Source: a virus
Reading direction: 5' to 3' (one strand)
Length of the DNA stretch: 38,705 bases
Virus record (IMG/VR): IMGVR_UViG_3300034760_000018
Location: 1 to 38,705 of that record
The position numbers and the translations under genes were made by a program. The notes beneath the pieces were generated by a model. It did no database searches and was not told where the DNA came from. It saw nothing but the letters and a program-made list of their open reading frames with translations. Within the stretch, counting starts at the first letter, position 1; each line of letters opens with the position of its first letter. Of the stretch, positions 1 to 38,705 are shown one piece after another.

Positions 1-127
<127 letters not shown>

Positions 128-136
128 GTGGCGGAT

Positions 137-165
137 TTCCTAGGTTTCCCGCGACTTAAACTCAA
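137..165 (-). promoter_or_regulatory. Possible phage-borne promoter for the restored tRNA
   Basis: On the minus strand TTGAGT (165-160) and TAGGAA (142-137) are separated by exactly 17 bases. The expected start would be near 130, three bases before tRNA nucleotide 1 at 127. If the phage integrates in this tRNA it displaces the chromosomal promoter, so a replacement promoter here would make sense. The -10 hexamer is weak, and position is the main argument. Confidence 0.4.
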
Positions 166-200
166 GAACGCCGCGCAAAACGCGCAGAGGAGCCTTTAAC

Positions 201-638
201 ATGTCGGCACATGAGGTGGCACAGTCTGTTCCTGAGACGTTCCCCGACGATCTTTATTTCATGTCTTGCGATGATTTCGTGAAGATCGGCCGCTCTACCA
301 ATGTCGGCAATCGCCAGCGCAACATGCAGTGCAACAACCCACTCGACATCGACTGTATTTGCCGGCTGCCGGGAAGGGGCCGCGAGGAAACGATCTGGCA
401 CGAAGCCTTCGAGGACGATTGCTGGCGAGGCGAATGGTATCACCGCACTCCCGCGCTTGAAAAGGCCATCAACCTAGCCCGCCAAGGCCAAGCCTGGTGG
501 CATCACCTCTATCCGCCCGTCACCCGAATGGAAGGCGCTGAGGACTTTGATGAGGAGATCGTGGACTGGCACATTCGCGTCCAGCTCCACTGTCAGCCAA
601 ATTTGCACAATCGAACGGGAAAACGGAGCGGAACATGA
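201..638 (+). CDS. GIY-YIG-like (MUG113/T5orf172 type) domain protein
   Basis: A 145-residue protein whose first 90 residues follow the MUG113/T5orf172 branch of the GIY-YIG fold: Tyr19 in the first strand (LYFM), KIG at 28-30, Arg near 38-40, a Glu at 63, His67 and the closing GEWY at 77-80. This family is thought to be nuclease-like, but few members have been tested. Residues 91-145 are not recognised. It is the first gene past attP, begins 73 bases after the tRNA half and overlaps the next gene by four bases. A second member of the same domain family lies at 30411-30944. The domain call is fairly sure; nuclease activity is inference. Confidence 0.72.
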   Translation: MSAHEVAQSVPETFPDDLYFMSCDDFVKIGRSTNVGNRQRNMQCNNPLDIDCICRLPGRGREETIWHEAFEDDCWRGEWYHRTPALEKAINLARQGQAWWHHLYPPVTRMEGAEDFDEEIVDWHIRVQLHCQPNLHNRTGKRSGT

Positions 639-934
639 CACAAGCGGAAAGCGGGAATGTGAAAACCGACGCGCCTACATTTACGCAGGGGCCGTGGCGA
701 GTTGACCAACGAACGACCACTATCTCCGTTCGAGCGAACGAGTTCAGCGTGGCGAACGTGCAGCAAAATGGGTCCGCTGGAAAGCAAGGCCAGTCCGCTG
801 CAAACGCTCGCCTGATCGCCGCCGCGCCTGATCTCTATGCGGCCTTGAACCGTTGGGTCCGGATTCTGCGGGCGAGCGGCTTTCCCGCTTACGATGCGGA
901 AGCCGCTCTTGCCAAAGTTCGGGGTGAAGCATGA
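635..934 (+). CDS. Small phage protein, TPGPW/NARLIAAAP family
   Basis: A 99-residue protein with the hallmark of a widespread but uncharacterised phage family: an N-terminal FTQGPWRV motif (about 16-23) and a central NARLIAAAPDLYAAL helix (about 58-72). The function is unknown. The start ATG overlaps the stop of the GIY-YIG-like gene, and its own stop overlaps the next gene. The gene at 28238-28627 in the early-left operon has the same two motifs, so the genome holds two diverged copies. It is probably a cytoplasmic early protein; no membrane segment or signal is visible. Confidence 0.7.
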   Translation: MTQAESGNVKTDAPTFTQGPWRVDQRTTTISVRANEFSVANVQQNGSAGKQGQSAANARLIAAAPDLYAALNRWVRILRASGFPAYDAEAALAKVRGEA

Positions 935-1317
935 CCGCGCAAGCGATCGAAGCGGCGACAGCCGGGGAGACAACGGAGATTGGCTCGACCGAAGGCGAGA
1001 GCGCGGTCGCCAGCGGCGATGCGCCCGAAAGCAGTCGGGTCAGTCACACATCGGCGGATACGAGGAGGGGGATGGTGAGCGACTTTTGGCTCGAACAATC
1101 GAAACTCGCTGAAAACATGGCGATCCCGATGATCCTGTTTTGCCCGCTTTGTTCAACGCGGCACATCGACGAGGCCGAGTTTGCCGAGGTCGCGCATCAC
1201 ACCCACGCCTGTCAGGGCTGCGGCTTCGTCTGGCGGCCCGCGAAGGTCAACACGCACGGCGTCCGCTTCTTGCCGGGTTACAGCAATGTCCCACCCCCAC
1301 CCCAGGGAGCATCCTAA
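931..1317 (+). CDS. Zinc-ribbon phage protein
   Basis: A 128-residue protein. The N-terminal 45 residues are Ala/Glu/Ser/Thr-rich and look disordered. The C-terminal half holds a four-Cys zinc ribbon: FCPLCSTRHIDE, then TH-CQGCGFVWRPAKV, followed by THGVRFLPG. The second part (H.TH.C..CG..WRPA...T.GV) is a recurrent phage motif of unknown role. The DNA encoding the N-terminal tail shares two collinear blocks (942-954 and 989-1006) with the 3' end of the gene at 33912-34565, a sign of duplication or recombination between the two regions. Stop and start overlap both neighbours. Confidence 0.65.
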   Translation: MTAQAIEAATAGETTEIGSTEGESAVASGDAPESSRVSHTSADTRRGMVSDFWLEQSKLAENMAIPMILFCPLCSTRHIDEAEFAEVAHHTHACQGCGFVWRPAKVNTHGVRFLPGYSNVPPPPQGAS

Positions 1318-1703
1318 TGACCGATAAAGCGAAATTGCTGGAGGCGCGAAACATTGCGCTGGAAGCCGAGGCAGTCATGACCAACCCACCGATACCGCCG
1401 AATGAAGCGGTCGCGAGGGCGATTGTTCGAGCGCGATGCTATCTGGGCACCCCCGAGGTCATTGACTCCCTAGTAGAACACGGTTGGCCCGAGGCGCTTG
1501 CCGAAGCCGATGCCGCCATTGCCGCGATGCCTGACATGAAGGCGCTGGTCGGTTTGCTTGGCAGGGCTGAACACGAACTGGCGGCGATTGGCAGGGCCAC
1601 CCATGCCGACCAGATTTGCGGACCAAGCATACGGGGAGCCGAGCGCCTTGCGGGTGAAATCCGCGCCACGCTCGCCAACCTTTCTAAGCCGGAGAATGAG
1701 TGA
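1317..1703 (+). CDS. Hypothetical phage protein
   Basis: A 128-residue protein that I do not recognise. It starts at the ATG at 1317, which overlaps the upstream TAA and has a GGGAG element nearby; the frame is open further upstream, but that would overlap the zinc-ribbon gene. The sequence is predominantly helical with an Ala-rich core (EALAEADAAIAAMPDMKALV, about 62-81) and no signal or membrane segment. It sits in a tightly packed plus-strand operon with 1-11 base overlaps on both sides. Confidence 0.6.
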   Translation: MTDKAKLLEARNIALEAEAVMTNPPIPPNEAVARAIVRARCYLGTPEVIDSLVEHGWPEALAEADAAIAAMPDMKALVGLLGRAEHELAAIGRATHADQICGPSIRGAERLAGEIRATLANLSKPENE

Positions 1704-2119
1704 TGAGCCAATTTCCAGAGCGGGGACGGGTAGGAGCCATGACCACCGGCAACCCAGCAGCGGTGAATGAGGATGCGCTGAAGCCATGTCCGTTCTGCGG
1801 CGGCGAAGCTCGCGCCGAACAAGGCGCCGCGACCGCTTGGGTCGAATGCTCTACACCGGGCTGCGGTGGGGAACAATGGCACGACACGCTAGAGGATGCC
1901 ACGTTGCTTTGGAACGCCCGCACCCCACCCGTTCCCGAAGGGGCGCATGATGAGCTGGTGAGCCTATTTGTGCAGATACGGAAGCAGGCGACAACGCTTC
2001 ATTCGGACACCTCTGAAACTATGCGCGAGGACTTGCGGATAATCCGCGCTCTCGCAGTCGAGGGCCAAGAAGCACTCGCTCGGAAAGGCGAGGTAACGGG
2101 GGATAACGATGCGCGCTAA
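1703..2119 (+). CDS. Lar-like zinc-ribbon protein
   Basis: A 138-residue protein with the Lar restriction-alleviation fold near its N-terminus: LKPCPFCGG at about 28-36, then WVECSTPGCGG and the terminal helix with LWNART. Lar of the Rac prophage modulates type I restriction, but most phage proteins with this ribbon are untested. The chosen ATG (1703) overlaps the upstream TGA and follows a GGAG; the ATG at 1739 is a possible alternative and would leave the Cys ribbon intact. The C-terminal 60 residues form a helical extension. A second Lar-like ribbon is fused into the protein at 33912-34565. Confidence 0.65.
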   Translation: MSQFPERGRVGAMTTGNPAAVNEDALKPCPFCGGEARAEQGAATAWVECSTPGCGGEQWHDTLEDATLLWNARTPPVPEGAHDELVSLFVQIRKQATTLHSDTSETMREDLRIIRALAVEGQEALARKGEVTGDNDAR

Positions 2120-2348
2120 CGACGCCCGACTGCATCTCGACGAGGCAATGAAACTACTCACCTTGGAGGCTTATCGAGGGCCGGATGCGGAGAGCATGGC
2201 GCCGGTAGATGACTTTACGATTGCTGAGGAGCTTGAACGAATCGACGGGGCGCTAGGACCGAGGGGGCAATCCATGTTCGCTCGCTTGGGTGACAGAGTG
2301 CGTTCCGCGTATGTCGAGATCAAAGCCGCACGGGAGGCACTGGAATGA
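2109..2348 (+). CDS. Hypothetical small acidic protein
   Basis: A 79-residue mostly helical protein (DEAMKLLTLEA, then IAEELERIDGAL and VRSAYVEIKAAREALE). It is not recognised. Its ATG lies inside the end of the Lar-like gene (11-base overlap), and its TGA overlaps the ATG of the next small frame. No membrane or metal-binding motif is visible. Confidence 0.55.
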   Translation: MRANDARLHLDEAMKLLTLEAYRGPDAESMAPVDDFTIAEELERIDGALGPRGQSMFARLGDRVRSAYVEIKAAREALE

Positions 2349-2434
2349 TCCGGTGGCCCAACTACGTTTGCTTCGGTTGCCAGTTCGAGCTATTTGTCGG
2401 GCCGCTGTTTGAGGGTCATACGGGGATGAGTTAA
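2345..2434 (+). CDS. Possible 29-residue protein
   Basis: A short frame starting MIRWPNYVCFGCQFELFVG, with a CxxC pair at residues 9-12. It is supported only by the ATGA overlap with the upstream stop and by filling an otherwise empty gap before the zinc-ribbon frame that follows. It could be a coupling or leader frame and not a functional protein. Confidence 0.3.
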   Translation: MIRWPNYVCFGCQFELFVGPLFEGHTGMS

Positions 2435-2437
2435 CCC

Positions 2438-2602
2438 ATGCCCGCCCCACCCAAGCCCGACGATCTTCAGCACTGCGATCGATGCGGGAAGGTGCTCGGC
2501 AATCACGGCGGTTGGTTCGGCGCTGAATGTTTTTGCGATGCACCGCCTACGGATGCGCTACGGGGCTCGCATGGACGAGGAACCGGGATGCGGCGGGATT
2601 AG
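2438..2602 (+). CDS. 54-residue zinc-ribbon-like protein
   Basis: A short frame from ATG 2438 to TAG 2602 with two cysteine pairs, HCDRCGKVLG (C13, C16) and ECFCD (C31, C33), spaced like a compact treble-clef or ribbon site. It closes the plus-strand accessory operon. Its last codons overlap the 3' end of the convergent spanin gene by four bases, so nothing separates the two operons. The metal-binding pattern is visible; the role is unknown. Confidence 0.45.
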   Translation: MPAPPKPDDLQHCDRCGKVLGNHGGWFGAECFCDAPPTDALRGSHGRGTGMRRD

Positions 2603-2937
2603 CCGAATAGGCGGCCGAAAAAGCCGCGCTTCGTCTTGTCGAGCGCTTTCCGGTGCATCTCGAGGCAGGTCTTATAGATGTGGTCGATCGCATCGGGCCG
2701 CTCATTGGCTTTGTCGAGAGCGCCGGTCTGTCCGATGAACGCTTGCATCCACGGCTCTGCTTCCTCGCTTTCGGGAATGGGGACGCCGGGCACATCGGCC
2801 TTCAGGCTTGCGGGGATCAGCCGCTCGCATTCGGGAATGTCGCCATAGACGGGCGGACTGGTGACGCAGGCCGCAAGCGCCAATGTCGGTAATATAATAA
2901 CCATCCGTCGAAACGACGATATGTTTCCTACTTGCAT
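2599..2937 (-). CDS. Outer-membrane lipoprotein, o-spanin (Rz1-like) candidate
   Basis: A 112-residue protein with a lipoprotein signal: Arg-Arg at 10-11, a hydrophobic stretch and lipobox LAAC with Cys24. The mature part contains CERLIP, VPGVPIP and QTGALDKANER, which resemble o-spanin-like lipoproteins seen in other phage lysis cassettes. Start 2937 is set by a perfect AAGGAG eight bases upstream and lies inside the end of the preceding membrane-protein gene (10-base overlap), the usual Rz/Rz1-type arrangement. O-spanins join an inner-membrane partner to disrupt the outer membrane in the last step of lysis. It is the final gene of the late operon. Confidence 0.6.
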   Translation of the reverse strand: MQVGNISSFRRMVIILPTLALAACVTSPPVYGDIPECERLIPASLKADVPGVPIPESEEAEPWMQAFIGQTGALDKANERPDAIDHIYKTCLEMHRKALDKTKRGFFGRLFG

Positions 2938-3263
2938 TGTGGCGTCTCCTTGTAGGCTTTGAACCGACACGCGGCCCGCTTGGCAGCCTCGCCCTTCTGC
3001 CCCTTCGCCGCAGCGGCAATCTCTTTCTGTGCGGCGGCAACCCGCGCGTCCGTCGCATCATCGCTGGCAGCAACATTGGCAGCCGTGTTGACCGCCTCGG
3101 CTCCGCTGTCGATTGCGGCCCCGGCTTGGCCCTCAGCGACCTCGGCTTGCTTCGCGGCGGTCTTGCGCTTCGAGCATTGGCTAGTCGCGAACAGCGTCAC
3201 CAGGACGAGCGCGAGAATGCCCACGGCAAGGGCGATCATGCGCTCGCTAATGCGTTCGATCAT
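2928..3263 (-). CDS. Inner-membrane protein, i-spanin (Rz-like) candidate
   Basis: A 111-residue protein with one N-terminal transmembrane helix (about 9-28, IALAVGILALVLVTLFA) followed by an Ala/Glu/Lys-rich periplasmic segment that should be helical or coiled coil, with two Cys residues near the C-terminus (C99 and C110). This type II membrane layout, and its overlap with a lipoprotein gene directly downstream, fit an i-spanin that would bridge to the lipoprotein. There is no sequence signature, so the call rests on architecture and position in the lysis region. Confidence 0.5.
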   Translation of the reverse strand: MIERISERMIALAVGILALVLVTLFATSQCSKRKTAAKQAEVAEGQAGAAIDSGAEAVNTAANVAASDDATDARVAAAQKEIAAAAKGQKGEAAKRAACRFKAYKETPQCK

Positions 3264-3274
3264 GTGCTTAGGTC

Positions 3275-3748
3275 CTATGGCTTCCGACTATACAGTGGGG
3301 TTTCCAGCGCCTTATCTATGGGCCAGCCGAGCAGCCTTACCCGCCGAAGAACGGTGGGATATTTTAAGCCGGTGCCCTCCACGTGTTCCGCGAGGGATGC
3401 AGTTTTGCCCCGATAGGTTAACTGAATGCTGTTGGAGCGGTTACGTTGTTGAGTCTTATTGTCGGTCCAGCGGCAGTTGCTGGGCGAATAATCGCCATCA
3501 TTATCGATGCGGTCCAAGGTCAAACTGGGGTCGTATCCAGCGCGCAACGCCCAATCGCGAAAACCGACATAGGTTTCCCATTCCGGGCAGATGGCGATGC
3601 CGCGCCCACCGTATCTGGCAAAGTGCTTGTGTTTCGGACGCCTAACGCGCGAACGCATCGACCTCCAAACGGTGTAAAGCGGAAAGCCCTCGCTTTCTCC
3701 GTGGACTATTCCCCGCTTGCCCCGCTGTGTATAATCTCGTTCAGCCAT
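3275..3748 (-). CDS. HNH-like phage endonuclease-type protein
   Basis: A 157-residue protein of a common free-standing phage family: YTVWRSMRSRV, then YGGRGIAICPEW, then LDRIDNDGDYSPSNCRWTD followed by QQRNRS. Members are usually annotated as HNH or AP2-associated putative homing endonucleases. The C-terminal LTYRGKTASLAEHVEGTGL looks like the DNA-binding repeat often attached to them. I placed the start at ATG 3748, which has GGAG six bases upstream; the frame is open to 3844. It sits between the spanin candidates and the rest of the lysis genes, where an inserted homing gene is plausible. Confidence 0.6.
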   Translation of the reverse strand: MAERDYTQRGKRGIVHGESEGFPLYTVWRSMRSRVRRPKHKHFARYGGRGIAICPEWETYVGFRDWALRAGYDPSLTLDRIDNDGDYSPSNCRWTDNKTQQRNRSNSIQLTYRGKTASLAEHVEGTGLKYPTVLRRVRLLGWPIDKALETPLYSRKP

Positions 3749-3890
3749 TGCGCGCTCCATCGCGTGAAGGTCAGGGTCGAACGCGGTGTTGCAAGCACCC
3801 GTTCGGCCTGTTTGTGGCCTAGCAGATTCACTGTCTGTTCTCAACAGTAAGATGCTTTATTCTCCGGTGGTTTTGTGGTAGCTGTGGGGT

Positions 3891-4088
3891 ATGTCAGCAG
3901 ATGGATTGCGGAACCTCACGAAAGAGGAGCTTGCCGAGCGTTGGGGCAAGCAGATGATGCAGGCGTCTCCAGAAGCCATTGCCGAGCTTCAGGCATTACG
4001 ATTGAAGCTAATGAACGAAGGCTATGAACTGCCGCCGACGCCAAGCATCGCCATTGGTGGCATAGGGAGCCTGCTGGGCGGGTTTTAA
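3891..4088 (+). CDS. Small plus-strand gene inside the late operon (moron candidate)
   Basis: A 65-residue protein on the strand opposite to all neighbouring late genes. It is strongly helical for about 45 residues (LTKEELAERWGKQMM, AIAELQALRLKLMNEG) and ends in a glycine-rich hydrophobic tail (AIGGIGSLLGG). It begins 142 bases from the divergent HNH-like gene and its stop overlaps the convergent stop of the next late gene by four bases. I see no clear promoter; a small palindrome (CTGTTCTCAACAG) lies in the upstream gap. The function is unknown. Confidence 0.5.
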   Translation: MSADGLRNLTKEELAERWGKQMMQASPEAIAELQALRLKLMNEGYELPPTPSIAIGGIGSLLGGF

Positions 4089-4282
4089 GCCAACCGCCTC
4101 CCCACGGTAAGCCTCACACAGTTCGCATCGCAGACAGGCGGGGCCTTCACGCAAGCGGTAGTCGCAGCGGGCGTGGCGTCGATGAGGATCGTATTCTTTG
4201 GCTGATGGCCAAGCACCGCGACGAACAGCAGGAACATCGCGACAAAGAAAGCGAGGCTCCAAAAGATCGGGCGCTTATCCAT
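4085..4282 (-). CDS. Small single-span membrane protein of the lysis region
   Basis: A 65-residue protein starting at ATG 4282 (MDKRPIFWSL), which overlaps the upstream stop within ATGGATAA. One strong transmembrane helix spans about residues 6-25 (FWSLAFFVAMFLLFVAVLG). It is followed by a short periplasmic tail with three Cys residues (ACVKAPPVCDANC). The location beside the holin and endolysin genes suggests a lysis accessory role such as a second holin or antiholin, but no family signature supports that. Confidence 0.5.
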   Translation of the reverse strand: MDKRPIFWSLAFFVAMFLLFVAVLGHQPKNTILIDATPAATTACVKAPPVCDANCVRLTVGRRLA

Positions 4283-4634
4283 CCTGCCACTCGAACATAT
4301 CGTCAAACAGCGTCTTGGCTTCGACTTCGGTAATCAGGTCACGACGAATGACCTCGGCAATCCACGCTGGCATAAGAGTTCGCGGGATTGGGCAGCGCTT
4401 CGGATCATAGCGATAGCCGATGCTTGAACAGCCGTCCTCAAAGATGCCGACGACTAGATAGCCGACTAGCGGTGCTTCTTCTGAGGCTTGTTCAGCAATG
4501 CCTCGAGCGTTCGCGATGATCTTGCCGCGCCAGTCCTCACCGTCTGGATTGATTGGCTCGCGATTCAACACGCGCACATCGGCGCCGCCGCTTTTCATTC
4601 GGACACGGCTTATGCGAGCGCGAAAATCGGTCAT
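4275..4634 (-). CDS. Hypothetical late protein
   Basis: A 119-residue soluble protein, not recognised. The central part alternates strands and turns (PLVGYLVVGIFEDGCSSIGY) and the C-terminal part is helical and acidic (EVIRRDLITEVEAKTLFDDM). ATGA overlaps with the gene upstream and a short overlap downstream show it is translated with the lysis cluster. No signal peptide or membrane helix is visible. Confidence 0.55.
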   Translation of the reverse strand: MTDFRARISRVRMKSGGADVRVLNREPINPDGEDWRGKIIANARGIAEQASEEAPLVGYLVVGIFEDGCSSIGYRYDPKRCPIPRTLMPAWIAEVIRRDLITEVEAKTLFDDMFEWQDG

Positions 4635-4765
4635 ACCCGCTCGCGCACCGTCGTCCGCTTGCTGCGACGGTCATGCTCTGCCTTGGTGATGAACTTGCCC
4701 GTGCCGGCGTCTCGATAGCGCCAGAATACGAGCTTGCGCGCTAGGCGCTTTAGACCTTCGATCAT
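4631..4765 (-). CDS. 44-residue basic phage protein
   Basis: A short frame between the holin candidate and the hypothetical gene that fills the 127-base gap exactly: its ATG overlaps the holin stop (ATGA) and its TGA overlaps the next start (ATGA). The protein is basic and carries FWRYRDAGTGKFITKAEHD, whose RD..TG.F..K core recurs in small phage proteins of unknown function. Exact coupling on both sides makes it a likely real gene. Confidence 0.55.
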   Translation of the reverse strand: MIEGLKRLARKLVFWRYRDAGTGKFITKAEHDRRSKRTTVRERV

Positions 4766-5058
4766 TTGCTGCCTTCCACGTTGACCCCACCGGAAATGTC
4801 TTCGGCGTTAAGATCGCCGGCCACCTTCGTCGGCTTGCTGAGCGTGCCATCCTTGACCGCAGCGCCAAGCCCGCCACCGGCCAGCAGAGCGCCCAGCCCG
4901 CCAGCAGCCGCCAGCGGATCAAAGGTTTTGTTCACGACGAGATGAATGCCGATATAGACCAGCATCACGACCACGCTGAGCGCGGTCAGCCCGCGAAGTA
5001 GCTCATAGGATTCGTTATCCTTGCCGGTGAACATGAACTTGAGAATGCGTCCGAGCAT
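4762..5058 (-). CDS. Holin candidate
   Basis: A 98-residue membrane protein directly downstream of the endolysin gene. After a charged 20-residue start comes a transmembrane helix (about 26-45, LTALSVVVMLVYIGIHLVV), then a Gly/Ala-rich hydrophobic second segment (about 52-74), and a polar tail. Start 5058 is set by AGGAG seven bases upstream; the open frame further upstream only shadows the endolysin. Small size, two hydrophobic segments and the cassette position fit a holin releasing a signal-less endolysin. No holin family signature is recognised. Confidence 0.55.
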   Translation of the reverse strand: MLGRILKFMFTGKDNESYELLRGLTALSVVVMLVYIGIHLVVNKTFDPLAAAGGLGALLAGGGLGAAVKDGTLSKPTKVAGDLNAEDISGGVNVEGSK

Positions 5059-5068
5059 TTGCTGGCTC

Positions 5069-5455
5069 CTATTTCGGGTATTTCGCCCAAGGCAGTTCCC
5101 AATGCGGACCATCTTTGAATGATCTCCAGTCGCCGCCCCAAGTGATCGGCACGCCTTCCTCGGCGGCCGCCTTTTTGATGACTGCGGCGAGCTGATGGTA
5201 AAGCGGCCAATCCCAGCGGATCGTGCCGCCGACATAGGGCGCGACATCAACAGCGTGGCCAGTCAGGTGGCGGCTGTTCATAGTGCGCGTCGCACCGGCC
5301 GCCATGTATTGCTTTTGCTTGGCAAGGGTGCGGACACCCTCGATCACGCTGAAGTCGATGGTGGAGCAGCCGATCGCCCGTTTCATCACGCGGACCAAAT
5401 CAGGATGCACGCCTTGAAGGCGCGCTAAAGAGCGCGCTCCGAACTCAAAACTCAT
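5069..5455 (-). CDS. Endolysin: M15-family peptidoglycan peptidase
   Basis: A 128-residue protein of the D,D-carboxypeptidase/L-alanyl-D-glutamate peptidase superfamily (VanY/M15, same general type as the phage T5 endolysin). The zinc-site signature is clear: SRHLTGHAVD gives His63 and Asp70, and GPHWEL gives His118 with the nearby catalytic acid. IEGVRTLAKQKQYMAAGATR (39-58) is the substrate-binding loop region of this family. There is no signal peptide, so export through a holin is expected; the holin candidate starts 11 bases downstream of its stop. The start has GAGAGG upstream. The length is normal for a single-domain endolysin. Confidence 0.9.
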   Translation of the reverse strand: MSFEFGARSLARLQGVHPDLVRVMKRAIGCSTIDFSVIEGVRTLAKQKQYMAAGATRTMNSRHLTGHAVDVAPYVGGTIRWDWPLYHQLAAVIKKAAAEEGVPITWGGDWRSFKDGPHWELPWAKYPK

Positions 5456-5469
5456 GGAAAACCTCTCGG

Positions 5470-5979
5470 TTAGTCGGGCTTGTCTTCGCCCTCAGATCGC
5501 TCGACCTCTTGCCGAGCTTCCCGCGTCGAGGTGCAGGTTTGCTCGGCGTCGAACTCGGCCACTTCGGCAGCTCTTAGCGTTGGGCTTTTCGGCTCGCCCG
5601 GAAACTCTATCGTGGATGGGGCCACAGTGAACACCGACGAAAGCAGAGCACGGGCTTGGGCAAGGTGAATCGACTTGGGGGAGCGACGCTCTTCAGCAAC
5701 CTCAAGAATGCGATAAGCCGAAAGCACGCCAGCCAATTCGATCTTCAGGTTGTTCATTTGCGTAAACATGGCGTCCATGCGTAAGCCCATCGCATCTAGG
5801 CGTTCTTTGCAGTCGCTCAGGTCGCTCCGGTCTTCGGCGCGCAGCTTCTCCTTGGCCTTCATCACCTGCAAAGAGATGACCGGCCACGTCTTGATGAGCG
5901 TGACCACGATTGCCGCGAAGGTGCCGGCTGTGAAGATCGATGTGGGATTGATCTGGGGAAGGAACTCGAAGCCATTCAT
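5470..5979 (-). CDS. Membrane-anchored coiled-coil protein of the lysis region
   Basis: A 169-residue protein starting at ATG 5979, which has GGAAGGG upstream. One transmembrane helix near residues 15-31 (IFTAGTFAAIVVTLI) is followed by a long helical, coiled-coil-like stretch (about 38-85, rich in Lys, Glu and Met) and a charged Glu-rich tail. This type II layout could serve as a structural or lysis accessory protein, or as an alternative i-spanin. It sits between the tailspike and the endolysin. The frame is open upstream to 6036, but that overlaps a 17-codon coupled frame. Confidence 0.5.
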   Translation of the reverse strand: MNGFEFLPQINPTSIFTAGTFAAIVVTLIKTWPVISLQVMKAKEKLRAEDRSDLSDCKERLDAMGLRMDAMFTQMNNLKIELAGVLSAYRILEVAEERRSPKSIHLAQARALLSSVFTVAPSTIEFPGEPKSPTLRAAEVAEFDAEQTCTSTREARQEVERSEGEDKPD

Positions 5980-6032
5980 TAGGCCAGCCCTTCCAGAATC
6001 ACCGCGAACGGCGTTACGCTTACAAAAGCCAT
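5979..6032 (-). CDS. Possible 17-codon coupled leader frame
   Basis: ATG 6032 follows GGAGA and runs 17 codons (MAFVSVTPFAVILEGLA) to a TAA that overlaps the ATG of the membrane coiled-coil gene (TAATG). The start context ATGAATGGCTT is repeated at both starts. It may couple translation of the downstream gene; there is no independent evidence that it is a functional peptide. Confidence 0.3.
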   Translation of the reverse strand: MAFVSVTPFAVILEGLA

Positions 6033-6103
6033 TCATTGTCTCCGGTGACAGTGGGTGGTCAGAGCCGGAGTTCGATGCCAGTCGGCCTCGGCTCGCCTGT
6101 TGT

Positions 6104-7624
6104 TTAAAGAGCTTGGGCGGTGATGTAGGCCGCGATCATGTCATAGACGACATCGTGGCCGGTGGCGTTCCAGTGGATGCCGTCGCCACTATCATTGGCC
6201 GCTGCGAGCGCCGTGCTGGCGGGATTTTTCAGCGCCGCATAGATGTCGATGAAGCGCCAGTCTTGATCGGCCAGCCATGCGTTCAGCAGCGGCACATTGG
6301 CGTTGCCGTGCGGGGGTGTGGCGAGGACGATCGGAATGATGTCCGCGTCAATCAGCGCCTCGACAATCTCGGTATAGTTCGCCTGGACGGTCGCTAGCGG
6401 GGTTGTGAGGATGAAGTCGTTGACGCCAAGGCAGACGAACGCATAGCGCGGCTTCATCAGCGTCACGCTTTCGATCATGTCCACCCAATCGGTTGTGGTG
6501 GTGCCGCCAGCAGCCGCAAGCAAAACATCGTCCGGATAATCCACCCGAAGGCGATGGGCGTAACCGTCGCTGCGGGGCGTGGTCGTGCTTACCGCGTTGC
6601 TGTCACCGACGATTGCGTATTTGGCGTTGGGATAGTCGGCGCTGAACTTGAGCGCGGTGCAGACCATGTTGCCCTTGAGCCAACGAATAGCCGGCGAAAC
6701 GAAGCTGATCGGAGGGACGTAAGCACCAGATCCGTAAGGCTCGGTCAGCGACACGTCCGCGCCACCGTCGAAGTTGGCGATGTGCGTCACCGTATTCGTG
6801 GTCAGATTGTGGCGATAGCGCACCCGCACGGTCTTGGGTGCTGTAAGGTTCGACGCGGTATATTCCAGCAGCGAGCCGCCAGTAATAGCAAGGGCGAGTT
6901 GTGAAGATGTCGAGCTTGGATGGGGGATGATTTCCATCCCCCAGATGCCGTCCGCAACCGAGGGGACATAATAGCGCCCGCCGACTTCCACGCCGTTGGC
7001 TCCAACGCCGTCGAGGGTGGTGAAGGCATTGACCGTGAAGGTTGCGTCCACTTCCCAATGGTCAAAACAATAGTAAAGCGGCGTCACCCCGTCCGAGGAT
7101 GGAACCTCCATTACCTGATTGACCAGCGCGGCCGAGTTGAAAGCCACATCGGTCGTGCTGACCGTGAGCTCAGCGCTGCCGGTGTAGATCAGTTGATTGA
7201 AATTGTGGTCGGTGCGGGCGGTATCGAACAGCACCCCGTCAGACAGCACTGATGCCTCAGCCGAGGTCGTCGCGATACTGAACACATATTCCAGGCTCAG
7301 GCCGACCTTCTGATAGACGGACCAGGTATCGTTCTTGGACTCGTCAACGAAGACGTAAATGAACGCGCCGTCGTCGATGGCGGCGAGGGAAGCCAAGGCG
7401 TCCGCTTTCGTGCGGAACCGCGATTCCGAGCCGGCCAGCGAGGACAGTGCCGCGTCATAGATGGAGATTTGCGTGTCCACATAGGTCGCCAGCTCCTTGC
7501 CGTCAGCCATGAGCTGCTGGATCGCAGGGCGAACCTTGTTGCGGAGCATGTTGGGACCGACATAGGTGCCGTCCGCAAGCTCGGTGTTGGAGGCAGGCGT
7601 CAAAGAGTAATCGCGAAAGGACAT
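6104..7624 (-). CDS. Tailspike/tail fibre with C-terminal SGNH esterase domain
   Basis: A 506-residue protein. The N-terminal 110 residues are a virion-attachment-like region, the middle (about 140-330) is beta-rich with a concanavalin-like look, and residues 335-506 form an SGNH hydrolase: GDSN with nucleophile Ser342 (block I), GVND with Asn402 (block III), and DGIH with Asp481 and His484 (block V). Such domains on tailspikes remove acyl, often acetyl, groups from capsule or O-antigen during adsorption. It lies between the ejection proteins and the lysis genes, the expected place for a receptor-binding protein. The substrate cannot be read from sequence. Confidence 0.83.
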   Translation of the reverse strand: MSFRDYSLTPASNTELADGTYVGPNMLRNKVRPAIQQLMADGKELATYVDTQISIYDAALSSLAGSESRFRTKADALASLAAIDDGAFIYVFVDESKNDTWSVYQKVGLSLEYVFSIATTSAEASVLSDGVLFDTARTDHNFNQLIYTGSAELTVSTTDVAFNSAALVNQVMEVPSSDGVTPLYYCFDHWEVDATFTVNAFTTLDGVGANGVEVGGRYYVPSVADGIWGMEIIPHPSSTSSQLALAITGGSLLEYTASNLTAPKTVRVRYRHNLTTNTVTHIANFDGGADVSLTEPYGSGAYVPPISFVSPAIRWLKGNMVCTALKFSADYPNAKYAIVGDSNAVSTTTPRSDGYAHRLRVDYPDDVLLAAAGGTTTTDWVDMIESVTLMKPRYAFVCLGVNDFILTTPLATVQANYTEIVEALIDADIIPIVLATPPHGNANVPLLNAWLADQDWRFIDIYAALKNPASTALAAANDSGDGIHWNATGHDVVYDMIAAYITAQAL

Positions 7625-7643
7625 GAACTGCCTCCGTTCTGGT

Positions 7644-7673
7644 TTGCGAAGCCGCTGGAAAGTGCGCTATGAT
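7644..7673 (+). promoter_or_regulatory. Promoter-like sequence for the plus-strand membrane gene
   Basis: TTGCGA (7644-7649) and TATGAT (7668-7673) are spaced by 18 bases and lie about 30 bases before the ATG at 7704. Both hexamers are close to sigma-70 consensus. They sit across the start of the minus-strand tailspike gene, so this small gene would be transcribed on its own against the late operon. Confidence 0.5.
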
Positions 7674-7703
7674 GCGCTCCATGACGGCAGGGATTTGGCT
7701 CTG

Positions 7704-7928
7704 ATGGGAACGGCGTTCACGATCTTTGTCGCGGTCACCATCAAGGGTGTCTTGGTCTATTATCTGACCAAGAAGGGTCACTGGCCTGATTGGGAAAAGC
7801 GTGCCCTCCGCATGGAAGAACACAAGCGCGTGATTAAGGCTTACGAAGAGTGGTGCGAGCAGACAGGCCAAAGGCCCGCCGCTGACCATGAAGCGTTAGC
7901 TAAACTGGAATATCGGCGCGGTTATTGA
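7704..7928 (+). CDS. Small membrane protein on the opposite strand (moron candidate)
   Basis: A 74-residue protein on the plus strand inside the minus-strand late operon. An N-terminal transmembrane helix (residues 2-21, GTAFTIFVAVTIKGVLVYYL) is followed by a charged cytoplasmic helix rich in Trp, Glu and Arg. I chose ATG 7704 because it starts right at the membrane helix and follows a promoter-like sequence; the frame is open to 7623, but that part overlaps the tailspike start and would precede the likely transcript start. Its stop overlaps the 3' end of the ejection-protein gene by seven bases. Own promoter plus reversed orientation is the classic moron layout; the role is unknown. Confidence 0.6.
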   Translation: MGTAFTIFVAVTIKGVLVYYLTKKGHWPDWEKRALRMEEHKRVIKAYEEWCEQTGQRPAADHEALAKLEYRRGY

Positions 7929-10468
7929 CCCGTGAGCCAAGGCAGGGCCATCGCAGTTCCCGCGTGACCGCCAAGATTGGCTGCACCAAATACCCTGTTG
8001 CCAGCGCGCGCAAGAACATCCGGACGATCGGCTAGAAGGCTAACCATTGCCCGCTGAGCCGGGCGTGATCCGCCAGCGGCTAGCATCAGCATGGTTCCAA
8101 GGCCGCCAACGGTCGCACCTGATCCAGCATCGTCAGCCATAGCGCCGCCGCCCAAAGCGCCACCCCCGCCCAGAACGCCAGCCGTAACAAGGCCGCGGGT
8201 CATCGTGCCGCTGTCATTCACTGAAGACGGCAAAACCGAACGTCCCGCCGTGGTGAGGTCATAGAAGGGGCGGTTGCCCGACATCGACGCCGTGCGGCCA
8301 CCATAAGTCTTGGCGCCCTGTCGCGCAGCAGCGTCGAGGCGGGCGGGAGTGAACAGTTCGTCGGCCTGTTGCGCTGGGCCATTGTCCAAAGCAGAAGCAA
8401 GCGTTTCAGAAAGACTGAACGTGCGGTTTGCGTCTGCCAAGTTCGCAGCCGTGTCCGCTGGCCCTTGGCGTGTGGCCAGGCCCATGAGGTTCGCTTCAAT
8501 GTCATTGTGGCTGGCGATGGCACGGTCAGCATAGGGCTGGCCACGGAGGTCAGCCCTGTTGGTGCGGTTAGTGCGAATGGCGCTCTGCCAATCGCGACCG
8601 GGAAGTGCGCCGTTCACCACTCGCTCGCGGGACATATCCAACTGGTCGATGATGTCGTCACCGAACCGTGGAGGAACGGTGGCGCGGATGCCAGCCTCAG
8701 TTCCCGCATAAGGTGCGTCGAGTGGAAGCTGCGTATTGTCGAGAAACTGATAGGAATCATCGACAATCTGGCTTGCGTCAGTGACGCCCTGCGCTCCTGT
8801 CGTGCCAGGATGGAGCGGAAGCTCGCGGAACGCTGCGCTGTTAAAGCCTTCCATACCCTCACGGCGGCGAGCGTTGACCATGTTCCCCACGCCCGGCATT
8901 CCGGTCAGCGCGTCTTCGACGCTCTTCACCGTTGACCCAAGCCTACCGGAATTGCTAACCGTTTGGCCTACCGTCAGAGGAACGCCCTGCCCGCGTAGAT
9001 AGCCGACATTAGCGTCTTGAACGCCCCGCAGGCCACGCCCAACGCCGGCCGTAACCTTCTGGCCAAGATAGTTGCCTACCAAGCCCGCTCCAGCGCCAGT
9101 CACGGCACCCTTCAAACCCTCGCCCTCTTTGGCGGTATTGAAGCCGTAAAGACCGCCATAAAGCACATCTGCCATCCGGGGGGCGTTTCGCATCAGCCAA
9201 GGGCTTGCAATCTTTGCCGCGCCCGCTCCAACAGCGCCCTCCCCAGCCAATGTTCCAACAACGCCGCCAGCGAGCTGGCCTGCTATTGATGCGTTGGGGT
9301 TAAGTTCAGAAGCGGCTTCCAGATTACCGCGAGCATCTTCACCCGCCAAGTTTCCAGCCACACCAGCGGTTGCGGTGTCGAGGTAATTAGCTAAACCCGC
9401 AGCCCAGGGCGCAACAGTCGGATTGGCTAGCGCTTTCTGGAAAGCACCAAGCTCTTCCTCGCGGACGGGTGCGGCGCCGAAATACTTTTGGCCGGGGTTG
9501 TCCTTCATCCACTCTTTAATTCGGGAGAACTCTCCCGGCGTTGGCTTGTAATTGTTTTTCCGCAAAACCTCGTTGATGGTCGCTTCGCTGGCGCCCGCAT
9601 TGATCAACGAGTCCAGTTGCGCGCCAAGGCGCTCATCAACGCTTGAACGTATTCCCCCCGTTGGAAGTGAAGTCTCGGTGTCGATACCAGCGGGCGCTTT
9701 CACATCAGCAGTGTTGGTCGGATCAGGAACTTCGTTGTCCGCTCTCTGTTCGGCCTGCCCATTTATCAGCGGCGCATACTCACCAGCCAACGCATCCACA
9801 GCATCCGGATCATAGCCGTTCGCCTTTAGGAACTGGCCTCGGCGTTGGAGTTTCTCCTTCGCCAACTCAAGGCGACGCTGCATGTTAATTTTGATTTGTT
9901 CGGGATTCATGCGCGGGGTGATGGTCGTTTCCGCAAACGCCGCCTTCTCGCCCGAGGTCAGCGATGCACCGAACAAAGCGTTACGGATCATGTTGTCGGT
10001 CATCTTGAAGTCTGACCACCAATCAGCCTGCCCCGGCGTTCCCACTGGAATGGGGGAGATTTTCTGTGCAGTGTTCTCCAAGTTTCCCGTCAGCGCGTTG
10101 CCTGCGTAGTCGGGTTTAAACCCGTTGACCGCACGCTCGTAGGCAGCGAACGCGTCGATAGCCTCTTCGTATCGCTTGGCGGCGCTGTCAGGCAGCGGCT
10201 TCTTGGGTGATCCATCAGGATTGTGCGTGGCATTCCATTCGCGCTCAGCGCGATCAGCGGCGGCGCGCTGAATCCTTTGGTCTTCCTCTGATAGCGTATC
10301 GCGGCGGTCTGCTCGCGCCTCCTGCCGCACATCCTTGGGGTTGGGTGGCAACGTGAAAACGCGGCCTCCGCTGGGCGCTGCTGACGCATCAGCATAGCCA
10401 ACGACCTTCATTTGGCCGTTGCCCAAGTCTTCATAAAGGACGCCGCCAATGTTGATAGGTTCAGCCAT
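7922..10468 (-). CDS. Large ejection (DNA-transfer) protein
   Basis: An 848-residue virion protein, the largest in the genome. The N-terminus is hydrophilic and helical (to about 300). From about 370 to 480 it becomes Gly/Ala-rich and membrane-prone (NLAGEDARGNLEAASE, GQLAGGVVGTLAGEGAVGAG). It then has a characteristic stretch YLRGQGVPLTVGQTV followed by MVNARRREGMEGFN that recurs in podovirus ejection proteins. The C-terminus is again Gly-rich and hydrophobic. Such proteins leave the capsid with the DNA and help cross the cell envelope. It follows two smaller virion proteins and precedes the tailspike. Gene start and upstream stop are adjacent (TAAATG). Confidence 0.72.
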   Translation of the reverse strand: MAEPINIGGVLYEDLGNGQMKVVGYADASAAPSGGRVFTLPPNPKDVRQEARADRRDTLSEEDQRIQRAAADRAEREWNATHNPDGSPKKPLPDSAAKRYEEAIDAFAAYERAVNGFKPDYAGNALTGNLENTAQKISPIPVGTPGQADWWSDFKMTDNMIRNALFGASLTSGEKAAFAETTITPRMNPEQIKINMQRRLELAKEKLQRRGQFLKANGYDPDAVDALAGEYAPLINGQAEQRADNEVPDPTNTADVKAPAGIDTETSLPTGGIRSSVDERLGAQLDSLINAGASEATINEVLRKNNYKPTPGEFSRIKEWMKDNPGQKYFGAAPVREEELGAFQKALANPTVAPWAAGLANYLDTATAGVAGNLAGEDARGNLEAASELNPNASIAGQLAGGVVGTLAGEGAVGAGAAKIASPWLMRNAPRMADVLYGGLYGFNTAKEGEGLKGAVTGAGAGLVGNYLGQKVTAGVGRGLRGVQDANVGYLRGQGVPLTVGQTVSNSGRLGSTVKSVEDALTGMPGVGNMVNARRREGMEGFNSAAFRELPLHPGTTGAQGVTDASQIVDDSYQFLDNTQLPLDAPYAGTEAGIRATVPPRFGDDIIDQLDMSRERVVNGALPGRDWQSAIRTNRTNRADLRGQPYADRAIASHNDIEANLMGLATRQGPADTAANLADANRTFSLSETLASALDNGPAQQADELFTPARLDAAARQGAKTYGGRTASMSGNRPFYDLTTAGRSVLPSSVNDSGTMTRGLVTAGVLGGGGALGGGAMADDAGSGATVGGLGTMLMLAAGGSRPAQRAMVSLLADRPDVLARAGNRVFGAANLGGHAGTAMALPWLTGQ

Positions 10469-10699
10469 TTAGCGAAGTCCTTTTGTGCCGCGTTTGCCGA
10501 AATAGGGAAAATTGGCTCCAGGAACGCGTCCGTGCCAATGGTTCTTGTGCCAGCCCCATTCGGAATTGGGGCCGTAATAGGCTTTCAGTTGAGCGGGCGT
10601 TGTTCCCACCACATCGATGCGATCGCCCTTCAGGTGACCGCTATTCGGAACGCCGCCGACTAGGGCGTTGCCCTCAGGAGTGCGGCGCAGGCTTGTCAC
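10469..10699 (-). CDS. M15-peptidase-like virion domain (separate gene or +1 frameshift product)
   Basis: The frame ending at 10469 encodes a compact domain, TSLRRTPEGN, then GGVPNSGHLKGDRIDVVG, then KNHWHGRVPG, with the same S.HL.G...D spacing as the endolysin's zinc site and a second His cluster. There is no ATG between the end of the upstream gene and this domain. The only in-frame starts are a GTG at 10699 (AGGG nearby) or reading through from the upstream gene by a +1 shift at CCC TGA (10727-10722). Initiated at the GTG it would be 76 residues. The neighbours suggest a virion-associated, peptidoglycan-directed part. Whether it is catalytic is uncertain because the second motif is HWH, not HWE. 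Confidence 0.6.
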   Translation of the reverse strand: MTSLRRTPEGNALVGGVPNSGHLKGDRIDVVGTTPAQLKAYYGPNSEWGWHKNHWHGRVPGANFPYFGKRGTKGLR

Positions 10700-10721
10700 T
10701 CGCCCTGGACCCTTGAACGGA

Positions 10722-10727
10722 TCAGGG
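10722..10727 (-). other. Possible +1 frameshift site CCC TGA
   Basis: The upstream virion gene ends ...GGC CGT CCC TGA. A +1 slip of the proline tRNA from CCC to CCT would bypass the stop and continue DPFKGPGRVTSLRRTPEGN in the frame of the M15-like domain, joining 209 residues to about 80 more. The downstream frame has no stop between 10900 and 10722, as required. An assembly error or independent GTG initiation would give the same picture. Confidence 0.4.
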
Positions 10728-11351
10728 ACGGCCCGCGAACCCCCCGTAGTTGGTCGGAAAGTTACCAGACGCGGGTGGCGTCTGACCTCCTTGGCGCGGG
10801 TCAGGAACAACTGCACCGATTGCTGGCCGCTGGGGAGCGCTACCGCCGCCCATAAGCGCAGCGGCAAGCCCTGAGCGCGGTCCCGCATACATCTGGCCAT
10901 TAGAAAGGGTGGTGACTACATCGGGATCGCCAGCGTTGAGCATCGCCTGAGCGCGCTTGCCCATTGTTTCGGTCCACTGCGGCGTTCCCCGCTGCACCCC
11001 TGACGCCTCAAGGATGCGCTCAAACTCGGTCGGCGCGGGTGGTGGTCTGTTGGCTAGTTGCCACTGCTCACGGGCCATCCAGTCTTCGTTCTCGGCACCG
11101 CGGCGCTGGTGCCACTGAGCTGTTTCGTTCTCTTGCTGGCGCTGCTGGCCCAACTGCTGGGCGAATTGCCCCGGACGCCCCATAGCGCCCGCCAGGACAT
11201 CGGCGATGATGCCGGCGATCATCTGCCCCTTGCCCATGCCCTGCTGTGGAGCAGTGCCAGCGGCGATGGGTGGAAGCTGCGGAACATCGACGCGCATGGG
11301 TTGTGTCAGCGCATCGCCTAGCGCGAGGCCGAAGGGATTTCTTTGGCTCAT
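10722..11351 (-). CDS. Virion/ejection-type protein
   Basis: A 209-residue protein between two ejection-like proteins. The N-terminal segment has a Gly/Ala-rich hydrophobic patch (MIAGIIADVLAGAMGRPGQF, about 43-62). The middle is a Gln/Glu/Arg-rich coiled-coil-like stretch and the C-terminus is Gly/Pro-rich. It has no enzyme motif. The composition resembles small internal virion proteins of podoviruses. It starts at an ATGA overlap and ends at a CCC TGA that may be a +1 frameshift site into the peptidase-like domain downstream. Confidence 0.55.
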   Translation of the reverse strand: MSQRNPFGLALGDALTQPMRVDVPQLPPIAAGTAPQQGMGKGQMIAGIIADVLAGAMGRPGQFAQQLGQQRQQENETAQWHQRRGAENEDWMAREQWQLANRPPPAPTEFERILEASGVQRGTPQWTETMGKRAQAMLNAGDPDVVTTLSNGQMYAGPRSGLAAALMGGGSAPQRPAIGAVVPDPRQGGQTPPASGNFPTNYGGFAGRP

Positions 11352-12004
11352 CGGAAGGCCCCCGGATTCATCGCGTAAGCATTAAGGCCACCCATCGCTG
11401 CGCCCATGAGCATCTGGCCTATAGGCTGCTTTTGCGTCTGAGTAGTCGTGCCATAGCCGTTCGACGCCTGCCTGACCGCGCCGTTCGCGGCTTGGACGCC
11501 GATCCAGGGCAATTCAGCGGCATTGTTGAGCAGCCCTTGCGAGCCGCCCATGAGTCCCTGAGCCTGTCCTATGGCGTCCTGTTGATATGCGCGCTCTTGG
11601 GCATAGTCGCCGTAACGCGCCTGGTTTTCAGCAGCGGCGATCTCGCGAGCGAGAATGGCGTTGTGCATTCCGCTACCGTAGCGTCCCGACGATCCGAACT
11701 GGTCGTTCACCGTGCCAGCAACGCCTTCGCGGGTTCGCCCGAGAATAGCTTCGAGATACGGATTGCCCGCCATGTTGGCGCCGGACAGGTTGCGATTGAC
11801 CAGTCCTTGCGCGCCCATGATGCCCGATTCCGCACCGGGAGCCAGCCTGCCATAAGTGGCCCGTTGGGCCGCAGCAGCGGCCATCAAGTCGGGCTGCGAG
11901 GCGTTGAATACCGCGTCCTGCTGCTTGAGGTTCTTGAGGATATACGGCTGCGCTGGCGCCCACGGCTCGTTCTTGGTTTTGCTCTTGGAGCTACTGAGGC
12001 CCAT
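11348..12004 (-). CDS. Internal virion/ejection protein
   Basis: A 218-residue protein starting MGLSSSKSKTKNEPWAPAQP, a start seen in podovirus proteins coded between the tail hub genes and the large ejection protein. Repeated short helical Gln/Ala/Gly segments (AQGLVNRNLSG, AQGLMGGSQGLL), the turn SSGRYGSGMHN and a Met/Gly-rich hydrophobic C-terminus (MLMGAAMGGLNAYAM) fit an ejected protein such as the P22 gp7/gp20 class. It overlaps the GNAT-like gene upstream by 14 bases and the next gene by four. No catalytic motif is visible. Confidence 0.6.
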   Translation of the reverse strand: MGLSSSKSKTKNEPWAPAQPYILKNLKQQDAVFNASQPDLMAAAAAQRATYGRLAPGAESGIMGAQGLVNRNLSGANMAGNPYLEAILGRTREGVAGTVNDQFGSSGRYGSGMHNAILAREIAAAENQARYGDYAQERAYQQDAIGQAQGLMGGSQGLLNNAAELPWIGVQAANGAVRQASNGYGTTTQTQKQPIGQMLMGAAMGGLNAYAMNPGAFR

Positions 12005-12374
12005 CGGTCAGTTCCTTCCTAATGGTCACTTGCGCGACCTCATACCCATGCGGCTTGAGCGCCTTGGCCCAGCCCGGCCGACTTTCGACCACGCCCGCTG
12101 TTGCGCCATTCTCTCTGCCCCACGCTTCAGCCTGGGGGATCAGCTCGTTAATGATTTCGTCCTTGTCGCCGGCAGCAATCAGGCCGTGAACATCGATTGC
12201 CCCGCCGGGATATTGCCTAAGCTCGAAGACGATCGCGGCATTCTCGGAACGGGCGAACTGCGCGATGCCATCAAGAATGCGGCCATCGAGCCAGTCCATT
12301 GGATAATAACGAGGGTCAGCGACTTGGGCGAATGCGTCTCGGTATTCGAGATACCCGGCCCAATCGGGGATCAT
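11991..12374 (-). CDS. GNAT-fold-like virion-cluster protein
   Basis: A 127-residue protein with the outline of an acetyltransferase-like fold: AAIVFELRQYPGGAIDVHGL as paired strands, a helix (IINELIPQAEAWGRENGA) and SRPGWAKALKPHGYEVAQV as the closing part. Small GNAT-like proteins in exactly this place, between tail fibre and internal virion proteins, are common in podoviruses. The acetyl-CoA pyrophosphate loop is not clear, so a structural role is as likely as catalysis. Confidence 0.55.
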   Translation of the reverse strand: MIPDWAGYLEYRDAFAQVADPRYYPMDWLDGRILDGIAQFARSENAAIVFELRQYPGGAIDVHGLIAAGDKDEIINELIPQAEAWGRENGATAGVVESRPGWAKALKPHGYEVAQVTIRKELTDGPQ

Positions 12375-13216
12375 GTTGCGCGCGCTCTCGCAGTGCCTTC
12401 AAATGTCATGGTTCGTGTGCCGGATGAGTTTCGAGCGTAAAGCCGGAACTTTGCCCTTGATGAAGGGGTGAGGCCGGTCTTGCTGGTATTGAAGGAAACC
12501 CCACCCGCAGTAACCGTTCCGCCCGAGACTGTCGCGTCAGGGCTGCTTGGGACTTCACTGTCCACATCGACCCACGAAGTCCCATTCCACCAGCGGAAGA
12601 TGGCGAGAACAGGGAACACGCCGCCGCCGCCCAGCGGCGATGTTTCAACGTCCATCGATGTGACTAACTCTACGGTTCCGCTGCTGCCCACGGTGACAGT
12701 CATGTCAATCGTTATTGCCGCATGGGTGGCCGTATTGATGCTGTTAAAACTATATACCGCAAACGAGCTAGCTGCTGGTCGGCCGCCGCTGTCCGTGTCG
12801 CCATAGATATTCGGGTCAGGAGCAGGATCGCCACCCGGAGGCGTTGGAACCGGCGTGGAAACTGTGCCGCCCACTTCGGTTTCCGTTCCCGAAGCCGCTG
12901 CGGGTGCGAACGAGCCAAGGAATTGCGGAAGCACGAACTTGTCCGCATCGGTCGCTGTGCCTTGGGAACTCCCCAAATAGGCATACAATTCAGGGAACGA
13001 GGCTTTTGCGACTTCCCGTCCGTCGCAGAGCAGGTGGTTGGGCACGCTCCGCTGTACCGGAAAATGCGTCAGCTCCCCAACCCTGTAATAACCCCCCGCC
13101 AGCGCACCGAAGCCGTAGGAAGTATCCCGAGCCAAAACCTCGAGGCTTGGCGTCCGCGTGGGAAGGAAGGGATCGGCAGTGGATTTCGTGCAGATGTAGG
13201 TAAAAAACTCGCTCAT
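12371..13216 (-). CDS. Tail collar-domain fibre protein
   Basis: A 281-residue protein with a phage tail-collar domain at about 55-105: VPNHLLCDGREVAKASFPEL followed by Tyr, Leu and the closing KFVLPQFLG. Before it, a short N-terminal region with FLPTRTPSLE may anchor to the virion. A Pro/Gly linker (VSTPVPTPPGG) leads to a beta-rich C-terminal domain (about 150-281) rich in Ser, Thr and Gly that looks like a receptor- or partner-binding jelly roll. The collar fold is found in short fibres and baseplate proteins. It follows the hub gene with an ATGA overlap. Confidence 0.75.
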   Translation of the reverse strand: MSEFFTYICTKSTADPFLPTRTPSLEVLARDTSYGFGALAGGYYRVGELTHFPVQRSVPNHLLCDGREVAKASFPELYAYLGSSQGTATDADKFVLPQFLGSFAPAAASGTETEVGGTVSTPVPTPPGGDPAPDPNIYGDTDSGGRPAASSFAVYSFNSINTATHAAITIDMTVTVGSSGTVELVTSMDVETSPLGGGGVFPVLAIFRWWNGTSWVDVDSEVPSSPDATVSGGTVTAGGVSFNTSKTGLTPSSRAKFRLYARNSSGTRTMTFEGTARARAT

Positions 13217-14640
13217 CGCCGCCCGCCTACGGAAACGGTGGCGTCAACGCCCTGAAGATAGGTCCACGGTTCGTTTTCAGCGATGGACACCTTGGCGACC
13301 GCAAACCGGCCCCTTGCCCGCGTCGGCATTTCACCGCTTGCCTGGAGCGTGGTGTGGTCCGTCCGTCTTGCGCCGTCGCCTAATCTTTGCCGAGTGTCGA
13401 TGCGAACTGTGATCCCGCTGATTGCGTCGGTCATCGGCCTGACCTTGCGGATATAAACGTCTCGCCCTTCGACAATCTCAACCTGCCGCCCGGTGACGCT
13501 CGCGGCCATATTCTCACCGCTGAAGGTGCCTAGCTCTGCGTCCGTGTTGAACACATAAAAGGCCGGATCGCCCCCGATGAACCGCCCGGAATCAAATGGG
13601 TCCAGGCCAGCGCCGTCAACATCGTCATCGTCGGAGCCAACGAGCGGATCTTGCTCGTCAAGCGACGGAGCCGCGGTTTCCCGCTGGGTAATGATTTGTG
13701 CTTCGTAATCGATGATCGACCAGCGATCGAGCAGCCAGTTGTAAATCCAGAGCATCCGGCCCGTTGACCAGCAGACAGTCGCCTTTTGCCCGTCAACGGC
13801 GGTGCTCATCGTCTCGTAATTGATTTGCCCGTAACCGCTGGCAAAAGCGTTATCGACCTTCTCGAAGCCGATCGACTTGATCGTAACCCCGTCCCACATC
13901 TTGAAGCCGGTGAACGAATGCCAGAATGCCAACTCGCCATATTGGGCAACCGAGTGAACCGAGGCACACCCGACATTGGCGCTGATCTTGTCGAAGCGAA
14001 ACAGGACGTTGCCGCCGACATAGGCCATGCGCCGAACGGCATTGCGCTGAAGGATCAAGCCAACCTCGCCGCCGATGATGCCCGTTATTTCCCCGCCGTC
14101 AGGAAACTCCTGATAATCTGACTTGCGCTGGGCGAACGTCCACCATTCGGAATTGTTCTCACCCGACCATGCCAGAGCATTCACTTGCCCGTCCATGCGC
14201 GTGCCGACCACAAAATTGTTGACGACCGCAAGAGCCTCGAAATTAGGCGGCGCGCCACCCAAAGCGGCAACGGCGTCCGTTTCGAGGTTGATCTTTACCG
14301 GGGCATCGACAGCATTAGTTGCAATGGCAATTTCACCGAACTGGACGAACCGCCACCGCGATTCCGGCCCCAATGCGTAGCCCGTTCCGATTTCGTCCCA
14401 TATCAGACCGTCCTGGCGATAGAGCTTGTCTTCCGTGCCGGCGATGATGCTGACGCGCCCGGAAGGGGCCACGAAGGCCGCCGAGCCGCGACAGGCGGAA
14501 GGCAGCGCGTCAGCATGTAGAACCCATTGTCCAACGGGCCTGTAACCTCCAGACGAGGGATAAAGGTTGGCGACATCGCTGATTCCCGGCGAGCCATGCG
14601 AAGGCAGGTCAGGAAGAAAGTCGCCCCAAATCAGCTTCAC
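13213..14640 (-). CDS. Tail hub / DNA-stabilisation protein (P22 gp10-like size and position)
   Basis: A 475-residue beta-rich protein with repeating short strands (KLYRQDGLIWDEIG, WRFVQFGEIAIATN, NNFVVGTRMDG, AFWHSFTGFKMWDG), consistent with a beta-propeller tail hub. Its length matches phage P22 gp10 (472 residues), which plugs the packaged head below the adaptor. I start it at GTG 14640, which overlaps the upstream TGA (GTGA); the frame is open further upstream but only over the adaptor gene. An acidic insert (LVGSDDDDVDGAG) is visible near residue 335. The position adaptor-hub-fibre fits. Confidence 0.65.
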   Translation of the reverse strand: MKLIWGDFLPDLPSHGSPGISDVANLYPSSGGYRPVGQWVLHADALPSACRGSAAFVAPSGRVSIIAGTEDKLYRQDGLIWDEIGTGYALGPESRWRFVQFGEIAIATNAVDAPVKINLETDAVAALGGAPPNFEALAVVNNFVVGTRMDGQVNALAWSGENNSEWWTFAQRKSDYQEFPDGGEITGIIGGEVGLILQRNAVRRMAYVGGNVLFRFDKISANVGCASVHSVAQYGELAFWHSFTGFKMWDGVTIKSIGFEKVDNAFASGYGQINYETMSTAVDGQKATVCWSTGRMLWIYNWLLDRWSIIDYEAQIITQRETAAPSLDEQDPLVGSDDDDVDGAGLDPFDSGRFIGGDPAFYVFNTDAELGTFSGENMAASVTGRQVEIVEGRDVYIRKVRPMTDAISGITVRIDTRQRLGDGARRTDHTTLQASGEMPTRARGRFAVAKVSIAENEPWTYLQGVDATVSVGGRR

Positions 14641-15236
14641 GCTCTGCGAATCCTCGGCGCGATCGGGCCTGCACCCCATTTGCGGCGTGAGCCGTCTGCC
14701 CTGAGCTCGCCAATGGCTTCATCGAAAGACATTTTCCACAGCTCAAGCCGGTCGTCTTCGGCAAGGAATGCGGATGCTTGAACCAGCGCGCCGTAGAGAT
14801 ATGCGTCAGGAGCAAGGGTGAGCAGCCAGTTGGTCGTGTTGGAAACAGTCAAGGCTGGAAGGCGGCGGCGATAGACCATGCGGATTGAGGCCGAGCCATC
14901 GCCAGGCCAGAACGAAATCGCCCCGTCCACAATCATGTAGCGGCGTGGATTGCCCGAAATCGTCGTGTCATAGCCCGCAAACTCGACCGGGCCAGTGGCG
15001 GCTAGTTGCCCGTCACCGACCGAAACCGACACCATTGAGCCGAAGTCTGCCGGCAGCGCAGTCGCATCGCCGGTTGCGGCTGTTGTGACCGTCACGTCCA
15101 TCTCAGGATCTTCGAGCAGACGGTTAAGCCGTGCCTCGGCAAGCTGGATGAAGGTCGGAACCCTCGCCGTGAGGTCGTCGCGGTCGAGCCAGTCGCCAAC
15201 GGCCGTCACCAGCTCTGCGTAGGTGGAAATACTCAT
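14637..15236 (-). CDS. Head-tail adaptor protein (SU10 adaptor-like)
   Basis: A 199-residue protein beginning with the helical motif YAELVTAVGDWLDRDDLTAR and then FIQLAEARLNRLL, the signature of the adaptor family found in podoviruses such as SU10 and functionally equivalent to T7 gp11. A beta-rich middle (LPADFGSMVSVSVG, YMIVDGAISFWPG, RMVYRRRLPAL) and C-terminal helices with YLYGALVQASAFL complete it. It should form the dodecameric ring under the portal. It overlaps the hub gene by GTGA and the upstream gene by ATGA. Confidence 0.75.
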   Translation of the reverse strand: MSISTYAELVTAVGDWLDRDDLTARVPTFIQLAEARLNRLLEDPEMDVTVTTAATGDATALPADFGSMVSVSVGDGQLAATGPVEFAGYDTTISGNPRRYMIVDGAISFWPGDGSASIRMVYRRRLPALTVSNTTNWLLTLAPDAYLYGALVQASAFLAEDDRLELWKMSFDEAIGELRADGSRRKWGAGPIAPRIRRA

Positions 15237-15574
15237 TGGACAGTGTGCAGTCGCTTGGCGGTGCGGTAGGCCAACTTGGAATGCTCAGCGACACAGCGCT
15301 TGAACTCGTTGTCCAATTCCGGCCCGCTATACAGCTTTTCCCACTCTAGCCCGCGCTGGGCGCACCATTCGATCCAAACGAGCTGGGGGATTTCAGCCAC
15401 CGGCTTGCCCAATCCATCAACCGTGGGCGCACCCTCGGCGTTAACGGCGGCAACCAAGTCCACGGCGGATTGGCCGTCCTGCCAGCGCTCGATGCGGTAT
15501 TCTTGCGTGACATCATCGAAAAACATGCGCTCGCGCACGTCACCTTCCCAATGCTCACCGATCAGTCGGATCAT
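15233..15574 (-). CDS. Conserved-position protein between capsid and adaptor genes
   Basis: A 113-residue protein from ATG 15574 (MIRLIGEHWEGDVRERMFF). The C-terminal part, PQLVWIEWCAQRGLEWEKLY followed by a charged helix ending TAKRLHTVQ, resembles short proteins that sit between capsid and adaptor genes in many podoviruses and whose role is unknown. Residues upstream of 15574 in the frame overlap the small plus-strand gene and lack a better ribosome site. Confidence 0.5.
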   Translation of the reverse strand: MIRLIGEHWEGDVRERMFFDDVTQEYRIERWQDGQSAVDLVAAVNAEGAPTVDGLGKPVAEIPQLVWIEWCAQRGLEWEKLYSGPELDNEFKRCVAEHSKLAYRTAKRLHTVQ

Positions 15575-15609
15575 TGGCGGGACTCCTGCGAATGTGTTAG
15601 GGGTGCGGC

Positions 15610-15795
15610 ATGGATGCACACCGCCGAGCGCTACTGGAGCGCATCATGGAAGAGCCTGACGTAAAGCAGCGCATTGTGACTGTTCACGCACCTGGCGGGC
15701 CTAAAGGCCTCGTTGCTTTTTTAGCTATGCGACTGGAAATGGAAGTTATGCGAGAAAAGTTGGCGGGAGCAGCCGAGGCCACCCCCGCCCGGTAG
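15610..15795 (+). CDS. Small plus-strand gene between capsid and adaptor genes (moron candidate)
   Basis: A 61-residue protein on the strand opposite to the late operon, occupying an unusually wide 224-base gap downstream of the capsid gene. It is helical and charged (LLERIMEEPDVKQR, then GLVAFLAMRLEMEVMREKLA). AGGGG lies eight bases before the ATG; TTGGCG (15574-15579) is a possible -35 but the -10 is poor. Its stop is three bases from the convergent capsid stop. The function is unknown, and the gap may instead serve as the capsid 3' region. Confidence 0.42.
   Translation: MDAHRRALLERIMEEPDVKQRIVTVHAPGGPKGLVAFLAMRLEMEVMREKLAGAAEATPAR
15755..15789 (-). terminator. Terminator-like hairpin after the capsid gene
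   Basis: On the minus strand, GGCGGG (15789-15784) pairs with CCCGCC (15767-15762) around a 16-base loop and is followed by AACTTTT. It starts 10 bases after the capsid stop. The U-tract is short, so it may only attenuate or stabilise the capsid message. Confidence 0.35.
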
Positions 15796-15798
15796 TCA

Positions 15799-16755
15799 TT
15801 AGGTAAGGTCGGCAATCACTGCGTTGCCGGCTTCCTGGTCGCTGCGCAGGGTGTATTCGGACAATACCATCCCTTTGTCGTTGTCCCCCGTCTTCGCGAG
15901 GTCTTCCACGACACGCTTGCGGCCCTTCAGATAGGCCACGGACCACAGGTCTGGATCGAGCAGGAAGACTTCCCGATCTGCGCCAGTCTGTGCGCCGCGC
16001 ATGAAGCGGTTGGTGACGATCTTCACCAGGCCGAAGTCGCCTTCGTAAGCCTGAATGGTGTTGACCATCTTCTTGTCCTCGACAGCGTAGAACTTCGTCG
16101 CTGCCGCACCCATTACGGTGGTCAGGACGCCACGCTGCTTCGGGCCGCACATCAGGAACGTGGGCTTGCCGCCCTGCGTCCATGCGTTCTGCTGCGCGGT
16201 CGTCACCATCGCGAGCGTCAAAGCCCGCTGAGTGCCGTCCGTAGCCGCCGCAGAGGTCGTGCCGTTGGCTCCACCAGCGCCGCGATCGACATTGGTGGTG
16301 ATCCAGCCACAAAGCGGGCGAAGCTGCGGCGCCGTAGCCGAGTTGCCCGTGACCGGAGCTTGGTTGGAGCAAAGCACGAACTCGATGTCGCGCTGAAGCT
16401 CGTTGCCGCGCTTACGCATCTGGTAAACCGTTTCGTTGTCACGACCGGCTTTATCCACGGCATTCTGCGTGCCCGAAACGATGATCTCCTTGCGGGAAAT
16501 CTGCGTCCGGTTGCCGGCCCGAACGGTCGGGACAGCCGCGGCAAACGTGACATCATCGCCTTGAAGCTGCGCGTTCTGCGCGGCGGTGGCGAGGGCATCG
16601 GTCTGCCATTCGTGGAAGGTTGCGTTTGCAGTGCTGGAACCCGCCATTGATTTGAACGGGGTTTCGATCGGCGAGATATTGACGATTTTATCCGCCAGGT
16701 CCTCACGGTTCCCGATTGCCGAGAACGTGAGATAGGTATTGGTTGGAACGGCCAT
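15799..16755 (-). CDS. Major capsid protein (SU10-type)
   Basis: A 318-residue HK97-fold capsid protein of the family typified by phage SU10 (DUF5309-type). Supporting features are IVNISPIETPFKSM in the N-terminal arm, HEWQTDAL, the conserved segment ISRKEIIVSGTQNAVDKAG, the helix RGNELQRDIEFVLCSNQ (spine-helix region), and the C-terminal run RFMRGAQTGADREVFLLDPD, LWSVAYLKGRK and MVLSEYTLRS. It lies between scaffold and adaptor genes with AGGA upstream of its ATG, and has no large N-terminal delta domain, so a separate scaffold is expected and found upstream. Confidence 0.85.
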   Translation of the reverse strand: MAVPTNTYLTFSAIGNREDLADKIVNISPIETPFKSMAGSSTANATFHEWQTDALATAAQNAQLQGDDVTFAAAVPTVRAGNRTQISRKEIIVSGTQNAVDKAGRDNETVYQMRKRGNELQRDIEFVLCSNQAPVTGNSATAPQLRPLCGWITTNVDRGAGGANGTTSAAATDGTQRALTLAMVTTAQQNAWTQGGKPTFLMCGPKQRGVLTTVMGAAATKFYAVEDKKMVNTIQAYEGDFGLVKIVTNRFMRGAQTGADREVFLLDPDLWSVAYLKGRKRVVEDLAKTGDNDKGMVLSEYTLRSDQEAGNAVIADLT

Positions 16756-16763
16756 TTCTGGTC

Positions 16764-17831
16764 CTACTCTGAGTTTCGAAGTTGATCGACGATCCAGCTC
16801 ACTTGACGATCGGATGATGCGTCAGAAGGGAACCGGGGCTTGGAAGATCGCGAATTGGAGCCGTCAGAGGTCAGCGATTTGATTGCTGATTTTGGAACAA
16901 CCTTGCGCTCGGGCAGGGACTGTTTGGCCGCTCGCGCCGCCATTCCTTCCCGTGCCAGATCGACAAGTTTCAACACCCGATGGTCGAGTGCATCGACAAT
17001 CTCTTCCCCGGTGAAGCCCACTTCCTTAAGTGTGCTCACAGCATCGTTGGCGAACGCCTTGAACTTGCCTTCGTCGGCAAGCTCCGGTCGCTCTTTCACG
17101 ATTGCTTCAGCGGCCTGATCGAAACGCTGTGCGCGCTCCGTCTGGAGCTGTTGCTCCTGCTGCTGCTGGGATTGCTGCCTGACTTGCGCGACATGCTGAT
17201 TCATCTGCTGGATGGCAGTCAGCCGTTCTTGAACGGCGTCCTGGGCCTGCACATAAGCCGCTGGGTCGGTGCGCTTCAGGGCGTCCCAATCGATGTTGCG
17301 CGCTTCGGAAAGCACGGGATCGTATTGGGCAAAGAGATTGGTCGCCTCTTCTAGCTGGTTCGCGTATTGCGCCTGCGCTTCGGAATGGGCGTTGGCCTTC
17401 ACAGCCTCCGCTTCTCGCCTCAGCTCGGCAGCTTCGGCAGTCTTCGCCTTGTAATCCTGAGTCCGACTGTAGCCGTTGGGCAATTCGGAAAGCGGAACCT
17501 CGATCGTCTCGCCATTGACCTTGATCTTGACCATGAGGTCAGGATTGGTGGCCAATAGCTTGGCGAAAGCGTCTGCTTCCTCGGTGCCTTCAGGGGTGTC
17601 TTCGGCAGGAGTAGGCTCGTCTGCGTCGGCTTCGGTCGCATCCTCCTCGGTTTGGGGTGCCTCTTCGGCTTCGCCCGTCCCTTCGGTATCGTTGACCAAT
17701 TCCTGCGTGATCTCCTCAAGATCGTTTGCAGGGGCTTCGTCACCTGTTCCCACGTTCAGTTCAGCAACAATGCTTTCGACGGACGCGGGCGCGTCTGCCG
17801 GTCCCGTTTCCGGGGTCGCGGCTTCTTGCAT
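16764..17831 (-). CDS. Scaffolding protein
   Basis: A 355-residue protein directly before the capsid gene. The first 90 residues are extremely acidic and disordered. VKIKVNGETIEVPLSEL (about 102-118) is the recurring phage scaffold motif, followed by a long coiled coil (125-270) with a Gln-rich run, and a basic C-terminal tail (RSSKPRFPSDASS then VSWIVDQLRN) of the kind that contacts the capsid shell. The start has AAGGA at a good distance. It should template procapsid assembly and be absent from mature heads. Confidence 0.8.
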   Translation of the reverse strand: MQEAATPETGPADAPASVESIVAELNVGTGDEAPANDLEEITQELVNDTEGTGEAEEAPQTEEDATEADADEPTPAEDTPEGTEEADAFAKLLATNPDLMVKIKVNGETIEVPLSELPNGYSRTQDYKAKTAEAAELRREAEAVKANAHSEAQAQYANQLEEATNLFAQYDPVLSEARNIDWDALKRTDPAAYVQAQDAVQERLTAIQQMNQHVAQVRQQSQQQQEQQLQTERAQRFDQAAEAIVKERPELADEGKFKAFANDAVSTLKEVGFTGEEIVDALDHRVLKLVDLAREGMAARAAKQSLPERKVVPKSAIKSLTSDGSNSRSSKPRFPSDASSDRQVSWIVDQLRNSE

Positions 17832-17882
17832 GGTGAAGTTTTCCTTGTGTTGTGCGCGTTAAGTTGCGCGGAAACTAAGCCT

Positions 17883-18308
17883 TCAGAACATCCGTGAGAT
17901 GGCGTCCCTGAAGGTGTTATAGATATGCTCTTGGCCGGGCGTCTGGCCCGCGCCTTGGGCTACCGGCGCGGCTGTAGGCGCGAATTGCCCAGCATTCGCC
18001 GGCACTTCCATATTGTTCACCCAAGGCGTCGTTGAGCCAAGCGCCGGAAGGCTCGCCAGGAACGATTGCACGGGGTCGAAACCCTGCTGCGAGCCGAATG
18101 CTGGTTGCGCTCCGGTTCCCGATCCATACTGACGTTCAGGCGTCTGATACGGCATCGGGGCTGCGGGTCGCGGGGCAAACTGGAACGAGGGCGGCGGCGT
18201 TACCGGAATAGCGGGTTGAGGCGTAGGCAAGCCCTGTGAGGGCGCTTGTGCCTGCTCCCAGGATGGCGTTTCCGCCCGCCCTGCGGTTTTCTTACCTGAA
18301 ATGCCCAT
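17883..18308 (-). CDS. Proline-rich hypothetical head-cluster protein
   Basis: A 141-residue protein, low-complexity and rich in Pro, Gln, Ala and Gly (PTPQPAIPVTPPPSFQF), ending in a short amphipathic helix (EHIYNTFRDAISRMF). It is not recognised. It sits between the portal-linked small genes and the scaffold, so an assembly cofactor is possible. Two bases separate its start from the upstream stop. Confidence 0.5.
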   Translation of the reverse strand: MGISGKKTAGRAETPSWEQAQAPSQGLPTPQPAIPVTPPPSFQFAPRPAAPMPYQTPERQYGSGTGAQPAFGSQQGFDPVQSFLASLPALGSTTPWVNNMEVPANAGQFAPTAAPVAQGAGQTPGQEHIYNTFRDAISRMF

Positions 18309-18310
18309 GC

Positions 18311-18583
18311 TTACCTCAACGGATTCTGGACACGGGCAGCGGCTATCTTGCCGTTGTCGATGATGCTCTGCAATTCGGCTTCGATGCGGCGCACGACCTT
18401 AACCGTGAGCCAGGCTATCTCTCGCTGCCGGTTAGGTCCCTCGACGCTTCCGTTTGCATCTTGAACCGGCGTTGCCTCCCACGCCTGAATTGCTGCGGCG
18501 CGGATGTTGCCAAGCGCCTCGATCAGCAAGGGATCGTCCATCAGGCGCTGAGCCTGAGATGCGCGGGCTTCGGCGTTGCTCAT
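18311..18583 (-). CDS. Small helical head-cluster protein
   Basis: A 90-residue helical protein starting at ATG 18583 (MSNAEARASQAQRLMDDPLL). The segment LIEALGNIRAAAIQAWEATP and the final VVRRIEAELQSIIDNGKIAA resemble short proteins encoded beside portal genes in other phages, of unknown role. The start overlaps the TGA of the preceding 31-residue frame (ATGA), so the three genes portal, microprotein and this one are translationally linked. Confidence 0.55.
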   Translation of the reverse strand: MSNAEARASQAQRLMDDPLLIEALGNIRAAAIQAWEATPVQDANGSVEGPNRQREIAWLTVKVVRRIEAELQSIIDNGKIAAARVQNPLR

Positions 18584-18675
18584 CGTGAAAATGTCCACAT
18601 GACGAGCGCTGCCAGAAGCTGTGCGCCCAGAATGATGGCCCCCATAAGCACAATGGCCCAGCTAAGCTCCGTCAT
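18580..18675 (-). CDS. 31-residue single-span membrane microprotein
   Basis: A frame from ATG 18675 encoding MTELSWAIVLMGAIILGAQL and ten more residues, almost entirely one transmembrane helix. Its ATG overlaps the portal stop (ATGA) and its TGA overlaps the next start (ATGA), so it fills the gap between two genes exactly. Such exact double coupling is good evidence for translation. A membrane microprotein in a head-assembly cluster has no obvious role. Confidence 0.55.
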   Translation of the reverse strand: MTELSWAIVLMGAIILGAQLLAALVMWTFSR

Positions 18676-20582
18676 CGAATGGCGCCCATCATCGGATCAA
18701 AGCTCGGATCAATCGGCACCACGTTAGCCTGCTGGCGCATCTGCTCCTTGGTGAGCTCAGTTTCCTGCCGAATGCGCTCCTTGCCAATCTCGGTTTCGGC
18801 CTTCAGCCTCGGTTCGGCGAGCGGGTCTTCCTGTGGTTGCTCTTCAGGCGCCGGCAACATTTGCTGCTGCTCCATCTCAGCCGGGTCGGTGAAATACTTG
18901 TCGCCCTTCAGCCCCATCGCCTCCTGCTGGCGCTTCAGGACTTCATGGACGTTCTCAAGCGTAACCAAGGGACCGTTTGCGCCGCCCTGGAACTCGATAA
19001 TCTGCCGCTGGATGTCGAGTAGCTGCGAAAGCTGACCGACGAGCTGGTCCTTGTTGTTCGATCCCAGCCCCACCGAAACCGTCATGTCGTAACTGGTTTT
19101 CCAGTCGGATGGATCGACCTCGATCCACTTGCCGCGAAGTCGGATGATCTCACCGGGTTCGCCATGCTGAGAAACAAGGCCAAGAAGCTTCTTGAATACA
19201 TCCTTCAGGAACTCCGCGAACTGCCGAGCCACCAATTCCTGCCGCTGCTGCGAGGCCGAGGCGATGATGTTCATGCCCGTCGCCGTCTTGTTCAGCGATT
19301 GAGCGTCCATGCCCTGATTGTAGCGGGTGACGCCCGTGCGGGACTCGCGAACCGTGTCCCAATACTCGATCATCTGCGATGCGGCGCCGAATGCAATCTC
19401 GCCACCGCTGGGCAGCGAGTTAATCGCCCCGCTCTGCCTGACCCTGACCAGCCCGCCAACGCTCGGATTGAGCAGGTCGTCCATGTTCACCTGACCATCG
19501 AGCACTTCGCGCATCGGGCGATTGGCTAGATAGAGGGCGTTATTGGCTTCCCGCTGGATCGCGGTCTTGTTCATCTGAATGTCGCGGGTCACGTCATGAA
19601 CCGACATGCCGACGAGCTTGTGGGGGATCGGGATCGGTGTCCAAGCCGAATAGGGATGGCCGTCAACCTTTTCACGGGTCAAAACCTTGCTCTGCGAGCC
19701 GCCAAGCAGCGCCTTATACCAGCACAAAACCCCGTCGCCGGAATCGGTCTTGATGTAGCACTCATCGACCCAAACCGGACGGGCCAAGTCGTCATCATCG
19801 AACTCTGGTTCGTCTGCCTGTTCGTGGCGGTTTTCAGCCTCTTCGCTGTCAGGACGCCCTGAACTCAGGTCTTTCGCCTTCTTCTCGTCAATGCCCATGT
19901 CGATGAGGTCGGCAAGCGTGACCTGCTTGGAATGGCCGAGGAACGTGGCTTGGTCGAGCGATGCAAGCCGCTCTTCGTAGAGGAACTCATCAGGCGCAAC
20001 GACATGGACACGGTAGCGCTTCACCTTCTTAGGGGCGATCGTAACGCTGTAGAGCTGGGTAGCCTCGTCAATGGCAATCGGGCCGGCGAGGTCGGGATTC
20101 TGCTCCAGCAAAGCAAGCAATTCGCTTAAGCCCAGCCCGTCATAGTCCTGCGGCGGGCCTTCGTCTTCTTCCTCCATCACGGTCTTTGCGACCCCGAGCC
20201 GATACATCAGCCCGTCTTTCATCGAGTCATGAACGACCCGGAAGGCGTTGTTGTGCGTCGAAAAGACGTGGTTCACATAGTCGGTTGCCTGGCGGGAGCC
20301 TTCTTCATCTTCAGGCCCCACAGGCTCGAAGCTGACCACCTCCTCTCCAGCCACGAACGGACGGACCAGCGAGGGCATCATGCTCTCGACCGCTTCCATC
20401 GTATCACGGCTTACGACAGTGCTAAGCCCGTCGCCGCTGTCGCCGTAATCGGAAAGATTGTCGCCACGGTAGAAACGCAGTGCCTCTTGTCGATCCCGCT
20501 GGGGCTTGGCGTCCTTGAACTTGACGCAAGCATCCCGCCGCTTGACCACCATCTCGCGGAAATCACGCGGCGGGGATGCCAT
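18672..20582 (-). CDS. Portal protein (SU10-type)
   Basis: A 636-residue portal of the SU10/P22-like group. The N-terminal clip/wing region includes RQEALRFYRGDNLSDYGD and the conserved SRDTMEAVESMMPSLVRPF. The crown-proximal core has RVHVVAPDEFLYEE, and the stem region has DIQMNKTAIQREANNALY and GMDAQSLNKTATGMN. The C-terminus is a Gln/Glu-rich coiled coil. The portal forms the dodecameric ring through which terminase pumps DNA. It lies downstream of terminase and its two-gene spacer, four bases after the preceding stop. Confidence 0.85.
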   Translation of the reverse strand: MASPPRDFREMVVKRRDACVKFKDAKPQRDRQEALRFYRGDNLSDYGDSGDGLSTVVSRDTMEAVESMMPSLVRPFVAGEEVVSFEPVGPEDEEGSRQATDYVNHVFSTHNNAFRVVHDSMKDGLMYRLGVAKTVMEEEDEGPPQDYDGLGLSELLALLEQNPDLAGPIAIDEATQLYSVTIAPKKVKRYRVHVVAPDEFLYEERLASLDQATFLGHSKQVTLADLIDMGIDEKKAKDLSSGRPDSEEAENRHEQADEPEFDDDDLARPVWVDECYIKTDSGDGVLCWYKALLGGSQSKVLTREKVDGHPYSAWTPIPIPHKLVGMSVHDVTRDIQMNKTAIQREANNALYLANRPMREVLDGQVNMDDLLNPSVGGLVRVRQSGAINSLPSGGEIAFGAASQMIEYWDTVRESRTGVTRYNQGMDAQSLNKTATGMNIIASASQQRQELVARQFAEFLKDVFKKLLGLVSQHGEPGEIIRLRGKWIEVDPSDWKTSYDMTVSVGLGSNNKDQLVGQLSQLLDIQRQIIEFQGGANGPLVTLENVHEVLKRQQEAMGLKGDKYFTDPAEMEQQQMLPAPEEQPQEDPLAEPRLKAETEIGKERIRQETELTKEQMRQQANVVPIDPSFDPMMGAIR

Positions 20583-20585
20583 CTG

Positions 20586-20858
20586 TTAAGCCTCGTCCTG
20601 CGTGACGCGCTGCTGCGGTGACGGTGCAATGCTGCCGATCTTGGCGCCTGGATATAGAACCAGGGCCTTCTCCGCGGCTTCATCGCCGGTCGCAGCCTCG
20701 ACATCGGCGAAGGTCTGCATCCCGTTCGCTGTCGCAACCGCGCAACGATAGGTCTGCACACCTGACGCGGGATATTTACGATCCCACGCCGATGCGGCTG
20801 TGGGGCTTGCTTCGGTGTGAAGCAGCGGCCCCAATTCCTGATCGGCCTTGACCGTCAC
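20586..20858 (-). CDS. Hypothetical protein between terminase and portal
   Basis: A 90-residue protein. The part QTYRCAVATANGMQTFADVE then ATGDEAAEKALVLYPGAKIG reads as strand-helix-strand and resembles the segment VVYVTAKSGDEAALKVREAH of the neighbouring upstream protein, so the two may share a small domain. The function is unknown. It overlaps the upstream gene by ATGA. Confidence 0.5.
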   Translation of the reverse strand: MTVKADQELGPLLHTEASPTAASAWDRKYPASGVQTYRCAVATANGMQTFADVEAATGDEAAEKALVLYPGAKIGSIAPSPQQRVTQDEA

Positions 20859-21406
20859 TCGCCCAAGTCCTCGATGTCAGCCTTGCCGAGCTTTTCGACG
20901 GCCTTGGCATTGGCTTCGGTCTGGACCGGAGCGAACTCGCCACCGGACTCGGCATTGGCCAGCATTATCGCTGCATCGCGCTCGCCGCCCATGCTGTTCG
21001 CATCGGGATCGCTTGCCGGCGTCACTCCACGGATCGAAGCACCGTAATTGGCCTTGTGAGCCTCACGGACCTTCAACGCCGCTTCGTCGCCCGATTTCGC
21101 GGTGACATAGACGACCTGAAGACCGCGCTTCAGCCCGCCGACTTGCTCGTCGCTGTGGACCTGGACGCTGTATTCGATCGCTTTGTCACTGTCGAAGCGC
21201 TCACCGGCAGCAGTGCCGATGTCGCCGCCTTCGAGAGCGGACTTCGGACCACGCTTGCCGCCGCCCGAACGAGTGTCGGTCGTTGGAGTGCGTGATGCCG
21301 TTGGGCTGAACTCCGGGCGAGCCGGGGTGTCGGCGGTCGTGTTGCCCGACGCATCCGTGCGGGCTGCGGGCTTGGGAGCGCCCGCGTCTGCTTTCTTGGT
21401 AGCCAT
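20855..21406 (-). CDS. Hypothetical protein downstream of terminase
   Basis: A 183-residue protein starting at ATG 21406 (MATKKADAGAPKP), 17 bases after the terminase stop. The first 70 residues are disordered (Ala/Thr/Pro/Arg). A small alpha/beta segment (LQVVYVTAKSGDEAALKVRE then NYGASIRGVTPAS) follows, then an acidic Ala-rich tail. The segment resembles one in the next gene. It is not recognised beyond that. Confidence 0.5.
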   Translation of the reverse strand: MATKKADAGAPKPAARTDASGNTTADTPARPEFSPTASRTPTTDTRSGGGKRGPKSALEGGDIGTAAGERFDSDKAIEYSVQVHSDEQVGGLKRGLQVVYVTAKSGDEAALKVREAHKANYGASIRGVTPASDPDANSMGGERDAAIMLANAESGGEFAPVQTEANAKAVEKLGKADIEDLGE

Positions 21407-21423
21407 GTTGGTGTTACCTTTCG

Positions 21424-22959
21424 TTATACAACGCGGGTGCGCTGCCTCTTCAGGGCGGATGACCACCCATCTCCATCGGGGACCGGCTCAGCAAAGGTGA
21501 GCGCTACAGCATCCCATTCGTCGGGTGATCGAATGCCACGCCGACGCATATCTTCCTTTTTCTCCAGCCAAATCCGTTGATTGGCATCGTAACCGTATCC
21601 GGGGCTGCAAGCGTCAGCCTGTAAGCTGTCGCTGTCCGGAATGTCCGCACCGCCGACCTCGTTGAGCCAATCGCGCGACCTCACCCACATCTCAGCGCGA
21701 CGATTGCGAGCGCCAGGCTTCTTGCTTCCATCGGGCAACAGCGTTTCCGGCTCCTGCGGCTCTGACCCGAAATTCACCGCCACGACACCGGGAACACCCC
21801 ACGATTTGAGCAAGTCCACAACGCCGCCTCCAAGGCCGCCTACATCGACAAAGGTGCGCTTGGGCTTCTCGGCTTCGACAATTTGTCGAACCCAATTCGC
21901 GCCAGCGACAACATCGATCTTCGACTTGCTTTCAATAACTGGAACCTTGCGGCCTTGCCGCCGAGCGATTGAGAACCGATCGTCGCCAAAGCGAGCTGGA
22001 TCGACACCCAGAACGAGAGGGCCAATGCCTTCGATGTTCGCCTTGCGCGCCCTCATGACTGTGTCTGGCTTTATCAGGCTGTCGTGGCCGCTCATCTGGA
22101 ATGCCTCGGCGGCACTCGCCGGATATTCCTGCTTGAACAGCAGGGGATCCTTTAGTTCGACAATCTTGTTACGCCGCCAAGCCATCTGAGGAGGCGTCAG
22201 ATTGAAGGCTTCTAGGTATTCCTGCTCTTCGTCGGTTGCGCGAAAGTCTTCCGGAACGGCGCGCACATATCCTTCATCCCAGAACCACGGAATGAAGATT
22301 GCCTGGTAGTCACCTAGTTCAGACTCGGCCTGTTGCCAGCGTTCGTGAAACTCGCCACCAAGCCCATTGGCGGTGCTTTCCAGCACAATTTCAGTTCCCG
22401 GCAAGTCCGGTATCGCTTGGACCACACCAGCAAAGTGTGATGCAGCATTAGGCCAGAATGCGACTTCAGAGCCGTGAAACAACTGAACCGTCTTGGAGCG
22501 CCCAACAGCCTTGGTTCCTGCTGTGCCAACCTCATAGCCACTATCCAAGCGCGGGAAATTCAGTTCCTTGGCGTTCGATGCGCCCGTTTGTGGCTTCAGC
22601 AGCTCGGGACAGTTCGTGTGGTATCGATCCACCATCCCGAACAGGTTGTCGGTGGCCGACTGCTCGTGGGTAAGAATGAACGTCCGCACGCCGCGATTGT
22701 GAGTGGTGAGCCAGTAATAGCGCCCGCCGATGTAAGTCGAGATGCCCTGTTGCCGGCCCTTCAACACCAGTGCGCGAACCTTGCCCGTGTCGCGCCTCTG
22801 CATCTCCAAACGAGAATGCAAATGCTTTTGGGCGTGGTTCAGAATGAATGGCTGAACAGGTCCAGCGGCTTTAGGCCGTATCTTTAGACAACGCTCAGCG
22901 TAGAACTCAAAATCATCTTTTGCCCGCTGCCGAAGCGCGATCTCCTCATCTGAGAACAT
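21424..22959 (-). CDS. Terminase large subunit
   Basis: A 511-residue packaging motor. The ATPase domain has an adapted Walker A KGRQQGIST (67-75), Walker B with catalytic Glu in IVLESTANG (191-199) and the coupling region after it. The RNase H-like nuclease domain has GVDPARFGDDR (Asp320), TFVDVGGLGGG (Asp372) and the final DEWDAVAL (Asp483). I start at ATG 22959 because GGAAG lies nine bases upstream; the ATG three codons earlier touches that ribosome site. It overlaps the small-subunit candidate by 14 bases. Type of packaging cannot be told from sequence alone. Confidence 0.92.
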   Translation of the reverse strand: MFSDEEIALRQRAKDDFEFYAERCLKIRPKAAGPVQPFILNHAQKHLHSRLEMQRRDTGKVRALVLKGRQQGISTYIGGRYYWLTTHNRGVRTFILTHEQSATDNLFGMVDRYHTNCPELLKPQTGASNAKELNFPRLDSGYEVGTAGTKAVGRSKTVQLFHGSEVAFWPNAASHFAGVVQAIPDLPGTEIVLESTANGLGGEFHERWQQAESELGDYQAIFIPWFWDEGYVRAVPEDFRATDEEQEYLEAFNLTPPQMAWRRNKIVELKDPLLFKQEYPASAAEAFQMSGHDSLIKPDTVMRARKANIEGIGPLVLGVDPARFGDDRFSIARRQGRKVPVIESKSKIDVVAGANWVRQIVEAEKPKRTFVDVGGLGGGVVDLLKSWGVPGVVAVNFGSEPQEPETLLPDGSKKPGARNRRAEMWVRSRDWLNEVGGADIPDSDSLQADACSPGYGYDANQRIWLEKKEDMRRRGIRSPDEWDAVALTFAEPVPDGDGWSSALKRQRTRVV

Positions 22960-23176
22960 CGAGCGCATCTTCCTGGCGAAGCGTCATGTTTCCATCAATG
23001 GTCACAGCGCTCAGGTCAGGCAGCGTCTTCCTCACTAGGACTTCAATAGCCTTAATCTGCGTGGCGCTCAGGTCGAGATCGCCAAGTGCATGTTTTTCAA
23101 GGCGATTTAGCAACTGACTTGTCTGGATTTTTGCCCGCACATCATCCTGATGCGTCGTTCTCATTCTAGCAGCCAT
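22946..23176 (-). CDS. Terminase small subunit candidate
   Basis: A 76-residue protein overlapping the start of the large terminase gene. The core VRAKIQTSQLLNRLEKHALG and then LSATQIKAIEVLVRKTLPDL matches a short helical protein that precedes terminase large subunits in many podoviruses and is taken to be the DNA-recognition subunit. It is shorter than classical TerS proteins and shows no separate helix-turn-helix. Position and motif are good; the biochemical role is inferred. Confidence 0.65.
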   Translation of the reverse strand: MAARMRTTHQDDVRAKIQTSQLLNRLEKHALGDLDLSATQIKAIEVLVRKTLPDLSAVTIDGNMTLRQEDALDVLR

Positions 23177-23213
23177 GTCATTGCCTTCCTGCGGGTCCAG
23201 TTACGGGTCGCCG

Positions 23214-23327
23214 CTAATTCCAGTCTCGCGGTGAGCGATTGGTTTGCGCCCATTGCCCCGGCGCGGGTTCGGTTATCTCAAACTCGGGCGTGGACTTCGT
23301 TACCGGCGTCCAGGCGCCCGCTCCCAT
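23214..23327 (-). CDS. 37-residue Trp-containing small protein
   Basis: A short frame starting three bases after the stop of the lectin-like gene (TAAGCAATGG) and running MGAGAWTPVTKSTPEFEITE onward to TAG 23214. Short proteins with W.P..K repeats often follow structural genes in phages. It is supported by position and composition only. Confidence 0.4.
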   Translation of the reverse strand: MGAGAWTPVTKSTPEFEITEPAPGQWAQTNRSPRDWN

Positions 23328-23330
23328 TGC

Positions 23331-23990
23331 TTAAGCGTTCGCGGCCTCGTATCCGCCATCGAGCGCCTTGGTGAAGGCACTCGTGCCAGGATTGAGAGTC
23401 AGCACTTCGGCGTCGAAGGTGCCAACCATGATGTTCCATTCGGACCAGGTGGCGGCGATCGTCACCGTAGTGCCGATCTGAGTGCCGTTGCGGTAGAACG
23501 AAACCGTCTTGGCGGTCTTGTCGCCGCGAACCGAAATGACATCGCCATCGACCGCGACTGGCGGGATGCTGAGCTGCGTGCCCGCCCCGTTGGCGTTGAC
23601 CGTGATATGACAGTCCCCTGCGTTTACACTGAGCAGCGCAGCGAGTGCGTTCGTGTAGCCTGGAAGCGAGTTGCTTAGGTCGGAGGGGCCATAAACCTGC
23701 GTGCCGTCATCGACGCCGATCATCGCCCTCTGCCCAACCAGGTCGGTAAGCGTGACCTCGAACTGAAACTTGGACGGAGTAATTGCCCGGTTGGCTCGGA
23801 CAAATACGCGGAAAGCGTTGGCTGCAAGGCCGGTGGCGGTTAGCTTCGGCGTGCCGCTGAGCGTAATAACATCCGACTTGTCGGCAGTCGCGGTCGAGAA
23901 CTCCATCAGCGCGACAGACGCCCCACCACTATTGTCGGTGCTATTGGATGGACGAAGGCGAACGGCAGGACCAAGCGCTAGTCGTCCCAT
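23331..23990 (-). CDS. SPRY/concanavalin-like beta-sandwich virion protein candidate
   Basis: A 219-residue protein with a very strong ribosome site (TAGGAGG). From about residue 30 it is a beta-sandwich: FEVTLTDLVGQRAMIGVDDG, then LSVNAGDCHITVNANG, GDVISVRGDKTAKTVSFYRN and GTQIGTTVTI, a pattern like SPRY or concanavalin-type carbohydrate-binding domains. It has no signal peptide. It could be a head decoration, a fibre tip or a host-binding lectin. Its placement ahead of terminase and away from the tail genes is odd. Confidence 0.5.
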   Translation of the reverse strand: MGRLALGPAVRLRPSNSTDNSGGASVALMEFSTATADKSDVITLSGTPKLTATGLAANAFRVFVRANRAITPSKFQFEVTLTDLVGQRAMIGVDDGTQVYGPSDLSNSLPGYTNALAALLSVNAGDCHITVNANGAGTQLSIPPVAVDGDVISVRGDKTAKTVSFYRNGTQIGTTVTIAATWSEWNIMVGTFDAEVLTLNPGTSAFTKALDGGYEAANA

Positions 23991-23999
23991 GCTGGCCTC

Positions 24000-24155
24000 C
24001 TACGCTGCGGAATCAGGCTTCTTGGACTCGCGCTCAAGCAGCCGGAACATCGCCTCTGGGTCCATCAGGTCGATCATGCCTTCAAGCTCGGCGTCTTCGC
24101 TCAACAGCCGCAACTTCGGTGTCCGGCGAACGAACGGCAGGATCTTAGCCGTCAT
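24000..24155 (-). CDS. 51-residue hypothetical protein
   Basis: A short frame from ATG 24155 to TAG 24000: MTAKILPFVRRTPKLRLLSE followed by an acidic amphipathic helix (MIDLMDPEAMFRLLERE). It overlaps the preceding gene by 11 bases and ends nine bases before the strong start of the lectin-like gene. Overlap and helical periodicity argue for a real gene; the function is unknown. Confidence 0.5.
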   Translation of the reverse strand: MTAKILPFVRRTPKLRLLSEDAELEGMIDLMDPEAMFRLLERESKKPDSAA

Positions 24156-24360
24156 TGCGATCAGCCTGTGACGGCATATGCTTCAACATCGCCTCGATGC
24201 GGAACTCTTCTTCTGCCTGGCGTTCGGATTCGTTCATCTCGATACATTCATCGATCCATGCCTGGTTGCGTGCGGCACGGGTTGCCAGAACATCGTCGGG
24301 CACGGCTTTGGTTATGTGGATCGTTAGCTTCGGTTGTTTGCGGCGACCTAAGCCTGGCAT
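24145..24360 (-). CDS. 71-residue hypothetical protein
   Basis: From ATG 24360 (MPGLGRRKQPKLTIHITKAV), one base past the stop of the membrane microprotein upstream. A short strand (LTIHITKAV) is followed by a long charged helix (NQAWIDECIEMNESERQAEE). The longer frame start at 24384 would overlap the microprotein. It is not recognised. Confidence 0.5.
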   Translation of the reverse strand: MPGLGRRKQPKLTIHITKAVPDDVLATRAARNQAWIDECIEMNESERQAEEEFRIEAMLKHMPSQADRNDG

Positions 24361-24361
24361 G

Positions 24362-24481
24362 TCAGGCAAGCGCCCACAGAGCACCGAGAACGAAGCCGAC
24401 TAAAAACAATGCGCCAGCCACAAGAATGAGACGCACTGCATCTCGCGCCACCACGGCCGCAGCGAAGCCGGGCCCAATCAC
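24362..24481 (-). CDS. 39-residue membrane microprotein
   Basis: A GTG-started frame (GTGA overlap with the preceding microprotein) encoding a basic N-terminus and a hydrophobic helix, LILVAGALFLVGFVLGALWA at 18-37. It ends one base before the next gene's start. Together with the 31-residue frame upstream it forms a pair of coupled membrane microproteins at the head of the late operon. Confidence 0.5.
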   Translation of the reverse strand: MIGPGFAAAVVARDAVRLILVAGALFLVGFVLGALWALA

Positions 24482-24573
24482 ACCAGCGCCCCGAACACAA
24501 AGCCCGTCGCGAAGATCAGCCCAAGCACAGCCCATGCGTGCCAGCCTGTGACAGCGATGGGGTTACGCTCCAT
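24478..24573 (-). CDS. 31-residue membrane microprotein
   Basis: ATG 24573, with AGGAG upstream, encodes MERNPIAVTGWHAWAVLGLI and ends with FATGFVFGALV: one transmembrane helix. Its GTG codon and stop form a GTGA overlap with the next microprotein. Holin-like partners or small virion or membrane modulators are possible; nothing decides between them. Confidence 0.5.
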   Translation of the reverse strand: MERNPIAVTGWHAWAVLGLIFATGFVFGALV

Positions 24574-24706
24574 TGGCTGACTCCTGTGAGTGGCGCGGGT
24601 GCCAAGCTGTCGCCTTGGCGTTTAACAACCAACATGATGGCAGGCTGCCCGCTGTGTAGGTGCCGCGCGCAGCAACGATGTCAGGCCACGGCTCATTAGG
24701 TGACAT
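24563..24706 (-). CDS. Possible 47-residue first gene of the late operon
   Basis: A frame from ATG 24706 to TAA 24563, starting MSPNEPWPDIVAARGTYTAG and ending over the ATG of the membrane microprotein (11-base overlap). The overlap style fits the operon, but the ribosome site is poor and the sequence is not recognised. If it is not translated, the stretch 24574-24868 is simply the late promoter and leader. Confidence 0.33.
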   Translation of the reverse strand: MSPNEPWPDIVAARGTYTAGSLPSCWLLNAKATAWHPRHSQESANGA

Positions 24707-24729
24707 GGCTGGTTATCGGTGCGCGCGGC

Positions 24730-24766
24730 TCGGCACTGCGCGAGGGGTGTCGCTCAACTGTGCCGA
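24730..24766 (-). other. Hairpin in the late leader
   Basis: TCGGCAC (24730-24736) and GTGCCGA (24760-24766) can pair with a 23-base loop in the transcript from the late promoter. There is no U-tract, so it is not an intrinsic terminator; it could be a regulatory leader structure or chance. Confidence 0.25.
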
Positions 24767-24818
24767 ATCTGAAGAGGTGTGCCGTCTGCTCTAGGCGCGC
24801 AGAACGACATTGACGATT

Positions 24819-24847
24819 TACATAACAAAGCGATTGAACCGCGTCAA
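24819..24847 (-). promoter_or_regulatory. Late-operon promoter candidate
   Basis: On the minus strand TTGACG (24847-24842) and TATGTA (24824-24819) are separated by 17 bases, with a TG element just before the -10. This is the best sigma-70-like promoter I can see in the window. It lies in the 295-base gap between the last early-left gene and the first late genes and points into the late operon. Confidence 0.6.
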
Positions 24848-24858
24848 CTGATAGATTT

Positions 24859-24867
24859 TGTGAATAA
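24859..24867 (-). promoter_or_regulatory. DnaA box upstream of the late promoter
   Basis: TTATTCACA on the minus strand fits the DnaA-box consensus TTATNCACA exactly. It lies 11 bases upstream of the -35 element, centred near -51, a normal activator position. The phage encodes a stand-alone DnaA domain IV protein at 27613-27948 that would be expected to bind such a box. The site could also serve host DnaA or be chance. Confidence 0.45.
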
Positions 24868-24868
24868 G

Positions 24869-25204
24869 TCACCGCGTCCGACCATACGCATCGCAGACCT
24901 TATGCGAGGTCACAATCGGGATCATCGTTCGGTTGGACATGGTGTAAGAGGTGACGACTTGCGTGTGAGCGCTGGTGCAAGCCCATTCGTTCTTTTTAAG
25001 CGTCACCAAATTAGGGCTAGCCCCCTGCGCGATCAGCACAAAAGGCAATGCCCCAATGAAAACAGCCAGCGGGATGCCGACAAGCAAGGCAAGCGCAGCG
25101 CCTAACCGACTTTCCTCGTCTGCTACGCTGCGAGCCAGCCATAGTGTTCCGCCGAAGCAACCGAGCGCGAACATCGCCGCGAGCACGTGCAGGAAAATGC
25201 TCAC
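24869..25204 (-). CDS. Two-span membrane protein
   Basis: A 111-residue protein starting at GTG 25204 in a GTGA overlap. Hydrophobic helices lie at about 3-25 (FLHVLAAMFALGCFGGTLWL) and 34-60 (ALALLVGIPLAVFIGALPFV). The C-terminal part (WACTSAHTQVVTSYTMSNRT and then IPIVTSHKVCDAYGR) resembles tails of small phage membrane proteins of unknown function. It is the last gene of the early-left operon; its stop is just before the DnaA box. Confidence 0.55.
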   Translation of the reverse strand: MSIFLHVLAAMFALGCFGGTLWLARSVADEESRLGAALALLVGIPLAVFIGALPFVLIAQGASPNLVTLKKNEWACTSAHTQVVTSYTMSNRTMIPIVTSHKVCDAYGRTR

Positions 25205-25806
25205 GCTGCCACCATCAACAGGTGCGCGACCTGCCCATGAAGTCTGTGCGCTGCCAGACTGAAGCGCAGTTTGTCTTCCTTGGTGAGCCGGGGTGTGGCG
25301 TTCCAGGCGCCGACGACAACGAACTGGAACAGCTCCAGCAAATGCTTCGGTATCGCCAGCTCGGCATAGACGACATCGGCGCGCGCTTCGGCTTGAGCGC
25401 TCGATCGGGCGGAGTGATCCCAGCCTGCCCCGCCCCTGCCGCCTACACCGCCGTAGTTAGCCGTTGTGCCCTGCCCGCTGTCGAATGCCAGCTCGAAGCG
25501 TTCGCCATACCATTCGCAGGCTAATGCTTGCTCAGGCGTGATGACGCCGGCATTCCGTAGCTTCTCAACCCGTGTGAGCTTACGGACGGTCTGGCGGGCC
25601 TTGTCGCTCTTGTGTTCGCGTGTGTCGCGATCAGGCTCGGCGGCTCGAAGCCTCACCATCTCGCGCTGGTCCGCGTCCGTGTGATTGGATATGTCAGCCA
25701 GCGCCAGGCCATGCCTAGCTTGCTCAGGCGTGGTTACGGTGAGCGCCACCTTCGCCACCGGATCAATGCGAGGCTTTCTTGCTCGGCGGGATTTGCCCTT
25801 GGTCAT
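25201..25806 (-). CDS. DUF6456-like protein, candidate late regulator
   Basis: A 201-residue protein from ATG 25806 (ATGA overlap with the methyltransferase). The N-terminus is very basic (KGKSRRARKPR). Residues 75-195 match the outline of alphaproteobacterial DUF6456: a helix KLRNAGVITPEQALACEWYG with ERFELAF, then TTANYGGVGGRGG, then AELAIPKHLLELFQFVVVGA and a final helix. The family is thought to act with DNA, but its function is not settled. Its place just ahead of the late promoter is where phages often keep their late activator. The family call is moderate; the regulatory role is inference. Confidence 0.5.
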   Translation of the reverse strand: MTKGKSRRARKPRIDPVAKVALTVTTPEQARHGLALADISNHTDADQREMVRLRAAEPDRDTREHKSDKARQTVRKLTRVEKLRNAGVITPEQALACEWYGERFELAFDSGQGTTANYGGVGGRGGAGWDHSARSSAQAEARADVVYAELAIPKHLLELFQFVVVGAWNATPRLTKEDKLRFSLAAHRLHGQVAHLLMVAA

Positions 25807-26375
25807 CGGGCGATGCCTTCGGCCCGCGCTGCGACCTCTTCGGGGCTCAGCCGCTTCGCGTCTTCGTGCCAGCATCGCATCGCTATCGCGGGTGGCCGGA
25901 AAACCACTACGGCAGACGGGAATGGCGCATCTTTTATCCCGTTGAACTTCAAGCGACCCCGCAAAAACCGAACCTCACCTTTTGCCGCGTAGTCGTGCCA
26001 CCAGGCGGTATCGGTTCGGGCGGGAACCAAACAAACGATTGTCGCGCCGATGAGGCTACTTTCGTAAGCCTTGCGCATCCACTTACCGATTTCTCGACCA
26101 TATGGAGGATTCATCCAGCAGACACCCGACCAGTCTTTAGAGAGACCGTCCTGTTCTGGAGTAAAATAGGTTGGGCATTTCGCATTGCTTGCGATCGCGC
26201 AAACATCAGTGCCGAAGCCAAACTCTCTATCGAGAGCGTCGAACGTATCTTGCGGCGTGGGCCACAAATCCGTGGCGCTGGAGTAATGCACCGCGCAAGG
26301 GATGCCAGCTAAGCCCGAGACTTTAGGCTCGGCCCCGCAAGGGGTGGCAGCCCGGTCCGAAGGATGCGCCCCCAT
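25803..26375 (-). CDS. Phage DNA N-6-adenine methyltransferase
   Basis: A 190-residue protein of the phage Dam-type family (DNA_N6_adenine MTase). The family opening DLWPTPQDTFDALDREFGF (37-55), the catalytic NPPY (89-92, WMNPPYGREIGKWM) and the late strand with LVPARTDTAWWHDY and RGRLKFNG are all present. I start at ATG 26375, which overlaps the preceding TGA as TGATG; the frame is open to 26405. It would methylate phage DNA, protecting against restriction or tuning DnaA/replication timing. The site specificity cannot be read. Confidence 0.85.
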   Translation of the reverse strand: MGAHPSDRAATPCGAEPKVSGLAGIPCAVHYSSATDLWPTPQDTFDALDREFGFGTDVCAIASNAKCPTYFTPEQDGLSKDWSGVCWMNPPYGREIGKWMRKAYESSLIGATIVCLVPARTDTAWWHDYAAKGEVRFLRGRLKFNGIKDAPFPSAVVVFRPPAIAMRCWHEDAKRLSPEEVAARAEGIAR

Positions 26376-26515
26376 CACGCCTCCATCTCCGAACTCCACC
26401 CACACATCGCACCATCAATAGCAACAGCAGCAGCCATGAAGATAAAGGCAGCGCTGAACAGGAGCGCAGAGAGAATGCCCGAGGCGGCTAGGACGGTTGC
26501 GGTGCGGGGTTTCAT
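26375..26515 (-). CDS. 46-residue membrane protein
   Basis: A short frame from ATG 26515, coupled to the preceding stop by ATGA and to the methyltransferase start by TGATG. One transmembrane helix (about 7-32, LAASGILSALLFSAAFIFMA) is followed by a short acidic tail. Exact coupling on both sides supports translation. The role is unknown. Confidence 0.5.
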   Translation of the reverse strand: MKPRTATVLAASGILSALLFSAAFIFMAAAVAIDGAMCGWSSEMEA

Positions 26516-26844
26516 GCGGTCGGCCCGATCGTCACCTGGTCATTGTGGATGAACCAGTGGCAGTCGCTTCGCCCGATGCTGCGCAGGTGCGCGTTACCCC
26601 GTTCATCCGCAGCGTCCAACATCTCGCGGCTCACCGCTTTTTTCGCCATGAGCGCTAGCAGATCGGCCGCTTTCGGCATCCAGCGTTCAGTGCGCGCCCA
26701 TTCGCGGGCGGCGATTTGCAGCTTCACCGGATCGGCGTCGGCCAAGTCTTTAGCGAGCAATCCGACCTGTGCAGCATGGGCCTCCTGGTCAGCAGCGGTA
26801 AGCGGCCTGAAGCGAAAGCCGAGTTCCGTGATGATCTTCAGCAC
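26512..26844 (-). CDS. Replication-cluster helical protein
   Basis: A 110-residue protein if started at GTG 26844 (GAGGAGG about 12 bases upstream); the frame is open to 26976, but that part shadows the replication protein. The sequence LKIITELGFRFRPLTAADQE, then IAAREWARTERWMPKAADLL matches a phage family found beside replication genes, with the MPKA.DL turn as hallmark. It may be a helicase-loader-like or accessory factor; this is not shown. The start is uncertain. Confidence 0.5.
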   Translation of the reverse strand: MLKIITELGFRFRPLTAADQEAHAAQVGLLAKDLADADPVKLQIAAREWARTERWMPKAADLLALMAKKAVSREMLDAADERGNAHLRSIGRSDCHWFIHNDQVTIGPTA

Positions 26845-27616
26845 CCGGTTGTCGGGCCTCCTCGTCGAGGATTGTCCGGTATATGTCGCTAAGGGGGTTG
26901 GTCCGAGGTCGCTGTATGCTTCCGAGCCGTGAGTATTTGTCGCGGTGTGCTGACCTGATCCAATTTCCGAATGCATCGTCCCAATCCTTCTTTAAGCCCT
27001 TGCCCTTTTCCGGTTTTGCGTTGGCGGCCCACGCTCGGAATGATTCCAGTTCCGCCTCAAAGGCGCCGGGCGGCCAGTTCTCGACCATCGTTTGAGTGTT
27101 GGGAGACAGCGCCCTTGTCGGCACCCAATCCAAAGGAAGGGCCAGCCAAGTAATTTTGCTCGCGCGTGTTTTAGGTGAAGAAGCTTTAGCTTCTGAACTT
27201 ACTTCCTTAACTTCTTCCCTTCCTTGTTCTGTGTCTTGCCCCTGTCTTGCGTCTGTCTCGTCCGGCGTCTTGCCCACTGTCTCACGCGAGTTTGCTTCGA
27301 GCTGATATTGTGCGTAATTACATATAGTTACGACCGACAGCCCTGTCTCAATCTGGACCTTAACCATTGTCTCGGCTTTGAGGCGTTTTAGAAGACGCTC
27401 AATCCACGCCTTGTCGCGATCCATCGCCCTTGCGAAGTCCCGAACGGAGATTGCGAGCTGGCCCCTGCCGAGATGGATTGCCCGTTCCTTGTATCGAACA
27501 CGAATGGGTTTCCACGCGGCTCTCGCGACCAGCCAAGCGAACGCCATAGCCTCAGCGTCGTTGCGGAACGCAGGGTGGCCGATCAGCGAGCGGTGGATAC
27601 GGACATAGCCGCTCAT
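26789..27616 (-). CDS. Replication initiation protein
   Basis: A 275-residue protein. The N-terminal 110 residues form a phage replication-type winged helix: GYVRIHRSLIGHPAFRN, WKPIRVRYKERAIHLGRGQL, AISVRDFARAMDRDKAWIER and the wing VKVQIETGLSVVTICNYAQY. A Glu/Asp/Gln-rich linker (115-155) leads to a C-terminal domain with WLALPLDWVP, a helix AFEAELESFRAWA and KGKGLKKDWDDAFGNWIRSA, the DnaT/replication-O-like end that contacts single-stranded DNA or the host helicase. It overlaps the DnaA-like gene by ATGA. The origin may lie within this gene or nearby; no iteron cluster was found by eye. Confidence 0.75.
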   Translation of the reverse strand: MSGYVRIHRSLIGHPAFRNDAEAMAFAWLVARAAWKPIRVRYKERAIHLGRGQLAISVRDFARAMDRDKAWIERLLKRLKAETMVKVQIETGLSVVTICNYAQYQLEANSRETVGKTPDETDARQGQDTEQGREEVKEVSSEAKASSPKTRASKITWLALPLDWVPTRALSPNTQTMVENWPPGAFEAELESFRAWAANAKPEKGKGLKKDWDDAFGNWIRSAHRDKYSRLGSIQRPRTNPLSDIYRTILDEEARQPGAEDHHGTRLSLQAAYRC

Positions 27617-27948
27617 GCCATCAGCTTCCGGCGCAGATACCGAACCTTGCCGGCCAATTCCTTGTCAGCCTTCAAGCGCGCCTTGGCCTGGGCTATGCCG
27701 TGCATTATCGTTGTGTGATCGCGGAATCCAAAGTGACGACCGATGTTCGGCAGCGATAGCGGTGTCATCTCTCGCGCCAGCAGCATGGCGTATTGCCGCG
27801 GCCATGCGACATCGCGCCCCCGCCGTTGCGAAACCATTTCGATCAGCGGAATATGGAAGGACGCAGCAACAGCGCGCTGGATCGATGCGACCGAAGGATG
27901 ATGCCGCGTTATCGGCTCATCGGTGTAGGGTTGGAGCGAGGGGAGCAT
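27613..27948 (-). CDS. Stand-alone DnaA domain IV (DnaA-box-binding) protein
   Basis: A 111-residue protein, essentially the C-terminal DNA-binding domain of DnaA with no AAA+ part. The basic loop and helix include QRRGRDVAWPRQYAMLLARE (41-60), then SLPNIGRHFG and the DnaA signature FRDHTTIMHGIAQAK (75-89). It would bind TTATNCACA boxes without ATP control. It starts in a TAATG overlap and precedes the replication protein, so it may direct initiation, compete with host DnaA, or act at the DnaA box beside the late promoter. Confidence 0.85.
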   Translation of the reverse strand: MLPSLQPYTDEPITRHHPSVASIQRAVAASFHIPLIEMVSQRRGRDVAWPRQYAMLLAREMTPLSLPNIGRHFGFRDHTTIMHGIAQAKARLKADKELAGKVRYLRRKLMA

Positions 27949-28241
27949 TAGGCTGCTTCCCCGGGTGCGCCGTAATAATTGCAGTCGTGCTCGACGCCGG
28001 CCCTGTCTTCCGCGGGCGTGTATGGCTTGCCGCACTCGACCAGATAGCCTTCAGCCTCGATGATCTTGGGGTAGGCTGGCAGGCTCGTCGCGCAGCCCGC
28101 CAGGGCCACAGCCACAAGAATTATACCCAGAGGAAGCGCAAAAGCCGGTATCGGCGTCTGAACCGGCGAGTTGAGGTTCAGCCAGAAGAATGCCGCGGCG
28201 ATAAGCAGGCAGATGATACCTATGATGAGCGGGGTGCTCAT
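27948..28241 (-). CDS. Two-span membrane protein or lipoprotein
   Basis: A 97-residue protein with hydrophobic segments at about 4-22 (PLIIGIICLLIAAAFFWLNL) and 32-50 (FALPLGIILVAVALAGCATS). The second ends in LAGC, so a lipobox is possible, but it is not N-terminal. The tail has Cys residues and YLVECGKPYTPAEDRAGVEH. It sits in the replication operon with ATGA coupling. The function is unknown. Confidence 0.5.
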   Translation of the reverse strand: MSTPLIIGIICLLIAAAFFWLNLNSPVQTPIPAFALPLGIILVAVALAGCATSLPAYPKIIEAEGYLVECGKPYTPAEDRAGVEHDCNYYGAPGEAA

Positions 28242-28627
28242 TCCGAGTTGCCCGGATATGGATGCGAAGGAGGCTCACCGCCGTCCACAATGGCGCAGGT
28301 TCCGATCGAGCCAGGCGGGAGGCCGCGGGCTTTTGCAAGGACGACGGCGGCCCTCTCTCGGAGTGTCTTTCCTTCAGGATCGTGAATCAGTGAGGCTGCA
28401 TCAAGGTTGCAAAGCAGATCATGCAGCGCCTCGTAAAGTTCCGGCGCGGCGGCTATTAGACGGGCGTTGGCGTTGGTTAGAGTGTTGTGATTGTTGCCGC
28501 CGCAAATCAAGTCGCGATATTCTGTTCCGGTTGGGTCGTGGAACAGGTCAGGCCCACTGTGGACGAACCAAACGCCATATCCATTTGGTGTAGCCTTCCA
28601 CGGCCCCGGGGTGAACGAAGCTCTCAT
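28238..28627 (-). CDS. TPGPW/NARLIAAAP family phage protein
   Basis: A 129-residue protein with SFTPGPWKATPNG near the N-terminus and NANARLIAAAPELYEALHDL (about 70-89) in the middle, followed by a helix with TLRERAAVVLAKARGLP. The family is frequent in phages and has no known function. It is the longer of two copies in this genome; the other is at 635-934. Overlaps of four bases link it to both neighbours. Confidence 0.7.
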   Translation of the reverse strand: MRASFTPGPWKATPNGYGVWFVHSGPDLFHDPTGTEYRDLICGGNNHNTLTNANARLIAAAPELYEALHDLLCNLDAASLIHDPEGKTLRERAAVVLAKARGLPPGSIGTCAIVDGGEPPSHPYPGNSE

Positions 28628-29268
28628 GCCGCAATCCTTTCCCTACATGCGGTGCGGGCGATGCTCAGCAGGAGATCGCGGAACGGCGCCGGCGTTCCGA
28701 TGCGTGGACTGCTGTCAGTGCCGCCGCCGCGGGTGCAAAGCTCGCCCAGCTTCTTTGCTTTCTTGAGGCCGATGCGCTCAACCAGCTCGGGGTCTGGCTC
28801 CCACTTGCTCGCGCCCCAATCGAGGCTCGGCAATTCGCATTTGTAAGCAAGCAACAGCGTAGGCTTGCGGGCGTAATGTCCGTAGCGTCCCTGCTCCACG
28901 CAGCAGGTCCAGCCACCGTCGAAGAGGCCGGAGCTTATCCATCCGCCGGTGCGCGGCGGGATATTCAGCCCGAAATGCGGCCAGGCATATGACTCCCAGG
29001 GGTGCTCGATGATGCCGCCGAACGTCCTTGCTGCCCAAAGTGAATGGGCAAAACAGCCCCCATCATCACCCTTCTTCTTGCGGACACCTGTTTGCGCGAT
29101 GACCAGAGGCGAGCCGGCCCACATCTTGCCCCAGCGCGGACAGGGCGTGTGCGAAATCACAGGATGCGGCCCGCGATAAAGCCGTGCATCCCGCGGCTCA
29201 TCCCAAGGGTCCACATCGGGCAGGCCGAAGTAGCAGCCGCCTGTCTGGACATAGAGCGCGGCGATCAC
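28624..29268 (-). CDS. Conserved phage protein with cytosine-methyltransferase-like motifs
   Basis: A 214-residue protein of a family common in phages but not characterised: AALYVQTGGCYFGLPDVDPW, then ISHTPCPRWGKMW (PC at 42-43), GDDGGCFAHSLWA, GGIIEHPWESYAW (EHP 88-90) and VEQGRYGHYARKPTLLL. The PC..W, EHP and Q...GH.A.KPT pieces recall motifs IV, VI and VIII of DNA cytosine-5 methyltransferases, but no SAM-binding motif I is seen. It may be a distant relative or a modification-linked protein. It lies between RusA and the TPGPW gene. Confidence 0.5.
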   Translation of the reverse strand: MIAALYVQTGGCYFGLPDVDPWDEPRDARLYRGPHPVISHTPCPRWGKMWAGSPLVIAQTGVRKKKGDDGGCFAHSLWAARTFGGIIEHPWESYAWPHFGLNIPPRTGGWISSGLFDGGWTCCVEQGRYGHYARKPTLLLAYKCELPSLDWGASKWEPDPELVERIGLKKAKKLGELCTRGGGTDSSPRIGTPAPFRDLLLSIARTACRERIAA

Positions 29269-29639
29269 GCCGCCAACCTCACGATAACCTTGCCCTTGGG
29301 CGTCGGTTCACAGCGGCGGATCGTGAGCGTGAAGCGCTGGTCGTTGACCACATGGGCGTCTGAAAACCCGTCCAGCATCGCCTTTGCTGACGACAGCATG
29401 TTATCCAAGTCGCGCTTGCGGGCGTCGGGCGGAAAGAACTCGACCAGCAGCGGTATTTCACCGTCTGCCGGCAGGGTCAGCGGATCGATCCGCGAAATCC
29501 AATAGGCTTGCTCGCGATAGGCTTTGGCGATGCGAGCCTTGGCGTGAAAGTGCGATCGAGCGTTCGGTGACAGCTCCTTGGGTGGCCAAGGGAATTGAAT
29601 CGCGGCGGCGGCGTTCAACGGATCGTCCAGACGACACAC
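29265..29639 (-). CDS. rusA: RusA-family Holliday junction resolvase
   Basis: A 124-residue protein. The N-terminal PWPPKELSPNARSHFHAKAR is the RusA opening, and the catalytic block RKRDLDNMLSSAKAMLDGF (74-92) carries Asp77, Asp79, Lys86 and Asp90, with HVVNDQRF completing the acidic site. RusA dimers cut four-way junctions and resolve recombination or replication intermediates before packaging. The start is a GTG overlapping the previous gene by 25 bases. Confidence 0.87.
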   Translation of the reverse strand: MCRLDDPLNAAAAIQFPWPPKELSPNARSHFHAKARIAKAYREQAYWISRIDPLTLPADGEIPLLVEFFPPDARKRDLDNMLSSAKAMLDGFSDAHVVNDQRFTLTIRRCEPTPKGKVIVRLAA

Positions 29640-29917
29640 TGGCGCCCGCGAGCGTTTTCCCGGCGCTTCCCGCTATCGACGATGCGGCCAGCCTGTGCGA
29701 GTTCAATTCGCCGCGGCCGAATGCTGTTCTCGGGCTTCTCGGGAAAGCTGACGAAAAGCTCCGCATCGGTAAATCCATAGGCCCCACGCTCGACAGCGAA
29801 CGCATACACCGCCTGGCGTAGCTTGCCGGTTACGGGTGCGATTGCTGATGCAGCCTGATAGCTTGTATCAGGGTGATCGTGACGAACGGGGGGTGGCTGA
29901 TACTCGAACAGGTCCAT
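29615..29917 (-). CDS. Winged-helix-like phage protein
   Basis: A 100-residue protein. DTSYQAASAIAPVTGKLRQA and the following YAFAVERGAYGFTDAEL form the first helices. SIRPRRIELAQAGRIVDSGK would be the recognition helix and wing, and GRQCVVWTIR the last strand. It is a recurring phage protein whose fold suggests DNA binding. It overlaps RusA by 25 bases, and TGATG couples its start to the gene upstream. Confidence 0.6.
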   Translation of the reverse strand: MDLFEYQPPPVRHDHPDTSYQAASAIAPVTGKLRQAVYAFAVERGAYGFTDAELFVSFPEKPENSIRPRRIELAQAGRIVDSGKRRENARGRQCVVWTIR

Positions 29918-30228
29918 CAGGCTGCCGCCCTGCGCGGTGGATCGAGATCAAGCGCCCGCTGCCGCCCCTTCAGTGCGCGTTCGTTGTCGCTTTCCTCGAT
30001 AAGCTCGGCCAGCTCCGGCCACGCCTCGTTCGCCCGGAGCCACGCTACACAATCCATCGCGTTCTCGCCAGCGATGTATTTCGCCACCATGTCATCGCAC
30101 TTGAGGCCGAAGATGACGCGCATATCATCAGCGCTAAGGCCGCGAGTCCGCTTAACTTGCATCAGTGCAAAACCAATGTCCGCAAGCACTTGGTCGCGTG
30201 CTTTACCGAAGATTTTCGGCGCGCTCAT
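29917..30228 (-). CDS. Small helix-turn-helix-like protein
   Basis: A 103-residue protein. Residues 30-65 (LSADDMRVIFGLKCDDMVAK then YIAGENAMDCVAWLRANEAW) look like a Cro/XRE-type helix-turn-helix core. The C-terminus is acidic, then basic (RRAAA). It may be a regulator of the early-left operon or a replication accessory. It overlaps neighbours by four and three bases. Confidence 0.45.
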   Translation of the reverse strand: MSAPKIFGKARDQVLADIGFALMQVKRTRGLSADDMRVIFGLKCDDMVAKYIAGENAMDCVAWLRANEAWPELAELIEESDNERALKGRQRALDLDPPRRAAA

Positions 30229-30410
30229 CGGTTAAGCCCCTGGTTGTGAAAGGAGGAACCAGTAACCAGAAGCGAGGCCGGACGAGGGTCGTCGGCGAAG
30301 TCGTGAACGAACTCATGGGCCGCATCGCGGCGCTTCAAGGCGCTTCGGGCGGCCCAGAAACGAGCGTCGGCGATGAGCCGAAGACGACCGAAGGAGTTGC
30401 GCCAGATCAT
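30225..30410 (-). CDS. 61-residue basic protein
   Basis: A short protein starting directly after the TAG of the GIY-YIG/HTH gene (TAGATG) and overlapping the next gene by ATGA. It is rich in Arg and aromatic residues (MIWRNSFGRLRLIADARFWA). It is not recognised. Exact packing supports a real gene. Confidence 0.5.
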   Translation of the reverse strand: MIWRNSFGRLRLIADARFWAARSALKRRDAAHEFVHDFADDPRPASLLVTGSSFHNQGLNR

Positions 30411-30944
30411 CTAGGCGGCCACCCGCTGGGCTTGCCACTGAGCAAACTTGATGCGGCGTTTGATCCTGGCTGTCTCAGCGCCCGAACGGCGCTCAACGCC
30501 CATGTCGAAAAGGATTTGCCGAATACGCTCCCGCGTCAGCCCAAACGTCTTGCCAACAACTTCCAGCGTTTCCCCGGTCGCGTAGAGTTTGACGATGGCT
30601 TCGTCCCGCTCGTCCCACTTGGGAAGCTCGACGGTGCCAGCCTTAATGCCGTCGATGAGTTCCAGCAGTTCGGGAACGGCCTCAAACCATTCTGTGTCCC
30701 CCGGCAGAGGGCCAATGCGATCTTCGCGGACAGGTGCAGCAGTGTGGCAATAAGCGAAGCGTCGATGCAGCCCCCGCTCCGTGCCGAGGCTACCAGATGC
30801 TTCCGCCAGAACCTCAAACTTGGCGCCGTAGTCAAAACCAAGTTGCTTCACCCGACACGCCGGGCCGGTGGAGCAGCCGATTTTGATCGGTCCCGTTCCA
30901 TCAGTGCGACGAGCGAAATAGACGAGGCGCGGCCAGTGCTTCAT
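30411..30944 (-). CDS. GIY-YIG-like domain fused to sigma-70 region-4-like HTH
   Basis: A 177-residue two-domain protein. Residues 1-100 follow the MUG113/T5orf172 pattern: Tyr9 in RLVYFARR, KIG (21-23), Arg31, Glu56 with LHRRF after it, and EWF at 85-87. Residues 110-155 form a helix-turn-helix of region-4 style: DERDEAIVKLYATGETLEVV followed by GKTFGLTRERIRQIL. It overlaps the Cro-like gene by ATGA, so it is the second gene transcribed from the early-left promoter. A DNA-targeted nuclease-like fold or an early regulator are both possible. The domain calls are good; the function is open. Confidence 0.65.
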   Translation of the reverse strand: MKHWPRLVYFARRTDGTGPIKIGCSTGPACRVKQLGFDYGAKFEVLAEASGSLGTERGLHRRFAYCHTAAPVREDRIGPLPGDTEWFEAVPELLELIDGIKAGTVELPKWDERDEAIVKLYATGETLEVVGKTFGLTRERIRQILFDMGVERRSGAETARIKRRIKFAQWQAQRVAA

Positions 30945-31138
30945 GCCGCCGCGCGATCATGGTTGGGATAGGCGGACATGAACCGCTTGATCCGTTCGAC
31001 TGTGTTGAGGCTCGGGCTGCGCCCAGCGCGCAAATCGAGGACGAAGTTTTTGTCGTTCAGCGCCAACTCGCCGAACCGTCTTTCGGTTAGGTCGTGAGCC
31101 GCGATGAAGGCCGCGATTTCGTCGGGAAATGAAGTCAT
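30941..31138 (-). CDS. Cro-like small repressor
   Basis: A 65-residue single-domain protein: FIAAHDLTERRFGELALNDK then FVLDLRAGRSPSLNTVERIK, a compact helix-turn-helix with the recognition helix around residues 27-38 and NTVERIKRFM closing it. It is the first gene of the leftward operon, divergent from the S24-type repressor, with three operators between them, so a Cro role is likely. The ATG is only 12 bases from operator O1. Confidence 0.7.
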   Translation of the reverse strand: MTSFPDEIAAFIAAHDLTERRFGELALNDKNFVLDLRAGRSPSLNTVERIKRFMSAYPNHDRAAA

Positions 31139-31149
31139 AGTGCCTGTTT

Positions 31150-31165
31150 GGGGGATATTTCCCCC
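31150..31165. promoter_or_regulatory. Operator O1
   Basis: GGGGGATATTTCCCCC, flanked by TTT and AAA, near-perfect dyad. It lies just before the Cro-like start. On the minus strand TTGCAT stands two bases before it, an arrangement mirrored at O5, so repressor bound here should block the leftward promoter. The -10 is not evident. Confidence 0.75.
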
Positions 31166-31182
31166 AAATGCAATAGGCGATT

Positions 31183-31198
31183 GTGGGATATTTCGCGA
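31183..31198. promoter_or_regulatory. Operator O2
   Basis: GTGGGATATTTCGCGA, an imperfect copy of the O1 motif with the core GATATTTC intact. It is 33 bases from O1 (start to start), about three helical turns, suitable for cooperative binding. Confidence 0.6.
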
Positions 31199-31219
31199 GT
31201 CCCGCTACAGACGCATACC

Positions 31220-31235
31220 GTGCGATATTTCCCCC
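31220..31235. promoter_or_regulatory. Operator O3, abutting the repressor start
   Basis: GTGCGATATTTCCCCC, directly followed by the repressor GTG at 31236. There is no ribosome site in between, so the repressor mRNA is probably leaderless and O3 would cover its promoter, giving autoregulation as in the lambda OR3 logic. Confidence 0.65.
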
Positions 31236-31874
31236 GTGACGGACATCGGGGCAATTCGGGAACTGATCGAGCGGGAGATGGCGACCAAGGGGTTCAGCCG
31301 CCGCAGCCTCTCCAAAGCTGCCGATTTGAGCGAAAGTGCTGTCCGCGATTTACTCACCCGCACCGACAATCCTGGCATCAGCACCTTGCGGAAAGTTGCG
31401 GAGGCGCTTGAGATGCCAGTTGATGCGCTCACCGGCGCAGGCTTGCGCGTTCCGGTCTTAGGCAAGGTGGGCGCTGGCGGCGAAGTGCTGTTCAGCATTG
31501 ACCCAGACGCCGAGCTGAACCTTGCCGACGAATGCGAGACAGTCCCCCGCCCGCCCCTTGTGGCCGGTCGGCTTATGGCGTTGGAGGTCGTCGGATCGTC
31601 AATGCTTCCCAAATATGAAGCTGGCGAAGTGATCTATGTCGCAGTGCCGAACGGTGCGGGCCATGTGCCACCGGAGGCGATTGGCTCCTACTGCGCGATC
31701 CGCACCGCCGATGGCGGAACCTATCTAAAGGTGCTTTCCAGAGGCAGCAGCGACAGACTTTTCACCCTGCGTTCGCTCAATGCGCCTGACATGGAAGACG
31801 TTGAGGTAATATGGGCCTCGCGGGTTCTATTTGTCATGCCCAAGGAACGCCCGCCCGCCAGTAACGACGAATGA
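31236..31874 (+). CDS. Phage repressor, HTH plus S24/LexA-like autopeptidase
   Basis: A 212-residue repressor. The N-terminal helix-turn-helix spans about 18-65 (FSRRSLSKAADLSESAVRDL and the following helix). The C-terminal S24 peptidase has an Ala80-Gly81 cleavage site in KVGAGGEV, nucleophile Ser122 in VVGSSMLP and general base Lys165 in TYLKVL, so RecA-dependent self-cleavage and SOS induction are expected. It starts at GTG 31236 right after operator O3 with no ribosome site; the ATG at residue 15 is an alternative, but the helix before it looks part of the fold. It is coupled to the lipoprotein gene by ATGA. Confidence 0.88.
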   Translation: MTDIGAIRELIEREMATKGFSRRSLSKAADLSESAVRDLLTRTDNPGISTLRKVAEALEMPVDALTGAGLRVPVLGKVGAGGEVLFSIDPDAELNLADECETVPRPPLVAGRLMALEVVGSSMLPKYEAGEVIYVAVPNGAGHVPPEAIGSYCAIRTADGGTYLKVLSRGSSDRLFTLRSLNAPDMEDVEVIWASRVLFVMPKERPPASNDE

Positions 31875-32260
31875 AACGCCTGGCCGCAGCCGCGCTGCTA
31901 TCTGTAGCAGCTTGCGGCGGCGGACCAGTGAATCGATCTGAAGCCACCGACATTGCTGAAGACCAAGCCGACGCGCAGGTTGCGCCAGTGGCAAGTCGGT
32001 TGGCTGATGCAGAGACCGAAATCGCTTTGCTAGAGAGCAAGGTTGAGCGCTTGGAAAGCAGGCTCAACATTGTGGACGCAGACGTGAGTGCGACCAGCAA
32101 CCTCGTCTCTAAAAACGCGCGGGCTTCCAATTATAATGCCGTGCAGGCCATGACGCGCAGGGGCGCTTGCGGCACCGAATTGGTGACGCTCTCGAATGGC
32201 ACGATCTTAAATCGGAACAAGGAATGCACCGAAAAGGATTTGGCACCCTCGACAGAATAA
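31871..32260 (+). CDS. Lipoprotein co-transcribed with the repressor (lysogenic-conversion candidate)
   Basis: A 129-residue protein with a lipoprotein signal (LSVAAC, Cys15, followed by GGG). A coiled-coil segment (about 48-75, ETEIALLESKVERLESRLNI) follows, and a C-terminal part with two Cys residues (RGACGTELVTL, NKECTEKD) that could form a disulfide. The ATGA overlap with the repressor means it should be made in the lysogen. Surface lipoproteins in this position in other phages block superinfection or receptors; that role here is inference. Confidence 0.7.
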   Translation: MKRLAAAALLSVAACGGGPVNRSEATDIAEDQADAQVAPVASRLADAETEIALLESKVERLESRLNIVDADVSATSNLVSKNARASNYNAVQAMTRRGACGTELVTLSNGTILNRNKECTEKDLAPSTE

Positions 32261-32261
32261 T

Positions 32262-32277
32262 TTAGGAAATATCCCCC
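32262..32277. promoter_or_regulatory. Operator O4
   Basis: TTAGGAAATATCCCCC: core GAAATATC is the reverse of the O1 core, right half perfect, left half degenerate. It begins directly after the lipoprotein stop. Confidence 0.55.
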
Positions 32278-32292
32278 GACCCTATTGACAGC

Positions 32293-32308
32293 GGGGGAAA
32301 TATCCCCC
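32293..32308. promoter_or_regulatory. Operator O5 with upstream TTGACA
   Basis: GGGGGAAATATCCCCC, a copy of O1 in reverse orientation, 31 bases from O4. TTGACA (32285-32290) precedes it by two bases, mirroring O1. It probably controls the rightward early promoter, 44 bases before the first gene. No convincing -10 hexamer is visible 17 bases on. Confidence 0.72.
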
Positions 32309-32351
32309 AGACCGTCCTCATCGGCAATCAAGCCGAGGGGATGACCGCACA

Positions 32352-32681
32352 ATGACCCAGCCCACCGATTTCACGATTGCCGATGTGCTCGCTTGGGCGC
32401 GGACTAAGCCTGCGGATGAGCAGTATGATTACCACAATGCCCAAGCATGCGCGATTGCACAGTTCGGACAAGAAACGGGGCGCGCTGAGCTTATCAACTT
32501 AGACTCGTTCGAGCTTCAGGAAAAGTCCGAGGCTGTCGAGGATGCGGTGGTGAACCGCCCGTGGACCTTCGGCGCCCTAGTTCAGCGCCTCGAAGCCCTC
32601 TGCCCCGACACACCCGTTCCGCAATCCGATTGGGCCAGCTTCGACGCATACATGCACGACATCGAAACGGTGTCCGCATGA
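32352..32681 (+). CDS. First gene of the early-right operon, unknown function
   Basis: A 109-residue protein, acidic and helical: TIADVLAWARTKPADEQYDY followed by HNAQACAIAQFGQ and later FGALVQRLEALCP. It is not recognised. The first gene behind an early promoter is often a host-takeover or regulatory protein, but nothing in the sequence shows this. The stop overlaps the next start by ATGA. Confidence 0.6.
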   Translation: MTQPTDFTIADVLAWARTKPADEQYDYHNAQACAIAQFGQETGRAELINLDSFELQEKSEAVEDAVVNRPWTFGALVQRLEALCPDTPVPQSDWASFDAYMHDIETVSA

Positions 32682-32857
32682 ACGCCCGTCACATCAGCAT
32701 GAGGCCACGCCGATTCATTCGTGCAGCCCCTCCAGAGCTGCTTGCCCGCTCAATGGCAGATGATCGGACTGAGTGTTCGACGGGCAACGGGTTCTGGGTG
32801 AGCGTGTTCGTCGTCGTGATGGGGGTGGTGTCTAGCTACCTATTGGTGACGATGTGA
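32678..32857 (+). CDS. Small single-span membrane protein
   Basis: A 59-residue protein from ATG 32678. A basic N-terminal half (RHISMRPRRFIRAAPPELL) is followed by one transmembrane helix at about 39-58 (FWVSVFVVVMGVVSSYLLVT). It is coupled on both sides by four-base overlaps. The function is unknown. Confidence 0.55.
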   Translation: MNARHISMRPRRFIRAAPPELLARSMADDRTECSTGNGFWVSVFVVVMGVVSSYLLVTM

Positions 32858-33273
32858 CGGGCGCCCCTGCTTCGCAGGACGGGCTTTCGTCGCTTCGCGA
32901 TGAAGCCGCCGAGGCGTCTTCACCAAAGGCTTCAATCCCTTGCGCGGGTGATTGGATCGTTCGGCGCCGCCATAGTCGCTGGGCTTGGGCCGATTTTAGC
33001 GCCTATCTCGTCCAAAAGACCACGGACAAAACATGCACGGCGATACAGCGGACGCGGCCCGAACGCATCCCATTGCACGAAGTTGTCGCCGTGCTGCCTG
33101 ACAAGGAAAGCGCAGAGAGATTGGTTCAATCTCTTGATGGCGTGGTTGGCACTTATCGCCAAAAGGCAAATGTCGCAGATCGAGAATATTCTGAGCGCAA
33201 GCGCCAAGCGGCTGATGCAGCCGACAAGGCGGCTGATCGGCTAATCGCCAAAGCCCGCGGTGAAGCTCAATGA
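32854..33273 (+). CDS. Hypothetical early protein
   Basis: A 139-residue protein starting at GTG 32854 (GTGA overlap). The central part DWIVRRRHSRWAWADFSAYL then RPERIPLHEVVAVLPDKESA suggests a small alpha/beta fold. The C-terminus is a charged helix (DREYSERKRQAADAADKAAD). It is not recognised. Confidence 0.52.
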   Translation: MTGAPASQDGLSSLRDEAAEASSPKASIPCAGDWIVRRRHSRWAWADFSAYLVQKTTDKTCTAIQRTRPERIPLHEVVAVLPDKESAERLVQSLDGVVGTYRQKANVADREYSERKRQAADAADKAADRLIAKARGEAQ

Positions 33274-33479
33274 CCGCCGCCCCGCCCATGCTGTTCCCTG
33301 TCTATGGCTTCAAGCCCAACGGCATCCGCGAGAGCATCGCCATCTTCTTCGATTACGATGCGGCGGTCCAGTGCATCATGCACCCCGACAAGCATCATTT
33401 CCGCCAGCGCAATCTGTATCTCGCAGAACCGAAATACGACCGTCGCGAACGTCCAGTCCCCATGAGGAAAGCCGCATGA
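33270..33479 (+). CDS. Hypothetical early protein
   Basis: A 69-residue protein with several aromatic residues (MLFPVYGFKPNGIRESIAIF then FDYDAAVQCIMHPDKHHFRQ). It is not recognised; it is compact and without membrane segments. It overlaps neighbours by ATGA on both sides. Confidence 0.52.
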   Translation: MTAAPPMLFPVYGFKPNGIRESIAIFFDYDAAVQCIMHPDKHHFRQRNLYLAEPKYDRRERPVPMRKAA

Positions 33480-33742
33480 ACAGACACAGCGCAACCATAC
33501 CGCTTTGGGTGGTGGACGGTGAAGCCAACGGACCCGATGGCGAAATCGAAGTTGAGTTCGACTGGACGCCAGGCGGTTTCCACGATGGCGACGACGAGTT
33601 CACCATCCGCGCCGCTTACTATGTGCTCGAAGGTGGCAAGCTAATGTCCTGCGGCCTCGCTGAGCATGAGGTGGATCGTGTCACCGATTGGCTCGACGGC
33701 GAATGGGAACGCCCTGACGAGCAGAGGGAGCGCGCAGCATGA
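33476..33742 (+). CDS. Hypothetical acidic early protein
   Basis: An 88-residue protein from ATG 33476. It is beta-rich and acidic (EIEVEFDWTPGGFHDGDDEF, TIRAAYYVLEGGKLMSCGLA), ending in a helix with VTDWLDGEWERPDEQRERA. The charge distribution recalls small phage DNA mimics, but there is no family match I can name. ATGA coupling on both sides. Confidence 0.52.
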   Translation: MNRHSATIPLWVVDGEANGPDGEIEVEFDWTPGGFHDGDDEFTIRAAYYVLEGGKLMSCGLAEHEVDRVTDWLDGEWERPDEQRERAA

Positions 33743-33915
33743 ACGCCAAGCTCTACACCCTCGCCCATCATCGGCCAGACCGAAGCGGCGCACGGCAGCA
33801 CTTCTACGGAAAGCTCCAGCCAATGACTTCAGCCACCCGAAGCAAGCTCCCGCTGTTGTTTGGTGCAGGAGTGTTTGGGGTGTTGGTTGCGATGATTGAG
33901 GCTTGGGCGCGATGA
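33739..33915 (+). CDS. 58-residue single-span membrane protein
   Basis: A short frame from ATG 33739 to TGA 33915. A basic N-terminal half (LAHHRPDRSGARQHFYGK) is followed by a transmembrane helix at about 37-53 (LPLLFGAGVFGVLVAMI). Four-base overlaps with both neighbours support translation. Confidence 0.5.
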   Translation: MNAKLYTLAHHRPDRSGARQHFYGKLQPMTSATRSKLPLLFGAGVFGVLVAMIEAWAR

Positions 33916-34565
33916 CCGGCTCTCGTGAACCAAGCCCTGCGGTCTTGGCCCTGACGGGCTTCGATCCGGCGCGCTTCGAGCGCTACCTTCGCACAGGTGA
34001 GGGCGACAATGGTCGCATGGAAGGCGTCCCTCTGCCACCTGCCCTAGACGCGCGCATTGATGGGCACCTGAGGAAAAACGAGAGCGGCCCCGCGCTTGCC
34101 CGCGAGATATACGCCAACCCCGCTGCATCGCAAACCATGTTGGAGGACCGCGCCTTTGATGTGGTCGCATGGCTGGTGAATACAGTCAGCGATGAGTTCG
34201 CCCGTGCTGGCGGGATAGAGTTCATCGGACAGCCGAGCAGCGTCCTGCGCGATCCGTTCACACACAAGCCGTTCATCCATTTTTATGTGACTCGCGCCCG
34301 CAACAATGCGGCGCTGAAACCCTGCCCGATGTGTGGCTCCGAGGCTAGGCTTGTCTGGCCGACAGCTCGAGACAACGGGCGCGTCAAATGCCTTAATATT
34401 GGATGCGGTGCCGAGGGCGGGGTGGGCTGGACCTTTGCGGACATTGAGCGACGCTGGAATACCCGCGCGTCAGCGATCGAAGCGCGAAGCGATGCGACCG
34501 GAACGGGCGCAGCCGAAGGCGAGAGCGCGGGTCCGCAGGACGACGCCCAAGGCGGTCCAGCATGA
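33912..34565 (+). CDS. Protein with C-terminal Lar-like zinc ribbon
   Basis: A 217-residue protein from ATG 33912 (ATGA overlap). Residues 1-135 form an unrecognised helical domain (FDPARFERYLRTG, LAREIYANPAASQTMLEDRA, VVAWLVNTVSDEFARA). A Lar-like ribbon follows: LKPCPMCGSEARLVWP, then KCLNIGCGAEGG and ERRWNTRA. A disordered tail closes the protein; the DNA of the tail (34472-34484, 34513-34530) matches blocks in the gene at 931-1317. Fusion of a Lar ribbon to a helical domain is unusual; an anti-restriction role is possible but untested. Confidence 0.6.
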   Translation: MTGSREPSPAVLALTGFDPARFERYLRTGEGDNGRMEGVPLPPALDARIDGHLRKNESGPALAREIYANPAASQTMLEDRAFDVVAWLVNTVSDEFARAGGIEFIGQPSSVLRDPFTHKPFIHFYVTRARNNAALKPCPMCGSEARLVWPTARDNGRVKCLNIGCGAEGGVGWTFADIERRWNTRASAIEARSDATGTGAAEGESAGPQDDAQGGPA

Positions 34566-34759
34566 ACGCGCCACAAGCCCTTAGAGGCATGACCATTCCC
34601 AACGACACGGGCGATTGGATGCCCGCGCTTATCGCATTCTACCGAGCTGACGGCTGCACCCAGCGGGCCGAAAACCTTGCCAAGGGCTGGGCGCCGCTCG
34701 ACGGAACCGATGTTCGCACGATCGAGGCGCTGAAAGCCGCGTTGCAGGTGGCGCCATGA
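34562..34759 (+). CDS. Hypothetical early protein
   Basis: A 65-residue protein (GDWMPALIAFYRADGCTQRA then ENLAKGWAPLDGTDVRTIEA). It is not recognised. ATGA coupling upstream and downstream shows it is read with the recombination genes. Confidence 0.52.
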   Translation: MNAPQALRGMTIPNDTGDWMPALIAFYRADGCTQRAENLAKGWAPLDGTDVRTIEALKAALQVAP

Positions 34760-35265
34760 ACATTCACCGCGAAATCAGCGTGGCCAAGTCGGCGGTCCAG
34801 CAAATCCTGGATGACCTTCAGCTATTCCTTGCCAATGACGACGATCTGAAGCTCGACATGATCCACGGCGAAACGCCGTTCTTCGAGGTCATCTCGGCAT
34901 TGCTGGGCGAAAACGAGAATGACGAAGGGCTGATCGAAGCGCTTGAGATGCAGATCGGCGCTCGCAAAATCCGCAAAGAGCGGACCGAGGCGCGGATTGA
35001 GAGGCGTAAGGCCGCAATCTCATCGCTGATGGACTGCGCACAAACGACGAAGCTCACGCTGCCGGAAGCAACGCTGTCCCTGCGGACGCTGAAACCGCGC
35101 CCGAAGGTGGTCGATGCTAACGCGCTGCCCGATGCTTTCGTGAAGATCAGCCAAGTCCGCAAGCCGGACACCGAAGCAATCGCCGTCGCCATTGATGGCG
35201 GCGCAGACATTCCCGGCGTCGTGATGACGAATGGGGGATCATCCCTTTCAGTGAGGCGCAAATGA
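34756..35265 (+). CDS. Siphovirus Gp157 family protein
   Basis: A 169-residue protein of the Gp157 family: an N-terminal helical part (SAVQQILDDLQLFLANDDD), a Glu/Arg-rich coiled coil with ARKIRKERTEARIERRKAAI, then the hallmark C-terminal block LTLPEATLSLRTLKPRPKVV with ALPDAFVKISQVRKPD and a strand-rich end. Gp157 proteins travel with phage recombination genes; a role in resistance to phage attack was proposed long ago, but their mechanism is unclear. It precedes the annealase gene with an ATGA overlap. Confidence 0.78.
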   Translation: MNIHREISVAKSAVQQILDDLQLFLANDDDLKLDMIHGETPFFEVISALLGENENDEGLIEALEMQIGARKIRKERTEARIERRKAAISSLMDCAQTTKLTLPEATLSLRTLKPRPKVVDANALPDAFVKISQVRKPDTEAIAVAIDGGADIPGVVMTNGGSSLSVRRK

Positions 35266-35870
35266 CCTTTTCACCCGAGCAAATCACCGAGCTCAAGAAG
35301 CCGCTCGACCGCAAGAACGTCAAACCGCCCGCGCCTGGCAAGCACGGTGAATATGTCGAGGGCTGGCATGTTATCGCTGAAGCCAACCGCATTTTCGGCT
35401 TTGACGGATGGACGCGCGAAACGATCGAGATTTGCGAGACGGCCCGCGTCGAAGCCAACGGCAAGTGGAATGTAGGCTATCGAGCGAAGGTCCGGATCAC
35501 TGCTGGCGGCGTCGTGCGCGAAGGAACGGGATTCGGCTCCGGCGACGGCATGAAAAACCTGTCTGACGCTATCGAGAGCGCCGGTAAGGAAGCCGAAACC
35601 GATGCTATGAAACGGGCGCTGATGACCTTCGGCAACCCGTTCGGCCTAGCCCTTTACGACAAAAGCAAGGCCAATGTCGCCGACACACCAGCTCCCAAGA
35701 TCACAGACGGTCAGCGCGACCTAATTATGACGCTTTCGCAGGCTTCCGGCGTAACCGTCCAGACGATTTGCGAGGGCTACAACATCAGCGACCTGCGCGA
35801 GCTGCCGGCATCAAAATATCCAGCGCTCGAAAAACGGCTGCGCGACACCAAGCAAAGGGAACTCGCATAA
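35262..35870 (+). CDS. Rad52-like single-strand annealing protein
   Basis: A 202-residue recombinase of the Rad52/22 family: YVEGWHVIAEANRIFGFDGW with TRETIEI (the RAD52 fold opening), GYRAKVRITAGGVVREGTGF with GSGD, and the helix SDAIESAGKEAETDAMKRAL followed by MTFGNPFGLALYDK. Residues 145-202 form a separate helical tail. It anneals complementary single strands, probably with the SSB encoded next, and with RusA and NinB gives the phage its own recombination pathway. The stop overlaps the SSB start. Confidence 0.83.
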   Translation: MTFSPEQITELKKPLDRKNVKPPAPGKHGEYVEGWHVIAEANRIFGFDGWTRETIEICETARVEANGKWNVGYRAKVRITAGGVVREGTGFGSGDGMKNLSDAIESAGKEAETDAMKRALMTFGNPFGLALYDKSKANVADTPAPKITDGQRDLIMTLSQASGVTVQTICEGYNISDLRELPASKYPALEKRLRDTKQRELA

Positions 35871-36244
35871 TGCAATTCATCACCATCACCGGAAGGGTTG
35901 GAGCGGACGCTGAAACCCGCACAGCCGGATCGAGCAACGTCACCAATTTCAACTGCGCCGTCGATCAGGGCTGGGGCGACAGCAAGACGACGAACTGGTT
36001 CCGCGTTGCCATCTGGGGTGAGCGCGGCAGCAAGCTCCAGCAATACATAAGCAAGGGTGACAAGGTTGCCGTTACGGGCGAACTGTTGATCGGCGAGTAT
36101 AACGGCAAGCCGCAGTATGAAATCCGCGCAGCCGATGTGGATTGCTTCATGTCGGGCAAGAAGGAGGGTGGGCAGTCGGAGCGGAAACCTGCGCCGGCCA
36201 ATGCCGCATTCGACACCGACCTCGACGATGATGTGCCATTTTAG
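35870..36244 (+). CDS. ssb: Single-stranded DNA-binding protein
   Basis: A 124-residue OB-fold protein: MQFITITGRVGADAETRTAG, then FNCAVDQGWG, NWFRVAIWGERGSKLQQYIS with KGDKVAVTGELLIGEY, and a linker ending in the acidic tip DLDDDVPF used to recruit partners. The start overlaps the annealase stop (TAATG). The sequence is typical of phage SSBs and slightly shorter than bacterial ones. Confidence 0.92.
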   Translation: MQFITITGRVGADAETRTAGSSNVTNFNCAVDQGWGDSKTTNWFRVAIWGERGSKLQQYISKGDKVAVTGELLIGEYNGKPQYEIRAADVDCFMSGKKEGGQSERKPAPANAAFDTDLDDDVPF

Positions 36245-36245
36245 G

Positions 36246-36572
36246 ATGGGTTACGAAGCCTTCCCCTACCGGCGATCGGTCCCCGTCACGGCGGCGCAAA
36301 AGCGCTACCACGACTGGATCGAGCAACAGCCGTGTGTCGTCACCGAGCGCTATGGCGTGACCAAGCATCACGTCACCGCCCATCGGGACGGGGGAAGGTT
36401 CACGCGATCTCACTGGATCGTCGTGCCGCTCGTGCAGGAGCTGCACCAGCATGACTATGGGAAAGAGTCGGTGGAACGGCTGAACCATGGCGGCTTCTAC
36501 GAGCGGCACGGCGTCGATCTGGAAGTGGCGGCCCTGCACACCCTTGTTCGCTATCTGGAGACGGAGCGATGA
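36246..36572 (+). CDS. HNH (Ref/DUF968-like) recombination nuclease candidate
   Basis: A 108-residue protein with a His-Me finger outline: CVVTERYGVTKHHVTAHRDG, then HWIVVPLVQELHQHDYGKES and FYERHGVDLE. Related proteins include P1 Ref and DUF968 nucleases, which act on recombination intermediates and typically sit beside NinB. The first HNH histidine pair and the later HQH are visible, but the zinc cysteines of some members are reduced to one. ATG 36246 is one base after the SSB stop. Confidence 0.65.
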   Translation: MGYEAFPYRRSVPVTAAQKRYHDWIEQQPCVVTERYGVTKHHVTAHRDGGRFTRSHWIVVPLVQELHQHDYGKESVERLNHGGFYERHGVDLEVAALHTLVRYLETER

Positions 36573-36748
36573 TTTACGTCAACAAATGCGGCCATTGGAA
36601 GATTGAGGTTTCGCCGCCGCATCCGGCATGGATCACACTCCAATGGGGCGCCGCCGAGCTTCGGCATCTGAAGGTCGAGGATTTGCGCGACCTGGGGCAC
36701 CTCATTGACCGAGCAGAGGCGGCTATCGTCGCGGCAGGTGCAGAATGA
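36569..36748 (+). CDS. 59-residue hypothetical protein
   Basis: A short frame from ATG 36569 (ATGA overlap) to TGA 36748 (ATGA overlap with NinB). Two strands (MIYVNKCGHWKIEV, AWITLQWG) are followed by a helix (VEDLRDLGHLIDRAEAAIVA). It is not recognised. Exact coupling on both sides makes it credible. Confidence 0.55.
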   Translation: MIYVNKCGHWKIEVSPPHPAWITLQWGAAELRHLKVEDLRDLGHLIDRAEAAIVAAGAE

Positions 36749-37134
36749 GCCACCTAATCACCCTCACCACGGCGCGCCAGCGCGAGCGGGCCAAGGCGCT
36801 CATCGACAAGGCACCGCACGGCTTCGTTGCCGAGCTCCGCGAGCCGCGGCGGACCTTGCCGCAGAACGACCGCCTCTGGGCCATGCTCACTGACATAAGC
36901 CACGCCAAGCCAATGGGCCGGCGACACACGCCCGACGACTGGAAGGCGATCGCAATGAACGCTTGCGGGTGGGAGTGCCAGTTCTGCGAGGGGCTAGATG
37001 GCCGCCCGTTCCCGATCGGGTTCCGCTCGTCGCAGCTCAGCAAGTCGCAAATGACCACGCTTATGGATTGGCTCCAAGCGTTCGGTGACGAGCATGGGGT
37101 GCCTTGGAGCGAGCCTGAAAGGAAAGCGGCGTGA
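36745..37134 (+). CDS. ninB: NinB recombination protein
   Basis: A 129-residue protein matching the lambda NinB/Orf family: PRRTLPQNDRLWAMLTDIS, then HTPDDWKAIAMNACGWE, EGLDGRPFPIGFRSSQLSKS and a helix ending FGDEHGVPWSE. NinB/Orf binds single-stranded DNA and helps load annealing or RecA proteins, substituting for RecFOR. It lies among Rad52-like, SSB and HNH genes. ATGA coupling upstream and GTGA downstream. Confidence 0.87.
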   Translation: MSHLITLTTARQRERAKALIDKAPHGFVAELREPRRTLPQNDRLWAMLTDISHAKPMGRRHTPDDWKAIAMNACGWECQFCEGLDGRPFPIGFRSSQLSKSQMTTLMDWLQAFGDEHGVPWSEPERKAA

Positions 37135-37328
37135 GCGCCATATTGCAAGAGGGCTTCGAGGCCCAAGCGGCATCACTTCGCGACTTCGGCTATCCAGATG
37201 TTACCGCAGAGATGATCCGTGAAGCTCACCGCAAATGGATGGCCGGTGAGGATCTTGTCGGCATCATCGAAATGATGTGCGAGCGAGCATTTGAGGATCA
37301 TCCGAGAATCTTTGGCGAGAAGCCATGA
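37131..37328 (+). CDS. Hypothetical protein
   Basis: A 65-residue helical protein started at GTG 37131 (GTGA overlap): EGFEAQAASLRDFGYPDVTA then EMIREAHRKWMAGEDLVGII. It is not recognised. It lies between NinB and the excisionase. Confidence 0.5.
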   Translation: MSAILQEGFEAQAASLRDFGYPDVTAEMIREAHRKWMAGEDLVGIIEMMCERAFEDHPRIFGEKP

Positions 37329-37370
37329 CCCTCTGGCCAGCGATGCTTAGGCGCCAGAAAGCCGCTGCCC

Positions 37371-37667
37371 ATGTCGGCTGAGCGCGTCGGTATTTCGGAG
37401 GCGGCATTGATTGCCGGCATTCCAAAGCGCACCCTACAGGCCCAAGCGGCTGCTGGCGGCATCCCTGGTGCTGGCAAGCCTGCTGGACGCTGGACATTTG
37501 ACGTTGAAGCCCTGCGCCGTTGGGCGCGCACTGTGAACAGGAAGTCGCCATGCCAAAAAACCTCTACCTTCGGGATGGCATCTGGCAGGCGCGTTTCAAG
37601 GTGCTCGGCGTCGAATACCGACGAAGTTTACATACGGCTGTTCGGGCGGACGCAGAGCGCCGCCTGA
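37371..37667 (+). CDS. Excisionase-like HTH protein
   Basis: A protein with a MerR/excisionase-type winged helix in its first 55 residues: VGISEAALIAGIPKRTLQAQ, AAAGGIPGAGKPAGRWTFDV and ALRRWAR. Such proteins bend attachment-site DNA and direct integrase to excision. The frame continues past the integrase start to 37667 (98 residues, 118-base overlap). That tail (from about Cys61) is low-quality sequence in the shadow of integrase, so the functional part is the N-terminal 60 residues. The ribosome site is weak. Confidence 0.62.
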   Translation: MSAERVGISEAALIAGIPKRTLQAQAAAGGIPGAGKPAGRWTFDVEALRRWARTVNRKSPCQKTSTFGMASGRRVSRCSASNTDEVYIRLFGRTQSAA

Positions 37668-38578
37668 AGGCGTTTCGCAAGCAGATAGAGGGAGAGGCCC
37701 GTTTTGGCGTTGTTGGCCCTAGGACGTTCGCTGAGGCGGTGGAGAGCTGGAATGCCCACGCCACCCGCGACCTGTCCCATAAGACGGTCCAGCGCTACAT
37801 GGTAAGCCTCAAGCAAGCCTGGAACCACCTGTCGGCCCTGCCCGTCCATACGATCACGACAGGCAAGCTCAACGACATGGTGAAGGCCCGGCGCATCATG
37901 GGCGCGAAGACAGCCACGATCAGGCGCGACCTGACGGCCATCTCGGCAGTGCTCAAGCACGCGGCCGATGAAGAATGGATGGAGGACATCAACCCTACGC
38001 TGGCGGTTCGCAGCAAACAGGGGATGAAAGAGCGGCGCGATCCTATCGTCCTGCCGAATGACAGCGACATTGCGCTCGTGCTGTCGCTGGCACCAGCGCG
38101 CTTTGCTGACGCAATGGAGTTCGCCCGCGAGACAGGGATGCGCCAAGACGAGATTTTCGGGCTAACCCACCGCCAAATATCGGGCGGGGAAATCACGATC
38201 ACGGGCAAGCGCAACAAGCGGCGGGTGATACCGCTGACCAAGAAAGCTCTGCGAATTATAGAGCGCCAAGCGCAACGGATGGGGTCGCCGTTCGTGTTCT
38301 ACCACAGCAATGGGGAGAGGTGGTCCAGCCCGTCCGCGCGCTTCGGGGCCATCCGCCGTCGAGCCGAGAAAGCGGCACGGAAAGCGGCACAGGATTTCAC
38401 AGGCTTTCGCTTCCACGATCTGCGGCACTTGTTCGCGGTGGAATACCTGCAAGCTAAGCGCGGATCGCTCTATGATCTGCAAATGCTGCTGGGCCACGAT
38501 AGTGTGACCACTACCGAGATTTACCTTGAGCACCTGACGCCCGAACAGAAACTAGCGGCAACGCACGGGGCGGCACGC

Positions 38579-38596
<18 letters not shown>
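37550..38596 (+). CDS. int: Tyrosine-family integrase
   Basis: A 348-residue integrase from ATG 37550 (AGGAAG six bases upstream); a TTG at 37520 would add ten residues with no support. An N-terminal arm-binding strand set (NLYLRDGIWQARFKVLG), a core-binding SAM-like domain (about 58-150, HKTVQRYMVSLKQAWNHL) and the catalytic domain with Arg198 (TGMRQDEI), Lys220 or Lys223, His289 and Arg292 (FHDLRH), His316 (LLGHDS) and nucleophile Tyr325 (TEIYLEHL). All catalytic residues are present. The gene crosses the contig join, and the attP tRNA half begins 68 bases after its stop. Confidence 0.93.

Positions 38597-38705
<109 letters not shown>

Follow-up and report, generated by a model that had tools for sequence, protein, structure and literature searches.

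The window analysed here is the whole of the virus record IMGVR_UViG_3300034760_000018 (38,705 nt), which is a temperate, lambdoid phage. Its gene order resembles that of lambda: a CI-like repressor with a small divergent gene is followed by an early operon, an O/DnaD-like initiator with a probable internal origin, a methyltransferase, the gene at 25201-25875 in the position of Q, the late genes and an integrase (Table 1). We infer that the host is a sphingomonad, because relatives of the O/DnaD-like gene are found in genomes of Sphingosinicella, Stakelama and Sphingomonas. On the minus strand, the end of the record adjoining the integrase (38671-38705) resembles the 5' half of a tRNA gene and is a likely attachment site; no complete tRNA was called there by ARAGORN. 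TTGNGGGATATTTC occurs twice, at a distance of 33 nt, in or next to the region of the CI-like gene (31148-31194), the copies being possibly operators, and a small early protein (30411-30944) carries a T5orf172/MUG113-like domain joined to a sigma-70 region 4-like domain.

Table 1. Features of the window around the late promoter and of the genes named in the text.
Feature	Position	Strand	Remark
SU10-type portal	18672-20582		late genes
Terminase	21424-22968		late genes
Structured late leader RNA, hairpins 2 and 3	24662-24768	-	best match of covariance model R1
Leader hairpin 1	24780-24809	-	GC-rich with short T-run in L163, L285 and L281; terminator-like in L195
Initial transcribed sequence AATCGTCAATGT	24807-24818	-	conserved; identical in L163
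-10 hexamer TATGTA	24819-24824	-	same 17-nt spacing in relatives
Near-palindrome GCGGT-TCA-ATCGC	24830-24842	-	between -35 and -10; may be chance
-35 hexamer TTGACG	24842-24847	-	TTGACG, TTGACA or TTTACA in relatives
DnaA box TTATTCACA, exact	24859-24867	-	centre at about -51 if the start is 7 nt after the -10
Membrane-like protein, 111 aa	24869-25204	-	weak Phage_holin_3_3; stop codon 1 nt before the DnaA box
Remote DUF6456 relative (GafZ / GafA C-terminal type), 224 aa	25201-25875	-	lambda Q position; candidate late regulator/antiterminator
Dam-type DNA adenine methyltransferase	25803-26405	-	
DnaD/O-like replication initiator	26789-27616	-	
Probable lambda-type origin	27190-27290	-	inside O/DnaD-like gene; AGACA/AAGAC iterons, A-rich strand, inverted repeat
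DnaA domain IV protein (Bac_DnaA_C), 111 aa	27613-27948	-	overlaps start of O/DnaD-like gene
CI-like repressor (HTH and S24 peptidase)	31104-31874	+	

The promoter TTGACG-N17-TATGTA is directed into the late genes, which include terminase and portal. It came 29th by an E. coli matrix and first of all positions in the window by an alphaproteobacterial CTTGAC-N17-CTATAT matrix, which was chosen and written after the site had been seen. A strict sigma-70 consensus scan did not list it (8/12 match), and the E. coli-type consensus was set aside as a weak fit. The description of this site in the earlier note as the best promoter of the genome thus holds for the alphaproteobacterial matrix and not for the E. 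coli matrix or the strict scan; that it is aimed into the late operon was borne out.

Conservation of the layout is a stronger test than matrix rank. The relatives compared are the IMG/VR records that contain a homolog of the 25201-25875 gene, which are few and come from similar metagenomes. Six of them keep TTGAC/TTTAC-N17-(-10), followed by a structured leader, just downstream of the homolog. The -35 of L163 and that of L285 overlap the stop codon of the 25201-type gene, and in both the promoter reads TTGACG-N17-TATACA, then AATCG; L163 also has the initial transcribed sequence and GCGCGCC in common with the window. The promoter is TTGACA-N17-GATAAA in L278 and L284, TTTACA-N17-TAACTA in L281 and TTTACA-N17-TAGTTA in L283. 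Because this layout is kept, the promoter is, judged from its sequence, a real and evolutionarily conserved late promoter. The gene for the membrane-like protein at 24869-25204 was not seen at the equivalent place in the relatives.

Three hairpins lie downstream of the promoter in all six relatives. A covariance model of hairpins 2 and 3 (R1), built from the six relatives with the window left out, was searched across the whole window and found its best match on the minus strand at 24768-24662 (23.1 bits, E 0.015; next match 10.8 bits), exactly downstream of the late promoter. The fold z score across 24650-24818 was -2.66. Weaker R1 matches were obtained in L173 (5575-5678), L195 (10032-10145) and L174 (2751-2877), 2-3 kb downstream of O/DnaD-like genes as in the window. 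A strong terminator-like hairpin with a long T-run stands immediately before the R1 element in L195, with a small protein gene just upstream, and only in this record is a T-run of terminator type clear. No true intrinsic terminator was called in the leader of the window, nor did a strict terminator scan call one in the leaders of L163 and L285. An Rfam search of 24300-25000 returned only a chance match to mir-58. RNAalifold found little covariation on alignment A6, because L281 is misaligned in it and the remaining sequences are alike, and the blind R1 search was therefore used instead; in the MAFFT alignment A5 the window's leader is wrongly placed at its 3' end. The leader (24662-24818 and its counterparts in the six relatives) is possibly a new cis-acting RNA element of sphingomonad phages.

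The gene directly upstream of the late promoter, at 25201-25875, has no Pfam match. GafA homologs carry the annotation DUF6456, and GafZ is similar to the C-terminal domain of GafA (PMC9638019, PMC11150451). Comparison by hhalign of the 25201 family with DUF6456 proteins from sphingomonad-order genomes gave an E-value of 2.3e-5 (probability 76%, 112 columns), which became 4e-5 with a wider set and 0.0055 with a narrower alignment; unrelated control families gave 0.76 and 0.47. The helices of the 25201 model (102-108, 114-131, 154-172 and 177-187) follow the same order, with similar spacing, as those of the DUF6456 model (33-39, 45-60, 89-107 and 112-120). When the 25201 model, which is of low confidence (mean pLDDT 61), was compared with BFVD, a phage DUF6456 protein was the second structural match (Foldseek probability 1.00, E 0.02), and a Foldseek comparison with the PDB gave no match. 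Membership of DUF6456 is therefore weakly indicated. Two other candidates for this family were rejected: the A4 family, which comprises other proteins encoded after the O/DnaD-like gene, did not belong to DUF6456, and the match of the L195 protein was not significant. As for a lambda Q-type regulator, the location of the gene directly upstream of the late promoter is kept in the relatives. Its product is most likely the late regulator and a candidate GafZ/Q-like antiterminator. Both this gene and the structured leader had been missed in the earlier note.

The perfect DnaA box lies 11 nt upstream of the -35, exactly as had been read before. Perfect copies of TTATNCACA number two in the 38.7-kb window against 0.34 expected, the second being at 3726 in the late region. 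When up to one mismatch is allowed the count is 9, with 11.4 expected, which means that the genome as a whole is not enriched in boxes. The 24 nt between the stop codon and the -35 are 71% AT and contain the box. For a single 60-nt stretch, the probability that it contains a perfect box is 0.0004 at the composition of the window, 0.0014 at that of the gap and 0.0036 at the local AT-rich composition, uncorrected for how many places were inspected and for the choice of the site after the whole window had been read; these values agree with the earlier opinion that chance was unlikely and not impossible. Within 300 nt upstream of the homologous promoter, a box with at most one mismatch was found in none of the six relatives (L163, L285, L278, L284, L281 and L283). 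The box and the promoter are both real. Since promoter and DnaA-domain protein are kept without the box in relatives, the association between box and promoter is private to this phage. Privacy is no proof of idleness, and DnaA-domain proteins may use box-like sites at phage-specific places. That the box is a chance match within an AT-rich, UP-element-like stretch has, in our estimate, little short of an even chance: the local composition and the absence of enrichment and of conservation favour it, whereas the low probability at this one promoter and the presence of a matching binding protein among the phage's products speak against it. An IHF site placed, as in the GafYZ/GafA system, between the activator site and the core promoter was also looked for: a one-mismatch WATCARNNNNTTR lies at 24845-24857, and such sites number 35 in the window with 24.4 expected, which was not taken as above background.

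The protein encoded at 27613-27948 is a stand-alone domain that matches Pfam Bac_DnaA_C (PF08299) with 84.4 bits (cut-off 31.5, E 5.8e-24) and has no AAA+ ATPase and no domain I/II, which upholds the previous description of a DnaA DNA-binding domain without ATPase. Its best match is DnaA itself (TIGR00362, 94 bits), to which it is far closer than to PRK06030, presumed to be the GafY model (18 bits against a cut-off of 148). Like bacterial DnaA domain IV, it has the helix-turn-helix and the box-contact residues; in an alignment to E. coli 1j1v the equivalents of R399, P423, D433, H434, T435, T436 and H439 are all kept. The roles of these residues in contacting the box were reportedly worked out by Fujikawa in 2003, and are partly restated in PMC9638019. 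The protein should accordingly be able to bind a DnaA box such as TTATNCACA. Our literature search found no paper on phage-encoded DnaA domain IV.

Sites for such proteins were sought in other phages that encode them. Whole records of close DnaA-domain phages have mostly zero perfect boxes. The DnaA-domain loci, which are redundant, contain 30 perfect boxes against 12.5 expected, and no shared place for these was seen apart from one marine phage group. Upstream of terminases in relatives there are 3 boxes in 214 kb, none at a common place, and the one in L002 is coding. In relatives, near-boxes are concentrated where the DnaA-domain gene has its 3' end: 7 lie in 6 kb there, compared with 37 in 190 kb, the region having been picked following an initial inspection. 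Perfect or near-perfect boxes at this 3' end, before the O/DnaD-like gene, are present at L189:2839, in L231 (just after the gene) and at L289:1439. Some marine phages with a DnaA-domain gene have a perfect TTATCCACA within or beside a TTGAC-type early operon promoter (L107:5855, L118:5789, L133:3634 and L138:5953), a layout that would suit repression. Three tandem copies of TTATCCACA, 11-12 nt apart, occur at L202:4720-4752, in a 67.8-kb provirus record that is perhaps host DNA. A protein that keeps the contact residues, yet is encoded in genomes with almost no boxes, could be a dominant-negative domain IV that occupies the boxes of the host oriC and blocks initiation, the late box being incidental; the near-boxes that accompany its own gene in relatives point to targets on the phage as well, and we consider this role unlikely.

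The model put forward in the earlier note, in which late transcription is switched on by the phage DnaA domain IV protein at the box, survives in part; the GafZ-like protein might act together with it, in the way that GafY and GafZ do in the Caulobacter GTA. The promoter is real, the protein should bind the box, and GafA and GafY provide a GTA precedent, the DnaA-like GafY activating GTA promoters through RpoD. The two genes also recur together. A DnaA-domain protein is encoded in all four long-enough records with a 25201-type gene (L163, L164, L285 and L282, the last being near-identical to L281), and a DnaA-domain gene was found upstream in 9/12 DUF6456-type loci for which 3.4 kb or more of upstream sequence was available, compared with 2/30 terminase relatives, in a sample for which the query came from other DnaA-domain phages, which was collected partly via the DnaA gene and in which some loci are near-duplicates. 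The pairing is suggestive only and fits a GafY/GafZ-like pair carried by phages. In L082, L084 and L297-L310, DUF6456-like genes lie 1-6 kb downstream of DnaA-domain genes, a recurring pair in other phages. The near-boxes at the 3' end of the gene are also consistent with the use of box-like sites by such proteins. Against the model, the six relatives have the promoter without the box, L163, L285 and L282 (the near-twin of L281) encode the protein nevertheless, phages with a DnaA domain have few perfect boxes or none, and GafY itself uses a site at about -118 that is no DnaA box. A switch made by the DnaA-domain protein at this box is possible, on the doubtful side.

In Caulobacter and E. coli DnaA also acts as a transcription factor, and a perfect consensus is a target of host DnaA. 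Host DnaA bound at the box could link late expression to the replication state of the host; the box is single and not conserved in relatives, which makes this quite unlikely.

The overlap of the DnaA-domain gene with the start of the O/DnaD-like gene, and the adjacency of the two genes in many relatives, would also fit a phage origin-binding protein, with the box marking an origin. The origin signature, however, lies inside the O/DnaD-like gene, the same arrangement as in lambda, where the origin is inside the initiator gene. Synonymous conservation is sharp over a block of codons (~116-138), and the linker around it is variable: codon conservation is 0.82-0.97 in the block against 0.35-0.55 in most of the gene. 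The AGACA iterons switch in concert to AGGCA in other phages and are followed by ACAGAACAA, an A-rich strand and an inverted repeat. Because these iterons are not DnaA boxes, the DnaA-domain protein is an unlikely origin binder. With the DnaA-domain gene near only 17/48 O/DnaD-like loci and no cluster of boxes, we regard a box that marks the origin as very improbable.

The best explanation of the locus is that of a late promoter of a lambdoid temperate phage with the GafZ/Q-like protein as its main switch, to which we assign a probability of about 0.6. The protein from 25201-25875 would be made from the early operon and would engage RNA polymerase at the late promoter, enabling it to continue past the structured leader and transcribe the genes for lysis, packaging and structural proteins. 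If the DnaA box, a phage-specific upstream element in an AT-rich stretch of 20 nt, is functional, the DnaA-domain protein or host DnaA at about -51 might add to promoter recruitment in a GafY-like manner; the DnaA-domain protein would be a helper at most and not the conserved switch. A chance box is compatible with this explanation, and the likelihoods given here for the different explanations are not mutually exclusive.

Comparable systems are GafY/GafZ of the Caulobacter crescentus GTA (PMC11150451) and GafA of Rhodobacter capsulatus (PMC9638019, PMC6363796). GafZ is an antiterminator that acts at a GTA late-type promoter and binds between the -10 and the -35 (PMC11150451). As in these systems, a sigma-70 late-type promoter in the window feeds head and packaging genes, a DnaA-like partner is encoded in the same element, and there is a possible palindrome between the -35 and the -10, where the binding elements of GafZ and Q lie (PMC11150451). 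Unlike the GafY/GafZ system, the window has a -35 near consensus and, as its DnaA-type site, a true DnaA box at about -51 rather than about -118; its two genes are not adjacent and the 25201-25875 product is only a remote DUF6456 relative. As for Q and pR' of lambda, the regulator gene is directly upstream of the late promoter and a leader hairpin follows the promoter, whereas the product lacks a sequence match to Q and the leader hairpins are conserved without a terminator being called in the window.

That free phages carry a GafY/GafZ-like pair, consisting of a captured DnaA domain IV that reads genuine boxes and a DUF6456 Q-like antiterminator, at a late promoter with a structured leader, is unlikely enough to be offered tentatively. 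If true, the phage pair would be a counterpart, and possibly the ancestor, of the GTA activators, and late transcription would here be tied to a DnaA-type site. Little has been described of how phages of Alphaproteobacteria control their late genes, and the late promoter, the leader RNA and the DUF6456-like regulator can be tested in one reporter construct. The findings suggest that the two-part GTA activators arose from ordinary phage late regulators.
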